Assembly (NCBI GenBank): GCA_016213725.1 | Contig: JACQZS010000091.1 | Location: 1 to 55,819, forward strand | Direction: 5' to 3' | DNA from: Acidobacteriota bacterium | Lineage (GTDB): Bacteria; Acidobacteriota; Terriglobia; Bryobacterales; Bryobacteraceae | DNA: 55,819 nucleotides | In this document: positions 1 through 55,819 of the stretch, piece by piece | Numbering within the stretch: the stretch's first letter is position 1 | Layout: every line of letters begins with the position of its first letter | Program-made: the position numbers and the translations under genes | The notes under the pieces: generated by a model | What the model was told of the DNA's origin: nothing | Database searches by the model: none | The model's input: only the letters and a program-made list of their open reading frames with translations

Positions 1-450
1 CGCTTCCACCGCATCCACCAGCGCCGGCATGGCCGCCACCACTTCCGCCGATTGCGTGGCCGCCCACTCGAACTCAGCCGCCTCCAGCCCGAGCAACACC
101 AGGCTCGAGGGCACGCACTTCAACAGCCCCGCCAGCCTCCAGGCGTGCGACAGACCGGTGCCCTGCGAAGAACAGCGCGCTTCCTGGGGCCGGAACTCCT
201 GCGACGACGCCTCCATGCGCCGCAGCGTGCCCGGCGCCAGCCCGCCCGTCAGGGCGTCCACCACAATCACGTGCCGCGCCTGCTGCCACGCCTCCAGAAA
301 CTCCGAAGCGTCGCCGCGGATGGTGCGCGCCGGACTCTTGCGCGCTTCCAGCGCCGCCGCGCATAGCGGCCCCACGGCATCGTCGCCGCGGTCCATGTTG
401 CCGCAGCACAGGAAGAGGGCGTGGTAACTCTTCGTCGCAGGCTTCTTCAT
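1..450 (-). CDS. hydrogenase maturation protease, C-terminus cut by window edge
   Basis: The reading frame starts at the ATG at 450 and runs off the left edge, so about 150 residues are visible. Near the N-terminus it has GNMDRGDDAVG, which matches the family signature GN.(L/D)..DD..G of HyaD/HycI-type endopeptidases; the acidic residues there bind nickel. A second acidic position follows in VVDAL. These proteases trim the C-terminal tail of the [NiFe] large subunit after nickel insertion. The gene lies 22 bp downstream of the large-subunit stop, on the same strand, and that subunit still carries a removable nine-residue tail (FLKLEHERG) after its last metal ligand, so it is the likely substrate. 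Family assignment is firm; partner assignment is inferred from position. Confidence 0.85.
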   Translation of the reverse strand, partial: MKKPATKSYHALFLCCGNMDRGDDAVGPLCAAALEARKSPARTIRGDASEFLEAWQQARHVIVVDALTGGLAPGTLRRMEASSQEFRPQEARCSSQGTGLSHAWRLAGLLKCVPSSLVLLGLEAAEFEWAATQSAEVVAAMPALVDAVEA

Positions 451-472
451 CGCCGGATGGGCCTGCAGGATT

Positions 473-1795
473 CTAACCGCGTTCGTGCTCCAGTTTCAAG
501 AAGTGCGTCGCGCAGGAGATGCAGGGGTCGTAGTTCCGCACGGCCTGCTCCGCCTTCCAGGCGATCTCCTCGCTCGGCAGCTTGAGCAGTTGCGGAACGT
601 AGTTCCACAGGTCGTCTTCCATGCGTTTGAGGTTCTGCGCCGTCGGCGGGACGATGCGGGCCGTCTGGATGAGGCCCTGCTCATCCACCGCGTAGCGGTG
701 GTACAGCAGTCCGCGCGGAGCCTCCGTGGCCGCCATGCCGGTGCCGGCCCGCGCCGCCGCTTCCACCCGCGGCCGCTCCGGCCGTTCGTATTCTCCAATC
801 AGCCGCAGGGCCTCTTCGCAGGCGAACACCAGTTCGACGGCCCGCACCGTGATGCTCTTGAACGGATTGTGCACCGGCGGCAGCAGCTTCACTTCGGAGG
901 CCGCCTGGCGCGCCGTCTCCGGCAGCTTGTCGAAGTTCAGGTTGAAGCGCGCCAGCGGCCCAACGTGATACGACCCGCGCATGCGCATCACCGAGTGCAG
1001 GGCGTTGGAGTGCCGCACGTGCTGCTCCAGGCTGTGCTCCTCGAACTCCGCGGCGTCGATGTCCAGCCCCCGGTTCGACACGATGCGCCCTTCGCACAGC
1101 GGATACTCGTCCGGGTGCGAAACCGAGACATACTCGTAATCCACGTCGAAATCCGGGAACGGGAAAGTGGCCACCAGCCTGGCCGTTGCGACTGACGCCT
1201 CCACGGCCCATTTCAGCTCCTCCACGAGCGGCGCCAGCTCTTCCTTCTTCGGCGTGCGGTAAAAGCCGCCCACGCACGCGCTCACCGGATGGATCTCGCG
1301 CCCGCCTAGGATGCGCACAATCTCGTTGCCCAGCTTCTTCAGCCGCAGCGCGCCCAGCACGACGTCCTTGTGCGTAGCCGCCAGCTGCAGCGCATCCTGC
1401 GTGCCCAGGAAGTCCGGCGCGTGCAGGAAGTAGATATGCAGCGCGTGGGACTCGATCCACTCTCCGCAATAGAACAGCCGCCGCAGCGCACGGATGGCCG
1501 GCGGGATCTCCACCTGCAGCGCGCGCTCCAGCGCGTGCACCGCGCTCATCTGGTAGGCGATGGGGCAGATGCCGCAGATGCGCGCCGTGATGTCCGGCGT
1601 CTCCGAGTAGTGGCGTCCGCGCAGGAACCCCTCGAACAGCCGCGGCGGCTCCGGGATCTTCAGCTTCAGATCGAGAATCTTATCGCCCTTCGTCTTGATG
1701 TGGAGCGCACCCTCGCCCTCCACGCGGGCCAGCACCGGCACGTCGATCTTGTTCACGCCCTGTTTGGCCGCAGCGGACGCCTCCACCGGGATCAT
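473..1795 (-). CDS. [NiFe] hydrogenase large (alpha) subunit, group 3b-like
   Basis: 440 residues from the ATG at 1795, which overlaps the small-subunit stop in an ATGA. The longer open frame upstream is the small-subunit region in another phase. The N-terminal motif RVEGEG is at residues 24-29, the first nickel motif RICGIC at 72-77, and the second, DPCISCATH, at 423-431. The four cysteines of these two motifs bind the Ni-Fe centre. A nine-residue tail after His431 is the expected protease-removed extension. There is no Tat signal, so the enzyme is cytoplasmic. Together with the diaphorase and beta Fe-S subunits encoded upstream this fits the NAD(P)-linked bidirectional/sulfhydrogenase class (group 3b; HydA/HyhL). 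The subgroup is inferred from operon composition. Confidence 0.93.
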
Positions 1796-2577
1796 TGCTG
1801 ATGTACCTCCTCGCTGACTTTGCGGAACTGCCAGGCCCAGGCGTTGAACGAGCGGAACGCCCGGTCCACCTCCGGCTGCGTCGCGCCCAGCGTGTAGAAA
1901 CGCTCCGCCAGGCTCGGCGCATTGGCGTTCTCCATGGGACCGAAGCAGCCGTAACCGCCGCGGCCCATCGAAGGGCACAACGCTCCGCAGCCGGCCTGCG
2001 TGGCCGGCCCCAGGCACGGCGTGCCGGCCGCCACCATCAGGCAGACGTTCGAGCGCCGCTTGCACTCCAGGCACACCGAATACGTGGGCAAGTTCGGGCG
2101 CCGCCCCGCCAGCGTCGCGGCGATCACTTCGATCAGGTGCTCCTTTTGGATGGGGCAGCCGCGCAGCTCCAGGTCCACCGGCACATGCTCGGCCACGGGC
2201 GTGGACATCTTCAGGGTGGAGATGAAGTCCGGCTTGGCGTACACCACGCGCACGAACTCGCTCACGTCGCGCCAATTGCGTAGCGCCTGGATGCCGCCGG
2301 CGGTGGCGCAGGCGCCGATCGTGATCAGCGTCTTCGACTGCCGGCGCACCTGGTGGATCAGCTCCGCGTCGTGGGGCGTGGTGATGGAGCCTTCCACCAG
2401 GGCGATATCATAAGGCCCCTTCTGCATCCGCCGCGAGGCCTCCGGGAAGTAGGCGATCTCCACCGCGCCGGCCACCGCCAGCAGTTCGTCTTCAGCGTCC
2501 AGCAGGCTCAACTGGCAGCCGTCGCACGAGGCGAACTTGAAAACCGCCACGCGCGGCTTCTCATGTTTAAAGCTCAT
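1792..2577 (-). CDS. [NiFe] hydrogenase small (delta) subunit
   Basis: 261 residues. Residues 18-21 are CDGC in a FASCDGCQ context, the N-terminal proximal-cluster motif of [NiFe] small subunits. Later cysteines ([37 protein letters not shown]) supply ligands for the other [4Fe-4S] clusters. There is no Tat signal peptide, which agrees with a cytoplasmic group 3 enzyme. The subunit relays electrons between the Ni-Fe site in the large subunit and the diaphorase. The start at 2577 overlaps the diaphorase end by 11 bp, and its stop overlaps the large-subunit start by 4 bp, so translation is probably coupled. Confidence 0.92.
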
Positions 2578-3427
2578 AAAGATCCATGTAGGGCTTCATG
2601 CTTGTGTAGGGAAATACCGGCCCGTCCTTGCAGACAAAGTAGGGCCCCATCTGGCAGTGGCCGCAGAAGCCTACGGCGCACTTCATGTTGCGCTCCATGG
2701 AGAGATGGATCTGCTCCGGCGGGATGCCGCGCGTCTCCAGCTCCCGGCTGGCGTAGCGCATCATGATCTCCGGCCCGCACAGCATCGCCACCGTCTCCTT
2801 GGGCTGCATGCGCACGTGGCGGAACAGCGTGGTGACCACACCTACGTAACCGCGCCAGCTCACGCCTCCGTAATCCACCGTGGCCAGCGCCTGCGTGTCC
2901 GGCAGCATGCCCCAGGCCGCAAACTCCTTCTTGTACAGCAGGTCGCGCGGACTGCGCCCGCCGTAAAGAACCACCAGCCGGTTGTAGTCTCCCCGGTGGC
3001 GCAGGATGTGATAGATGGCCGGCCGCAACGGCGCCAGCCCGATGCCGCCGGCGACAATCAGCACGCTCTTGCCGCGCGACTCCTTCATCGGCCACGCGGT
3101 GCCGAACGGGCCCCGGATGCCGATGGTGTCGCCCGGCCTGCGCGTCACCAGTTGGTAGGTCACCTGCCCCACAGACCGGATGGTGTAGGTGAGCTGCTCG
3201 CGCCGCTCCGGATCGCCCGAGATGCTGATGGGCAGCTCGCCCACGCCGGGCACGTAGAGCATGGAGAACTGCCCCGGCTGAAACACGGCAACCGGGTCGC
3301 CTTCGGGCGGCTCCAGGTTCAACGTGAAAGTGTCGTGCGTCTCCTTGGCGACGCTCGCCAGCCGCGCCGCCACCGGCTCCATCACGGAGCGCTCGGCGGC
3401 AGCCGGCGTTTCCAGCGCCAGGCTCAT
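2567..3427 (-). CDS. hydrogenase gamma subunit, FAD/NAD(P)-binding diaphorase
   Basis: 286 residues from the ATG at 3427, which sits in an ATGA overlap with the cyclic-nucleotide-domain gene. The fold is that of ferredoxin-NADP reductase/dihydroorotate dehydrogenase PyrK-like proteins: an N-terminal flavin-binding barrel ([10 protein letters not shown]), then a nucleotide-binding half with the glycine-rich [17 protein letters not shown] and MLCGPE. The C-terminus has a four-cysteine [2Fe-2S] motif ([18 protein letters not shown]). This is the HydG/HyhG subunit that exchanges electrons between NAD(P)H and the hydrogenase module. Which pyridine nucleotide it prefers cannot be told from the sequence. 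Confidence 0.9.
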
Positions 3428-3900
3428 TTGATTTGCCCTCCCCGGGCGGAGTACACGTCCAGCACCTGCATGCGCGTGGAGCGCAGCCGCTCCGCCACGG
3501 TCACCAGGATCCGGCGCATGATCAGATAGCCGAACTCGTGGTCCTCCTCGCATTCGGCGGCCACGCGCGCGCCGTCAAACGCCAGCGCTTTCACCGGCTT
3601 CATGCAGCGCGCGCGGAACTGTTTATCCACTCTCGACATCAGGGACGACCAGCCCAGTTCCTCGCCGTCGCCCACCGTCTGGATGGTCACCACGCGGCCC
3701 GGCGCGGCCAGCTCCAACGCCACCAGGCCGGACAGGATCAGGTAGAAGAAGCTCGACGGGTCGCCCTCGCGGAAGATGATCTGGTCCTCCTCGAAGGTCA
3801 CCTCGAAGGCGAGCTGGCTGAGTTTGTCGAGCAAGCGCTCCGGCACACCTTCCAGAAAGGGGTGGTCCTTGAGCGCCGCGCCAACGGCAGTGGGGATCAT
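3424..3900 (-). CDS. cyclic nucleotide-binding domain protein inside the hydrogenase operon
   Basis: 158 residues from the ATG at 3900; the extra residues upstream in the open frame are antisense coding and are left out. Residues about 15-130 form a cNMP-binding (Crp/Fnr sensor) beta-barrel: LFLEGVPERLLDKL-like entry helix, IIFREGDPSSFFYLILSG, then a glycine/glutamate phosphate-binding-cassette region (GDGEELGWSSL). There is only a short helical tail and no winged-helix DNA-binding domain, so it is a sensor or accessory module rather than a Crp-type regulator. It lies between the beta and gamma subunits, 11 bp after one and overlapping the other by 4 bp. Such genes have been noted in some group 3b operons. 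Whether it binds a nucleotide is unknown. Confidence 0.82.
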   Translation of the reverse strand: MIPTAVGAALKDHPFLEGVPERLLDKLSQLAFEVTFEEDQIIFREGDPSSFFYLILSGLVALELAAPGRVVTIQTVGDGEELGWSSLMSRVDKQFRARCMKPVKALAFDGARVAAECEEDHEFGYLIMRRILVTVAERLRSTRMQVLDVYSARGGQIK

Positions 3901-3911
3901 GGCAGTTCTCC

Positions 3912-5036
3912 TCAGATGGCGGCCGGCGCGCCTGCTTTCAACCACTCGAACTCCGCGGTGATGTCGATGCCGGCGGGACACCACGTGATGCAGCGCCCGC
4001 AGCCCACGCAGCCCGGCGAGCCGAACTGCTGCTGCCAGCGGGCCAGTTTGTGGCCGAGCCAGTGACGGTAGCGCGACTTGGTGGAAAGCCGCACGCTGCC
4101 GCCGTGAATATAGGTGAAGTTCTGCGTGAAACAGGAGTCCCAAACACGATGCCGCTCGGCCGTTTGCAGGTCGAGCGACGAATGTTCCTCGAAGTTCACG
4201 CAGAAGCAGGTGGGACAGGCCTGCGTACAGTTGCCGCAGGCCATGCAGCGCCGGGCGATGTCGTCCCAGCGCGGACTGTCGTAGTTGCGCTCCACCACCG
4301 CCGCGGCGCTGGAGAAATCCACCTTGCGCTGCTGCGCGCCGGCGGCCAGCGCGCAGGCGTCCGCCAGTTCACGTGCCCATTCGGGCGGCGCCGGCGGCGC
4401 TCCGGTCTTCTCGAGCAGCGCCGCGCCGGCCGCCGTTCCACACTCGGCGAAGTACTCCGGCATGGCGCCGTCCAGCCGCTCGTGCAGCGCAATATCGAAG
4501 CCCGTTTTGGCCTGCGGACCGGCTTTGGACGAGGCGCAGAAACAGGTTTCGGCGCACTCGGTGCAGTGCACGGCGATGAGAAACAGGCCGGCCCGGTTCG
4601 CCTGATAGATGTCGTCGGAGTAGCGGTCGTTCAGCAACACGCGGTCCAGCGCCGCCACCGCCGCCACGTCGCACGGCTTCACGCCGAGAAAGGCGCGTTT
4701 CGCCGCTGCCGGCCGGTCCTCCAAAATGCGGAACGCGCCGCCGTTGCGCTCCGCCTTCATAATGCGCGCGCGGGGCGGGTGGAGGAACTTCTTCAGGCTC
4801 TCGGGTCCGTTCCTGTAACCGAACAGCGACTCGCCGCCGCGGTTCTCCAAACGGTAGTGCGCCGGGCCGTGCGCGGAGGTCCACCCGCGGGGCAACTCAC
4901 CAACGTCCGTCAGCGGCGCCCACTCCATGGCGAGTTCGCCGCGTACAGGTCCGTAAGTTTGATACCCCTCCTCTCGCAGCAACTTCAATAAAGAATTCAG
5001 ATGAGTTCGTTCGAGCCGGTACTGCTTCTTGCGCAT
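3912..5036 (-). CDS. hydrogenase beta subunit, 4Fe-4S protein (HydB/HyhB-like)
   Basis: 374 residues from the ATG at 5036, which is preceded by an AGGTG Shine-Dalgarno-like stretch about six bases upstream. A GTG nine bases earlier would give three more residues but has no such site. The first two-thirds are the HydB-type domain with a cysteine patch (HCTECAETCFC). The C-terminal third has two ferredoxin motifs, CMACGNCTQACPTCFC and CVGCGRCITWCPAGID, for two [4Fe-4S] clusters. It is the first gene of the operon and links the diaphorase to the hydrogenase module. Confidence 0.9.
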   Translation of the reverse strand: MRKKQYRLERTHLNSLLKLLREEGYQTYGPVRGELAMEWAPLTDVGELPRGWTSAHGPAHYRLENRGGESLFGYRNGPESLKKFLHPPRARIMKAERNGGAFRILEDRPAAAKRAFLGVKPCDVAAVAALDRVLLNDRYSDDIYQANRAGLFLIAVHCTECAETCFCASSKAGPQAKTGFDIALHERLDGAMPEYFAECGTAAGAALLEKTGAPPAPPEWARELADACALAAGAQQRKVDFSSAAAVVERNYDSPRWDDIARRCMACGNCTQACPTCFCVNFEEHSSLDLQTAERHRVWDSCFTQNFTYIHGGSVRLSTKSRYRHWLGHKLARWQQQFGSPGCVGCGRCITWCPAGIDITAEFEWLKAGAPAAI

Positions 5037-5063
5037 CGCGGACACCTAGTAAGATCCGGTTGA

Positions 5064-5092
5064 GTTATATCAGAGTTTCGGATCCGATTAAA
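5064..5092 (-). promoter_or_regulatory. candidate promoter of the hydrogenase operon
   Basis: On the minus strand a TATAAC -10 box (5064-5069) lies 17 bp from a weak TTTAAT -35 (5087-5092), about 27 bp upstream of the beta-subunit start. The spacer holds a perfect 10-bp palindrome, TCGGATCCGA (5078-5087), placed where a repressor could block RNA polymerase. Found by eye; the palindrome also contains a common 6-mer and may be chance. Confidence 0.4.
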
Positions 5093-5189
5093 GGGGTTTA
5101 TCGCCTGATCTTTTCCCGGCTGCATTGCCCGCGCCCGAACCCGCCAAAAACCCGCGCCCCTTCCGCCCGGACTGATATATCATCGGATC

Positions 5190-6032
5190 ATGTTCTCCGA
5201 ATCCAGCCGCAGAAATTTCCTTCAGGCCGTGCCCGCCGCAGCGGCCGCCACGTCAGCACTTCCTTTTTCAGCCGCCGCCGCGCCCGCCGCGGGCGACATC
5301 AAGCTCGGCATCGCCAGCTACTCGTTCCGCGAGTTCGGCCGCCGGCTGTGCATCAAGTACACCAAGGAACTCGGCATCACTCTGCTCACCATCAAGGAGT
5401 TCCACGCGCTCTACCGCTCCACGCCGCAGGAGCTGGCCAGCGCGAAAAACGATTTCGCCAAGGCCGGCATCACCCTCACCGGCGGGGGCACCGTCTACAT
5501 GCTCAAGGACGACGACGCCGACGTGAAGTCCTACTTCGATTACGCCAAGGCGCTGGGCATGCCCATGATGAACATCGGCACCACCGCCAAGATCATGCCC
5601 ACCGTGGAGAAGTACGCCAAGCAGTACGACATCAAGATCGCCGTGCACAACCACGGGCCCGAGGACAAGAACTTCCCCGCCCCCTCCGACGCGCTGAAGG
5701 TGATCAAGGACATGGATCCCCGCATGGGCGTCTGCATCGACGTCGGCCACACCACCAGAACGGGCAAGAATGTTCTGGAGGAGATTCAGGCCGCCGGCCC
5801 GCGCCTGCTCGACATGCACGTGAAGGATCTCAAGGACCTCATGAACCGCGACAGCCAGTGCGACGTCGGCGAAGGCGCCATGCCCATCGTCGACATCTTC
5901 AAGCTCCTGAAGAAGATGAACTATCAGGGCACGGTGCACCTGGAATACGAGATCAACGCCGACAACCCGCTGCTGGGCATGCACAAGAGCTTCTCTTACA
6001 TGCGCGGCGTCAACGCCGCCCTGCGCGCCTAA
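5190..6032 (+). CDS. Tat-exported sugar phosphate isomerase/epimerase-like TIM-barrel protein
   Basis: 280 residues. The N-terminus is a Tat signal (SRRNFLQAV followed by an alanine-rich stretch ending around residue 33). The mature part is an AP-endonuclease-2/xylose-isomerase-like barrel: KLGIASYSFR at strand 1, IAVHNHGPED, GVCIDVGHT and MHVKDLKD, whose His, Glu and Asp residues normally hold a divalent metal. The closing VHLEYEI matches the last metal-binding glutamate. Members act on sugars or inositols; the exact substrate is not readable. The gene stands alone, divergent from the hydrogenase operon. A TATCAT box six bases before the ATG and a palindrome TGATATATCA (5173-5182) overlap the likely promoter. 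Confidence 0.85.
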   Translation: MFSESSRRNFLQAVPAAAAATSALPFSAAAAPAAGDIKLGIASYSFREFGRRLCIKYTKELGITLLTIKEFHALYRSTPQELASAKNDFAKAGITLTGGGTVYMLKDDDADVKSYFDYAKALGMPMMNIGTTAKIMPTVEKYAKQYDIKIAVHNHGPEDKNFPAPSDALKVIKDMDPRMGVCIDVGHTTRTGKNVLEEIQAAGPRLLDMHVKDLKDLMNRDSQCDVGEGAMPIVDIFKLLKKMNYQGTVHLEYEINADNPLLGMHKSFSYMRGVNAALRA

Positions 6033-6048
6033 TCACGAACCAAATGCA

Positions 6049-6081
6049 AAGGGCCGGCGCTCCGTTGGGAGGCCGGCCCTT
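6049..6081. terminator. hairpin between convergent isomerase-like gene and pnp
   Basis: A perfect 10-bp stem (AAGGGCCGGC paired with GCCGGCCCTT) with a 13-nt loop lies between the two convergent stops. There is only a weak T-rich tail on either side. Its symmetry and position suggest a bidirectional terminator. Confidence 0.6.
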
Positions 6082-6099
6082 CGTCATTAGGATGGTCTG

Positions 6100-8331
6100 T
6101 TAGCGGCGGCGTTCGCGGCGGCCGCGGTCCGGCCGGTCGCTGCGCTCGCTGCGTTCGCTACGCTCGGGACGATCACCGCCGTTGTCCTTCACAACGATCT
6201 CGGGATCGCCCTCGGGGGTGCCTTCCGGACGGCTGCCCTTGAGCTTGTCGCGCTGTTCCTTCAGCACAGCCTTGCGGCTGAGCTTGATCTTGTTGCCTTC
6301 GAGCGCCAGCACCTTGACCAGAATCTGGTCGCCCTCGTTCAGCTCGTCGCGCACGTTCTTCACGCGGTTCTCGCTGATCTCGGAGATGTGCAGCAGCCCG
6401 TCGGTGCCGGGGAAGATCTCCACGAAGGCGCCGAAGTCGGCGATGCGGACCACCTTGCCCAGGTAGGTCTTGTTGACCTCGGCGACGGCGGCGATGTCGC
6501 TCACCATCTTCATGGCCTTCTTGGCGGATTCGCCGTCGGAGGCGAAGATGTTCACCGTGCCGTCGTCGTGGACGTCGATCTTGACGCCGGTCTGGTCGAT
6601 GATGCCGCGGATCACCTTGCCGCCCGGCCCGATGATCTCGCGGATCTTGTCGGTGGGCACGGTGACGGTGTAGATGCGCGGAGCGTAGATGCTCATCTCG
6701 GCGCGCGGCTCGGCGATGGCTTCCTGCATCTTGTCGAGGAGGAAGATGCGGGCTTCATGCGCCTGGTCGAGGGCTTCCTTCATGATCTGGGTGCTGACGT
6801 TCGGCACCTTGATGTCCATCTGGAGGCCGGTGATGCCTTCGCGCGTGCCGGAGACTTTGAAGTCCATGTCGCCGTAGTGGTCTTCGGCGCCGGCGATGTC
6901 GGTGAGGATGGCGTACTTGTCGCCTTCCTTCACCAGGCCCATCGCGATGCCGGCCACGGGGGCCTTGATCTTCACGCCGGCATCCATCAGGGCGAGCGTG
7001 GCGCCGCAGACGGTGGCCATGGAGGAAGAGCCGTTGGATTCGAGAATGTCGCTGACGATGCGGAGGGTGTAGGGGAACTCGGTGTCGGCCGGAATCATCG
7101 GCAGAATGGAGCGCTCAGCCAGCGCGCCGTGGCCCACTTCACGCCGGCCGGGGCCGCGCATAAAGCCAACTTCGCCAACCGAGAACGGCGGGAAGTTATA
7201 GTGCAGCATGAGGCGCTTGGAGGTCTCCTGCAGGTTCAGGGTCTCCAGCCGCTGCTCGTCTTCCTTGGTGCCCAGCGTCGTGGTAACCAGGGCCTGGGTC
7301 TCGCCGCGGGTGAACAGCGCGGAGCCGTGCACGCGGGGCAGCACGCCGGTTTCGATGGTGATCTTGCGGATCTCGTTCATGGCGCGGCGGTCGGGCCGCT
7401 GGCGCTGTTCGAGCATCTCGGTGCGGAAGATCTTCTCGCGCAGCGCTTCAAAGGCGCCCTTGGCTTCGAGGATGTCGGCCTCTTCGGTGTAGAGGGCCAG
7501 CGATTCCTTCTTCAGCGCGTCGATGCGGGCGTAGCTCTCGGTCTTGCCGTACTTCTGCGTGTTGAGCGCGTCGGCCAGCCGGTCCTTGATGAGGGTCTCC
7601 ACCTTGGCGGCGATCTCGGCGTTGCGCGGAGCCGGCGTAAACGTGCGCTTGGTCTTGCCGCAGGCGGCTACCAGCTCGCGGATGCCGGCGTTCATCTTGC
7701 GGCAGCACTCGTGGCCGAAGTCGATGGCGGCGAGGATCTCTTCCTCGGTGGCTTCCTGGGCGCCGGCTTCCACCATGACGATGCCGGAATCGGTGCCGGC
7801 CACCACGATGTTGACCTTGGCCGCAGCCTGCTGCTCGTAAGAGGGGAACGCGATGAACTCATCGCCGATCTTGCTCACGCGCAGGCCGCTGACGACATGT
7901 TCAAACGGGACGTCGCTGATGGCCAGGGCGGCGCCGGAACAGACGATGGCCATGGTGGCGGGGTCGGTGTCGGGCGAAGCCGAGAGCACCATGGAGATGA
8001 TCTGCGTTTCGCAGGTGTAGCCTTCGGGGAACAGCGGCCGCAGCGGGCGGTCGACCAGGCGCGAGGTCAGGATTTCCCGGTCGCTGGGACGGCCTTCGCG
8101 CTTGAGGTACCCGCCGGGGATGCGGCCGGCGGCATAGGTGTATTCACGGTAATCGACCGTGAGGGGGAAAAAGGCTGCGTTGGGTTTCGGTTCAGAGTTG
8201 GAGCAGGCGCTGCTGAGAACCACCGTGTCGCCGATAGTGACGACCACGGCACCGTGTGCCTGCTTGGCCATGCGGCCGGTTTCAATTGTCAGAATTCGAC
8301 CGCCGAGGTCGATGGTAACGGAATGTGTCAT
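6100..8331 (-). CDS. pnp: polyribonucleotide nucleotidyltransferase (PNPase)
   Basis: 743 residues, full length for the family. Two RNase PH-like domains flank an all-helical domain (roughly residues 10-140 and 320-460). They are followed by a KH domain with the GxxG loop IIGPGGKVIRGI, then an S1 domain (GKVVRIADFGAFVEI...DGLLHISE). The enzyme degrades RNA 3' to 5' using phosphate and is a core of the degradosome. The tail is a low-complexity run of Arg/Asp/Ser/Glu (RPERSERSERSDRPDRGRR), likely a disordered RNA- or partner-binding extension. It follows rpsO on the same strand, the widely conserved order, with a strong hairpin between them. Confidence 0.97.
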   Translation of the reverse strand: MTHSVTIDLGGRILTIETGRMAKQAHGAVVVTIGDTVVLSSACSNSEPKPNAAFFPLTVDYREYTYAAGRIPGGYLKREGRPSDREILTSRLVDRPLRPLFPEGYTCETQIISMVLSASPDTDPATMAIVCSGAALAISDVPFEHVVSGLRVSKIGDEFIAFPSYEQQAAAKVNIVVAGTDSGIVMVEAGAQEATEEEILAAIDFGHECCRKMNAGIRELVAACGKTKRTFTPAPRNAEIAAKVETLIKDRLADALNTQKYGKTESYARIDALKKESLALYTEEADILEAKGAFEALREKIFRTEMLEQRQRPDRRAMNEIRKITIETGVLPRVHGSALFTRGETQALVTTTLGTKEDEQRLETLNLQETSKRLMLHYNFPPFSVGEVGFMRGPGRREVGHGALAERSILPMIPADTEFPYTLRIVSDILESNGSSSMATVCGATLALMDAGVKIKAPVAGIAMGLVKEGDKYAILTDIAGAEDHYGDMDFKVSGTREGITGLQMDIKVPNVSTQIMKEALDQAHEARIFLLDKMQEAIAEPRAEMSIYAPRIYTVTVPTDKIREIIGPGGKVIRGIIDQTGVKIDVHDDGTVNIFASDGESAKKAMKMVSDIAAVAEVNKTYLGKVVRIADFGAFVEIFPGTDGLLHISEISENRVKNVRDELNEGDQILVKVLALEGNKIKLSRKAVLKEQRDKLKGSRPEGTPEGDPEIVVKDNGGDRPERSERSERSDRPDRGRRERRR

Positions 8332-8514
8332 TTCATTTCTCCCAGGCCAAACGGCGCAGATGCCGCCAGGCCTATTCGCTTGTCTTGTAGGATTGGATCT
8401 TTGCCGGAACTATGCGGCGGGGAGGAAGGAGCCGGCGCGGGCACAAAGCTACCCTTCAGGTAGACCTGTGTCATTACGGCTCGTGCCATTTCGAGGGAAT
8501 CCAGAATGGGACTC

Positions 8515-8548
8515 GCGCGCGGACCCCCGGGAAAGGGGGCACGCGCGC
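8515..8548 (-). promoter_or_regulatory. rpsO-pnp intergenic hairpin (terminator or RNase III processing site)
   Basis: A GC-rich stem (GCGCGC pairing GCGCGC, then CCCCC pairing GGGGG with a short mismatched interior) closes a six-base loop, about 20 bp after the rpsO stop. In E. coli the same intergenic space holds a terminator and an RNase III site through which PNPase represses its own mRNA. The same role here is inferred from position and structure. Confidence 0.6.
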
Positions 8549-8566
8549 AAGAAGGAATCCGGTGAG

Positions 8567-8836
8567 CTAGCGGCGGATGCCGAGGCTCAGGATGATGGCC
8601 TTATAGCGTTCGGGGTTGCGGCTCTTGAGATAATCAAGCAGGCGGCGACGGCGCGCCACCATGGTCAGCAGCCCGCGGCGGCTATGATGGTCCTTCTTGT
8701 GGGTCTTGAAGTGCTCGGTGAGCAGAGCGATGTTCTGGCTCAGGAGAGCAATCTGGACTTCCGGCGAACCTGTATCGGTCTTATGCACCCGATACTTGGT
8801 AATGGTGCTTGCTTTGGCGTCAGATGCCAGTGCCAT
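8567..8836 (-). CDS. rpsO: 30S ribosomal protein S15
   Basis: 89 residues, the normal length. Conserved S15 features are present: [15 protein letters not shown] near the N-terminus, the 16S rRNA-contact stretch [18 protein letters not shown], and the C-terminal [16 protein letters not shown]. It binds the central domain of 16S rRNA early in 30S assembly. It is followed by pnp on the same strand. A GAGGAG site lies about 13 nt upstream of the ATG. Confidence 0.97.
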
Positions 8837-8882
8837 TATCTAAAACACACTCCTCGTCTTACGTTCGTTTCGGTACTGCTTC

Positions 8883-8891
8883 AGGATAGCA
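8883..8891 (-). promoter_or_regulatory. rpsO: extended -10 element of rpsO
   Basis: On the minus strand TGCTATCCT forms an extended -10 box about 47 nt upstream of the rpsO start. A TTGAAA lies 19 bp further upstream, a little far for a standard -35. Assigned by eye. Confidence 0.4.
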
Positions 8892-8909
8892 CAGAAACCG
8901 CGCCGCCTT

Positions 8910-9365
8910 TCAATGGCGCCGCGCATCCCAGGCTTCTTCGTAGCCTTTGACGAGGTAGTAGACCATGAGGTCGAAGAAACGGCCCAGCTGCAGCTCAAGT
9001 TCTTCCTCTGCATAGAGATCGACGCTCGTCTGGATGAACGCCTCATCCTGGACGTAGTCCAGCGCGGCGTCCTTGAGCAATTGGACCGCGCGGACGCTCT
9101 CGCTCAGCGGGATGGCGGCGGAGAGGCGTTCGCGGCCGACGCTTTCGTAATGCTTGGCGATCTCCGCCTCGGAGGAAGAGACCAGCCAGTGCCCGAGGTT
9201 GTGCATCACCCGGCGGCAGGTGTCGGTGACCTCCGAGTCCGGCAGGCGGCTGATGTGGGGGAGGCCCTGTTGGGCCCGCAGGCGGCGCATGAAGCGCCCG
9301 CTGATCGCCTCCCAGTGGTCTTCGATCTGGTGAACGAGTTTCGCCGATACCATGGCAGCCTCCAA
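8910..9365 (-). CDS. small helical protein resembling the RsbR/RsbRD N-terminal domain
   Basis: 151 residues, soluble and predicted all-helical, with no signal peptide or membrane segment. The pattern (HWEAISGRFMRRLR near the N-terminus, a central SESVRAVQLLKDAA, and a C-terminal LELQLGRFFDLMVYYLVKGYEE) resembles the RsbT co-antagonist N-terminal sensory domain found in stressosome proteins and some histidine kinases. No STAS or kinase domain follows, so it would be a stand-alone sensor-type domain. It could equally be a distant globin-sensor fold. The gene is single, upstream of and on the same strand as rpsO, which has its own promoter. Confidence 0.5.
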   Translation of the reverse strand: MEAAMVSAKLVHQIEDHWEAISGRFMRRLRAQQGLPHISRLPDSEVTDTCRRVMHNLGHWLVSSSEAEIAKHYESVGRERLSAAIPLSESVRAVQLLKDAALDYVQDEAFIQTSVDLYAEEELELQLGRFFDLMVYYLVKGYEEAWDARRH

Positions 9366-9496
9366 TCCAGCCCCTAGTTACGCCGCTTTTTTGCCGGAGT
9401 CAAGGGCAGGCGCCGGGCAGGCGCCGGGCTGGATTTCTGCGCGGACTCCTGATAGCGTGTGTGGTTCGCAGACCTGCGAGAAGGGAGAGACCCGCA

Positions 9497-9724
9497 ATGA
9501 GGTTGAAATGGCTGGGACGGCTGGCGTTGCCGCTGCTGTTGAGCGTGGCCTGGGCAGGCACCGTTCCGAACGAATGCGGCATGGCGCTGCAGCAGTGCAA
9601 GCAGAAGAACAACTGCGCGAAGACGCCGGATTCGAACGAGTGCAAGAACTGCCAGAAGGCCTACCAGGACTGTTACGCCCGGAGCCAGAAGCCGAAGGCG
9701 CCCACGGTGCCGGGCAAGAAGTAA
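9497..9724 (+). CDS. secreted six-cysteine mini-protein, copy 1
   Basis: 75 residues from the ATG at 9497, preceded by AAGGGAGAG. The N-terminus is a clear Sec signal (RLALPLLLSVAWAG). The mature part, about 50 residues, has six cysteines spaced C-x6-C-x5-C-x8-C-x2-C-x6-C and ends in a Lys/Pro-rich tail. The next gene encodes a protein of exactly the same length and cysteine spacing, so the two arose by tandem duplication. An even number of conserved cysteines in an exported peptide suggests three disulfides. I do not recognise the family; no catalytic motif is visible. Confidence 0.8.
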   Translation: MRLKWLGRLALPLLLSVAWAGTVPNECGMALQQCKQKNNCAKTPDSNECKNCQKAYQDCYARSQKPKAPTVPGKK

Positions 9725-9744
9725 GCCGCAAGGAGGACAGCCAC

Positions 9745-9972
9745 ATGGCAGGACTGTATCGCGTCGCCCTGGCGGCCGCGCTGGCGTGCGGACTTTGGGC
9801 GGCGGCCACGCAAAAAGAGTGTGACGACGCGCTGGTGGCGTGCGCCAAGACAAACAACTGCGCCAAGAAGCCCGACTCCAAGGAGTGCAAGGCCTGCAAG
9901 TCGGCCCATGACAGCTGCACCGCGAAGGTCAACGAGCAGTTGCGGGCCGCGAAAAAGACGACCAAGCGCTAA
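9745..9972 (+). CDS. secreted six-cysteine mini-protein, copy 2
   Basis: 75 residues from the ATG at 9745, with AAGGAGG just upstream. It has a Sec signal (GLYRVALAAALACGLWAAA) and the same cysteine spacing as copy 1, with the shared cores NNCAK and PDS.EC. The C-terminus is lysine-rich (KKTTKR). It lies 20 bp after copy 1, so the two are surely co-transcribed. The sequences around the cysteines have diverged while spacing and length have not, which suggests selection for the disulfide scaffold. Function is unknown. Confidence 0.8.
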   Translation: MAGLYRVALAAALACGLWAAATQKECDDALVACAKTNNCAKKPDSKECKACKSAHDSCTAKVNEQLRAAKKTTKR

Positions 9973-9992
9973 CGCCGCCGCACGCTCAACGG

Positions 9993-10931
9993 TCAGCGGC
10001 GGCGTGCGAGTTTGTCGATCAGGAAAGCCGCGGAGTCGGCGTAGCTCAGGAATGCCGCGGAGTCGGCGTACCTGGCTGCCTCGCCGGGATGCGCCGCGCC
10101 GGGATAAACAAGATGGCACTCGAGGTTGAGTGCCTCCATGCGCTGCTGCAGGGCGAGGCCGAAGCGGACGTGGTGCATCATCCACTGCATGGCCTGCTGC
10201 GGCTCCTGCGGCGGCGCGTCGGCGGGGCCCATCTGGTAAGACATGAACAGCGGAGGATCGTCCTTGGTGACCAGCGCCAGGGCGGAGATGTCGCCGGCGA
10301 TGGCGCGAATTTCGGCGTCGGAGGCGCTGCCGTAGATCTCTTCACGGCTGCGGGGCGGCATGCGGTAGCCGGGGATGTTGGCGGCCCACCAGTCCATGTC
10401 CATGGAGGTCTGGCCGCTTTCGGCGGCGACGGCGGCGGCGCGCGTGGACTGGCGCAGGACGGGATCCGGGCTGGCGGGCAGCGCCATGTCGTCGTGCAAC
10501 GCGAGGTAGAGCGAAAGCTGCGCGCCGGCGCTGCTGCCGGTGACTCCGATGCGCGTGGCGTCGAGGTTCCATTCCTTCGCCTTTGAACGCAGGAACTGCA
10601 AGGCGCGGCAGGCATCCTGGTGGGCTGCGGGCAGCGGGTGAGCCGGAACCAGCCGGTAGTTCACGGCTGCCACGGAGACGCCGGCGGCCAGCAGCCGGCT
10701 GAGCAGCCCCGCGCCGATGTTCGACTTGTCCCCGCGGCGGAAGCCGCCGCCGTGGAAGTAGACCACCAGCGGCGCAGGCCGCTGCGATTCGGCCCGCCAG
10801 AAGTCCAGAACCTGGCGCTCATTCTCGCCATAGGCCACATTGGCCTGCGTGGCGGCGGGCCGCGGCGCGGACTGGGCCGCCAGGAACTGGGCGCAACATA
10901 GAGTGGCAAGCAGCAGCGCGGGACGAAGCAT
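9993..10931 (-). CDS. secreted alpha/beta hydrolase, HSL/acetyl-esterase type
   Basis: 312 residues with a Sec signal (LRPALLLATLCCAQFLAAQ; the CC may allow lipidation but a clean lipobox is not seen). Family motifs are the oxyanion motif VYFHGGGF, NYRLVP, and the nucleophile elbow GSSAG with the catalytic Ser. A late Asp region (LVTKDDPPLF) and His region (YPGAAHPGE) complete the triad. Such enzymes hydrolyse short-chain esters, often of plant polymers. The C-terminus carries a duplicated nine-residue unit (YADSAAFL twice) caused by a 27-bp tandem repeat. The start is supported by a GGGAG site. Confidence 0.85.
   Translation of the reverse strand: MLRPALLLATLCCAQFLAAQSAPRPAATQANVAYGENERQVLDFWRAESQRPAPLVVYFHGGGFRRGDKSNIGAGLLSRLLAAGVSVAAVNYRLVPAHPLPAAHQDACRALQFLRSKAKEWNLDATRIGVTGSSAGAQLSLYLALHDDMALPASPDPVLRQSTRAAAVAAESGQTSMDMDWWAANIPGYRMPPRSREEIYGSASDAEIRAIAGDISALALVTKDDPPLFMSYQMGPADAPPQEPQQAMQWMMHHVRFGLALQQRMEALNLECHLVYPGAAHPGEAARYADSAAFLSYADSAAFLIDKLARRR
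10021..10074. repeat. 27-bp tandem duplication inside the hydrolase C-terminus
   Basis: Two adjacent 27-bp copies (10021-10047 and 10048-10074) differ at only a few bases. They duplicate nine residues in frame near the end of the hydrolase. This looks recent, from slippage or unequal exchange. Confidence 0.85.
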
Positions 10932-11034
10932 CGGGGTCTCCCATCGGATGGTACGACAGCTCCGGGCGGTGCGGAGTGCGCAGCCGGAGGCGTCCCGGAT
11001 AGAATGAGGGCCGGCGGGACACTCCGGTGAGCCG

Positions 11035-12315
11035 TTGGCGCGGAGAAGCGCCCAGATTGGAGAGATTCAGAGGGTTTTCTCTGCGAGATTGGCGTTCTTG
11101 CTCTGTCAGCAGCCGGCGGCGCCGCCGGCGGCCGACGCCAAAACGCGGCTGGCTGAGATTCAGCAGAGATTGAGGAGCGCGGACGAGGCCACAATCAGCG
11201 AGTTGGTCGCGCTGGCGGACAAGGAAGAGGATGTTCGCATCCGCCGGGCGATCGTGGACCGTCTGGGCCGGCGCAACCGGCCGGACGTGCTGGCCATGCT
11301 CGAACGGCGCGCCACCACTGACGTTGACGCGGAAATCTCGCTACTGGCGCTGGAGCGGCTGCGGCAGCTGAAGAGCGAGGATCTCTACAAGTTCTTTGAG
11401 ATGCGGCTGGCTCGGGCCAAGGCGCTGAGCGAGGAGCAGGCCCTCGGAAGACTCAAGACCGAGCATCAGAAGTGGGTGACGATCGGGCGCGGAGCGACGC
11501 TGCCGGAGTTTCTGCAGAAGCCGCCGGCGCCGTTCCGGGCGACGGAAAAGACCAGCATCCGGGTCTTCGGGATCGGAGACTTCGGAGAAGAAGGCGAGCG
11601 CCAGACGAAGACGGCGCAGGCGGCCGCGCTGGCGCACCGCGAGAAGCCGTTCGACTTCGGCATCACGCTGGGCGACAACGTCGTGCCGGTGGGCGTGACA
11701 GGCCCGGGCGACCCGCGCTGGAAGCGCGGCTGGGAGGAGATCTACGATCCGCTGCGGGTTCCCGTCTATGCCTCGACGGGGAACCACGATTGGGGGCTGG
11801 CGGACAGCCCGGCCGCGGAGATCCTGTACTCGCAAAAGAGCCCGGCGTGGCGTATGCCGGCACTCTACTACACGTATACGGCCGGCCCGGTGCAGTTCTT
11901 CGCGCTGGCGACGCAGGCGTTCTCCGAGTCGCAGGCACTGTGGCTGGACGAGGAGCTGAAGAAGAGCACGGCGAAGTGGAAAGTGGTCTACGGCCACCAT
12001 CCGATCTATACCTACGGGCCGCACGGCAACTCCAAGGAACTGGAGCGCATGCTGCTGCCGGTGATGCGGGGCCGCGTGAACGCCTATATCGCCGGGCACG
12101 ATCACGTGACGCAGCATCTGAAGCCGGTGGACGGGATTCACCTGCTGGTGACGCCTTCGGGCGGCCAGGGGGCGCGGCCGGCGGTGACCGGCGACAAGGC
12201 TTACTGGGTGGATTCGTTCGAGGGCATCCTGGTGCTGGAAGCGGACGATAGCCGGCTGGGCGTGAAGTTCGTGGACAGCGCCGGCAGGCAGAGATACGAG
12301 GCGGACCTCAAGTAG
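11035..12315 (+). CDS. metallophosphoesterase, purple-acid-phosphatase-like, with helical N-terminal repeat region
   Basis: 426 residues if the TTG at 11035 is the start; no ATG or GTG fits better, so the start is uncertain. A hydrophobic stretch near residues 14-25 may be a short signal peptide. Residues about 35-125 are helical and HEAT-like (LADKEEDVRIRRAIVDRLGRR and similar). The catalytic part shows the dinuclear-metal motifs in order: GIGDFG, LGDNVV, GNHDW, GHHPIYTYGPHG and AGHDHV. This set matches acid-phosphatase type 5 enzymes. The stop lies one base from the stop of the convergent propeller gene. Confidence 0.85.
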   Translation: MARRSAQIGEIQRVFSARLAFLLCQQPAAPPAADAKTRLAEIQQRLRSADEATISELVALADKEEDVRIRRAIVDRLGRRNRPDVLAMLERRATTDVDAEISLLALERLRQLKSEDLYKFFEMRLARAKALSEEQALGRLKTEHQKWVTIGRGATLPEFLQKPPAPFRATEKTSIRVFGIGDFGEEGERQTKTAQAAALAHREKPFDFGITLGDNVVPVGVTGPGDPRWKRGWEEIYDPLRVPVYASTGNHDWGLADSPAAEILYSQKSPAWRMPALYYTYTAGPVQFFALATQAFSESQALWLDEELKKSTAKWKVVYGHHPIYTYGPHGNSKELERMLLPVMRGRVNAYIAGHDHVTQHLKPVDGIHLLVTPSGGQGARPAVTGDKAYWVDSFEGILVLEADDSRLGVKFVDSAGRQRYEADLK

Positions 12316-12316
12316 C

Positions 12317-13711
12317 TTACTGGAGCTTGTAGACGCCTTGCAGCGTGACGCCGTAGATGGCGCCATCGGGGCCGATGCGCCAGGAGGGCCCTTGCAGCCC
12401 GGTGGGGCGCGTGTCCTCGACGCTCCACTGGTCGTCGAAAGGCAGGTTGTGCGCGGGGAGACTCGTGGTCCAGAGCAGCGTGCCGGTGAGGCCGTCGAAG
12501 CCCTGGAAACGGAACTCTTCCTTGGAGACGCGCTCGGAGACGTAGAACGCTCCTCCCGAGGAAGCCAGCAGGCGGGACTGGGCGGAGACCGGGCGGCGCC
12601 AGGCGAGGGAGCCGTCGGAGAGGCGATAACCGTGCAGCTCAGAGGCTCCGGCCGACGTTGCCTCGGAGATCAGCATTTCCCCGGCGGCTACGCGCGCTGA
12701 CAGGCGGGCGGGTGAGGCGGCGGTGGTCCAGAGGATGCGCCCGGTGGCCGCATCCAGCGCGCGCAGGCCCAGGCCCGGGAGGCCGTCCACTCGTATGATG
12801 ACGCGGCCCGCCGCCACCAGCGGGGTCTCGTCGTCTGAGCGGTAACCGCCGCCTTCGACGGCGGGTTGCTGGGTGTGGCGCCAGAGCGTCCTGCCGGTGG
12901 CAAGGTCGATGGCGTGCAGTTGGCGCGTGGGCGGATCAGGCTGGTCTTTGGAGGTAGCTGAAAGGAACAGCGTGTTTCCGGAGACGGCGGACGGGCTGAA
13001 GACCGGCCTGCAGTGGCGATCGAGCTTGTCCTTGCAGGCGGCGCGAAAACCGTCGTTGCGCCAGAGAATCCGGTCGAGCTCCGGAGTGAGGCCGTTGAGA
13101 TAGCTGGTCTGGTCCTTTTCCGATTGCGTGAGGACGGTGAGCACGGCGCCGTGCGAGCGGGTGGGGCCGCGCTTGACGGGTTTCAGCGAGCGCACGATGC
13201 GGCCGGCCTTGAGATCCACCACGTAGTAATCCGGGGGCTCCCCGTCATCGCGCGCATAGATCCAGAGCAGTTCGCCCGACGGGAGTTCATGGAAGGCGAC
13301 GTTGCCCATGGAGCCCCGGCGGTTGCCGGCGGCGCAGACTTCGGAGATGCGCCAGCGGAGCTGGCCGGATCTCATGTCGAAAGCGGAGAGGCCGGCCTGG
13401 TCGTCGTTGTTGCAGGAGCCGGCAAGGACAAGATCGCCGGCGAGAAACGGAGACCACACGCCCCACCAGCCGGGCTTGACCGTCCAGGCGAAGCGGGGAG
13501 CCGCCAGGATGGCCGGCGCGGCGAATTCGCGGGAGGCGCAGGGGGTGCCGTAGGAGCGGCTCATGCGCGCGGGGGCCGAGCATACGGCGCCGGGCCCGCC
13601 GGCGCGCAGACGGCCCAGGGCGGCCTGCCGGGCCGCGGGTGAGTCGTCGGGCGTTTGCCCCATCAGTGCGGCGGCCGCCAGCAGGCCGGTTCCAAAAAGA
13701 GTCCATCGCAT
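12317..13711 (-). CDS. secreted PQQ-type beta-propeller protein
   Basis: 464 residues from the ATG at 13711. The signal peptide is RWTLFGTGLLAAAALMGQ. The mature part repeats the PQQ/BamB blade signature: LSAFDMRSGQLRWR, LHAIDLATGRTLWRHT, LRALDAATGRILWT, LHGYRLSDGSLAWRR and FQGFDGLTGTLLWTT. At least five blades are clear, and the final strand is IYGVTLQGVYKL. Conserved dehydrogenase catalytic residues are not evident, so a structural or assembly-type propeller is more likely than a PQQ enzyme. An exact role is not deducible. Confidence 0.8.
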   Translation of the reverse strand: MRWTLFGTGLLAAAALMGQTPDDSPAARQAALGRLRAGGPGAVCSAPARMSRSYGTPCASREFAAPAILAAPRFAWTVKPGWWGVWSPFLAGDLVLAGSCNNDDQAGLSAFDMRSGQLRWRISEVCAAGNRRGSMGNVAFHELPSGELLWIYARDDGEPPDYYVVDLKAGRIVRSLKPVKRGPTRSHGAVLTVLTQSEKDQTSYLNGLTPELDRILWRNDGFRAACKDKLDRHCRPVFSPSAVSGNTLFLSATSKDQPDPPTRQLHAIDLATGRTLWRHTQQPAVEGGGYRSDDETPLVAAGRVIIRVDGLPGLGLRALDAATGRILWTTAASPARLSARVAAGEMLISEATSAGASELHGYRLSDGSLAWRRPVSAQSRLLASSGGAFYVSERVSKEEFRFQGFDGLTGTLLWTTSLPAHNLPFDDQWSVEDTRPTGLQGPSWRIGPDGAIYGVTLQGVYKLQ

Positions 13712-13792
13712 GGGTTCAGGAATTGGAGTATAGCGAAAGGGTGCCCCCGGCGGCCCGGCGCAACGCCCGACTGGGCATTGCATCACGGGCAA

Positions 13793-13821
13793 TTGCCGAG
13801 AATCGGACTCTCAAGTATGCT
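13793..13821 (+). promoter_or_regulatory. sigma-70-type promoter placed for a leaderless mRNA
   Basis: TTGCCG (13793-13798), a 17-bp spacer and TATGCT (13816-13821) are followed after only six bases by the ATG at 13828. With normal start-site spacing, transcription would begin at or next to the A of the start codon. No Shine-Dalgarno sequence is present. Confidence 0.6.
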
Positions 13822-13827
13822 GTGGGC

Positions 13828-14583
13828 ATGATGACACTCCCGCGGCAATTCCTTTTGGCGAAAGCGACGATCGTGGCGTTGGCGGCGATCTCGGGCGCCT
13901 GGGCGCAAACCGGCCCTGGACAATGGGTGCGGACGGCGAACGGCACCGTCGTGGACCAGTTGGACCTGGCACGAAAGGGCGATGGGGTTCTGATCAGCCT
14001 CCGCGAAGGGCCAGGCAAGCCAGTCTATGCCAGCGGGTATTGCCGGACAGACTGCGGCAAGACGCTGTGCGCGGTGCGAACCACCGGCGGCAAGGTGGGT
14101 CTGGTGGAGCTCACATCGCGGGGCACGGGCCTGCACTACCGCTCGTTCTACGACGATGGAGCGACGGTTTGGGAGGGCGACTTCACGGCCGGCGCGGGTT
14201 CCGCCGCCGGCGCTCCGACCCCCGTGTCCATTCCGGCGGCGCAACCCGCACCCGTGCCCGCCACCTCACCGGCGGCCGCGCTGCCGGGGGCGAGCCAGTG
14301 GATCCGTACGCAGGGCGGCACGGTGGTGGACGTCCTCACGATCAGGCAGCAGGGCAGCGGTTACACCTACCAGCTGCAGGAAGGCTTCGGCCGGTCTGTC
14401 TATTCGAGCGGAACGTGCACGCTGTCGGGCACGACGGTGACCTGCGCGGCGCGCACTTCCAGCGGCAAGACCGGGCAGATCGTGCTGGCTCTGCACGGCT
14501 CTAGCTTGCATTACCGCTCCGTGTTCGATGCGGGCAGGTCGGTTTGGGAAGGCGACTTCACGCGTTCCGAGCCGGTGCGCTGA
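13828..14583 (+). CDS. secreted protein with two copies of an unknown domain
   Basis: 251 residues from the ATG at 13828. There is a Sec signal (LLAKATIVALAAISGAWAQ). Two homologous units of about 85 residues (roughly 30-118 and 155-245) are separated by a Pro/Ala-rich linker. Each begins with QW(V/I)RT..GTVVD, has a cysteine pair around CR(T)..C or CTLSGTTVTC, and ends with LHYRS....(A/S)VWEGDFT. No enzyme motif is seen. The fold is probably a small beta-sandwich or lipocalin-like unit. The family is not recognised. It is expressed as a single gene from a leaderless-type promoter. Confidence 0.75.
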   Translation: MMTLPRQFLLAKATIVALAAISGAWAQTGPGQWVRTANGTVVDQLDLARKGDGVLISLREGPGKPVYASGYCRTDCGKTLCAVRTTGGKVGLVELTSRGTGLHYRSFYDDGATVWEGDFTAGAGSAAGAPTPVSIPAAQPAPVPATSPAAALPGASQWIRTQGGTVVDVLTIRQQGSGYTYQLQEGFGRSVYSSGTCTLSGTTVTCAARTSSGKTGQIVLALHGSSLHYRSVFDAGRSVWEGDFTRSEPVR

Positions 14584-14660
14584 GCCTGCTGCGCGCAGCC
14601 TTCGCAGGTGAGTTGGATGCGCACCAGTAACCGGAGGGAGCTCCCGCCCGGCGCAATGCC

Positions 14661-14679
14661 GGCCGCCGGGGTGGCGGCC
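14661..14679. terminator. hairpin between convergent genes
   Basis: A perfect 7-bp stem (GGCCGCC / GGCGGCC) with a 5-nt loop lies between the stop of the duplicated-domain protein and the stop of the cyclophilin gene. There is no T tract, so termination function is tentative. Confidence 0.35.
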
Positions 14680-14738
14680 TGGACGGCTGCTGGGAAATAA
14701 GGGCGCTGCACGACCGGCACGGCAAACCCGGGTGCCCG

Positions 14739-15374
14739 TCAGCGTTTGCTCTTTGCCTGGGGCTCCGGACCGACTCTCTCGATGGTGACGGAGATGAGCT
14801 TGACCGGATCGACTGGCCGGTCGCCACGGCCTGGCATACGGTTGATCGTCTCCACCACCTTCATGCCGTCGACGACGGTGCCGAAGACCGTGTAATTGCC
14901 GTTCCATTGGCGCATCGGGCCCACGGTGACGAAGAACTGGCAGGAGCCGCTGTTGGGCTGGCCGCCATTGGCCATGGCCAGCACGCCAGCGCCGTCGAAG
15001 CGCAGGCCCGGCATGATCTCGTCCTGGATGGTGAAGCCGCAGGGGAAGGAACCGGTACCGGTCGGATCGCCGGCCTGGATCATCTCGTCGCGCACCACGC
15101 GGTGGAAAGTGAGGCCGTCGTAGAAGCGGCGGGAGACGAGCTTGCGGGTCTTGGGATCGAGCGTCGGCTTGGTGCCCTGAGCCACGGCGACGAAGTTCTG
15201 CACGGTGTTGGGCACGTCTTTTTCGAAGAGCCGCGCGGTGAAGGTCCCCTGCGTGGTTTCAAAGATGGCGTAGAGCCCCTTGGGCCGCTCGCGGGCGGAA
15301 AGAGTGGCGGCGATGGCAAGGAGTAGAAAGATGCGATTCACGGCAGATCGCGGTGGGGCAGCCCGCGAAGTCAT
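14739..15374 (-). CDS. exported peptidyl-prolyl cis-trans isomerase, cyclophilin type
   Basis: About 211 residues from the ATG at 15374. A GTG at 15341 would start directly at the hydrophobic segment and is equally possible; neither has a clear ribosome site. The signal segment is VNRIFLLLAIAATLSA. The cyclophilin core follows: FYDGLTFHRVV, IQAGDPTGTG, GVLAMANGGQPNSGSCQFFVT and YTVFGTVVDGM, including the FHR arginine and QFF active-site residues. It speeds prolyl isomerisation in exported proteins. The C-terminus is basic. It is divergent from the next secreted-protein gene. Confidence 0.92.
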   Translation of the reverse strand: MTSRAAPPRSAVNRIFLLLAIAATLSARERPKGLYAIFETTQGTFTARLFEKDVPNTVQNFVAVAQGTKPTLDPKTRKLVSRRFYDGLTFHRVVRDEMIQAGDPTGTGSFPCGFTIQDEIMPGLRFDGAGVLAMANGGQPNSGSCQFFVTVGPMRQWNGNYTVFGTVVDGMKVVETINRMPGRGDRPVDPVKLISVTIERVGPEPQAKSKR

Positions 15375-15530
15375 TATCGCAAACAGGCGTAGCGGCCGAT
15401 TCGGCTGCTCCATCCAAACACAACCCAAAGGGCTATGCGCGCACGGAGTTCCAGTGTATGATCCGGTTGGCCACGGGTGCGAAAGACAGTTTCTTTGGAC
15501 AGGGCATCCGCTGGAACGGAGGAACGCACG

Positions 15531-16397
15531 ATGAGGAGATCAGGACTGATCCTCGCCGCTTTGCTGGCGGTTGAACCACTCGGAGCCCAGCAGTGGCGGG
15601 CGCCGGTCGCCGTCGACATTCCAGCCAGATTCGACATCAACCTGGGAGGAGTTCCCTCGCGCTGCTACAAGGTGGCGAGGCCGCCCGACCACCGGATCAC
15701 CGCCGAGGTTAAAGGGCCGGGCACCTGGAATCTCTGTGTCGGTGATTCGAATTGCCCCTACGACTGCATGTCGGGGAACAACCGCAAGGTGTCCACGGAT
15801 CACCTCACCGACGGACCCAGCTACTTCGTGATGGTGGAACGCAAGGGAAGCGAAGCCACGGCATCACTGGAGATCTACCCGACGGCGCTTGGAGGCGTTC
15901 CCGGCAAGCGCGCCGTGGCCGGAACCTGGATCGCCAACGTACCGCAGAAGAACTTCCGCAAAGGCGGCTACAGAATCGTTCAAAGCGGCGATGACTTGAG
16001 CCTGGTCAGCTGGGATGGCAAAGCGACGCCGGCGAAGCTCCAAGACATGTCAACGATCGTAGCCGAAGGCGGAAAAGTAACAGGCAGGATCAGCGCCGAC
16101 GGGCGGAGGATCGACTGGAACAACGCGAGCTACTGGGAATCCGATGCGGCGTCCGGCGGCATCTCCGTGGCCGGCACCTGGACGGCGGTCATTCCCAGCA
16201 AGAGCTTTCGAAAAGCGGGTTACAGAATCACGCAGAGCGGCTCCAAGCTCACCCTGGTGAGTTGGGATGGCAAGACGTCTTTAGGCTATCTGAAAGACGC
16301 CAATACCATCGTGGCGGAAGAGTGGAAAGGCACAGGAATCATTCGCGGCGACGGCAAACGGATCGATTGGGACAACGGCAGCTATTGGGAGAGGTAG
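15531..16397 (+). CDS. secreted protein with a duplicated SWDGK-type domain
   Basis: 288 residues from the ATG at 15531, preceded by GGAGG. Signal peptide RRSGLILAALLAVEPLGAQ. An N-terminal domain to about residue 120 contains five cysteines (SRCYKV, WNLCVGDSNCPYDC). Two similar repeats of about 75 residues follow, each opening with VAGTW, passing through FRK.GYRI.QSG and L.LVSWDGK, and closing with (I/G)DW(N/D)N.SYWE. The repeats suggest a beta-rich ligand-binding or lipocalin-like unit. No family is recognised. The stop is 24 bp from the convergent fucosidase stop. Confidence 0.75.
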   Translation: MRRSGLILAALLAVEPLGAQQWRAPVAVDIPARFDINLGGVPSRCYKVARPPDHRITAEVKGPGTWNLCVGDSNCPYDCMSGNNRKVSTDHLTDGPSYFVMVERKGSEATASLEIYPTALGGVPGKRAVAGTWIANVPQKNFRKGGYRIVQSGDDLSLVSWDGKATPAKLQDMSTIVAEGGKVTGRISADGRRIDWNNASYWESDAASGGISVAGTWTAVIPSKSFRKAGYRITQSGSKLTLVSWDGKTSLGYLKDANTIVAEEWKGTGIIRGDGKRIDWDNGSYWER

Positions 16398-16415
16398 CGC
16401 GGAGGACGCCCGCGC
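16397..16415. terminator. small GC hairpin between convergent genes
   Basis: A 6-bp stem (GCGCGG / CCGCGC) with a 7-nt loop starts at the last base of the upstream stop codon. There is no T tract. Weak candidate for a shared terminator. Confidence 0.25.
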
Positions 16416-16421
16416 CGCGCA

Positions 16422-17993
16422 TCAGTTCTTGAAGGCGATCCGGAATCCGTTAGCGGGAGAGGCAGGCAGGCCGGCGGGGAGCTGAACGACCAGCGCGCCG
16501 GCTTCCTGCTTCCAGGCGAGCTTCTGCTTGCCGCCCAGGAGGTGGACCGAGGCTACGGCCTTTTCGGCCAGTTTGGAGTCTTTTGCGAGCGAGGCGATGC
16601 GCACCGCGGCGCCAGGCTTGCCCAGGCAGAAGGCATACAGCGTGCGGCCGTCCTTGGAGGCGGTGAAGCGGAAGTCCTCGGCGGTGTAGCCGGAGTCAGG
16701 CACGTCTTTGAGGCCGCCGAAGCGCCCGGCTTCCTTCTTCTTGGTGCTGGGCCCTTCGCCGTAGACCTTCCAGGGGCGCGTCGCGTAGATGCCCTCGCCG
16801 TTGACGGCGATCCAGGCGGCGATTTCGTCGAGGGTCTTCAGCATGTCGGGTTCGAGGTCGCCTTCTGGCGTCTGCACGATGTTGATGAGCAGATTGCCGT
16901 TTTTGCTGACGATGTCGGTGAGCATCTGCACGATTTCGGCCGAGGTGCGGTACTTCTGGCCGGTGCGGTAATACCAGTCGCCGATGGAGGTGTCGGTCTG
17001 CCAGGGCTCGGGGCTGATGCCTTCGGCCACGCCGCGCTCGATGTCGCGCACCCAGCGGCCGGCGGACTTCTCCTTGCAGGTGTATACGGCTTCAAGCCGG
17101 CCGCGGTGCAGGGCCGCCTCCTGGTTGTAGTAGTGGGCGATGAGGCTGCGGCCGACGTTTTCGAAGGGGAGGGCGGAGTCGGAGTAGAGCAGGTCGGGGT
17201 GATAGAGATCGACCAGCTCTTTGATGCGGTCGTACCACTCGCGCTGCCAGGCGGGGTTCTTGGTAAGCCACTCCTTGTCGTCGGGAGCGGCGGGACCGTG
17301 ATACAGCTCGGCGTACTTGGGATCGGCGCCGTCGTAAGGGACGCCTGCCATCGGGCCGGTCTTGTCGGCTCCGTGCGCGGGCTGATACCAGGTGTAGCTG
17401 GCCCCGAGGTGTTCGGAGACGCCGAAGCGCAGGCCCTGCTTCCTGGCGGCCTGCTGCCAGAGGCCCACCACGTCCTTCTTCGGGCCCATGTTCACGGAGT
17501 TCCAGGAGTGGAGCTTCGAGTTCCACAGGAAGAAGTTATCGTGGTGCGTGCCCATGGAGACGAAGTACTTCGCGCCGGCTTTTTTGTACAGGGCCATGAG
17601 TTGGTCGGGGTTCCACTTCTCGGCTTTCCAGAGGGGAATGATGTCCTTGTAGCCGAACTTGGAGGGGTGGCCGTAGTGTTCGAGGTGGTATTTGTTGGCG
17701 GGGTTCTGGCCGGTGGGCTCACCGGTGCGGCGGTTGACGCCGTCGTGCTCGTACATGCGGCGGGCGTACCAGTCGCCCTGGCGCGGGACGGCCTGCGGGC
17801 CCCAGTGGGCCCAGATGCCGAACTTCGCGTCGCGGAACCACTCGGGGTATGGATACTGCTTGAGAGATTCGTCGGTGGGTTTGAACTTGCCCTCGGCGAC
17901 GGGGAGGTTGGCGATGGGGGAGTTCTGGGCCCGGCCCGGCGCGGCGGCGGCCAGGGCGAGCAGAGAGAGGAGAACTGGGGTGTTGAAGCGCAT
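16422..17993 (-). CDS. secreted alpha-L-fucosidase, GH29 family
   Basis: 523 residues from the ATG at 17993, with signal peptide LLSLLALAAAAPGRAQ. GH29 landmarks: EWFRDAKFGIWAHWGPQAVP, the RRMYEHDG region, YFVSMGTHHDNFFLWNSK, the GLRFGVSEHLG strand, and YHPDLLYSDSALPF, where the first Asp after LLY is the probable nucleophile. A beta-sandwich C-terminal domain follows (TLYAFCLGKPGAAV). The enzyme releases L-fucose from glycans by a retaining mechanism. A TATACT -10 box lies about 40 nt upstream. Other fucosidase-related genes are not adjacent, so the pathway context is limited. Confidence 0.9.
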   Translation of the reverse strand: MRFNTPVLLSLLALAAAAPGRAQNSPIANLPVAEGKFKPTDESLKQYPYPEWFRDAKFGIWAHWGPQAVPRQGDWYARRMYEHDGVNRRTGEPTGQNPANKYHLEHYGHPSKFGYKDIIPLWKAEKWNPDQLMALYKKAGAKYFVSMGTHHDNFFLWNSKLHSWNSVNMGPKKDVVGLWQQAARKQGLRFGVSEHLGASYTWYQPAHGADKTGPMAGVPYDGADPKYAELYHGPAAPDDKEWLTKNPAWQREWYDRIKELVDLYHPDLLYSDSALPFENVGRSLIAHYYNQEAALHRGRLEAVYTCKEKSAGRWVRDIERGVAEGISPEPWQTDTSIGDWYYRTGQKYRTSAEIVQMLTDIVSKNGNLLINIVQTPEGDLEPDMLKTLDEIAAWIAVNGEGIYATRPWKVYGEGPSTKKKEAGRFGGLKDVPDSGYTAEDFRFTASKDGRTLYAFCLGKPGAAVRIASLAKDSKLAEKAVASVHLLGGKQKLAWKQEAGALVVQLPAGLPASPANGFRIAFKN

Positions 17994-18098
17994 GGTGGTG
18001 TTGGAGTCGAATTTCGATCGATTCAGGGCCAGTATACACGTTAAAGTAACCGCTGACTTGAGCAAAAACCGAGCTGTTTTTGCGCGGAAACGGGCGGA

Positions 18099-19661
18099 TT
18101 ACTTGCGGGGCTGCAAGACTCGGTCGTACCAGGCGGCGAGGTCGGATTTCATCTGCTTCAGCTCGTCGAGGTTGAGGTAGACCATGTGGCCGGAGTGGTA
18201 GTAGGTGAATTCGATGTTGCCGGCGAGCGGCTTCTCGAGGTTCATCTGGGCGAGGTCGAGTTCGGTGGTGAAGAAGGGGGTGGCGAGATCGAAGAGGCCG
18301 TTGGCGGCGAGGACTTTGAGCGCGGGGTTCTTGCGCATGGCGTCGGCGAGATCGCCGGCGACGTAGGCGTCGCGGAGAGGCTGAGCCTGGGCGCCGGGGC
18401 CGCCCTGGCCTGTGGGCGGGCGGTGGGAGCGGTCCCAGTTCTGATTGATGTTGGGGCCGCTGGGGAAGTAGGTGAGGTTGGACGAGTACTTGAGCTGGCG
18501 GTCGAGGTAATCGCGGAAGGCGGTGACGTAAGCGCCGGTGATGCCGGTACTGGAGGGATCGTAGCCCGGGTTCTCGCCTGCGGCGTCGATGTCGGTGCCT
18601 TCGAAGCGAGTGTCGTAACGGCCGAGGATCAGGCGCTCGCCGCGGGCGAACTCCTTGCGGAAGCGCGTGGGCGAGATGCGGAGGTTGGCCTGCTTGACGA
18701 ACTCGGCGCTGAGGCCGGTGAAGGCGGCGACTTTGGCGGCGATGGCGTCGAAGCGGGCAGGCGGGAGGTTGTGGCCCTGAGCCAGGGCGTCGGCGTATTC
18801 GCCGCGGGCGAAGGCGCGGACTTCGTTGAGGAAGTCCTTCTCGGAAGACTTGCCCTTGATGCGCTTGTAGTGCCAGGCGGTGGCGGCATAGGTGGGCAGG
18901 TTGCCGATGAATGTGCCGTTCTGGCCTGGGGCCATGTTGAAGTAATTCAGGATGGTGGAGAGCAGGACGACGCCGTTGAAGGAGAGGCCGTCGCGCTGGA
19001 GGTAGTTGACGAGGACGGCGGAGCGGGTGGTGCCGTAGGATTCGCCGAAGAGGAATTTGGGCGAGTTCCAGCGGTGGTTCGCTGCGACGTAGCGGACGAT
19101 GAAGCGATCGAAGGCCTGGGCGTCCTGGTCTGTCCCGGCGAAGTCCTTGATGGCGCCTTTGCCGACGGGGCGCGAGTAGCCGGTGCCGGGCGCGTCGATG
19201 AAGACGAGGTCGGTTTTATCCAGCAGGCTGTATTCGTTGGGGAGCACCTGGTAGGGGGCGGGGCCGGTGGATTGGGGACTGGCGGTGACCACGCGAACGG
19301 GCCCGAAGGAACCCATGTGCAGCCAGATGCTGGCTGAGCCGGGGCCGCCATTGTAGAGGAAGGTGACGGGGCGCGCGGAGGGATCGGCAACGCCGTCCAG
19401 CGTATAGGCGACGTAAAAGATGCTGCCGTTGGGCTTTTCATCGGCGCCTTCGATGAGCAGGTTGCCGGCAGTGGCGGTGTACTTCAGGCTCTTGCCGCCG
19501 AGCTGCAATTCGTGCTGCGTGACGGAGGAGGCTTCCTTGGGGACGGGAGTTTCAGCGGGCGCCGGCTCAGAGGCGGCGGCCGGGGGGCGGACCGGGCGCT
19601 CCTGGGCGGCGGCGAAGTCCAGAGAGATGGCGGCAAGCGTGATGAGCGACGCGCGAGACAT
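18099..19661 (-). CDS. exported S10-family serine carboxypeptidase-like protein
   Basis: 520 residues from the ATG at 19661; a GTG five codons upstream is less likely because the -10 box overlaps it. The signal peptide (SLITLAAISLDFAAAQ) is followed by a proline/alanine-rich stretch to about residue 45. S10 motifs: TFLYNGGPGSASIWLHMGSFGP, VFIDAPGTGYS, FGESYGTTRS with the catalytic Ser, NGLFDLATP with the Asp, and YYHSGHMVY with the His. These enzymes remove C-terminal residues; the bacterial members are often periplasmic and uncharacterised. Confidence 0.88.
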   Translation of the reverse strand: MSRASLITLAAISLDFAAAQERPVRPPAAASEPAPAETPVPKEASSVTQHELQLGGKSLKYTATAGNLLIEGADEKPNGSIFYVAYTLDGVADPSARPVTFLYNGGPGSASIWLHMGSFGPVRVVTASPQSTGPAPYQVLPNEYSLLDKTDLVFIDAPGTGYSRPVGKGAIKDFAGTDQDAQAFDRFIVRYVAANHRWNSPKFLFGESYGTTRSAVLVNYLQRDGLSFNGVVLLSTILNYFNMAPGQNGTFIGNLPTYAATAWHYKRIKGKSSEKDFLNEVRAFARGEYADALAQGHNLPPARFDAIAAKVAAFTGLSAEFVKQANLRISPTRFRKEFARGERLILGRYDTRFEGTDIDAAGENPGYDPSSTGITGAYVTAFRDYLDRQLKYSSNLTYFPSGPNINQNWDRSHRPPTGQGGPGAQAQPLRDAYVAGDLADAMRKNPALKVLAANGLFDLATPFFTTELDLAQMNLEKPLAGNIEFTYYHSGHMVYLNLDELKQMKSDLAAWYDRVLQPRK

Positions 19662-19667
19662 GGGGTC

Positions 19668-19673
19668 ATTGTA
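19668..19673 (-). promoter_or_regulatory. -10 box six bases before the S10 peptidase start
   Basis: TACAAT on the minus strand lies exactly six bases before the ATG at 19661. No Shine-Dalgarno sequence can fit. The -35 region is poor (TCAGGC). Consistent with a leaderless transcript. Confidence 0.45.
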
Positions 19674-19803
19674 CACGCAGAGGCGCGGCGGCCTGATGCG
19701 GAAAGCGGAGAGGGGCTTACCTTGAGCGCCCCCGTGGGACAGGCGGCTGTCACCTGCGGCGATGGCAGCGTGTCTGCGGCGCGGGCGAACTTCGGCGCCG
19801 GCT

Positions 19804-20460
19804 CTAGCCGCGCTTCCGCCGCTTCAGCAAGCCAAACAGCAGGATGCCCGCCGCCGAGACAACGTAGGTGGAAGGTTCCGGAACGGGAACTACATCCACA
19901 CGGTCTCCGCTGAGAGAGAACGCCATCTCACTCGTGGTCAGGCCGGAGGGCGGATTGGGAACCGGGCTCTGGCGGGCATTCCCATTGGGAACGCTGTTGG
20001 CGACAACGCCCCAGTAGACGTTGTTGCTTTCCACCACCGTCAAACCCGAACCGTGGTGTACTTCCAACCAGTAGGTCCCGGCAGTCAGCTGCAGCGGCGC
20101 CGGGAGAGCAAAGGTGGTGGTGTAGTACGAGTAGATGTAACCCGGCACGCTGTTCTGCAAGACGGGCGTGACGCCATTCACCGTCCCGGAATCGAGGACG
20201 CTGCCGGGCGCACCGCCGGAGTTCTGGTAGAACGCATAGGAGACACTGCCGTTGAACATCCCCGGTTGGGCCAGCATCCAGAAGCTCACCGAAGTGACAT
20301 TCCAAGTGGCGGCCAAAGTGAAGTCGTCGGCTGTGCGGAAGCTGATGATGCCCCGCGCCTCGGCTTGGGAGGTGTCCGGCATTCCATTGTCGACGATCAA
20401 TGCGGCCTGCAGAAGGGAGGCGCTGGCGGCCAGCAACACTCCCAACATGAATTTCCTCAT
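19804..20460 (-). CDS. PEP-CTERM sorted surface protein
   Basis: 218 residues. It has an N-terminal signal peptide (FMLGVLLAASASLLQA) and a C-terminal PEP-CTERM tripartite signal: VPVPEPSTYV, a hydrophobic helix (SAAGILLFGLL) and RRKRG. In bacteria with an exosortase/EpsH system this tail is cleaved during sorting to the exopolysaccharide surface. The body is a beta-sandwich-like domain with aromatic and Ser/Thr/Gly-rich strands (FRTADDFTLAATWNVTSVSF) of unknown ligand. No exosortase gene is in the window. A strong GAGGAGGAG site precedes the ATG. Confidence 0.85.
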   Translation of the reverse strand: MRKFMLGVLLAASASLLQAALIVDNGMPDTSQAEARGIISFRTADDFTLAATWNVTSVSFWMLAQPGMFNGSVSYAFYQNSGGAPGSVLDSGTVNGVTPVLQNSVPGYIYSYYTTTFALPAPLQLTAGTYWLEVHHGSGLTVVESNNVYWGVVANSVPNGNARQSPVPNPPSGLTTSEMAFSLSGDRVDVVPVPEPSTYVVSAAGILLFGLLKRRKRG

Positions 20461-20726
20461 TTCTCCTCCTCATAGCCGGATTCCGCCTGAGAATGGGTGG
20501 TTCCGGCCAGTGGCTCTTATACTGCCCTTGCGGTCAAGTATACATCAACGTCCTGATTTAGGGAGCGCTGTTTTGCGCAGGCGCGGGTAGCTTAACTCAC
20601 TGACTCTGGCGGGTGCCAGACGGGGTGGGCCGCTGTAGTTCAGAGCGCAGGCGACGAGCGGCCGGCGTCGAAAGGGGCGGGCCAGGCGATGAAGGCGGGC
20701 CGAATGAGTTGGAATTGGAAATGAAT

Positions 20727-20751
20727 CGGGCCTCCTGGAAGAGGAGGCCCG
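20727..20751 (-). terminator. terminator of the initiator tRNA
   Basis: A perfect 10-bp stem (CGGGCCTCCT / AGGAGGCCCG) with a 5-nt loop lies 17 bp beyond the tRNA 3' end. On the minus strand it is followed by the T-rich GATTCATTTCC. Confidence 0.7.
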
Positions 20752-20768
20752 TGTGGATGAATGCCTGT

Positions 20769-20845
<77 letters not shown>

Positions 20846-20897
20846 TTCCTATGTTAGCAACGGGATTACGTAATGGCAACAAGCGCCATGCAATTCT

Positions 20898-21167
20898 GTG
20901 GAGAGTGCCGGTGGGCTGGCCCGTGCGGCGATGGATTCGGGCAGGACGCGGAGCTTGGAGTTCCGGACGCCGGCCGGGCCGTGGCGGCTGCGGCTTTGCG
21001 AACCGGCGGCGGGTGGCGGCCGGCGGATCTGGGCGCCGGAGACAGGAGACGCAGTGCTGAGCATTCCCTTCCCCGTGCAGGTGTACACGGCGCGCTTCAG
21101 CCCCGACGGGAGGCAGTTGGCCGTGGCGCCGATGAACGCCACGGTGGAGATATTGAGGGCGGAGTAG
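20898..21167 (+). pseudogene. C-terminal WD40 beta-propeller remnant
   Basis: An 89-codon open stretch that ends in two propeller-like segments: RRIWAPETGDAVLSI, then VYTARFSPDGRQLAV followed by the end strand ATVEILRAE. These resemble the last one or two blades of a WD40 protein (FSPDG, W..ETG). The part before them has no recognisable fold and no good ribosome site, and a full propeller would need several hundred more residues. Best read as the tail of a deleted gene, next to a tRNA. It could also be a chance short ORF; confidence is modest. Confidence 0.45.
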
Positions 21168-21176
21168 CCCGGGTTT

Positions 21177-22604
21177 TTATTGGATCGCCAGCGGGCCGAA
21201 GATGGGGGCCGGCATGTTGGCCGAGTCGCGGAGGTTGACGTAGGGGTCGCGGCCGTAGCCGTGCTGGATGGCGGCGCCTTCGGGGAGCTTTCCATAGAAG
21301 AGCAGTTCGACCACATTGGGGTTGGTGGCGGAGACGCGCTGGCGGAAGATGTGGGGCTGCGGAGCGCCTTTGGCATCGACGACGACAAAGCCGGTGAGGC
21401 GCCCTTCGTGAGCGAGCTTGCCGTTGACGGAGGTGAACTCCACCTCGATGACGCTGCCCTTGAGGCGGGCGGCGACGGGGCGGGGTCCGCGCTGGATTTC
21501 GTTGAGGGCGAGGTTGGCCAGGCGGCGGCCGAGGATGAGGTTGTAGTCGGTGCCGACGTGAATGGTGTCGTCGAGATCACAATCGGCGCAGCCGGTCATC
21601 CAGAGATTGGGGAGCTGGGTTTCGGCGTGGAGCTGGGCGTTCTGGACGAAGTTCCAGGGGGCAAGGCCGGTGTTGGCGATGTGGCGGCCGATTTGGACGT
21701 AGTAGAAGGGGAGGTCGGGCTGGTTGAAGTCCTTGCGGACGGCCTTGATGAGATCGAGGAACTTCTGCTCGAAGACGGGGGAGGCTTTGTCGGAGGCGTC
21801 GGATTCGCCCTGGTACCAGAGGAGGCCCTTCACTTTGCCGCCGGCGAGCGCGTGGCGGCGGACCATGCCGCCGTAGAGGGAGTCTCCGCCTTTGTCCTTG
21901 AGATCGGGCGACCACTGGTCCATGGACGTGCCGCCGTGGGCGCAGGGAATGAGACCGACCGGAACGCCGGTGCGGCGGACCATTTCCAGGGCGAAGGGGA
22001 GGCCGAGGCCGGCGCCCTTCTTGCGGTTGGCGATCCATTTGGCGAGTTCTTCGCCCTGCATGCGGACGAGTTCGCCTTCCTTGTTTTTGCGCCAGTGAAC
22101 GCGGTCAGCGGAATCGACGAGGCGGTGGAGGGGATCTTCGGCGGCGACCCAGGCGTCGGTCATGTCGAGAGAGTTGACCTTGGCGCTAGGCAGCGGGGTG
22201 TTGACGAGGTTGCCGACGCCCTCCATGTTGGACTGGCCGCCGAGGATCCACAGGTCGCCGATGAGGATGTTGGAGACGGCGGTAACGGCGGAGGCGCCGG
22301 CGACGCGGAACTCGAGGCGGTAGGGGCCGCCGGTGGGGACGTTGACGAGGTCGGCGGCGAAGGCGGCGGCGGTGGCTTTGCCGGCGGCCTTCCAATCGAA
22401 GCCGGGGAGCGTCATGCCGGCGGAGACGATGCGGGCTTCCACGGCCTTGCCGGCGGCGCCGGCGGCGGAGCCCTCGATGTGCAGAGAGGCGTTGTTGCCG
22501 GGGCCGCGCTGGAAAACCTGGTAGTCTGCGGCGCCGCGCTGGACCTGCAAGGTCTGAGCGAGCAAGGGAAGGGCTAGGCAAGCTAGGGCGGGGATGATGC
22601 GCAT
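21177..22604 (-). CDS. secreted SGNH-fold carbohydrate esterase (sialate O-acetylesterase-like)
   Basis: 475 residues from the ATG at 22604, which has a TGAGGAAC site. Signal peptide IIPALACLALPLLAQ. A beta-rich N-terminal domain comes first. The esterase domain then begins at GGQSNMEG (residues 122-129, Ser125 the nucleophile) and continues with LLWYQGESDA and the C-terminal D..H block (CDLDDTIHVGT). The pattern is that of the DUF303/sialate O-acetylesterase group, which removes acetyl groups from sugars or plant polysaccharides. The true sugar is unknown. A palindrome overlaps its probable -10 box. Confidence 0.85.
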   Translation of the reverse strand: MRIIPALACLALPLLAQTLQVQRGAADYQVFQRGPGNNASLHIEGSAAGAAGKAVEARIVSAGMTLPGFDWKAAGKATAAAFAADLVNVPTGGPYRLEFRVAGASAVTAVSNILIGDLWILGGQSNMEGVGNLVNTPLPSAKVNSLDMTDAWVAAEDPLHRLVDSADRVHWRKNKEGELVRMQGEELAKWIANRKKGAGLGLPFALEMVRRTGVPVGLIPCAHGGTSMDQWSPDLKDKGGDSLYGGMVRRHALAGGKVKGLLWYQGESDASDKASPVFEQKFLDLIKAVRKDFNQPDLPFYYVQIGRHIANTGLAPWNFVQNAQLHAETQLPNLWMTGCADCDLDDTIHVGTDYNLILGRRLANLALNEIQRGPRPVAARLKGSVIEVEFTSVNGKLAHEGRLTGFVVVDAKGAPQPHIFRQRVSATNPNVVELLFYGKLPEGAAIQHGYGRDPYVNLRDSANMPAPIFGPLAIQ

Positions 22605-22617
22605 GGGTTCCTCAGCG

Positions 22618-22632
22618 CACGATTCTATCGTG
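22618..22632. promoter_or_regulatory. palindrome overlapping the esterase -10 box
   Basis: CACGAT-TCT-ATCGTG is a perfect 6+6 inverted repeat. On the minus strand it contains TAGAAT, a good -10 box about 18 nt before the esterase start. A dimeric repressor bound here would block that promoter. Confidence 0.4.
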
Positions 22633-22747
22633 AATGGAGGTGGGTCAGCGTTGGCGCGCCCCCCGCTCGTCGGAGGAGGAGTTGGAGGCAAGCCGGGAGG
22701 CGCGCCGCTTGAAGGATTAGTTGGGCAGTGGAGAGATTTCTCTCAGA

Positions 22748-22753
22748 TATAAT
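22748..22753 (+). promoter_or_regulatory. consensus -10 box six bases before a start codon
   Basis: TATAAT is followed by six bases and the ATG at 22760. No Shine-Dalgarno sequence is possible downstream of a start site at this spacing. The -35 is poor. Suggests a leaderless mRNA. Confidence 0.5.
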
Positions 22754-22759
22754 TCTGAG

Positions 22760-23974
22760 ATGCAGATCCGAAAAACAGGCCGCAGGGATTTTCTCCGTAT
22801 GGCGGGCAGTGGGGCGGCGGCATGGACGGCGCTGTCCTATGGCCGGGTGATGGGAGCAAACGACCGGGTGAACCTGGGCCTGATCGGCAGCGGGGAGCGC
22901 GGGCGGCACGTGCTGGGGCTGTTCCAGCAGACATCGCGGGTGAATGTGACGGCGGTGTGCGACGTCTATGCGGAGATGATCGACCGGGCGCAGAAGCAGG
23001 CGCCTGGAGCGAAGGGCTTTGGAGACCACCGCAAGCTGCTGGAAGAGAAGCAGTTGGATGCGGTGCTGATCGCAACGCCGGACCACTGGCACGCGACAAC
23101 GGCGGTGGATGCGTTGAATGCGGGCAAGGACGTGTACGTGGAGAAGCCGCTGACGCTGCGGATGGAAGAAGGTCCGGCGATTGTAAAGGCGGCGAGGGTG
23201 AACAGCCGGATCTGCCAAGTGGGCCTGCAGCAGCGCAGCGGGGCGCACTACATCGAGGCGAAGGCGAAGTACCTGGACTCCGGCGCGCTGGGCAAGATCA
23301 CGCTGGTGCGGACGTGGTGGTACGGCAACAGCTACCACCTGCGGAAGGCGCCGCCGGCGCTGGCGCAAAGACCGACGAACCTGGATTGGGCGCGGTTTCT
23401 GGGGCCGGTGAAATGGCGCGACTGGGATCCGCAGCAGTTCTGGAACTGGCGGGCGTATCTGGACTTCGGCGGCGGGCAGGTGACGGACCTGATGACGCAC
23501 TGGATCGACGTGGTGCACATGTTCATGAACAACGACGCGCCGACGTCGGGCGTAGCGGCGGGCGGGGTGTACCACTACAAGGACGGGCGGACTGCGCCGG
23601 ATACGATCAACGTGCTGCTGGAATACGGCGGGCTGTACACGGCCACGTTCGAGGCGACGCTGGCTCCGGGCATCAAGGGCGAGGGCATCGAGTTCTGCGG
23701 GACGAAGGGGAAGCTGTATATCGACCGCCGGCGATATGAGTATCTTTCGTCGGAGCGGGGCGCCAAGCCGCTGGAAGTGCTGGGGCCGAACTACGACTTC
23801 ACGCTGGACCACGTGAAGAACTTCCTGGACTGCTGCGTATCGAGAAACCTGCCGAATTGCGACGTTTACACGGGGCACCGTTCCGCCATGGCGTCGCATC
23901 TGGGCAACATCTCCTACGTCGAGAAGAGGCGCCTGAACTTCGATCCGCAGCGGGAGGAGATTCTACCGCTGTAG
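22760..23974 (+). CDS. Tat-exported Gfo/Idh/MocA-family oxidoreductase, paralogue A
   Basis: 404 residues. A Tat signal (GRRDFLRMAGSGAAA) precedes the Rossmann domain. The domain shows NLGLIGSGERG for NAD(P) binding, VTAVCDV, and the family core DAVLIATPDHWH...NAGKDVYVEKPL, whose EKP lysine is catalytic. The C-terminal domain has the FGGGQVTDLMTHWIDVVHMF helix and closes with a GHRSAMASHLGNISY block. Exported members of this family are common in Acidobacteriota and Planctomycetota and act on sugars or sugar-like compounds, mostly with unknown substrates. It is a close paralogue of the protein at 27459-28661. Confidence 0.9.
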   Translation: MQIRKTGRRDFLRMAGSGAAAWTALSYGRVMGANDRVNLGLIGSGERGRHVLGLFQQTSRVNVTAVCDVYAEMIDRAQKQAPGAKGFGDHRKLLEEKQLDAVLIATPDHWHATTAVDALNAGKDVYVEKPLTLRMEEGPAIVKAARVNSRICQVGLQQRSGAHYIEAKAKYLDSGALGKITLVRTWWYGNSYHLRKAPPALAQRPTNLDWARFLGPVKWRDWDPQQFWNWRAYLDFGGGQVTDLMTHWIDVVHMFMNNDAPTSGVAAGGVYHYKDGRTAPDTINVLLEYGGLYTATFEATLAPGIKGEGIEFCGTKGKLYIDRRRYEYLSSERGAKPLEVLGPNYDFTLDHVKNFLDCCVSRNLPNCDVYTGHRSAMASHLGNISYVEKRRLNFDPQREEILPL

Positions 23975-24033
23975 AGAGACATTGGTAACCCCAGCAACGG
24001 GAGGCGCGTCCGAGGATGTGAAGGATAGTAGGG

Positions 24034-25506
24034 ATGCGACTGCTCTTGTTGGCGATATTGCCGGCCGTGTTGGCGGCCGGCGACGATGATCCGGTGGTGT
24101 TCAAGTCCGACGTCTCCCTGGTGAGGGTGGACGTGCGGGTGAGCGGGACGGACGGGCGCGCGATTCCGCATCTGTCGGCGAAGGATTTCGTGCTGCGGGA
24201 CAACGGGCAGGTGCAGGAGATCAAGAACTTCGCCAGCGAAGAGATGCCGCTGGACGTGCTGTTCCTGATCGACGTGAGCGGATCGATGCAGGCGCACGTG
24301 GAGCGGCTGGCGAACGCATCGAAGGCGGCGCTGAACACGCTGGCGGTGAACGACCGGGTGGGGGTGATGGTGTTCGACCGGCGGACGCGGGTGCGGGTGG
24401 GACTGACGAACAACCTGGAGTCAGTGGAGCGGGACCTGCGGGGGATCATCCGCAGCGAAGGCTTCAACGGCGGCACGGACATTACGCGGGCGATGTACGA
24501 TGCGGCGAAGTACATGGGGCAGCACGGGCGCAAAGAGGCGCGGCGGGCGATTGTGATTCTGACCGACGACGAGACGGAGCTCGACCGGGACGACCTGGGC
24601 GTGGAAGCGGCGCTGAAGAACGCCGATACGGTGATGAGCGCACTGATCGCTCCGGACGCGATGATGAGCCGGGGCGGATACCCGGGTGGCGGTTATCCGG
24701 GCGGCGGTTATCCGGGCGGCGGGCAGCGGCGGTATCCGCCGCGGGGCGGCTGGGGTGGGGTGATCCTCCCGCCGATTCCGATTCCAGGCGGTGGCGGCGG
24801 CGGCTACCCGGGCGGTGGATCGGGACGCGGTGGAGGCTATCCAGGGGGCGGGCCGGTGGGTGGCCGGAGGACGCAGTCCGCGGGCACTTCGGAGATTGCG
24901 CGGGCGTCGGGCGGAGATTCGCTGCCGGTAGACCATGCCTCGGCATTACAGGACACGCTGGATGGATTGAGGCAGCGCTATTCGCTGTATTTCTCCGTGC
25001 CGCCGGGTGCGCGGGCCGGCCAGGTGCGGCGGCTGAGCGTGCAGCTTTCGTCGGCTGCGGCGCGGCGGGTGCCGGGCGCGCAACTGGCGTTCCGGGACGA
25101 CTATGAAGCGCCTGCGACGAAAGCGGGACCGGAGTCGCCTGAGACCGTGACGGTGTCGCAGACCGCGGGCGCGAGTGCGGCGGCCGCGGGGGCGGCGGCT
25201 GATCCGCAGCAGGAGGCGGTACCGGCGGCTCCGAAGCTGCGGCGGCGGTCGGCGGGCGAGTCCTATGGATCGCACGGGCCGAATCCGAACGTGGGTTGGG
25301 GGACGGCGGATGCGGAAGGCAAGACGGCCGGCTTTTCGACGGCCGGGCCGGCTTCCGGCAGCGGCGCCGCCACTACGACTTCAACCAGCCCCACGGCGGC
25401 GGGCAAGACTCAGGATGCCAGCGGCAGCGGCGGATGGCGGAAAGCCACATCGGACGACCTGGAGCCGCCGGCGCCGCCCAAGGCTCCGGCGACCAAGAAA
25501 GAATAG
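24034..25506 (+). CDS. secreted VWFA protein with Gly/Pro-rich insert
   Basis: 490 residues. Signal peptide LLLLAILPAVLAA. Residues about 18-75 form the beta module typical of acidobacterial VWFA proteins (VRVDVRVSGTDGRAIPHL, KDFVLRDNGQ). The VWA domain then begins with an intact MIDAS site DVSGSM and includes GGTDITRAM. From about residue 215 a GYPGGG-repeat low-complexity insert runs to about 285 and splits the domain from its last strand (LDGLRQRYSLYF). A long Ala/Ser/Gly tail to the end has no fold. Metal-dependent adhesion or protein binding outside the cytoplasm is likely. It follows the Gfo-type gene by 60 bp. Confidence 0.85.
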   Translation: MRLLLLAILPAVLAAGDDDPVVFKSDVSLVRVDVRVSGTDGRAIPHLSAKDFVLRDNGQVQEIKNFASEEMPLDVLFLIDVSGSMQAHVERLANASKAALNTLAVNDRVGVMVFDRRTRVRVGLTNNLESVERDLRGIIRSEGFNGGTDITRAMYDAAKYMGQHGRKEARRAIVILTDDETELDRDDLGVEAALKNADTVMSALIAPDAMMSRGGYPGGGYPGGGYPGGGQRRYPPRGGWGGVILPPIPIPGGGGGGYPGGGSGRGGGYPGGGPVGGRRTQSAGTSEIARASGGDSLPVDHASALQDTLDGLRQRYSLYFSVPPGARAGQVRRLSVQLSSAAARRVPGAQLAFRDDYEAPATKAGPESPETVTVSQTAGASAAAAGAAADPQQEAVPAAPKLRRRSAGESYGSHGPNPNVGWGTADAEGKTAGFSTAGPASGSGAATTTSTSPTAAGKTQDASGSGGWRKATSDDLEPPAPPKAPATKKE

Positions 25507-25511
25507 CGGGA

Positions 25512-27365
25512 CTATCTGGGCCGGAGCGGTGGAAGGTCCGCCGCGGGCCTGGCCGGCTGGCCGGCCCTCAAGAGGAAGGGAGCGAGTGCAGCGGTAACGG
25601 GCCAGCCTTCGGGACGCTCCAGGACGGCGAAGGTGCCTTTGTTGTATTCGGTGGGGAGGGCGCGGGCGCCGGTGGGCGTGCGGGGATCGGCAAGAAAGAG
25701 GGATTGCGGGGGAAGGATGGCGGCGAGGTCGGGCAGGTCGAAGTCCTGGAGGACGCCGGGGACGATGATTTCCGCCGCGTTCTGGTGCAGGCGCCACTGG
25801 GTGATGGAGAACCAGCTGGTGACGGTCTGTTCGAGGAGAACCGCGGCCAGATTGCCGTCCAGGGCGGCGGCGGCGAGGGCGGGGACGCCGGCGTTGCCGC
25901 GGGCCCAGAGCAGGATGCGGCTGGGATCGACATTGGGCGCGGCGCGCAGTTCGGCCATAGCGCCTTCGATTTCGGCGGTCTGGAGGCCGACGAGGGATTT
26001 GGAATAGAGCCATTGCTTCGCGGCGGCCTGGTAGGCGCCGGAGTAGCCGCCGCGGCCGGCGGGGAAGGCGGGCGGATCGACGGATCTGACCAGGAACCCG
26101 GCGGCGCGGAGAGCGTCGACGTCGGCTTTCGGAACTCCCGTGGCGAGGACGGCGGGGGCCAGGCCGGGCGGCGAGGTGCGGGCGAGCCGGGAGATCTGGG
26201 GGACCTGCAGGCGTTCGCGCACGAGGGCGCGGAGCTGATCCGGAGAGTTGACGGAGAGGGCCTTGCGCCGGCTGAAGACCTGGGCAGCGAGGCCGCGGTT
26301 GAGGGAGAAGACGGTTTCGCCGCCGAAGGAGGTGGCGAGCTGTCCGGTGGGCGTGACCCAGAGGGCGGACTCGGGTTCGGTCTGAAGCGGCGCTTCCTGG
26401 ACCTCGGCGCCGATGCCCTTGAGCTGGGTATCGAGGAAGCGGTAGGCGGCCTCGCGGCGCGGCTGGGACCAGCCGTGGGTATCGTCGTATTCGAAGAAGG
26501 CGATGCGGCCGGGGGCGTCGATGGCGGCGTAGTGCGAGCGGGCGGCCTCGAAGGTGGCGCGGGCGCCGGCGATGGGGAAATAGTCGCGGACGGCGGAGGT
26601 GATGAGGAAGGGGCGGGGGGAGAAGGCTTTGATGTAGTCGACGAAGTCGAGCCCCTGGGCGAGGAAGCCGGGGAGAATCTGTTCGGAGTCCTGGGGGCCG
26701 GGGCCCTCGAGGAGTTCCTTCCAGCGGGTGATGTAGCAGGAGGAGACGGCGGCGGCGAGGCGCGGCTCAAAAGCGGCCAGCAGCGCGGCCTGGGTGCCGC
26801 CGCCGGAGTTGCCGGCGACGGCGATGCGCTTGGGATCGACTTCCTTGCGGGTGGTGAGGTAGTCGAAGGCGCGGACGCCGTCCCAGACGAAATAGCGGGC
26901 GATGGGCGCACCGGTGAGGAGGCACTGGAGTCCGGCGCTGTTGTGCTCATTGACGCCGGGGGAGAGGCGGGACCGGCCGAGTTCGGGATCGAAGTACTCG
27001 ATGCGTTCGCCCTGGCCAGGGGGATCGTAGGCGAGGACGACATAGCCGCGGCGGGCGAGCGTGATCCAGGCGTGCTGATAAGTGGCGCTGGCTTTGCCGT
27101 TGTCGCTGTGGCCGGCGACGCCGAGGACGGCGGGGAATGGCGGCTGGCCGGCCAAGGGGATGTAGAGATCGGCAGTGACGCGGAAGTTGGGAAGGGAGTC
27201 GAAGACGACCTTCTCGACGCGATAACCGGGGCGCTCAAAGACGCCGGTGACGCGAGCGTTCAAAGGCGCGCGGAGATCGGGCAGGCCGCCGATCAGGGAG
27301 AGGAGTTTGGAATGCAGCTCGTCGGGCGCCTGGAAGAAGGCGAGCAGGAGAAGGAACGCGGGCAT
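25512..27365 (-). CDS. large exported alpha/beta hydrolase (acetyl-xylan-esterase/dienelactone-hydrolase type)
   Basis: 617 residues from the ATG at 27365. Signal-like N-terminus PAFLLLLAFFQA. The first half is a hydrolase domain: ADLYIPL, GVAGHSDNGKA, VVLAYDPPGQGER, nucleophile elbow GNSGGGTQAA, and FEYDDTHGWSQPRREA, which supplies the His. The second half (after about residue 330) has a weaker alpha/beta pattern (ILLWARGNAGVPALAAAAL, LFLADPR) that looks like a degenerate second hydrolase domain without a clear nucleophile. Substrates of relatives are acetylated polysaccharides. A TACAAT box lies nine bases before the ATG. Confidence 0.82.
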   Translation of the reverse strand: MPAFLLLLAFFQAPDELHSKLLSLIGGLPDLRAPLNARVTGVFERPGYRVEKVVFDSLPNFRVTADLYIPLAGQPPFPAVLGVAGHSDNGKASATYQHAWITLARRGYVVLAYDPPGQGERIEYFDPELGRSRLSPGVNEHNSAGLQCLLTGAPIARYFVWDGVRAFDYLTTRKEVDPKRIAVAGNSGGGTQAALLAAFEPRLAAAVSSCYITRWKELLEGPGPQDSEQILPGFLAQGLDFVDYIKAFSPRPFLITSAVRDYFPIAGARATFEAARSHYAAIDAPGRIAFFEYDDTHGWSQPRREAAYRFLDTQLKGIGAEVQEAPLQTEPESALWVTPTGQLATSFGGETVFSLNRGLAAQVFSRRKALSVNSPDQLRALVRERLQVPQISRLARTSPPGLAPAVLATGVPKADVDALRAAGFLVRSVDPPAFPAGRGGYSGAYQAAAKQWLYSKSLVGLQTAEIEGAMAELRAAPNVDPSRILLWARGNAGVPALAAAALDGNLAAVLLEQTVTSWFSITQWRLHQNAAEIIVPGVLQDFDLPDLAAILPPQSLFLADPRTPTGARALPTEYNKGTFAVLERPEGWPVTAALAPFLLRAGQPARPAADLPPLRPR

Positions 27366-27445
27366 GGTGCCCGGATTGTAGCGCAGCGGGCGGCTGGTTT
27401 GCGACGGGCGTTGCGGCGGGGCGCGCCGCCGGGTGCGGGGCCTGA

Positions 27446-27451
27446 TAGAAT
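27446..27451 (+). promoter_or_regulatory. -10 box seven bases before a start codon
   Basis: TAGAAT is followed by seven bases and the ATG at 27459. No Shine-Dalgarno sequence and only a weak -35. Another leaderless-type arrangement, in front of the second Gfo/Idh/MocA gene. Confidence 0.4.
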
Positions 27452-27458
27452 CTGGGCC

Positions 27459-28661
27459 ATGCCGAACCTGACGATGCACCGCAGAGACGTGATCCGCAGC
27501 GCCGCCCTGGCGATGACTGCCTCTTCGTATTCGAAGATTCTGGGCGCTAATGACAAAGTGAACCTGGGCGTGATCGGCTGCGGCGGACGCGGACAGGGCG
27601 TGATGGGGACTTTCATCAAGACCACGCAGGTGAACGTGACGGCGGTGTGCGACGTGTTCGGGGACCGGCGGGACCAGGCGGCAACGAAGGCGCCGGGCGC
27701 GAAGACGTTCGCCGAGCACCAGAAGGTGCTGGAACTGAAGGACGTGGACGCGGTGCTGATTGCGACGCCGGATCACTGGCATTGCCCGATTGCCATCGAT
27801 GCGCTGAACGCGGGCAAGGATGTGTATGTGGAGAAGCCGCTGTCGTTGAAGATCGAAGAAGGGATGCATGTGGTGAAGGCGGCGAGGGTGAACAACCGCG
27901 TGTGCCAGGTGGGCATGCAGCAGCGCAGCGGACAGCACTATATTCAAGCGCGGGAAGAGTACTTCAAGACCAAGAAGCTGGGCAAGATCACGCTGGCGCG
28001 GACGTGGTGGCACGGCAATGGAGCGCACCTGATGAAGGCGCCGCCGAAGATGGCGACGAAGCCTTCGAATCTGGACTGGGCGCGGTTTCTGGGGCCGGTG
28101 AAGTGGCGGGATTACGATCCGCAGCAGTACTGGAATTTCCGGGCGTACCTGGATTTCGGCGGCGGGCAGATTACGGATCTGATGACGCACTGGATCGACG
28201 TGGTGCACATGTTCATGGAGCAGGACAACCCGGTGTCGGCGGTGGCGGCGGGCGGGGTGTACTGCTACAAAGACGGGCGGACGGCGCCGGACACGATCAA
28301 CGTGCTGCTGGAGTATCCGGACCAGTGGACGGCGACGTTCGAGGCGACGCTGGCTCCGGGGCTCAGGGGGGCGGCGGTGGAGGTGTGCGGGACGGAGGGG
28401 AGCTTGTATATCACGCGGTCGGAGTTTGTGTTCCGGACGGCGGAACGGAAGCCGCAGGAGACGCGCGTGCAGAGCCCGCGCGACCAGACGATCGACCACG
28501 TGGAGAACTTCCTGGATTGCTGCCGGACGCGGAAGCTGCCGAATGGGGATGTCTACATTGGGCACCGGTCCGCGGCGGCCTCGCATCTCGGCAACATCTC
28601 ATACGTGCAGAAGCGGAGGCTGAAGTACGATCCGCAGCGGGAAGAGATACTGCCGCTCTAA
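27459..28661 (+). CDS. Tat-exported Gfo/Idh/MocA-family oxidoreductase, paralogue B
   Basis: 400 residues from the ATG at 27459. A much longer open frame upstream is antisense to the esterase and is not coding. The Tat-like signal is HRRDVIRSAALAMTASS. Rossmann motif NLGVIGCGGRG, core ATPDHWHCPIAID and DVYVEKPLSL, and the same C-terminal blocks as paralogue A (TDLMTHWIDVVHMF, GHRSAAASHLGNISY, FDPQREEILPL-type end). Alignment by eye shows long identical stretches with paralogue A. The stop is four bases before the nitrilase-family gene, so the two are co-transcribed and may act on one substrate. Confidence 0.9.
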   Translation: MPNLTMHRRDVIRSAALAMTASSYSKILGANDKVNLGVIGCGGRGQGVMGTFIKTTQVNVTAVCDVFGDRRDQAATKAPGAKTFAEHQKVLELKDVDAVLIATPDHWHCPIAIDALNAGKDVYVEKPLSLKIEEGMHVVKAARVNNRVCQVGMQQRSGQHYIQAREEYFKTKKLGKITLARTWWHGNGAHLMKAPPKMATKPSNLDWARFLGPVKWRDYDPQQYWNFRAYLDFGGGQITDLMTHWIDVVHMFMEQDNPVSAVAAGGVYCYKDGRTAPDTINVLLEYPDQWTATFEATLAPGLRGAAVEVCGTEGSLYITRSEFVFRTAERKPQETRVQSPRDQTIDHVENFLDCCRTRKLPNGDVYIGHRSAAASHLGNISYVQKRRLKYDPQREEILPL

Positions 28662-28665
28662 AGCT

Positions 28666-29523
28666 ATGACTGGCAAGACACTGCAAGTCTCGTGCGTCCA
28701 GATGCACTGGGCGCGGCCGATGGAAGAGAACCTGGCGAAGACGCTCGCATATGTGGAGCGGGCGGCGGAGGCGGGATCCCGCGTGGTGCTGTTTCCGGAA
28801 GCGAACCTGACGTCGTACTACTTTCCCTACGTGGTGGGGCTGGATGCGGGAGAGGTGCGAAAGGCGCTGGACGCGACTTGCGAGGCGGCGCGGCGGCACG
28901 GGATCTGGGTGATTGCCGGGACAGTCCGCAAGACCGCGGACCGGCACTTGAACCTGGCGCACGTGATTTCGCCGGACGGAACGATTGAGCACGAGTACGC
29001 GAAGGTGCACATGGCGGGGCGCGACGAGCAGCGCTACTGCCGCGGGGGAAACAAGCTGTCGCTGTTCGAGATCGACGGGGTGGTGTGCACGCTGGTGATC
29101 TGCCGGGATGGGCGGCATCCGGAGCTGTACCGGCTGCCGGCGATGGCCGGGGCGCAGGTGCTGTTCCATCCATCGTGCTCGTCGGATGAGATCGAAGCGG
29201 TGGCGTGGAAGAGGGTGTCCGGGCGGGCGCAGCAGCCGGTGGGTCCGAACTCGAAGATCTTCCATTGTGTGGCGAACACGGTGGGGCAGTCGCCGGACGG
29301 ATTGCAGACATCCTCGGGGATGAGCTTCATCCGGGAGCCGAACGGGATCCCGCTGGCGGAGGCGGGATTTTACCAGGAAGAGATGATCACGGCGGTGCTG
29401 GATCTGGAGCGGGCGGACCGGGGCTATGTGAGAGATTCGCTGCAAAACCCGCCGTTTCTGCGGGAGCACTGGGAGCGGATGGTGACGGAAGTAAAACAAA
29501 GGGCAGGACTACCGCCTGAATAA
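28666..29523 (+). CDS. carbon-nitrogen hydrolase (nitrilase superfamily amidase)
   Basis: 285 residues, no signal peptide, so cytoplasmic. The catalytic triad is visible: Glu in LFPEANLTSYY, Lys in YAKVHMAGRDE, and Cys in VICRDGRHPE. The pattern fits the amidase branches of the superfamily (such as carbamoylputrescine or beta-ureidopropionase-like enzymes) rather than true nitrilases. It hydrolyses a non-peptide C-N bond; substrate not deducible. It lies four bases after the Gfo/Idh/MocA gene and is clearly in the same operon. Confidence 0.88.
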   Translation: MTGKTLQVSCVQMHWARPMEENLAKTLAYVERAAEAGSRVVLFPEANLTSYYFPYVVGLDAGEVRKALDATCEAARRHGIWVIAGTVRKTADRHLNLAHVISPDGTIEHEYAKVHMAGRDEQRYCRGGNKLSLFEIDGVVCTLVICRDGRHPELYRLPAMAGAQVLFHPSCSSDEIEAVAWKRVSGRAQQPVGPNSKIFHCVANTVGQSPDGLQTSSGMSFIREPNGIPLAEAGFYQEEMITAVLDLERADRGYVRDSLQNPPFLREHWERMVTEVKQRAGLPPE

Positions 29524-29553
29524 GGCTTAACATCCGTGACGAGCCGGGTGTCC

Positions 29554-29559
29554 TAGAAT
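29554..29559 (+). promoter_or_regulatory. -10 box just upstream of the MoxR gene
   Basis: TAGAAT ends three bases before the annotated GTG at 29563 and six bases before a second in-frame GTG at 29566. Spacing suggests a leaderless transcript starting at the second GTG. The -35 region is poor. Confidence 0.4.
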
Positions 29560-29562
29560 AGT

Positions 29563-30558
29563 GTGGTGGCTACTCCCGCTCCTCTCCCGGAGGCCGTGTC
29601 CAAACTGGATGCGGTCCGTGCCGAAATCGGTAAAGTGATCGTTGGCCAGCAGCAGGTGGTCGATGGGGTTTTGATCTGTCTGTTATCGGGCGGACACGTG
29701 CTTTTGGAAGGCGTGCCCGGCCTGGGCAAGACGACGCTGCTGAGAACGCTGGGGCGGGTGCTGCACCTGAAGTACTCGCGCATTCAGTTCACGCCGGACC
29801 TGATGCCCGCCGATATTGTGGGGTCGATGATCATGGAGACCTCGGAGGGTGGAGCGAAGGCGTTGAAGTTTTCGCCGGGTCCGATTTTCGCCAACCTGGT
29901 GCTGGCGGACGAGATCAACCGGGCGACGCCGAAGACGCAGAGCGCGCTGCTGGAAGCGATGCAGGAGCGGACGGTGACTTCCGGCGCGGTGACACACCAA
30001 CTGGAGACGCCGTTTCTGGTGATGGCGACGCAGAACCCGATCGAGATGGAAGGAACGTATCCGCTGCCGGAGGCGCAGCTGGACCGGTTTCTGATGAAGA
30101 TTCTGGTGGAGTATCCGTCGCGGGAGGAGTTGAACCGGATTGTGGACCGGACGATACAGAGAGACGAGCCGGAGCTGAGTCCGGTAATCGACCGGGATTC
30201 GATTCTCTCGATCCGGCGGGCCTGCCGGGAGGTGCTGGTGGCGCCGCACGTGCAGGACTTCGCGGTGTCGCTGGTGATGGCGACGCAGCCGGGCACAGCG
30301 GGGTCCCATGCGCTGGCGAACAAGTACATCCGCTACGGATCTTCCCCGCGCGGCGCGCAGGCGCTGGTGGAATGCGGGCGGGTGCACGCCTTCATGCGGA
30401 GCAACGCGCACCTGTCGATCGACGACATCCGGGCGATTGCGCCGGCGGTGCTGCGGCACAGGATCATTCTGAATTTCGACGCGCACGCCGACGATCAGAC
30501 GCCGGAGACTCTGCTGGCAGAGATCATCTCGGCGACGGCGGCGGCGTCGGCGCGCTAG
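29563..30558 (+). CDS. MoxR-family AAA+ ATPase
   Basis: 331 residues starting at GTG 29563; the next codon is also GTG and may be the real start. Walker A is GVPGLGKT (residues 50-57), Walker B LVLADEIN, then sensor motifs in MATQNPIEMEGTYPLPEAQLDRF, typical of the MRP subfamily. MoxR proteins act as chaperones that mature or activate partner complexes, usually together with a DUF58 and VWA-domain proteins. Exactly those genes follow (19 bp, then 3 bp), giving the standard moxR - DUF58 - VWA operon. Confidence 0.93.
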   Translation: MVATPAPLPEAVSKLDAVRAEIGKVIVGQQQVVDGVLICLLSGGHVLLEGVPGLGKTTLLRTLGRVLHLKYSRIQFTPDLMPADIVGSMIMETSEGGAKALKFSPGPIFANLVLADEINRATPKTQSALLEAMQERTVTSGAVTHQLETPFLVMATQNPIEMEGTYPLPEAQLDRFLMKILVEYPSREELNRIVDRTIQRDEPELSPVIDRDSILSIRRACREVLVAPHVQDFAVSLVMATQPGTAGSHALANKYIRYGSSPRGAQALVECGRVHAFMRSNAHLSIDDIRAIAPAVLRHRIILNFDAHADDQTPETLLAEIISATAAASAR

Positions 30559-30576
30559 GCCCCACAGCTGAGAACA

Positions 30577-31491
30577 ATGGCGGCACCCCTACTCGACCGG
30601 CAACTTCTGGAACGGCTGGAACGGCTCACCATCCGGTGGCAGAAGTCGTTTCGCGGGCTGGTGGGCGGGCACAACATGTCGCGCTTCGCGGGTCCGGGGC
30701 AGGAGTTTCTGGACCACCGCCATTTTCACCACGGCGACGATCTGCGGGCGGTGAACTGGCGGGCGTACATGCGGCTGGAGAAGCTGTTCCTGAAGATGTT
30801 CCAGGTGGAGCCGCGGACGCCGATCCGGCTGTTGATGGACTGCTCGCTGTCGATGGCGGCCGCGCCGGACGAGAAGGACGTTTCGAAGTTCGACTTCGCG
30901 CGGAGGCTGGCCGCGGCGCTGAGCTTTGTGGGGCTGGTGCGGCACGACTCGATTCTGTTGCAGCCGTTTCACGAGCGGCTGGACGACACGTTTCTGGCGT
31001 CGGGCGGGCGGCACCGGTTCGGTCCGGTGAACGATTTTCTGGCCGAGCTGGAGCCTTCCGGCAAGACGGACTTTCTGCACATCGCGCGGCAGTTCATCTC
31101 GACGTACTCGAGGCCGGGACTGCTGATTGTGATCTCGGATTTCATGGACGACGCCGGCGTGGTCAAGCCGCTGCAGTATCTGAAGGACTTCGGCAACGAG
31201 CTGATGCTGGTGCAGGTGTGGAGCGACAGCGACCGCAAGCCGCAACTGGGGGGCGAGGTGAAGCTGACGGACGCCGAGACGGGCGCGGCGATGGAGCTGG
31301 CGCTGGACGACGAGGCGTGCCAGGCGTACACGGAGGCGTTCGACCAGTATTCGGGCGAGATTGAAGACCTGGCGCTGCGTTCGGGAGGAAGGTACGCGGG
31401 CTTTGCCACCTCCGTGCCGCTGGATGAGGCGATCTTCCAGGCGCTGCATGAAACGGGCGCGGAGTTGCAGCGCGCGGGGCGGAGCGCATAA
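30577..31491 (+). CDS. DUF58 family VWA-like protein
   Basis: 304 residues, soluble. The DUF58 hallmark is near the start: FRGLVGGHNMSRFAGPGQEFLDHRHFHHGDDLRAVNWRAYMR type motif (positions about 25-65), followed by the RLLMDCSLSM degenerate MIDAS strand and a VWA fold (GLLIVISDFMDD, ELMLVQVW). DUF58 proteins pair with MoxR ATPases and are thought to be adaptors for substrate complexes. The C-terminal end lies three bases before the giant VWA protein gene. Confidence 0.9.
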   Translation: MAAPLLDRQLLERLERLTIRWQKSFRGLVGGHNMSRFAGPGQEFLDHRHFHHGDDLRAVNWRAYMRLEKLFLKMFQVEPRTPIRLLMDCSLSMAAAPDEKDVSKFDFARRLAAALSFVGLVRHDSILLQPFHERLDDTFLASGGRHRFGPVNDFLAELEPSGKTDFLHIARQFISTYSRPGLLIVISDFMDDAGVVKPLQYLKDFGNELMLVQVWSDSDRKPQLGGEVKLTDAETGAAMELALDDEACQAYTEAFDQYSGEIEDLALRSGGRYAGFATSVPLDEAIFQALHETGAELQRAGRSA

Positions 31492-31494
31492 GAG

Positions 31495-34400
31495 ATGTTC
31501 TTCGTCAACCTGAGCGCGCTGGAGTTCTTGGCCCTGTTTACCGCGGTGGGCGGCGTGACGCTGGCGTTGTATCTGCTGATCCGCACCCGGCGGCAGCACA
31601 GGGTGGCGACGCTGAAGTTCTGGCAGGCGGCGCAGCGGAAAGCGCAGCAGCAGAGGCGGCGGAGGATCGATCAACCGCTTTCTCTGTTGATGCAATTGCT
31701 GGCGCTCCTGCTGCTGCTGCTGGCGATTGCTCAGCCGCGGTTCGGATCGAAGGAGAGTTCGGGCACGGACCACGTGCTGCTGCTGGACACATCGTCGTGG
31801 ATGCAGATTCCGGCGCAGCAGGCGGAAGCCAAGCGGCTGGCACTGCAGTGGCTGCGGCGGCTGCCGGCGCAGGACCGCGTGATGGTGCTGAGGTCGGACG
31901 CGCTGGCGACGCCGCTGACGCGATTCGATTCGACGGCGGCGGAGCGCGAGGCGGCGGTGCGGCAGGCGGCGCCATCGTCGTCGGCACTGGACCTGCACCC
32001 GTCGTTTGAAGTGGCGTCACAGGCGCTGCGGCTGAACGCGCAGCGCGCGGGCGAGATCGTATACGCCGGTCCGGCGCGGGTGAGCGACGCATCGGATCTG
32101 GCGGCGCCGTCGAACTTCCGGCTGCTGGCGACCAAGGCGCTGCCGGCGAACCTGGGTTTGACGCGGATGACCGTGCGGCGGCTGGCGTCGGAGCCCTCGA
32201 CCTATGAGGCATCGGCAACGGTGCGCAACTACGGCGGGGCGGCCAGGAACGTGGCGTTCACGGCAGGACTGGGCGGGGCGATCGTGTCGAGCCAGCTGCT
32301 GAGCGTGGCAGCCAACGGGGAGACGACGGCGCAGTTCCGCTTCCGCTCGACGGGCGCGGGGTGGCTGGAGGCGCGAATCGACGCGCGCGACCAGTTGCCG
32401 GCCGACGACCGGGCGACGCTGGAGATCCCCTCGCCGGCGAAGTTGAAGGTGGCGGTGTTCTCGGCCAACCCCGAGGCGCTGCGGCCGCTGCTGTCGTCGG
32501 ATGCGCGCATCGATGCCGTGTATCTGCCGCAGAGCGCCTACGCTGCGAACTACGATGCTGGGCTGCTGGTGCTGGATTCATTCACGCCGGCAGAGGCGCC
32601 GAAGCGGGCGGCGCTATATCTGAAACCGGGAGCGGCGTCGGCGTCGATCACGAAGTGGAACACGACGCACCCGATTGCGGCGGGGATTCGGTCTCAGGAT
32701 TTCCGGTTTGCTGGCGCGCGGCTGCTGAGCCCGGAAAAGGACGACGTGGTGGTGGCTTCGTCGTCAGAAGGCGCGCTGATAGTGGCGCGCGACGCGGCGC
32801 CGCGGGTGGTTTCGCTCGGCTTCCAGCCGATGTCGGCGGACCTGCGGTTTGAGATTGCGACGCCCCTGCTGTTCGCCAACATTCTCGAATGGATGGCGCC
32901 GCAGACATTCCTGCAGCAGGAGGCGCTGGCGGCGACGCCTGGCGCGGTCTCGCTGGATCTGCCGGCGGAGTACCCGGCGGACCAGATCAGGGTGCTGGAC
33001 GCGGAGGGCAATGCCCTGCCCTTCACGCAGGACGCCAAGACGCTGCGGTTCTTCACGGCACAGCCGTCGACGGTGCGCGTGCTGACGCCTAGCGTCGAGT
33101 ACGTCTTCTCGTTGTCGCTGCCGGGGCTGGGCGCGCAGGCATGGCAGCCGGGCACGGAGGTGGCCAGAGGGCTGGGTCCGGCGCTGGCGAGTTCGCCGCT
33201 GCCGAAGGATTTCTGGCAGGTGCTGGCGATACTGGGCGCGCTGCTGATCGGGCTGGAGTGGTGGCTGTTCCGGAACAAGCCGCACTCGCGGTGGTCGCTG
33301 GCGCTGAAGGTGGCGTCGATCGCCGCGGCGCTGGCCAGCGTGTTCCAGCCGAACGTGGGCGTGGAAGAGTCGAAGCTGGCGGTGGCGGTGCTGGCGGATA
33401 CGTCGGCGTCGGTACCGGGCGCGGATCTGCAGAAGGCGTCGCAATTCGTGGGAGAAATGGATTCGGCGCGCGGCCGGCACCTGATGCGGGTGCTGCCGTT
33501 TGCGCGGAGCGTGCGGACGCCGGCGCCGCAGGAGATGGCATCGGGTTGGAAGCTGATGAGCACGGCGGGCGAAGCGGGGCGGGCGACGGATCTGGAATCC
33601 GCGCTGCGGCAGGCGGCGACGGCGCTGCCGGCGGCGCTGGTGCCGCGCGTGGTGCTGATTTCCGACGGACGGGAGAACAGGGGTTCGGTGGCGCGGGCAG
33701 CGTGGCAGGCGCGGCAGCTGGGGATTCCCATCGATACGGTGCTGCTGAACGGACGGGCGGCTCCGCAACTGCGGATTGAGAGCGTGCGGCTGCCGACGGT
33801 GGCGTTCACGGGCGAACGGTTCCCCATCGTGCTGGACGTGACCGCGCCTGAGCGGGCCAACGCGACGCTGGAGATTTCGGCGGAAGGCAAGACGCTGGGC
33901 ACAACGCCGGTGACGCTAGATCCGGGGCAGAACCAGTTGACGGTGAGGGCGGCGATTGCGACCGCGGGCGCGATCGACGTGGTGCTGCAATTGAAGTCCG
34001 GAGCGCTGGGAGAGGTGCGGTTTGAACAGGCGGTGAGTGTGAGGCGGCCGCGGCTGTTGTACCTGTCGCAGGACGCGGCGGGGATGGAGACGCACCTGTT
34101 CGCGACGCTGGCCGCGGCGCAATTCGACGTGATTTCCGACGTGCCGCTGGCGGCGGCGAAGTTCGACGATTACCAGATCGTGCTGTTCAACAACTACGAC
34201 CTGGAGTCGATCGCGCCGGCGAGGAAACAGGAGCTGGAGAACTACATCCGGCAGGGCGGCGGGGTGATGGTGATCGGCGGCGAGCGGAACGTGTACGTGG
34301 AGAAGAAAGACCGCGCGTTTGCCGATCCGCTGGACCGGGCGCTGCCGGCAACGGTGGCGCCGCCGCGAAGCCCGGAGGGTGCGGCGCTGATCCTGATCGT

Positions 34401-35712
34401 GGACAAGTCGTCGTCGATGGAAGGCCGCAAGATGGAGCTGGCGCGGCTGGCGGCGATCGGCGTGGTGGAGAACCTGAAGCCGATCGACCAGTTGGGCATC
34501 CTGATCTTCGACAACTCGCACTCCTGGGCCGTGCCGCTGCGGCGGGCCGAAGACAGGGGCATGATCAAGCGGCTGATTGCGGGCATTACGCCGGACGGCG
34601 GCACGCAGATTGCGCCGGCGCTGGCGGAGTCGTACAAGCGGATGCTGCCGGCGACGGGGGTCTACAAGCACATCGTGCTGCTGACCGACGGTATTTCGGA
34701 AGAGGGCGACTCGATCGCGCTGGCCAAGGAAGCGGCCGCCAACCGGATCACGATTTCGACGGTGGGGCTGGGGCAGGACGTGAACCGGGCGTACCTGGAA
34801 CGCGTAGCGCAGTTCGCCAAGGGGCGCGCGTATTTCCTGACGGATCCTTCGGGCCTGGAGCAGATCCTGCTGAAAGACGTTCAGGAGCACACGGGGTCCA
34901 CCACCGTGGAGCGCACAATCACGCCGAAGATCCAGCACCAGGCGGAGATTCTCACCGGGCTGCCGATGAACCAGGTGCCGGCGTTGAAGGGCTACGTACG
35001 GTTCCAATCGAAGACGACGGCGGAGACGATTCTCACGATTCCTTCGAACTCGACGGCGGAGAAGGACGATCCACTGCTATCGCGGTGGCAGTACGGGCTG
35101 GGCAGGGCGGCGGTGTTCACGTCGGATGCGAAATCGCGTTGGGCCGAGTCCTGGGTATCGTGGCCGGGGTTCGACCGATTCTGGGCGAACGTGCTGCGGG
35201 ATCTGCTGCCGCAGGCACAGCCCGGGCAGGCGAGCTTGAACTACGACGCGCCCGCTGGGGCGCTGATTGCGGAGTACCGGCAATCGACGGCAGTTCCCTT
35301 CCCTGCCAGAGTTCCGGAGTTGTACGTGATCGGGCCGGACGGCTTCCAGGCGCCGATGACGGTAGAGCGGCTGAGCGGGGATCACATCCGGGCGCGGACG
35401 ACGATAGGCACGCGGCGGGGGTTGTTCCGGGTACGGCCGCTGGAAGAGTCGCGGGCATTTCCAGAGAGCGGCTTGTACCTGCCGGAGCCTGAAATGACGA
35501 CGTACGGCAGCAACCGGACTCTGCTGGAGCAGCTGGCGATGTATACCGGAGGGCGATTCAATCCCACGGCGGCGCAGGTGTTTTCGGCGGGGGGACGGTC
35601 GATTCCGACGACGCTGCGGCTGTGGCCCGGATTGCTGGCGCTGGCGATTGTGCTGAATCTGGCGGAGTTGATCTTGCGGCGGCTGTTCAGCAGAGTGGTT
35701 TCGGCGGCATAG
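31495..35712 (+). CDS. giant membrane protein with BatA-like module, glutamine-amidotransferase-like domain and VWA domains
   Basis: 1405 residues. The N-terminus is BatA-like: two membrane segments (residues about 8-27, 60-82) around a basic loop, then a VWA-like domain whose MIDAS DTSSW is degenerate (about 98). A membrane pair near 575-620 opens a second module. It has a VWA-like strand VLADTSASV (about 632), a DUF4159/glutamine-amidotransferase-like fold (about 856-945, with LENYIRQGGGVMVIGGER) and a full VWA domain with intact MIDAS DKSSSM (about 968). The C-terminus has a last membrane helix (LLALAIVLNLAELI). In many genomes these two modules are separate genes, so this is a fusion. It is the last gene of the MoxR operon and a likely MoxR client. 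Confidence 0.87.
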   Translation: MFFVNLSALEFLALFTAVGGVTLALYLLIRTRRQHRVATLKFWQAAQRKAQQQRRRRIDQPLSLLMQLLALLLLLLAIAQPRFGSKESSGTDHVLLLDTSSWMQIPAQQAEAKRLALQWLRRLPAQDRVMVLRSDALATPLTRFDSTAAEREAAVRQAAPSSSALDLHPSFEVASQALRLNAQRAGEIVYAGPARVSDASDLAAPSNFRLLATKALPANLGLTRMTVRRLASEPSTYEASATVRNYGGAARNVAFTAGLGGAIVSSQLLSVAANGETTAQFRFRSTGAGWLEARIDARDQLPADDRATLEIPSPAKLKVAVFSANPEALRPLLSSDARIDAVYLPQSAYAANYDAGLLVLDSFTPAEAPKRAALYLKPGAASASITKWNTTHPIAAGIRSQDFRFAGARLLSPEKDDVVVASSSEGALIVARDAAPRVVSLGFQPMSADLRFEIATPLLFANILEWMAPQTFLQQEALAATPGAVSLDLPAEYPADQIRVLDAEGNALPFTQDAKTLRFFTAQPSTVRVLTPSVEYVFSLSLPGLGAQAWQPGTEVARGLGPALASSPLPKDFWQVLAILGALLIGLEWWLFRNKPHSRWSLALKVASIAAALASVFQPNVGVEESKLAVAVLADTSASVPGADLQKASQFVGEMDSARGRHLMRVLPFARSVRTPAPQEMASGWKLMSTAGEAGRATDLESALRQAATALPAALVPRVVLISDGRENRGSVARAAWQARQLGIPIDTVLLNGRAAPQLRIESVRLPTVAFTGERFPIVLDVTAPERANATLEISAEGKTLGTTPVTLDPGQNQLTVRAAIATAGAIDVVLQLKSGALGEVRFEQAVSVRRPRLLYLSQDAAGMETHLFATLAAAQFDVISDVPLAAAKFDDYQIVLFNNYDLESIAPARKQELENYIRQGGGVMVIGGERNVYVEKKDRAFADPLDRALPATVAPPRSPEGAALILIVDKSSSMEGRKMELARLAAIGVVENLKPIDQLGILIFDNSHSWAVPLRRAEDRGMIKRLIAGITPDGGTQIAPALAESYKRMLPATGVYKHIVLLTDGISEEGDSIALAKEAAANRITISTVGLGQDVNRAYLERVAQFAKGRAYFLTDPSGLEQILLKDVQEHTGSTTVERTITPKIQHQAEILTGLPMNQVPALKGYVRFQSKTTAETILTIPSNSTAEKDDPLLSRWQYGLGRAAVFTSDAKSRWAESWVSWPGFDRFWANVLRDLLPQAQPGQASLNYDAPAGALIAEYRQSTAVPFPARVPELYVIGPDGFQAPMTVERLSGDHIRARTTIGTRRGLFRVRPLEESRAFPESGLYLPEPEMTTYGSNRTLLEQLAMYTGGRFNPTAAQVFSAGGRSIPTTLRLWPGLLALAIVLNLAELILRRLFSRVVSAA

Positions 35713-35714
35713 GG

Positions 35715-36356
35715 CTACCTGGTGGCATCGAGCCACTCGGCGGCGCGGGCGCGAACGGAGGCGCGGGTGATCTCGTCGGGGATGATGTCACCGATGACGG
35801 CGATGGAGTCCGCGCCGGCGCGGAGGACAGATTGCGCCGTTTCGCGGGTGATGCCGCCGATGGCGACCAGGGGTTTCGTGGTGAGAGTGCGGAGATGCGG
35901 GATCTGCTCCAGGCCGACCTGGGGGTCGGGGTTGTCCTTGGAGAAGGTGGAGAAGACGGGGCCGATGGCGAGGTAGGAGGCTGGCTCGTGGTGGGCGGCG
36001 GCGAGCTGGGCGGCGTTGTGGGTGGAGAAGCCGAGGGGCGCGCCGGGGCCGAGGATGCGGAGGGCGAGGGCGGGGGGGAGATCGTCCTGTCCGAGATGGA
36101 GACCGACATGGAGGAGGGCGGCGAGGTCGGCACGGTCGTTGATGATGAGCTGGGCGCCGGCCTGGGCGCATAACCCAGCGACGGTCTGCGCCGTTTCAAA
36201 CATCTGGCGGGAGAAATGTCCTTTGTGGCGGAACTGCAGGAGCCGGACTCCGGCTTCGAGGAGAGCCTCGGAGAAGAGGACAGGCTGGCGGCCGCGGCGG
36301 GTGAGGGCAAGGGTATCGAGAATAGGATAGAAACGCGGGAGCACGGAGACCATCAT
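35715..36356 (-). CDS. thiE: thiamine-phosphate synthase
   Basis: 213 residues from the ATG at 36356 (MMVS). ThiE TIM-barrel features: YPILD at strand 1, VRLLQFRHK, LIINDRADLAALLHVGLHLGQDDL, PASYLAIGPVFSTFSK, KPLVAIGGIT and DSIAVIGDI. These bind HMP-pyrophosphate and thiazole phosphate, and the enzyme joins them to give thiamine phosphate. The substitution of FRHK for the more common RxK region is within family variation. No other thiamine genes are nearby. The stop is two bases from the convergent VWA gene stop. Confidence 0.9.
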   Translation of the reverse strand: MMVSVLPRFYPILDTLALTRRGRQPVLFSEALLEAGVRLLQFRHKGHFSRQMFETAQTVAGLCAQAGAQLIINDRADLAALLHVGLHLGQDDLPPALALRILGPGAPLGFSTHNAAQLAAAHHEPASYLAIGPVFSTFSKDNPDPQVGLEQIPHLRTLTTKPLVAIGGITRETAQSVLRAGADSIAVIGDIIPDEITRASVRARAAEWLDATR

Positions 36357-36399
36357 AGCGGTGCCATGGTAGACTCTGTTCACTAGAAAGGGGGGGCTT

Positions 36400-36675
36400 A
36401 TGCCCAAGTTCGTAATTGAAAGAGAGATTCCAGGTGTGGGCGGACTGAGCCCGGACCAGTTACAGGCGATTTCGCAGAAGTCGTGCTCTGTGCTGCGGGA
36501 GCTGGGCCCGCAGGTGCAGTGGGTGGAGAGCTACGTGTGCGCGGACAAGATCTACTGCGTCTACATCGCGCCGGATGAGGCGAGCGTGCGTGAACACGGG
36601 GCAAGGGGCGGTTTCCCGGTAAACGTGGTGTCGCAGGTGGTGCGGAAGATCGACCCGACGACCGCGGAAGGCTAG
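36400..36675 (+). CDS. DUF4242 small protein (SCO4226-like nickel-binding family)
   Basis: 91 residues, with a GGGGGG-rich ribosome site. The sequence fits the DUF4242/SCO4226 family: KFVIEREIPGVGGLSP, then VQWVESYVCADKIYCVYIAP and REHGARGGFPVN. The family is a ferredoxin-like fold reported to bind nickel in one member. The His of REHG and the glutamates are the candidate ligands. Its stop codon overlaps, on the opposite strand, that of the candidate selenoprotein: one CTAG serves both. Confidence 0.8.
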   Translation: MPKFVIEREIPGVGGLSPDQLQAISQKSCSVLRELGPQVQWVESYVCADKIYCVYIAPDEASVREHGARGGFPVNVVSQVVRKIDPTTAEG

Positions 36676-37103
36676 AGAGACGCCAGGATGGCGCTCACCG
36701 GGGGCGTGCCGCGCCAGGCGGCGGCGATAGCCTGATCGGGTCCGATGACATAGACGGTGCGGCGCACGATGGGACCGAAGCCCGCCTTGTACTGGAACGC
36801 GATGCGCCCGCCCTTGTCGCAGAGGAGCGCGAAGGGCAGGCCGAGTTTTTCGACGTAGCGCGTGTGGCTGGCGGGACCGGCGGGATTCACGCCGTAGACC
36901 ACGGCGTTAGCGGCTTCGAGTTGCGGCCAGGCATCGCGAAGCGCGCTGAGCTGGTGCGTTCAACCGGGCGTGTCGTCGGCGGGATAGAAGACGAGGACGA
37001 CGGGGCGGCCGCGGTGTTGGTCGAGACGCACGGTGCGGCCCATGTGGTCGGTGGATTCAAAGGGCGGCGCGGGAGTTCCAGGCCGAGTGGGAGCGCCGAT
37101 CAT
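36672..37103 (-). CDS. candidate selenocysteine peroxiredoxin (BCP/PrxQ-like), in-frame TGA at the peroxidatic Cys
   Basis: From the ATG at 37103 to the TAG at 36672 the frame encodes 143 residues if the TGA at 36960-36962 is read through. Before it comes a full thioredoxin-fold start, PVVLVFYPADDTPG, and after it THQLSALRD, so the TGA falls exactly where BCP/PrxQ proteins have the catalytic Cys (TPGCT). After it the frame continues with peroxiredoxin sequence (VVYGVNPAGPASHTRYVEKL, FQYKAGFGPIVRRTVYVI) to a normal stop. The usual second Cys five residues later is missing; another lies in ALLCDKG and could serve for resolution. A stem-loop sits downstream of the TGA at SECIS-like spacing. The alternative is a nonsense mutation or base-call error (TGC to TGA). 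Confidence 0.7.
36927..36954 (-). promoter_or_regulatory. candidate bacterial SECIS stem-loop
   Basis: Immediately inside the coding strand after the TGA, CCAG pairs with CUGG at the base, then C-A with U-G, then CGC with GCG, around an apical loop starting with G (GCUUC). Two short mismatched interiors interrupt the stem. The apical loop begins 17 nt after the TGA, within the range known for bacterial SECIS elements, and has a G at its first position as they do. Folded by eye only. Confidence 0.5.
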
Positions 37104-37113
37104 GGATGCCTCG

Positions 37114-37119
37114 ATTGTA
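37114..37119 (-). promoter_or_regulatory. -10 box of the peroxiredoxin gene
   Basis: TACAAT on the minus strand lies ten bases upstream of the ATG at 37103. The leader would be a few bases at most. No clear -35. Confidence 0.35.
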
Positions 37120-37314
37120 GCGGAGATCGCGGGATCGGGTCCGCAGGATCTGGGAAGAGCTGTGGGGCGTATTGACTTCCAGTGCCGGCTGAAATACGAT
37201 GCGAGTCCCTGGCAGCAAGCCGCTCATGGGCAGGGGATGCTTGCCGGCGGCCGCCGCTTTGAGAGCGGGTGGTGTGGTTTTGATTCCCGGAATCGGGCTG
37301 AGGATTGTGGTCCC

Positions 37315-38562
37315 GTGCAAAAAGCATTTGTCCTGTTCATCCTGATCTTGGCAGCTACGATGCAGGCGCCGGCTCAGAGCCGGACGTTCGACATCTACTC
37401 TTTCACGCCGCCGCCGGGCTGGTCGTTCCAGGATGGCCGCGACCACCTGAGCTACACGTCGATCGATCAGGCGCGGCGAACCTTCTGCATGCTGGGGGTC
37501 TATTCGAGCCGGGCTGGTTCGGGGCGCCCGGATGCGGAGTTCGCCGAAGAGTGGAAAACGATCGTCCAGCAGAGCTTTCGGAGCCAGGCAAGTCCACGGC
37601 CTGCGCCCGGGAACACTGCGGCAGGAGTGAGCTATCTGAATGGCTCAGCAGAGGCGCAGCAGCAGAACGGCGCGCCGGCGCATGTGCGCCTGGTGACTTT
37701 TCAGGGAGGCAATCGAGTGGGCAGCATGATGTTCGTGGCGACGCACCGTGCCGCCATGGAATCCTGCGAGCCGGCGATCCAGAATCTTCTCAACAGCGTG
37801 CGGCTGAGCGTGCAAGGAGCGGCGGCACCGCAGCCGGCCGCACCGCAGACTTCCAGCCCGCCCGCGACAGGTGCGGCAAACCCGGCGGGCAGTTCCCAGC
37901 CTGCACCCAATCGCAGCGGAATCGCCGGCGTGTGGATGGGATTCCGGCCGCTGGGCATGGGGAGCTATGAGCCACGTCCGCGCTGGTATACGTTCTTTGA
38001 AGACGGACAGGTGTTCGAGGACATTCCGCGAGAGGGCTTCGCCGGTTGGAACAGCTCAGCCAGCAAAGCCACCGAGGAGCAGCGCCCGTACTGGGGCACC
38101 TACACGTTTTCGAACGGATCGGGAGTCATCACCAAGCCAGGCGCGCGATTTACCACCAGCATCCGCATGGACGCGGACGGCGGGATTCTGCTCGACTCCG
38201 ACAAGTTCATCCGCTGCAGCGGGGTGGACGGACTACGGCTGGAAGGCTCATGGACCTCGTTTTCCGATCCAAACGATCCGGCGCTGAACCAGCTCCCGGC
38301 AGGCCAGCGGCCGATTCTCAGGCTGGCTCGCAGCGGACAGTTCCTGGACGAAGGGATCTTCCTGACCATCCTGAGAAACTACACGGAACAGGCACCGCCG
38401 AGTGGGGCCGGCACCTACGAAATCCGCGCGTTCACGCTGATACTCCGCTACAGGGACGGAACGGTCAGGCAGGTGGCCTTCACTGGGCTTCTGAAGCTGG
38501 ATCCGGGGCGGGACAATAACATCCTGTTCCTCGGACGCACGCAATTCAACCGGCAGAAGTAG
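37315..38562 (+). CDS. secreted hypothetical protein, two beta-rich halves
   Basis: 415 residues from GTG 37315 (GAGG about 11 nt upstream); the track-length extension upstream lacks a start signal. The signal peptide is KAFVLFILILAATMQAPAQ. The first half (to about 165) ends in the SMMFVATH...ESCEPAIQNLLNSV stretch, similar to eukaryote-like PsbP/DUF1795-type domains but not convincingly so. A Pro/Ala/Gln linker follows, then a half starting GVWMGFRPLGMGSYEPRPRWY that repeats lipocalin-like strands (YWGTYTFSNGSG, GTYEIRAFTLILRYRDGT). I do not recognise a named family. Confidence 0.7.
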   Translation: MQKAFVLFILILAATMQAPAQSRTFDIYSFTPPPGWSFQDGRDHLSYTSIDQARRTFCMLGVYSSRAGSGRPDAEFAEEWKTIVQQSFRSQASPRPAPGNTAAGVSYLNGSAEAQQQNGAPAHVRLVTFQGGNRVGSMMFVATHRAAMESCEPAIQNLLNSVRLSVQGAAAPQPAAPQTSSPPATGAANPAGSSQPAPNRSGIAGVWMGFRPLGMGSYEPRPRWYTFFEDGQVFEDIPREGFAGWNSSASKATEEQRPYWGTYTFSNGSGVITKPGARFTTSIRMDADGGILLDSDKFIRCSGVDGLRLEGSWTSFSDPNDPALNQLPAGQRPILRLARSGQFLDEGIFLTILRNYTEQAPPSGAGTYEIRAFTLILRYRDGTVRQVAFTGLLKLDPGRDNNILFLGRTQFNRQK

Positions 38563-38772
38563 ATTCGGCGCAGTTGATTTGGAGGCCGCCGCGACGATGC
38601 GCCCGGCAGCCACTCCCGGGGCGGGTATGGCCCGTCGAGTCTGGAATTATTCCCAACTTGCAGCGCGCAAGCAGCGAGGACCAGGGCGTGATGAAAGCGG
38701 CAGCCCCGCAAGGGAGAATCCCGGAGCAGCAGAGCCGCGGCGCAGACCGGAGGCCAAGCGCCGGCCAAACGC

Positions 38773-39207
38773 TTATTGGCTGACGTAAGACATCAGGCGT
38801 TCCTGGACAGTTTTGGCGCGCTGATTGTCCCAACAGGCGATGAAGACGGTGTCGTCGCCGGCGACGGTGCCGGCGACCTCGGCCCAATCTTCCTGGTCGA
38901 GGGCGACGGCGAGGGAGTTGGCGCTGCCGGTGGAGGTCTTGAGGATGACGAAGTTCTGGGCGAGGCGGACATCGAGAAGGTACTCGGCCATCACCTGGCC
39001 GAGGCTTGGGCCGGTGGGATCGGGGAGGATCTCGCGGTAGCCATCGGCGGTCTTCGCCAAGCCCATTTCGCGGATGTCGCGGGAGAGGGTGACCTGGGTG
39101 GTTTCAATGCCCTGGTCGCGGAGCTCGCGGGCGAGTTCGTCCTGGGTATTGATGCGCTTGGTGCGGATGAGCTTGAGGATCTGTCCCTGGCGGTAATTTT
39201 TGGTCAT
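38773..39207 (-). CDS. argR: arginine repressor ArgR
   Basis: 144 residues, normal length. The N-terminal winged helix (RQGQILKLIRTKRINTQDEL, then QVTLSRDIREMGL) binds ARG boxes. The C-terminal oligomerisation domain has the arginine-binding motif GTVAGDDTVFIAC in place of the usual GTIAGDDT. It is co-transcribed after argH with an ATGA overlap, and the whole operon is preceded by two ARG boxes, so it probably represses its own expression. It responds to arginine by forming a hexamer that binds DNA. Confidence 0.95.
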   Translation of the reverse strand: MTKNYRQGQILKLIRTKRINTQDELARELRDQGIETTQVTLSRDIREMGLAKTADGYREILPDPTGPSLGQVMAEYLLDVRLAQNFVILKTSTGSANSLAVALDQEDWAEVAGTVAGDDTVFIACWDNQRAKTVQERLMSYVSQ

Positions 39208-40583
39208 GACATCGACTCCAGACGAGAGTGGGCGGCGGCGAGCGCCGCGCGGACGGTGGCGGGGGCGGTGCCGCCGGGTGCGGTACGGGTCTTCATGCCC
39301 TCGGCGGGATTCATGAAGCGGGCCATCTCCGGGGAGAAGCGGGGGTCAAAGGCGTGCAGCGCCTCGCCGGTCCACTCGGACGGTTTCCTGTTTTGGCTGA
39401 CGCTTTCGAGCACGAGGCGGCCGACGAGCTGGTGGGCCTGATGGAAGGGGACGCCGGCGCGGGAGAGGGCTTCCGCGAGATCTGTTGCTACCAGCCAGCC
39501 ATCCTCGGCGGCCTGCAAGGGCGGCGCGGGGCGGAGCGTGGTGGTCTCCACGACGCCGCGGGTCATTTCCAGCGAGAGGGTGAGCTGATCGACGGCGTCG
39601 AAGAGGGGCTCTTTATCCTCCTGCATGTCGCGATTGTAAGTCATCGGCAGGCCCTTCATGGTGGTGAAGAGAGAGGTGAAGGAGCCGAAGATGCGGCCGC
39701 ACTTGCCGCGGATGAGCTCGAGCGAATCGGGGTTCTTCTTCTGCGGCATGAGAGAGGAGCCGCTGGTGACGCCGTCGCCGAGATCGAGCCAGCCGAATTC
39801 GTCGGAGGAGTAGAAGATCCAGTCCTCGGCGAGGCGGGAGAGGTGAATGGCGCAGAAGGAGGCGGCGGAGAGGTAGTCCAGCGCCCAGTCGCGGTCTGCG
39901 GAGACGTCCATGGAGTTGAGGGTGACGCCGTCGAAACCGAGTTCGCCGGCGAGGCCTTCGCGATCAACGGGGAAGCCTGAGCCAGCCAGGGCGCCGGAGC
40001 CGAGGGGCATGAGATTCACGCGGGCGCGGGCTTGCAGGAGGCGCTGGTGGTCGCGGGCGAACATCTCGAAATAGGCCAGGAGATAGTGGGCCCAGGTGAC
40101 GGGCTGTGCGCGGCGGACGTGGGTGTAGCCGGCGACGATGGTGTCGGTGTGTTTCCCGGCGAAGTCGAGGAGCGACGCCATCAGGCCGCGGAGCAGCGCG
40201 GTGGTGCGATCGATTTCGCCGCGCAGCCACAGGCGCGTGTCCAGCGAGACCTGCTCATTGCGGGAACGGCCGGTGTGGATCTTGTCGGCGAGCGCGCCGG
40301 CATTGACCTTCAGCAGGCGGATGACGTAGGTGTGGATGTCCTCGTCGGGGGCGTCGGCGGGAGGCTCCGGGATGGAGGCCAGCGCGTCGCAGATGGCCTG
40401 CGCCTCGCTGTCCTGAAGGATGCCAACGCGGGCCAAGGCACGGGCATAGGCCTGGGAGCCGAGGATGTCGGCGGCAAACAGGCGGCGGTCAAAGTGCAGC
40501 GACCAGGAGAAGCGCTGGAAGACTTCCGAGGGGCCGGATTCGAAGCGTCCGCCCCAGAGTTTCATCGGTGTTTCTTGGCTCAT
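39204..40583 (-). CDS. argH: argininosuccinate lyase
   Basis: 459 residues from the ATG at 40583, which lies in an ATGA overlap with argF. A later ATG (40565) would omit six residues (MSQETP), but the overlap favours the first. Family landmarks: KLWGGRF at the N-terminus, AGYTHVRRAQPVTWAHYL, the signature loop GSSLMPQKKNPD, with the catalytic Ser, and MTYNRDMQEDK. It splits argininosuccinate into arginine and fumarate, the last step of arginine synthesis. Stop overlaps the argR start by 4 bp. Confidence 0.96.
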   Translation of the reverse strand: MSQETPMKLWGGRFESGPSEVFQRFSWSLHFDRRLFAADILGSQAYARALARVGILQDSEAQAICDALASIPEPPADAPDEDIHTYVIRLLKVNAGALADKIHTGRSRNEQVSLDTRLWLRGEIDRTTALLRGLMASLLDFAGKHTDTIVAGYTHVRRAQPVTWAHYLLAYFEMFARDHQRLLQARARVNLMPLGSGALAGSGFPVDREGLAGELGFDGVTLNSMDVSADRDWALDYLSAASFCAIHLSRLAEDWIFYSSDEFGWLDLGDGVTSGSSLMPQKKNPDSLELIRGKCGRIFGSFTSLFTTMKGLPMTYNRDMQEDKEPLFDAVDQLTLSLEMTRGVVETTTLRPAPPLQAAEDGWLVATDLAEALSRAGVPFHQAHQLVGRLVLESVSQNRKPSEWTGEALHAFDPRFSPEMARFMNPAEGMKTRTAPGGTAPATVRAALAAAHSRLESMS

Positions 40584-41527
40584 TTCGCGGGACCGTCCAG
40601 GAGCATGAGGAGCAGGGCTTTCTGGGCGTGAAGGCGGTTTTCGGCCTGGTCGAAGACGACCGAAATCGGGGATTCGATGACCTCCGACGTGACCTCCTCT
40701 TCGCGGTGGGCGGGGAGGCAGTGCATGAAGAGCGCACCGGGCGCGGCGAGCGCCATCAAGTCCGAGTTGACCTGGTAGGCGGCGAAGGCACGGGCGCGCT
40801 CGGCGGCCTCGTGCTCGAAGCCCATGGAGGCCCAAACGTCCGTGTAGACCGCCTCGGCACCGGCGAGGCCTTCGGCCGGATCGTTGGCGACGGAGATCAC
40901 GGCGCCGGTTTCGGCGGCGAAGGCGCGGGCCTGGGCGAGGATGTCGGGCAGCGGCTCGTAGCCCGGAGGAGTGACGCAGGTGACACTCAACCCGAGGCGG
41001 GCGCCGTCGAGCATGAGCGAGTTGGCGACATTGTTGCCGTCGCCGACGAAGGCCAGCTTGTGACCCTTCCACCCGCCCCAGTGTTCTTGGAGCGTCTGCA
41101 TGTCGGCGAAGATCTGGCAGGGGTGGTAAAGGTCGCTCAGGGCGTTTACGACGGGGACGCGGGCGTAGAGGGCCAGGTCGTCCACGGTCTTCTGGGAGAA
41201 GGTGCGGGCGACGATCAGGTCAGTCCAGCGCTCCAGATTGCGGGCCACGTCCGCCACGGGCTCACGGCCCCCGATGGGGCCCGTGTTCAGGATGGCATCG
41301 CCGCCGAGTTGCTTGGAGGCGACTTCAAAGGTGATGCGGGTGCGCAGGGAGGGCTTCTCGAAGAGAAGACTGACGATACGGCCGCGGAGAGAGGAGCGGA
41401 AGCTGCCGGGAGCGCGCTTCACCTCGGCGGCGAGGTCGAGCAGGGAGACGAGTTCAGCTTGGGTGACGTCCAGGTCCGAAGTGAGATTCTGGGCAGCCAA
41501 CTGGGGGAAGGTAGGGACAGGATCCAT
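40580..41527 (-). CDS. argF: ornithine carbamoyltransferase
   Basis: 315 residues. The carbamoyl-phosphate motif is FEKPSLRTRITFEV (S-L-R-T-R in place of S-T-R-T-R, a common variant), followed by the LYHPCQ motif. The ornithine-binding HCLP motif is in LFMHCLPAHREEEV. It joins ornithine and carbamoyl phosphate to citrulline. It is the first gene of an argF-argH-argR operon controlled by tandem ARG boxes just upstream; a separate argG must be elsewhere. An acetylornithine-specific transferase is less likely because of the normal length and HCLP context. Confidence 0.93.
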   Translation of the reverse strand: MDPVPTFPQLAAQNLTSDLDVTQAELVSLLDLAAEVKRAPGSFRSSLRGRIVSLLFEKPSLRTRITFEVASKQLGGDAILNTGPIGGREPVADVARNLERWTDLIVARTFSQKTVDDLALYARVPVVNALSDLYHPCQIFADMQTLQEHWGGWKGHKLAFVGDGNNVANSLMLDGARLGLSVTCVTPPGYEPLPDILAQARAFAAETGAVISVANDPAEGLAGAEAVYTDVWASMGFEHEAAERARAFAAYQVNSDLMALAAPGALFMHCLPAHREEEVTSEVIESPISVVFDQAENRLHAQKALLLMLLDGPAK

Positions 41528-41536
41528 GGGTGTCCG

Positions 41537-41574
41537 AATGAATAGTTATTCGTTTGATTGAATAATTACACACC
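41537..41574. promoter_or_regulatory. two tandem ARG boxes upstream of argF
   Basis: The first box, 41537-41554 (AATGAATAGTTATTCGTT), matches the 18-bp consensus nnTGAATwwwwATTCAnn with one change. The second, 41557-41574 (ATTGAATAATTACACACC), keeps TGAATAATTA and the late CA but not the full right arm. They are 2 bp apart, the usual tandem layout for an ArgR hexamer. They lie 10-47 bp before the argF ATG, so bound repressor would cover the promoter or start-site region. ArgR itself is encoded in the same operon. Confidence 0.8.
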
Positions 41575-41654
41575 GCCGGATACAAGTCAAGCGCCCGGGA
41601 AAGCTAGGGGATGGCGGAAGCGCTGGAAAGAGCGGGGGGGAGAACGTGAGGTGT

Positions 41655-41681
41655 GCCGGGCGTCCGCGAGGTGCGCCCGGC
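41655..41681 (-). terminator. hairpin after the zinc-knuckle gene
   Basis: An 8-bp perfect stem (GCCGGGCG / CGCCCGGC) with an 11-nt loop lies 14 bp beyond the stop of the zinc-knuckle gene. There is no T tract. Confidence 0.4.
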
Positions 41682-41694
41682 CCGTGAGAGTGAA

Positions 41695-41964
41695 CTATTT
41701 TTTCTTAGGGCAAGTCCGGCTGTTGTGGCCAGACTGACCACAAATAGAACAGACGCGGCCGCTGGGCTTAGCAGCAGATTTGGAAGAGCGGGCACGGGGA
41801 GCGGAGCCGCTGGCGACGAGATCGTAATCGAAGCCGAGGTCAGAGAGAGCAGCCAGATTGTCCTTGATGGAATTCAACAGGGCGGACTTGGAGGACTCAA
41901 GGAGTTTGGCGCGTTCATCATCGAGCTTCTTGAGTTTTTCGAGAGTGTCAGCTAGAGAGGACAT
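41695..41964 (-). CDS. small coiled-coil protein with CCHC zinc knuckle
   Basis: 89 residues. The N-terminal half is a charged helix likely to form a coiled coil (LADTLEKLKKLDDERAKLLE). A basic, serine/alanine-rich linker follows. The C-terminus is CSICGQSGHNSRTC, a classic C-x2-C-x4-H-x4-C zinc knuckle, then PKKK. Such knuckles bind single-stranded RNA or DNA and are rare in bacteria. The arrangement (oligomerising helix plus nucleic-acid tail) resembles small H-NS-like nucleoid proteins in layout only. No operon partner is near. Confidence 0.8.
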   Translation of the reverse strand: MSSLADTLEKLKKLDDERAKLLESSKSALLNSIKDNLAALSDLGFDYDLVASGSAPRARSSKSAAKPSGRVCSICGQSGHNSRTCPKKK

Positions 41965-42033
41965 GAGTAAAGAATGACAGATTTGGAATTAGCGGTCAAT
42001 CCAGTTTGCGCAATTAGTAATCCTCATTAAGAT

Positions 42034-43215
42034 TTACCAATTTGAAAGAGTGCCATCCGGGAGGCGCATGGCCTCGTCGCGCCACGAGGGCGGTGTTTTG
42101 GCGGCATTTTGAACTTCGTTCCAATTGACGCGGATTCCCAAACCGGGGGCTGAGGGGATTTCGAGGTGGCCGGCGGGGTCGAGGGCGAACAGGGGCCAGT
42201 CATCGGGCTGGAGGTAGCGGAGCCAGGGATCGGTGAAACCGGTTGCGCCGGAGGAGTTGTAGTGGATGCCTTTCGACCATTCCAGGATCCAGCCGGCGCG
42301 GCACTGGACGACGACGTGCAGGCAGGCCATAAAAGCGATGGGAGAGAGCGGGCAGTGGGGGGCGAGGGCGAGGCCGTTGGCCTCGGCGAGAGCGCCGATC
42401 TCCGCGGTATTGGCGATGCCGCCAACGTGGACGATGTCGGGTTGGAGGATGTGGGCGCCGCGGCGGGCGACGAGATCGGAGAACTCGGCCACGGTGGTCA
42501 TGCGCTCACCGGTGGCGATGGGCACGTGAGTGATGGCGGCGATGTCGGGGAGCCAGCGATTGTAATCGGGGCGCACGGGCTCTTCGTAAAACAGGGGACG
42601 GGAGAATTCGAGTTCGCGGGCCAGGCGGCGGGCCATTGGGACGTTGGCGCGGCCGTGGAAGTCATAGGCGATCTCGACATCGGGCCCGACGGCATCGCGG
42701 ACGGCGCGGGCGCGGGCGACGGCCGCCTGAATGCCGCCATAGGTGTCGATGGCGGCCAGCGGCGGGCAGGCGTTCATCTTGATAGCGCGGGCGCCCTCGG
42801 CGACGACCCGTGCCGCTTCTTCGGCCGCGGCTTCGGGCGAATTGTTGTTGCCGCCGGCCCAGCGGTAGACCTTGACGCGATCTCGAACCCGGCCGCCGAG
42901 CAACTGGTGGATGGGCTGTCCGGCGGCCTTGCCTGCTATATCCCAAAGGGCGATTTCAAGGCCCCCGAGCGCGCTCATGAAATGGGCGCCGCCGTGATAG
43001 AAGGAACGGTCATAGCAGGCGCGGACAAGTCCTTTGATGGAGGAAGGATCTTTGCCGATGAATTGCTCCGCCAGTTCGTGGACAGCGGCTTCCGCTGAGG
43101 CGAGTTGTCCTTCGACAGTAAATTCACCGTAGCCTTCCAGTCCTTCATTGGTGAGAATCCGGAGCAGGCCCCAACGCGGGGCGACCTGGGCGGTTTCGAT
43201 GCGTTCGATGATCAT
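42034..43215 (-). CDS. enolase-superfamily sugar-acid dehydratase, D-galactonate dehydratase-like
   Basis: 393 residues from the ATG at 43215. Metal-binding residues appear as Asp in YDFHGRANVP, Glu in FYEEPVRP and Glu in IATGERM. The catalytic His is in PHCPLSPIAF, as in D-galactonate dehydratase (DgoD). The IKMNACPP segment corresponds to the second barrel strand. The enzyme would dehydrate a sugar acid to a 2-keto-3-deoxy acid. D-galactonate is the closest match, but other aldonates are possible. Nothing else of the pathway is adjacent. The promoter and a palindrome lie upstream. Confidence 0.85.
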   Translation of the reverse strand: MIIERIETAQVAPRWGLLRILTNEGLEGYGEFTVEGQLASAEAAVHELAEQFIGKDPSSIKGLVRACYDRSFYHGGAHFMSALGGLEIALWDIAGKAAGQPIHQLLGGRVRDRVKVYRWAGGNNNSPEAAAEEAARVVAEGARAIKMNACPPLAAIDTYGGIQAAVARARAVRDAVGPDVEIAYDFHGRANVPMARRLARELEFSRPLFYEEPVRPDYNRWLPDIAAITHVPIATGERMTTVAEFSDLVARRGAHILQPDIVHVGGIANTAEIGALAEANGLALAPHCPLSPIAFMACLHVVVQCRAGWILEWSKGIHYNSSGATGFTDPWLRYLQPDDWPLFALDPAGHLEIPSAPGLGIRVNWNEVQNAAKTPPSWRDEAMRLPDGTLSNW

Positions 43216-43226
43216 GGTTAGCTTCA

Positions 43227-43254
43227 ATTCTATGGCTTTTGGGCGAGCAGGCAA
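43227..43254 (-). promoter_or_regulatory. promoter of the galactonate dehydratase-like gene
   Basis: On the minus strand TTGCCT (43249-43254), a 16-bp spacer and TAGAAT (43227-43232), 11 bases before the ATG. Good match with a very short leader. Confidence 0.55.
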
Positions 43255-43392
43255 ACGGGGCGGTTCGGGAAACCGCCGGGCGTCGTCCGCGGAGTTGATG
43301 AAGCAGGTACAACTCTGCAAATTGGCTGCTGATCTTGGAGAATTATGCCGGAAACTCCCGTGGCTATTATCATAGCAGCAACTGAATGATAA

Positions 43393-43407
43393 CACTGATA
43401 ATCAGTG
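43393..43407. promoter_or_regulatory. palindromic operator candidate
   Basis: CACTGAT-A-ATCAGTG is a perfect 7+7 inverted repeat around one base, in an AT-rich patch of a GC-rich genome. It lies 178 bp from the galactonate dehydratase-like start and 146 bp from the propeller gene. The size suits a LacI- or GntR-type dimeric regulator. Confidence 0.45.
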
Positions 43408-43552
43408 CAACAATTCCGGCCGTGTGAAGCACGCCTGGGGATGGGCAATGAGTGAGGCTTGCACGGGGCCCGGCAGTTGAGTATTTTGGCTATGCGATTC
43501 CGTAGCGGAAAGCAGGTAAGCCATTGATGTCAAGCAGTTGGGATTCACTCAG

Positions 43553-44596
43553 ATGGGGACACTGAAGAGCGTGCGCGGGCGCCGAACGGGCGGTGTGCAC
43601 TGGCAAGGTCTGGCACAGTTCGCGCTGGCGGCGGGGATTGTTTGGGGGATTAGCGTCGCCGTGGATCCAATAACCGAGTATTTCCGGCGCCAGAATCATT
43701 CAAATGGGTGGACCAGATTTCGGCCGCCGCACGAGACATCGGCACTGCAAGTGGAAGGGGAGAGGATTTGGACGGGCGGGCGGGATGGACTGGGATGGAT
43801 CGACTGGAAGCGGCGGGCAGTGGCGGAGGTTCCGGCCAGCGTACCGAGGCTGGAGCGAGTGCGGGCGCTGCGCCTGAGCCGGAGCGGGGAGATGTGGGTA
43901 GGGCATTTGACTGGGGTGGAGCGGCGCGGAGCGGCGGGCTTCACTCACTTGGAGAGTGAAGTGGGCGCGGTGGGCGCGCTGCTGGAGCGGCGCAGCGGAG
44001 AGATGTGGGTGGGCGGAGAGAAGGGGCTGGCGCGGTGGGACGGGAGCCGGTTTATCAGGGTGAAGGGGACGGAGAGCCTGGAGGGGGTGGATGCCCTGAT
44101 GGAAGACCGGGCAGGGGATCTGTGGGTGGCGTCGGCGCATCCGGTGCGCGGCGGCGTGCTGCGGCTGGGAGCCGGTGGAGCGTGGGAGGATTACACGCAC
44201 AATCCCGGATTGGCGCATCCGGCGGTGAGCGCGGTGTACGAGGATCCGGCCGGGGGCATTTGGTTTGCCTCGGGGTTCGGCAAGCAGGGGGCGGCGTGCC
44301 GCTGGAGCAAGAGTGGATGGACACGTCTGACGAAGGCGGACGGGCTGGCTTCGGACCGGGTCCGGCTGGTCTACGAGGACCGGCGCGGGCGTTTGTGGGT
44401 GGCAAGCGAAGTGGATGGGACTGCGGTGCGCAGCGGGGGGCGATGGAGAGTATTCACTCCGAAGGAAGGGATGACGGGATGGGAGGTGAAAAGCGTGGTG
44501 GAGTCGCCGGACGGTGCTTTGTGGATGGCGACGGAAGATGGGGTAATGCGGCTGGATGAGAAGGTAGAATTGGGACCGGCAGGAGAATCGAAATGA
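43553..44596 (+). CDS. membrane-anchored beta-propeller protein (two-component-regulator propeller type)
   Basis: 347 residues from the ATG at 43553; a TTG 15 bases upstream is possible. One N-terminal membrane segment (LAQFALAAGIVWGISVAV) is followed by a propeller. Repeats of about 40 residues carry the signature (L/S)..DG.LWVA or G.MWVG: SRSGEMWVGHLTGV, RRSGEMWVGGEKGLARWDG, DRAGDLWVASAHPV, DPAGGIWFASGFG, DRRGRLWVASEVDG and SPDGALWMATEDGV. No kinase or regulator domain follows. The stop overlaps the start of the next gene (ATGA), so it is translated with the shared-domain membrane protein, suggesting a common function. Confidence 0.82.
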   Translation: MGTLKSVRGRRTGGVHWQGLAQFALAAGIVWGISVAVDPITEYFRRQNHSNGWTRFRPPHETSALQVEGERIWTGGRDGLGWIDWKRRAVAEVPASVPRLERVRALRLSRSGEMWVGHLTGVERRGAAGFTHLESEVGAVGALLERRSGEMWVGGEKGLARWDGSRFIRVKGTESLEGVDALMEDRAGDLWVASAHPVRGGVLRLGAGGAWEDYTHNPGLAHPAVSAVYEDPAGGIWFASGFGKQGAACRWSKSGWTRLTKADGLASDRVRLVYEDRRGRLWVASEVDGTAVRSGGRWRVFTPKEGMTGWEVKSVVESPDGALWMATEDGVMRLDEKVELGPAGESK

Positions 44597-45375
44597 CATT
44601 TGAGGAAGCTGGCGCGCGGTACGGGCAGTTGCGGGCACAGTGGCAGACGGGGATGCTGCCGGCGGAGCAATTTCAGCAGATGGTGTCGCAATTGGGGGTG
44701 CAGGACGCGCAAGGGCAGTGGTGGCAGATGGAGCCGTCTTCCGGGCAATGGATGATGTGGAACGGGGCGCAGTGGGTGCAGGCTGCCCAGGCGCAGCCCG
44801 CGGCGCCACCACCGCCGCCGGCGCAGCCCGCGGCTCCGGCGTACGGCCAGGCTTATGCGGCGCAATACCAAACTCCCTACCAAACTCCCTACCAGGCCCC
44901 CTACCAGGCTCCCCCTCAGGCAGGCTATCAGGCGACGCATGCGGCGTACCAGCCGGGTGCGGTTCCAGGACAGTATGGAGCCCAGCCGCCACGTCCTGCC
45001 ATGGGGCAGCAGATGGTGACGGTCCCCGGGAAGAAAGCGGGCCCGGCGATTTGGGAAGGAATCGCCTCAGTCCTTCCTGGTTTTGTGATCGAGATGCTGC
45101 AGCGCTGGCAGGTGTACCAGAAAGATCCGGCCGCGCTGGCGGGCTTTGCGGTTCCGTCGCTGCTGCCGGGGGTGCTGCTGCCGCTGGTGCCGACGGTTGG
45201 GCGTGCCGTGTCGATCGTGATCGTGCTGGGGTGCCTGGGGTGGTTGTCGTGGCCGTTGATCTCCCAGGGCAGCGAAATCCTGGGCAATGCAAAGGCGGTG
45301 CAGAGCCACGCCGGGCGGGGCCTGGTGGGGGTATCGTTGCTCTACCTGATTCCGCGGATCTGGAAGGCTGGCTAA
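44593..45375 (+). CDS. membrane protein with shared N-terminal domain and Pro/Tyr-rich linker
   Basis: 260 residues. Residues 1 to about 65 form a domain (FEEAGARYGQLRAQW...FQQMVSQLGVQDAQGQWWQMEPSSGQWMMWNG) with a WWQ..P.SGQW core that also starts the protein at 50121-50801. A Pro/Gln/Tyr-rich linker follows (YQTPY, YQAPY repeats, about 75-140). The C-terminal part has two hydrophobic segments around residues 195-240. The shared domain resembles a GYF- or SHOCT-like docking module but I cannot assign it. It overlaps the propeller gene (ATGA), and its stop abuts the convergent zinc-ribbon gene with no bases between. Confidence 0.75.
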   Translation: MTFEEAGARYGQLRAQWQTGMLPAEQFQQMVSQLGVQDAQGQWWQMEPSSGQWMMWNGAQWVQAAQAQPAAPPPPPAQPAAPAYGQAYAAQYQTPYQTPYQAPYQAPPQAGYQATHAAYQPGAVPGQYGAQPPRPAMGQQMVTVPGKKAGPAIWEGIASVLPGFVIEMLQRWQVYQKDPAALAGFAVPSLLPGVLLPLVPTVGRAVSIVIVLGCLGWLSWPLISQGSEILGNAKAVQSHAGRGLVGVSLLYLIPRIWKAG

Positions 45376-46050
45376 TCAGCCGACCTTGGCGCCACAGTAG
45401 CCGCAGAAGCGCATGCCGGCAGGCAGGGCGCTGCCGCAGGCGGCGCAGACAGGGGCTGCGGCCGGCGGCGGGACGGCCGGGGGCGCGGAGTTCAGTCGGC
45501 TTTTCGCATCGCCCAGCAAGTCCCAGTATTCTTCGTCTTCCGGCAGGGACTCCCGGCTGAGCGGCTCGAGCAGGTCTACCACCTGCTGGAACTCGTCGCG
45601 GTAGAGGTGGATTTGAGCCGCGAGAATCCAGATGCGGTAGTTTTCCCGCGGCGTGGTGCGGGCCATGAGCAGGTAGTACTGCTCGAGGGCGGGCTGCCGG
45701 AAGGAGAGTGAGTGGAGGGAGATGGCGTAGTTGAAGCGCGCCAGGAAGTCATCCGGGTTCAGGCGCAGGGCCAGTTCGTAGAACGGCAGGGCTTCCTCGC
45801 GCATTCCGTTGGTGAATACTTCCAGGGCGGTGCGCAGGGCGAGCTGGGAGCCCGCCCGGGCAAAGCGCGGCTGCTTGTCGGGAAATTCATCGATGTAGCG
45901 CTCCAATTCCAGCAGGAGCAGTTCTGGTTGAGGCTCGTCGGGGTTTTGCAGCTCCGCAGCCACTTCAGCGCGCGCGGGGAAGAGGGCGTCGGGAGCATCG
46001 ACCCACTCATGGAGCGGAGACGGGAGTTCGATGAAAACGTAGGTGCTCAT
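45376..46050 (-). CDS. TPR-like protein with C-terminal zinc ribbon
   Basis: 224 residues, acidic at the N-terminus, no signal peptide. Residues about 55-170 are helical pairs typical of tetratricopeptide repeats (EEALPFYELALRLNPDDFLARFNYAISL). A Pro/Ala linker follows, then a zinc ribbon CAACGSALPAGMRFCGYCG near the C-terminus. Start overlaps the giant protein stop by 4 bp, so it is the last gene of that operon. Soluble adaptor, chaperone or (see findings) an immunity-type partner are the possible roles. Family not recognised beyond these domains. Confidence 0.75.
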   Translation of the reverse strand: MSTYVFIELPSPLHEWVDAPDALFPARAEVAAELQNPDEPQPELLLLELERYIDEFPDKQPRFARAGSQLALRTALEVFTNGMREEALPFYELALRLNPDDFLARFNYAISLHSLSFRQPALEQYYLLMARTTPRENYRIWILAAQIHLYRDEFQQVVDLLEPLSRESLPEDEEYWDLLGDAKSRLNSAPPAVPPPAAAPVCAACGSALPAGMRFCGYCGAKVG

Positions 46051-49000
46051 GGTTTCACCGGCATGCGGTAGATCTTGTTCATGAAGTCGCCGAGGTCTCG
46101 AGACACGCTCTCTTTGGACAGGCCTGCCGCAGCGAGTTCCGCCTCGGCCTCAGCCGGCGATTTGGTGCCGTTTTCGACTCCCTTCATGATGTCGACGCCC
46201 TGTTGGAGCTTGGGTGGAACCTCGACCTTGGGACTACCCGTGCCAAAGCCGCGGTTTTCGTTGAGAGCGTCGAGGCGGCCGTTCACCTGATTGCCGAATT
46301 GCTTCGTCGTTTGCCGCATGCCCTCGGCGACACAGGCTTCGCGCTCCGCTGGGGTGTGCGCTTCAGTGTCCGCCTTTTGGTACCACTCGTCGGCCTTGTA
46401 GGTGGCGGTCTTCCCCACGCCTGAGGGATCACTGAACTCGCCGGCGGGGTTTTCCAGAGCCGTTTTGGCGTCCTTTTGCCCGCGGCCGTAGGAGTCACTC
46501 GAAAGACGGTCGGTCACGGACTGGTCCATCTTCTTGGCGAACTCGTCCGCGCTCATCTTGTCGTACTTGGCTCTGGTATCTGGGGAGGCGCCATCCAGGC
46601 AGGTGTCTTTGAAATGCTCGTTGTAAACGGACGCCGATTGCTTGGGCGGCACATCTACCCACTCGCCGCCCGTGGCCTTGATGAAATCGCCGGGTTTGTC
46701 GGGATTGGGAATGATCTCGCCTGGTTTGGCCTGGCGTTCGTAGGTGACGTCGCGGTCATAGGAGACCTTTGTCGGGTCCTTAGGCGGCGAGCCCCTTCCA
46801 GGCTTGTTGGTCATGTCCTTTTTGCGGACCGGCGTGCCCAACTGATCCGAGAGCGACTTGCAGGTCTTGGTATCAGTCTGATCGTAGATTTTTTTCAGCT
46901 CGTTCTTGATCTGCTGCCGAGTCTGCTTCGCCTGCGTCGAATTCTGGCGATTGATCTCATACATGGCCTGCTTGTTGCCCTGCATGTCGAGAGTCGTATC
47001 GCGGACTTTTTGAGGATCGCCGCTGAAGCGCGCTTGATTCGCCTTGTTGATCAGCTCCTGGCCTTGCTTCTTGCCGTCCGTCCATGCCTTTTCACGCACG
47101 TCGCGCGGAGGTTCCGGCTTGGGCGGCTCAGGAGGCTTCGTGCCGGCCGGCTTCTCTGGAGCCTTTGCTACCGGCTGTTTGGGCGGACCCTTTTTGGCGC
47201 CGGATTCCCCATCGGTGACCGGCTTCTTGGGTGGGGGCGGGCCTGGCAGGTCGGGTTGCTTGGGTGGGCCGTCGGGTTGTTTGGGCGGTCCGTCGGGTTG
47301 TTTAGGTGGGCCGTCGGGCTGCTTGGGCGGACCGTCGGGCTGCCTGGGCGGGCCGTCGGGTTGCTTGGGCGGACCGTCGGGCTGCTTGGGCGGGCCGTCG
47401 GGCTGTTTGGGTGGACCGTCGGCCTCTTTGGGCGGCCCCTCCGGCTCTTTGGGGGGCCCCTCAGGTTGCTTCGGCGGAGCGTCTGGTTGCTTCGGCGGAG
47501 CGTCGGGTTGCTTGGGCGGCGCATCGGGTTGCTTGGGCGGCCCATCGGGCTGCTTGGGCGGCCCATCGGGTTGCTTGGGTGGGCCGTCGGGTTGTTTCGG
47601 CGGCGCATCCGGCTGTTTCGGCGGCGAGTCGACGGGCTTGACCGTTCCACCGTCGCCGCCGTCGCCAGTCGGTTTCACGATGACTGTGTCGCCACCCTTG
47701 CCGGTGTACTTGATGCCGTGCTTGCCCAGGGACTTGGAACATTCCTGCCCCAGCCAGGAGGAGAACTTCTCCACGGCGAGGTCGGAAGCGGTGTCCTTGG
47801 CGGCCTGATAGAAATCGATCTCCTTCTGGCGATAGAGCTTGAGCGCGAAGGTCATGGCCACGTAATAGGCCCAGGCCTTGTAGCGGTTGCCGCCGAGGGC
47901 CTTCTCGAAAACGTCGACGTCGATGACTTGGCCTTCGGCGATGGAGTACAGAGTCCAGAGGTTCTGGGATGCCCAGGTGCAGATGTTCTGGCCTTCCTCA
48001 GCCGCCTGGACGGCGGAGACGATGGCGCCCTTGATAAAGCCCGCCGCCATTGCGCCGTAGGGACCGCAGAGGGCGGTAGCCGCGGCGTTGAACGCGATAT
48101 CGCCGGCGGCGGTGGCGTATTCGAGAACGGTGACGATGGCGTCGGCCCATTTCTCCATTTCCTTGTAGGCTTCGTCGCCTTCGGCAAGGATGTAGTTGAC
48201 CGCGATCTTCCAGATCTTGCGGCGGAGAGCGGCGAGGCCGCGGGGGCCGAGTTTGTCCTTCTTTTCGTCGACCAGCGTGTAGAACTTCTGCTGGAACTGC
48301 GCGGGGATGTACTTGGCGATGACCTCGCGGCAGCGCTTGTACTCGATCTCCTTGGCCTCGGATTCCTCCTCGGCGGTCATCACCTCAATGGTGAAAGTGA
48401 TCTCCTTCTTGAATTTGTCGTCTTCATAGCCTTTGGCTGCGACGTTGTACTTCACCAGCACCCGGTCTTCGCCCGGAAGGGCTTTTTGCGTCCAGAATTC
48501 GTAGCTCGCCGTGGGGACGGTGGAGGAGTAGACGAGACCGCATTGGTGTTCAAGAACGCAATAGGCGGCGCAGTTGAAAGGAGTGCTCTTGGGTTCCTCG
48601 TTGATGGTGAATTCGAGGTCTTCGATCGCTGTTTTGTCCTCGATCAGCTTCTTGGTGGCGGGATCGAAGGCGTACAGTTCGAATTGCGCCTTGGTGACAT
48701 CCTTTTCGCCGTCGGCGCGGACGTGGATTGTGCCGTCCTGATTCAGATTCTTCACGACGAGGCCTTCCTCGATGAGGAAGATGTGCACGGCGCGTTTGAT
48801 GGGCTCTTCAAACAGGCTGCAAGTCGCCTTGATCGTGAGCCATGAGGATTGCTGACCGGAGCCTGCGGCTTTCTTTTCCTGCTCCTTCGGAGTCAGGCTC
48901 ACCTTCACCACACCCTGCTTGACATCCTGGATGGAGGCAGTGGCGAGCGGAGTCTCGTTGCCTTCGTATTCGGTTTCCCAGGTCCAAACGGCCTCACCCG

Positions 49001-50105
49001 GCGCAGTGAGCGAAGCCGACACATCCACGGCTTCGGTGTCGCCGGCGAGCAGTTCCACCTTTTCGGGATCGATATCAATCTCGGGCCGCTGCATGAGCTT
49101 GACCACGTGGCTGGTCTGCATCGGCTGGCCCATGAAAGAGCCGCGAATGGTGATGGCGCAGGATTCGGGGCCCTGCTTGCCGCCGACGTTCCCGCTTGGA
49201 TTGGAGGCCTGGATGAGGACGGCCATGTAATCGTCGACAGGCTGTCCTTTCTTGTCCACGACGACCCAGCCGGAGCTGTCGGAGTCGAACTCGATGGAGC
49301 CAGAGGTTTCATCCTTGATGGCGGGGAGTTGGGTGGGATCGACGGCGTTCTCGTCGAACTTGATCTTGGCGTAGAGCCAGTACTGCATCTTCGAATCGGG
49401 GATGAGCGGCTCAGGCGATTTCGGTTCGGTGGTGACATCCCACTCGCCCTGGAGCGAGCCGAGTTGCAGGGGGACGCTGGCAGTGAGATAGCCGCCCTCG
49501 CATACGGCGGTGACGTCCATGGTGGCCTGTCCGGTGCGGCCGGCCTGGGCGGGATCGGGCGGCGCTGCTGCGATCTGCATGGACTTGTAATCAGAGACGT
49601 CCTGGGCCAGCGATTTGAGCCAGTCTGCGTTCATGCCGCCGGGGCTGAACCCGATCCCGGCAGTGATGCCCGAGCAATCGACTTTCGGATCGGAGCAGGT
49701 GACTTTGGCGGAGATCCAGAGCGTGTCTTTCCCGTCGGCCATGAGAGTGGTGCGGCTGCCCTGGGTGCGAACGTCGAGGAAGTATTGTTTGTCGGGCTGG
49801 TTCTCGCCGCCTTCTCCGGCGGGTCCGGTCCCGGGCGGGCGAAGGATGAGGGTCTTCACGGCCACGCCGTTGATGAGAATGGTGCCGATGACGCCGGCGG
49901 TGGTGCCCAGGGTCTGGGCAAAGCCCGGAGTACGAAGGCAATCTTCGGCGCGGCGGTAGTCGCTGGAGCAATCGTCGGCGGAAGCGGTGGGCACGAGGAC
50001 GAAGAGGAATAGGGCGTGGGCGGCAAGAATCTGGAGGAGCGCCACGGAGGGCAGGAATTTCCCGCCATGGGAGCGCCAGGCGAACCGTTGGATTGCCTTG
50101 AGCAT
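46047..50105 (-). CDS. giant exported protein with 18 PPKQPDG heptads
   Basis: 1352 residues, start ATG 50105. It opens with an exported signal (residues about 20-43, ending PTASADDC) after a basic leader. A second hydrophobic stretch follows near 65-85. Residues about 90-560 are beta-rich with Ig-like segments (ETSGSIEFDSDSSGWVVVD, KVELLAGDTEAVDVSASL) and several cysteines. About 570-800 is alpha-helical with a hydrophobic hairpin-like patch (ALCGPYGAMAAGFIKGAIVSAV). A Pro-rich linker of 18 heptads occupies about 827-952. The C-terminal about 400 residues are hydrophilic (KEPLKYDRDVTYERQ-type segment, KATGGEWVDVPPKQ). The layout is that of a surface or polymorphic-toxin-like protein. No catalytic motif is certain. 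Confidence 0.75.
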   Translation of the reverse strand: MLKAIQRFAWRSHGGKFLPSVALLQILAAHALFLFVLVPTASADDCSSDYRRAEDCLRTPGFAQTLGTTAGVIGTILINGVAVKTLILRPPGTGPAGEGGENQPDKQYFLDVRTQGSRTTLMADGKDTLWISAKVTCSDPKVDCSGITAGIGFSPGGMNADWLKSLAQDVSDYKSMQIAAAPPDPAQAGRTGQATMDVTAVCEGGYLTASVPLQLGSLQGEWDVTTEPKSPEPLIPDSKMQYWLYAKIKFDENAVDPTQLPAIKDETSGSIEFDSDSSGWVVVDKKGQPVDDYMAVLIQASNPSGNVGGKQGPESCAITIRGSFMGQPMQTSHVVKLMQRPEIDIDPEKVELLAGDTEAVDVSASLTAPGEAVWTWETEYEGNETPLATASIQDVKQGVVKVSLTPKEQEKKAAGSGQQSSWLTIKATCSLFEEPIKRAVHIFLIEEGLVVKNLNQDGTIHVRADGEKDVTKAQFELYAFDPATKKLIEDKTAIEDLEFTINEEPKSTPFNCAAYCVLEHQCGLVYSSTVPTASYEFWTQKALPGEDRVLVKYNVAAKGYEDDKFKKEITFTIEVMTAEEESEAKEIEYKRCREVIAKYIPAQFQQKFYTLVDEKKDKLGPRGLAALRRKIWKIAVNYILAEGDEAYKEMEKWADAIVTVLEYATAAGDIAFNAAATALCGPYGAMAAGFIKGAIVSAVQAAEEGQNICTWASQNLWTLYSIAEGQVIDVDVFEKALGGNRYKAWAYYVAMTFALKLYRQKEIDFYQAAKDTASDLAVEKFSSWLGQECSKSLGKHGIKYTGKGGDTVIVKPTGDGGDGGTVKPVDSPPKQPDAPPKQPDGPPKQPDGPPKQPDGPPKQPDAPPKQPDAPPKQPDAPPKQPEGPPKEPEGPPKEADGPPKQPDGPPKQPDGPPKQPDGPPRQPDGPPKQPDGPPKQPDGPPKQPDGPPKQPDLPGPPPPKKPVTDGESGAKKGPPKQPVAKAPEKPAGTKPPEPPKPEPPRDVREKAWTDGKKQGQELINKANQARFSGDPQKVRDTTLDMQGNKQAMYEINRQNSTQAKQTRQQIKNELKKIYDQTDTKTCKSLSDQLGTPVRKKDMTNKPGRGSPPKDPTKVSYDRDVTYERQAKPGEIIPNPDKPGDFIKATGGEWVDVPPKQSASVYNEHFKDTCLDGASPDTRAKYDKMSADEFAKKMDQSVTDRLSSDSYGRGQKDAKTALENPAGEFSDPSGVGKTATYKADEWYQKADTEAHTPAEREACVAEGMRQTTKQFGNQVNGRLDALNENRGFGTGSPKVEVPPKLQQGVDIMKGVENGTKSPAEAEAELAAAGLSKESVSRDLGDFMNKIYRMPVKP
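47248..47628 (-). repeat. 21-bp tandem repeat array encoding PPKQPDG heptads
   Basis: Eighteen imperfect 21-bp units in frame, most reading PPKQPDG, with variants PPKQPDA, PPKEPEG, PPKEADG and PPRQPDG. They code for a rigid, alternately charged proline-rich spacer in the middle of the giant protein. Because the unit is a multiple of three, both strands stay open in several frames, which produces false ORFs here. Confidence 0.92.
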
Positions 50106-50120
50106 GGGATCGCCTCCGGG

Positions 50121-50801
50121 CTAGTGGACCATCGTCTGCGGATTGATGACACGGCCGCCGGAGGGGGTCCGGAGGATGATGTAGCTGAGGATGGTGCTGT
50201 AGACGTAGGTTTTGAACATGAAGGGGAACTGGCTTTCCCCGCGGGAGTAGAGGTAGTTGGCGACGAGGAAAGGGACGGCGACGCCGCAGCCCGCAAGCAC
50301 CATGGGCGGGATCTTGCTGCGGAAGGGTTCCAAGGGGCGCAGGAGGGCGTCCAGTGGCTTGCGGAGAACGATGAGCGCGATGGGAATGACGAGCATGGCA
50401 ATACAGGTCTTTTTATCCGGTTGAGTGTCAGCCATGCCCGAATACCAGTACCAGGCGGCCGACATCGCGGCGCTGCCGGCGACGGAGAGGATGTCCCATA
50501 CGATCTGCCCCCAGGAGGAACCCTCCTGGGGTGGAGCGGCTGCGGGAGGTTGGGCGTAGGGTGGCGGCAGAGGCGCCGCGGGAGGCTGCAGCGGCTGGCC
50601 GTAGGGCCCGGGTTGCGCCCACGCCGCCGGCTGGTGCGGCATCCACTGGCCGGTGTCGGGGTGGAGCTGCCAGTAGGCGCCCTGGGGATCAACGGCGATG
50701 AGTTGGGCCACTGCCTGGCGGAAGTCGTAGTCGTTGATCTGACCGTAGTCGCGCTGTTGGCGGAGCGCGGCATAGTGCTGCAAGGCTTCGTCGAACGACA
50801 T
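50121..50801 (-). CDS. four-helix membrane protein sharing the N-terminal domain
   Basis: 226 residues. Residues 1 to about 65 (FDEALQHYAALRQQRDYG...FRQAVAQLIAVDPQGAYWQLHPDTGQWMP) align by eye with the N-terminus of the protein at 44593-45375. A Pro/Gln/Tyr linker follows, then about four membrane segments (IVWDILSVAGSAAMSAAWYW, CIAMLVIPIALIVL, MVLAGCGVAVPFLVANYLY, YVYSTILSYIIL). It is the gene before the giant protein (16 bp gap) and after the Yip1-like gene (15 bp), so all are one operon. Its role is unknown; it may anchor or assemble the giant protein. Confidence 0.75.
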   Translation of the reverse strand: MSFDEALQHYAALRQQRDYGQINDYDFRQAVAQLIAVDPQGAYWQLHPDTGQWMPHQPAAWAQPGPYGQPLQPPAAPLPPPYAQPPAAAPPQEGSSWGQIVWDILSVAGSAAMSAAWYWYSGMADTQPDKKTCIAMLVIPIALIVLRKPLDALLRPLEPFRSKIPPMVLAGCGVAVPFLVANYLYSRGESQFPFMFKTYVYSTILSYIILRTPSGGRVINPQTMVH

Positions 50802-50816
50802 GGGGCGATTCCCCCT

Positions 50817-51758
50817 TTAGAAGAACGCGTAAAGCATGGGTGCGAGAACCATGCTCACCACAACTCCGGCCACGGCGCCGACGATCATGAAGATGGCCAC
50901 CTTCTGGGTATCGGCGCCGGAGATTTCCCGGACGGCGGCGACGCCGGTAATGATGGACCATAGCGAGATGACGCGGCCAATGCCGGGAATGAAAGAGAGC
51001 ATGTTCGCGCCCTGCGAATACGCGATGGCGCGGAGCAACTGGCCGGCCGAGATCTTGACGCCAAGGAGATTTTGGGAGAGCGCGCTCAACAGCCCCACCA
51101 TGATGCCGAGGCTGACAACGGTCATCACCGCGGTGGTGATGAGGGAGCGGACGATGCCGAAGCCGAGGCCGCCGTAGCCGAGCCAACCGAGCAGGACGCC
51201 AGGGAGCGCCGTGATGACGATGGCGCCGATGGCATTGCCGGTGCCTTGCTCATCGAGCGCGGCCATGCGCGCAATGCGCGGATCGAGGAAGGTGGCGCGG
51301 ATGATCCAGGCGAGGGTCTTCATCAAGCCCGTAGGGTTCGGGCCGAGAGAGTTCGCCAGAGACTCGCCCGTGGGGATGAGACTCTTCTGGAAATCCCACA
51401 GGGGCGGCGAAGGCGGGAGACCGCCGGAGGCACCGCTACCGTAGCTGCCTGACTGGGAGAAGCCACCGGCCTGGGAGAACCCGGCTCCGGGAGGCGGGGC
51501 GAAGCCGCCGCCGGGGGGCGGAGTGGCTGCTCCGAAACCAGAGGGGGGAGGCGGAGCGCTGAAGCCTGCGCCGGGAGGGGGCGGCGGAGCGAAGCCCGAA
51601 GGCGGCGGAGGCGCCTGGGGCTGCGGCGGGGTGAACGCCGGCGGAGGAGTTGGGGACGGGGCAGGCGCCTGGGGCGGCGCTGCCGCCATGGGCTTCCCAC
51701 AACCGCCGCAAAAGCCGGCTCCATCAGGAACCTGAGTCCCGCAATTGGCGCAATACAT
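50817..51758 (-). CDS. zinc-ribbon, Pro-rich linker, Yip1-domain membrane protein
   Basis: 313 residues from the ATG at 51758. An N-terminal zinc ribbon (CANCGTQVPDGAGFCGGCG) is followed by a long Pro/Gly/Ala linker (about 25-135). A multi-helix membrane domain with Yip1 features follows (NAIGAIVITALPGVLLGW, LLSALSQNLLGVKISAGQLLRAIAYSQGANML, SLWSIITGVAAVREI). In bacteria such proteins are uncharacterised; in eukaryotes Yip1 proteins act in membrane traffic. It is the first gene of the four-gene minus-strand operon. The 101 bp upstream are shared with the divergent ABC importer. Confidence 0.8.
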   Translation of the reverse strand: MYCANCGTQVPDGAGFCGGCGKPMAAAPPQAPAPSPTPPPAFTPPQPQAPPPPSGFAPPPPPGAGFSAPPPPSGFGAATPPPGGGFAPPPGAGFSQAGGFSQSGSYGSGASGGLPPSPPLWDFQKSLIPTGESLANSLGPNPTGLMKTLAWIIRATFLDPRIARMAALDEQGTGNAIGAIVITALPGVLLGWLGYGGLGFGIVRSLITTAVMTVVSLGIMVGLLSALSQNLLGVKISAGQLLRAIAYSQGANMLSFIPGIGRVISLWSIITGVAAVREISGADTQKVAIFMIVGAVAGVVVSMVLAPMLYAFF

Positions 51759-51820
51759 GTAAGCTGTTTTCCTCCTTGCCGGGTTCCGGACCGCGAGCCG
51801 GCCCGTGAATCCCGAAGCTG

Positions 51821-51826
51821 TATAAT
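51821..51826 (+). promoter_or_regulatory. consensus -10 box of the ABC importer operon
   Basis: A perfect TATAAT lies 33 bp before the ATG at 51860. No clear -35 is present at 17 bp. It may drive the substrate-binding protein gene. Confidence 0.5.
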
Positions 51827-51859
51827 ATCCCCTGCCCATCCCGGCTACAAGTAGAACCT

Positions 51860-52873
51860 ATGCTTCACTTTCGATTCTCGTTCGCGGCACTGATTCTGGT
51901 GCTGGCAGGATGTGGGAAACGGCCGGTGGAGCGGATTGTGACAGTGTACGTGTCGGTGGACCAGGTCCATGCTGAACCTGTGCTGCGGGCGTTCGAGCGG
52001 GCGAGCGGGATCCGGGCGAAGGCGGTGTTCGACGTGGAGGCGGCCAAGGCGACCGGATTGGCGAATCGCATTGCAGCGGAACGAAGCCGGCCGCAGGCGG
52101 ACGTCTTCTGGAACAGCGAGTTCGTGCAGACGCTGCGTTTGAAACAGGAAGGATTGCTGGAACCCGCGCTGCCCGCCAGCGCGCGCGGATTGCCGGAGAC
52201 GGCCCGCGACAAGGACGGGTGCTGGTATGCCTCCGGAGCGCGCTTCCGGGTGTTGATCGCGAACACAAAGAAACTAGCGGAGCAGGAGCGGCCACGGGAA
52301 TGGGCAGACTTCCTCGCCGGCAGATTCCGGGGGCCGGATCTGGCGATCGCGCTTCCGCTATTCGGCACGTCGGCGGACCAGGCGGCAGCGCTCTACGCGG
52401 CCTGGGGCCCGGAGCGGGCGCGGGGGCTGTATCAGAAGCTGAAGGACAGAAGCGTGCGCGTAGTGGATGGGAACTCCGTGGTGCGGGACCTGGTGGTGCA
52501 GGGCGCGGCGGTGGCGGGTTGGACCGACTCCGACGATGCCTGCGGGGCGGTGGCGGAAGGCGCCGCCGTGCAGGTGATTCTGCCCGGGCAAGAGGGAGAA
52601 GGCACGCTGGAGATTCCAGGCACAGTGGCTCGGGTGAAGGGCGGTCGGCACGTCGAAGAGGCGCGGGCGCTGATGGACTTCCTGCTGAGGCCCGAGAGTG
52701 AGAAGATGCTGATCGATAGCGGCTTTTACCAGGCTTCCGTGCGGAGTGACGGCGCGGTGCACCCATGCCTTGGCCGGCGCCAGGTGGTCCGCCTGAAGGC
52801 CGGACTGGAGGAGATCAGTAAGCAGTTGGAGCCCAGCAGGCAGGACATGGCGGCGATTTTCGGCCGCTCGTAG
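51860..52873 (+). CDS. iron-type ABC importer substrate-binding lipoprotein
   Basis: 337 residues. A lipoprotein signal with lipobox LAGC is near residue 18, so the protein is anchored to a membrane. The rest is an extracellular solute-binding fold: RIVTVYVSVDQVHAEPVLRAFERASGI, ADVFWNSEFVQTL, and the C-terminal EEARALMDFLLRPESEKM helix. It resembles FbpA/AfuA ferric-ion binding proteins and thiamine- or 2-aminoethylphosphonate-binding relatives. The tyrosines that bind Fe3+ are not certain, so the metal is an inference. It is followed by a permease and ATPase in one operon. Confidence 0.85.
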   Translation: MLHFRFSFAALILVLAGCGKRPVERIVTVYVSVDQVHAEPVLRAFERASGIRAKAVFDVEAAKATGLANRIAAERSRPQADVFWNSEFVQTLRLKQEGLLEPALPASARGLPETARDKDGCWYASGARFRVLIANTKKLAEQERPREWADFLAGRFRGPDLAIALPLFGTSADQAAALYAAWGPERARGLYQKLKDRSVRVVDGNSVVRDLVVQGAAVAGWTDSDDACGAVAEGAAVQVILPGQEGEGTLEIPGTVARVKGGRHVEEARALMDFLLRPESEKMLIDSGFYQASVRSDGAVHPCLGRRQVVRLKAGLEEISKQLEPSRQDMAAIFGRS

Positions 52874-52886
52874 GAAAGGAGCATGC

Positions 52887-54386
52887 ATGGCGGGGTGGTT
52901 GCCGCGGATCTTGAGCGGGTTGGGATGCGTGCTCTTCATGGCGCTCTCCTGGGCGCCCTTGGCGGCGTGGGTGGCGGCGGCGCCGGCGGGGGATGTCATG
53001 GAGGGAATCAGGCTGGCAGTGCCGGACGCCCGCCGGGGGCAGGTGTTGCTGGAAACCGTTTTGTATGCGGCGGGCTCGTCGGCTTTGGCGGTGATGATTG
53101 GTGCAGGCGGAGCGGCCTATTGCTGGCGCTGTTCGACTCCGCTGGCGGGCGGGGCGAGCGCGGCAGCGGTGGCGGCACTTCCCTTCCCCGCTTACCTGCA
53201 CGCGCTGGCCTGGCTGCCGGTGTTCGCCGCGCTTCCCTCGCGAGGAGCGGGATGGATCACGGCCGGGTGGGTGCAAGGGCTGGCACTGTCGCCGATGGCT
53301 TTCCTGCTGGTGCGGACGTCATTGGAGAGAATGGACGCACGCTGGATCGACGCGGCGCGGGTATTCGGACCGGACCGGCGGCTGCTGGCACGGGTGCTCA
53401 CTCCCACGCTGGGCGGGGCGGCCCTGGCGGCCTTCAGCATGGCCTTTCTCTTGACGGCCGGAGATCCGGCGGTAGCGTCTCTGTTTTCGCGCAACGCTTT
53501 CGCGATGGAGATCTTCGCCGACTTCAGCGCCACGCACGACGCGGCGCGCGCGCTGTGGCTTTCGACGCCGTTGATCCTGGTGGGACTGGTGGCGCTGGAG
53601 CCGCTGCGCCGCTACTGGCCAAACATCGCTCAGCGGCCAGGCGGCAACCGTTCCATGCAGCCTCTGGCGGGGGTTCCCTATTTGGCGGCGGGAGCGGTTT
53701 TGACGGTGCTTCCAGTGCTGATGCTGTTGGTTGCAGTGCTGCGGCAGTCGTGGCCGCCGCGCGCCTTCTGGGCGGCGGTGCCATTGTCAGGCCGCGACGC
53801 ACTGACAAGCGCCGGCAGCGCTGCGGCGGCCGGCCTCATCGCGCTACCGGTTTCGTTGCTTGCGGGCAGAGTCGTGTGGCGGGCATCGAAGCTGGGGTGG
53901 TGGTGGATGACGGCACCGCTCGCTGCGCCGGGAGCGCTGGCAGGAGCGGGGCTGATCTGGTTGTGGAACAGAGAGCTGTGGTGGACGCCGTATGGCACCT
54001 TCTGGATGCTACCGCTGGCCGCTCTGGCGCGCTACCTGCCGGTGGGTATCCTGGTGGCGGCGGCTTGGCGCTCGCGGCTGGATCCGGCACTGCTGGAGGC
54101 GGCTGCTGTGCTGGGGCCGCCGTGGCAGGCATTCGTGAAAGTGGAGGTTCCCCTGGCGGCGCCCGGAGCCGTGGTGGGCGCAGTGGCCGTGTTCGCGCTG
54201 GCATTGGCCGAATTGCCGGCGACGCTCCTGATCTCACCGCCTGGCAGCGGGACGTTATCTCTGCGGATTTACAATTACCTGCACTACGGGGCGTCGAGTT
54301 CCGTGGCGGCGCTCTCGTTGTGCTTGATGGCAGGCGCGGGCCTGGCGGCCTGCATCGCCTGGAGGATCTGGAGGCGGCTGGCGTGA
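52887..54386 (+). CDS. ABC importer permease, fused two-domain type
   Basis: 499 residues from the ATG at 52887 (GGAAAGGAG just upstream). About 12 membrane helices in two halves, each with an EAA-type loop for the ATPase: ERMDARWIDAARVFGPDRRLL in the first half and LDPALLEAAAVLGPPWQAFVKVEVPLAAPG in the second. Such fused permeases (FbpB-type) belong to ferric-iron and related importers. It is 13 bp after the binding-protein gene and overlaps the ATPase gene by 4 bp (GTGA). Confidence 0.9.
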   Translation: MAGWLPRILSGLGCVLFMALSWAPLAAWVAAAPAGDVMEGIRLAVPDARRGQVLLETVLYAAGSSALAVMIGAGGAAYCWRCSTPLAGGASAAAVAALPFPAYLHALAWLPVFAALPSRGAGWITAGWVQGLALSPMAFLLVRTSLERMDARWIDAARVFGPDRRLLARVLTPTLGGAALAAFSMAFLLTAGDPAVASLFSRNAFAMEIFADFSATHDAARALWLSTPLILVGLVALEPLRRYWPNIAQRPGGNRSMQPLAGVPYLAAGAVLTVLPVLMLLVAVLRQSWPPRAFWAAVPLSGRDALTSAGSAAAAGLIALPVSLLAGRVVWRASKLGWWWMTAPLAAPGALAGAGLIWLWNRELWWTPYGTFWMLPLAALARYLPVGILVAAAWRSRLDPALLEAAAVLGPPWQAFVKVEVPLAAPGAVVGAVAVFALALAELPATLLISPPGSGTLSLRIYNYLHYGASSSVAALSLCLMAGAGLAACIAWRIWRRLA

Positions 54387-55018
54387 TCGAGCTGAGTGGA
54401 ATCCGGAAGACGCTGGGTGGGCGGCGCGTGCTGGATGGCGTGGACCTGCGAGTGGCGGCGGGCGAGTGCGTGGTGCTCACCGGCGACTCGGGCGCAGGCA
54501 AGAGCACGCTGCTGCGGATTGTGGCCGGTTTAGAGGCTGCAGAGGATGGGCACGTGAAACTGCGCGGCGTGGATGTGGCCACGATGGCCCCGCACGAGCG
54601 AAGGCTCGGCGTGCAGTTTCAGGAATCGGCGCTGTGGCCGCACCTGACTCTGGAGGAGAACGTGGCGTTCTCCGGCAAAGCCGCGAAGGGCCGGGCGCTG
54701 CAGTGCTTGGAGCGAGCCGGATTGCGGGAGTTGGCAGGCCGGAGGCCGGGCGATGTATCGGGCGGCGAGGCGCGGCGGGCGGCGCTGGCCCGGGCTTTAG
54801 CGGCACAGTGCGACATTCTCCTGCTGGACGAGCCGTTGACGCAGTTGCAGCCGGCGGCGCGCCTGGAGATGGCGGCTTGGATTCGAGAAGAACAGCGCGC
54901 CGCGGGCGCAGCCTGCCTGTGGGTGGCGCACGATGCGGAGGAGGCGGCCCTGCTGACGCCGAGAATTTATGTCCTGGCAGGCGGGCGGCTCACCGAGCGG
55001 GAATCGGTTGAACGATGA
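54383..55018 (+). CDS. ABC importer ATP-binding protein
   Basis: 211 residues from GTG 54383, which overlaps the permease stop. Walker A GDSGAGKST, Q-loop in GVQFQESALWPHL, signature VSGGEARRAALARALA, Walker B DILLLDEPLTQL and the switch His in VAHDAEE. At 211 residues it is short: it lacks the C-terminal regulatory domain that FbpC-type ATPases often have. It powers the importer. Its 3' end overlaps the convergent hypothetical gene by 29 bp. Confidence 0.92.
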   Translation: MIELSGIRKTLGGRRVLDGVDLRVAAGECVVLTGDSGAGKSTLLRIVAGLEAAEDGHVKLRGVDVATMAPHERRLGVQFQESALWPHLTLEENVAFSGKAAKGRALQCLERAGLRELAGRRPGDVSGGEARRAALARALAAQCDILLLDEPLTQLQPAARLEMAAWIREEQRAAGAACLWVAHDAEEAALLTPRIYVLAGGRLTERESVER

Positions 55019-55819
55019 AGCGAGTTTCCGGGCCGGCCAGGGGAAGTTCCACCTTGCCTTGCCGGGTCTCCTGGGCCGGAGCGCCATTGACCGAGTAGCG
55101 GCCCGCTTCGAGCGGGTGGCCCATGATTGCTCCGAACAGGGCGGGAGATTGGATCGTGGCAGGGTCCACGACTTTCCAGACGTGGCCCTCTTCGTCAAAG
55201 TGGAACGTGTTGTGGCCGGGGCCTTGGGCCAGCGGCTCCAACTCCACTTTGCCGGCCAGGTAGCGGACAGGCTCGAGGCCGGCAGCCTGCCGCAGCGAGA
55301 CGAAGTACGGCAACCAGCGGAGGTTGAGCGAGATGACCAGGGCCTTTTCGCCGCTGGTGGCTCCACCAGACCGGGCAGCGGCAACGTACTTGCGGATGAC
55401 TTCTTCCGGATGCGTGGCGGAGAGCTCCGCGCGCAGCTTCGCATAGTCACCGGCTTTCAGTGCTGCCGCGACACGCTCAAAGGCCGTCTGCGTTTCGAAG
55501 AATGCGAGGATGAAGGACTCGTAGTTGCGGAAGTAGCTGAGCTGCGGGCTGGCGGGAATCCCGTCCAGCAGAGCCAGGCGGGCACGGCTGCGTTGAATGT
55601 GCGTGGCAGGATCGGCCAGCACGATGTCCATGAACTGATCTGTGGTCTCACGGCCGAACATGGGGCCTTCGGTGACGAAGGAAAAGAGGTAGTCGCGGCC
55701 CTTCTCGCGGCCTGCCGGCCCAAAAAGGCGCTGGGCCATGGCATCGCAGGCGATCTCCAGCGGCTGGTTTTCGGTGGCCTTCCAGGTTTGGGTGACCGTG
55801 CTCGTGAAGTAGAGATCCA
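54990..55819 (-). CDS. hypothetical protein, N-terminus beyond window edge
   Basis: At least 276 residues; the frame stays open to the right edge (reading DLYFTSTVTQTW before the internal ATG at 55739), so the true start is outside. The visible part is helical to about the middle (GRETTDQFMDIVLADPATHIQRSRARLALLDG), then switches to beta-rich segments (YLAGKVELEPLAQGPGHNTFHFDEEGHVWKV). No membrane segment or motif is recognised. It runs convergent with the ABC operon, overlapping the ATPase by 29 bp. Function unknown. Confidence 0.7.
   Translation of the reverse strand, partial: DLYFTSTVTQTWKATENQPLEIACDAMAQRLFGPAGREKGRDYLFSFVTEGPMFGRETTDQFMDIVLADPATHIQRSRARLALLDGIPASPQLSYFRNYESFILAFFETQTAFERVAAALKAGDYAKLRAELSATHPEEVIRKYVAAARSGGATSGEKALVISLNLRWLPYFVSLRQAAGLEPVRYLAGKVELEPLAQGPGHNTFHFDEEGHVWKVVDPATIQSPALFGAIMGHPLEAGRYSVNGAPAQETRQGKVELPLAGPETRFIVQPIPAR

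Follow-up and report, generated by a model that had tools for sequence, protein, structure and literature searches.

A candidate selenocysteine peroxiredoxin and its cysteine-containing relatives in the Bryobacteraceae

Introduction

Is the TGA codon that interrupts a peroxiredoxin reading frame in a genome of the Bryobacteraceae (Acidobacteriota) a point of termination, or is it read as selenocysteine (Sec), and in the latter case which RNA structure would direct the insertion? The question is raised by a stretch of DNA of 55,819 nucleotides, here called the window, in which an earlier note, made from the sequence letters, had described a 143-codon frame with a single TGA exactly at the catalytic position of a TPG-C-T motif. 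A gene finder that takes this TGA as a stop splits the gene in two and misses an antioxidant enzyme of these soil bacteria.

The Sec-Prx family (COG1225 Bcp / PF00578, motif TxxU) is an established selenoprotein family (PMC9312934, PMC13188914), for which PxxxTxxU is given as the motif (PMC13188914). PrxU of Eubacterium acidaminophilum carries Sec at the peroxidatic position, according to a citation in PMC13188914. A 2006 survey counted 12 Prx selenoproteins overall and, in Acidobacteria, 4 selenoproteins of 3 families (PMC1794560), and for the acidobacterium Occallatibacter riparius deep-Sep reported 3 selenoprotein genes, all of known kinds (PMC12013277). A search of mainly non-subscription literature on selenocysteine or selenoproteins in Solibacter, Bryobacter and Acidobacteriota returned no title on a Sec-Prx of the Bryobacteraceae type.

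Results

The gene lies on the minus strand at 36672..37103, from an ATG start codon (37101-37103) to a TAG stop codon (36672-36674), and a candidate ribosome-binding site, GAGG, was recognized by reading the sequence 5 nt before the ATG (37109-37112, minus strand). With the TGA read as Sec it encodes 143 residues. The only stop-type codon in the frame is the TGA at 36960-36962 (minus strand), which is residue 48 and occupies the peroxidatic position (TPG-U-T). It is preceded by VLVFYPADDTPG and followed by THQLSALRD, giving the local context PADDTPG-U-THQLSALRD, after which the frame is open to the TAG; the sequence is therefore intact and in frame on both sides, as had been claimed. At residue 53 (U+5), a Cys in the majority of homologues, the gene has a Ser codon (36945..36947, minus strand).

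Translated across the TGA, the gene product scores 110.1 bits with Pfam AhpC-TSA (PF00578; cut-off 26) over residues 8-128, and 49 bits with Redoxin. PADDTPGU conforms to PxxxTxxU, with the UGA at the peroxidatic column. Among solved structures the best sequence relatives are those of the BCP/PrxQ type (PDB 3drn and 5enu), led by 3drn, a bacterioferritin comigratory protein homologue, and the YPxDxTPG motif before the catalytic position is common to them and to the window's protein, which differs in having Sec for Cys and Ser at +5. It falls short of the equivalog thresholds that NCBIfam sets for PrxQ (78.8 bits, cut-off 260) and BCP, and of that for the thiol peroxidase model NF006960 (67.1 bits, cut-off 140). 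The comparison with PrxU made in the earlier note holds for the position of Sec, but by NCBIfam the protein is not a PrxU equivalog: it reaches 37.7 bits against a cut-off of 270 for NF040737, and has 143 residues against a 233-position profile.

The window's genome (341 contigs, 88.8% complete) was searched for the Sec machinery, a check that the earlier note had proposed. A tRNA-Sec scored 67.6 bits, above the Rfam cut-off, and ARAGORN also called it as tRNA-SeC (anticodon tca). Both selB, at 349 bits when counted together with the neighbour in its frame, and selD, at 351 bits, were likewise above their cut-offs. The remaining gene, selA, was seen as a fragment that starts at the first base of a contig and covers profile positions 317-454, with 88.6 bits, below the cut-off of 267.9.

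Two further in-frame TGA codons were noticed in this genome. One lies in selD itself (contig C218, L019:137-139, plus strand), in the context KAAGUASKL, with an AGGUU-loop hairpin 19 nt after it, and this selD probably encodes a Sec-containing SelD. The other lies in a second AhpC-TSA gene (contig C258, L025:1444-1968, minus strand), at TGG-U-T, with an AGGCU-loop hairpin 22 nt after the TGA and an N-terminus that by eye resembles a signal peptide; this is likely a second Sec peroxiredoxin.

Among 250 genomes of the order, 178 contained a homologue (E<=1e-20). TGA was present in 24 of the matches listed in this search, a list that stops short of the weakest ones, and all 24 loci were read. A scan of contigs of named genomes gave 29 loci, mostly from records titled Bryobacteraceae, Bryobacterales or Acidobacteria, the closest of these being a Paludibaculum MAG (79% identity). 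At residue 48, the 79 related loci examined have TGA in 37, TGC in 37, TGT in 4 (41 Cys codons in total) and TCG in one, the distant match L084 (33% identity); the earlier note had suggested looking for such Sec/Cys pairs. The 37 TGA loci represent 24 genomes, 13 of which were met again under a public name. Frame damage in relatives, which would have pointed to a pseudogene, was not seen: in the matched part of the 79 loci there was no stop other than the single TGA at the residue-48 column of the 37, the remaining 42 being stop-free. Nine genomes of the window's own genus are listed; five carry the TGA form and three the Cys form, so that Sec and Cys forms both occur within one genus. The ninth (G196) has no match to the peroxiredoxin gene at E<=1e-20.

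A tree was built from 57 rows (22 Sec, 35 Cys), leaving out L084 and 21 further rows, namely 19 duplicates, met again under a public name or copying a dropped row, and L094 and L096, which come from other genomes and have the same 60 nt from the codon onward. The tree implies 8 Sec/Cys changes, of which at least 3 are forced by supported branches; on this unrooted tree the changes do not separate gain from loss of Sec. Two Cys rows titled Deltaproteobacteria stand on a long branch. In L061, a MAG record whose title, Bordetella parapertussis, is probably wrong, the Cys peroxiredoxin duplicates that of L042, which belongs to the window's family.

Co-occurrence with the Sec machinery was assessed across the order. 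The tRNA-Sec was above the cut-off in 22 of the 24 TGA-form genomes, the two misses being genomes 79% and 88% complete, and in 4 of 15 genomes picked for having no selB found and no TGA form listed (14 with a listed stop-free match; in the other, G065, the match lies outside the list). It was also present in all three Cys-form genomes of the window's genus. At E<=1e-45, selB was found in 22 of the 24 TGA-form genomes (weakly in G070 and G186); as 225 of 250 genomes overall match, 202 of 250 over the cut-off, and other elongation factors also match the search at this threshold (11 of 14 control genomes), co-occurrence of selB does not discriminate and was rejected as a test for the TGA form. 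The closest relative, G220, a TGA-form genome of the same genus, has no selB at E<=1e-45; tRNA-Sec and selD are present. A search for selD in five TGA-form genomes recovered the gene from four, in each case with one in-frame TGA, and gave none in G186.

Substitutions relative to the 79%-identical sequence gave dN 0.11 and dS 0.54 after the TGA (0.20 and 1.31 before it), and against six other Sec forms pN after the TGA was 0.26-0.30 and pS 0.45-0.70. These values indicate that purifying selection acts after the TGA and that the gene is not decaying there.

The U+5 column, which we take to be the position of the resolving Cys of BCP, holds Cys in 13 of 22 Sec rows and in 30 of 35 Cys rows. Nine Sec rows, that of the window (Ser) and eight others, have Ser or Gly instead. 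Three Cys rows of the window's genus have Ser there too, so Sec is not the only context in which the +5 Cys has been lost. Besides the Sec position, the window's protein has a sole Cys, Cys95, in a column that holds V, I, F, T or Y in the other 56 rows.

The structure that might direct Sec insertion was then sought downstream of the TGA. The stem-loop at 36927..36954 (minus strand), which the earlier note had likened to bacterial SECIS elements, did not withstand comparison: a 44-nt segment holding it has a folding energy of -12.1 kcal/mol, less favourable than that of the average shuffle (z +1.22), with 185 of 200 shuffles equally or more stable, and in relatives there is no apex signal at the corresponding +18/+19. 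It was rejected as the SECIS and is probably the wrong hairpin. A fold of 55 nt instead favours a hairpin at 36909-36947 (-19.6 kcal/mol, z -1.19, 29 of 200 shuffles as stable), whose 30-nt core at 36913..36942 (minus strand) gives -11.2 kcal/mol (z -1.97, 8 of 200 shuffles as stable), the core having been picked for folding after looking at the sequence. Its 6-nt loop, CUGGCC (36925-36930, minus strand), is separated from the TGA by 29 nt. A search of 1 kb around this region against Rfam gave no match at E<=1.

The 22 TGA and 35 Cys rows were compared at 34 apex positions, against synonymous-codon shuffles. A TGA-specific signal appeared at +29 to +33 after the codon and none near +18; at the best position, +31, mean z was -1.72 in TGA rows and -0.24 in Cys rows (p 2.5e-6, by Mann-Whitney tests that ignore kinship, in a scan designed after the sequences had been looked at). 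In sets thinned to below 65% identity (11 and 12 rows), p was 0.003 on energy and 0.014 on z, and at +18/+19 no difference between TGA and Cys rows was found. A strong hairpin (-11.5 kcal/mol, a threshold set after the energies had been seen) occurs in 19 of the 22 Sec rows and in 3 of the 35 Cys rows. A tree-aware sign test had 3 usable pairs on supported branches, too few for significance, and a first strict scan with bSECIS-like rules showed no difference between TGA and Cys homologues.

Pair counts over the ten most similar Sec sequences are consistent with the named helix: 72% of cells are paired, versus 62% in shuffles (1 of 500 as high) and 27-47% when the helix is slid by one to three columns, and the covariation score is 0.36 versus 0.24 in shuffles (4 of 500). 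Two of the five pair-count measures, pairs changed on both sides (192/500) and further pair types (156/500), were not above shuffles. RNAalifold did not recover the window's helix from either group of sequences and gave other, short helices, and by eye the register of the helix in the apex scan varies between groups.

The published bSECIS rules call for a loop of 3-9 nt located 16-37 nt from the UGA, a minimum free energy of -7.5 kcal/mol or lower, a G at loop position 1 or 2 and 4-16 bp in the upper stem; some bSECIS elements are stated to fall outside the model (PMC13188914). The 36913-36942 hairpin agrees with these rules in loop size, spacing and energy, and departs from them in that the first G of its loop is at position 3 and its uppermost stem has 3 bp before a 1x1 mismatch, counted uninterrupted. 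A scan by the published rules accordingly returned no hairpin after the residue-48 TGA. The selD and second peroxiredoxin hairpins of the same genome fall within the loop, stem-length and spacing rules; folds of the surrounding sequence gave z -2.04 for selD (49 nt) and z -0.40 for the second peroxiredoxin (55 nt). The TGA-versus-Cys comparison moderately supports the hairpin with core 36913-36942 as a SECIS candidate.

Discussion

Our analysis points, with a high degree of confidence, to a gene encoding a BCP/PrxQ-like peroxiredoxin that would carry selenocysteine as its peroxidatic residue, as the earlier note had suggested. Support for this reading comes from the genome's Sec machinery (selA in part), from the exchange of Sec and Cys at the column and from the purifying selection that continues past the TGA; a hairpin that follows UGA but not Cys codons adds weaker support. 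Three parts of the explanation, the insertion of Sec, the identity of the SECIS and the reduction step, are ones we infer, as follows. SelB with Sec-tRNA(UCA) would bind the hairpin at a loop some 29 nt downstream of the UGA, and Sec would be inserted at residue 48. The selenol would then attack the peroxide, yielding a selenenic acid. The oxidised Sec would probably be reduced directly by an external thiol rather than via an internal Sec-Cys bond. Such a one-Sec mechanism is likely, judged from these sequences, because the +5 Cys is missing from the window's protein and from the majority of the Sec forms closest to it.

One may ask whether the TGA is a codon with meaning at all. That it is a nonsense mutation of TGC or TGT, in a pseudogene or through a sequencing error, is conceivable in that a single base separates TGA from either codon; such an explanation is scarcely credible, however, given that 37 of 79 loci, from 24 genomes, share the TGA at this one column and are otherwise free of stops in the matched part, and that selection persists after it. 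A different meaning is also very improbable. In systems of the selC* type, a tRNA-Sec-like tRNA is charged with Cys, and were the UGA read in this way the product would be an ordinary Cys peroxiredoxin. Cys would work at this column, which holds it in 41 of 79 loci, and selA is visible as a fragment only. Against this, the genome has selB and selD above cut-offs, selD would have no evident use under such a reading, and the tRNA scores as tRNA-Sec above the Rfam cut-off.

Two further alternatives accept Sec and differ in how it would be inserted or recycled. The SECIS may be another structure, either the 36927-36954 stem-loop or one reaching upstream, with the +31 signal arising from something else. 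The departures of the 36913-36942 hairpin from the published loop and stem rules, the different, short helices of RNAalifold and the uneven register among groups all lean this way, but we regard the possibility as rather unlikely: among 34 apex positions the difference between TGA and Cys rows is clear at +29 to +33, it survives thinning and is absent at +18/+19, and the named helix is far better paired in place than when slid. With respect to recycling, Cys95 might resolve the oxidised Sec within the protein, being the only Cys available besides the Sec position. We consider this improbable, as Cys95 is unique to the window's protein among the 57 rows; direct reduction of Sec by an external thiol is preferred.

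That the window's gene is a new member of the Sec-Prx family, itself already established, is well supported. It shares with that family the AhpC-TSA domain, the PxxxTxxU motif, a UGA as the peroxidatic codon, the existence of Cys homologues and the presence of Sec machinery in the genome. It differs in being of a Bryobacteraceae type, in a hairpin that lies off the published rules and in the missing +5 Cys. One may tentatively propose that PrxQ-type peroxiredoxins in acidobacteria of the Bryobacteraceae type have exchanged Sec and Cys repeatedly, and that the window's Sec group gave up the +5 Cys to become a one-Sec peroxidase, with a SECIS outside the published loop and stem rules. With Sec and Cys forms side by side, some within one genus, these loci form a natural series on the timing of Sec gain and loss in peroxiredoxins, and the same series could address whether loss of the +5 Cys accompanies Sec.

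As for the genomic surroundings, a SCO4226-like (nickel-responsive) gene at 36400-36675 (plus strand) runs towards the peroxiredoxin gene, and the stop codons of the pair overlap within CTAG at 36672-36675. On the minus strand, an arginine-repressor-like gene (38773-39207) overlaps by four bases with an argininosuccinate-lyase-like frame (39204-41072), which is long (622 aa) and has its best match from residue 175.
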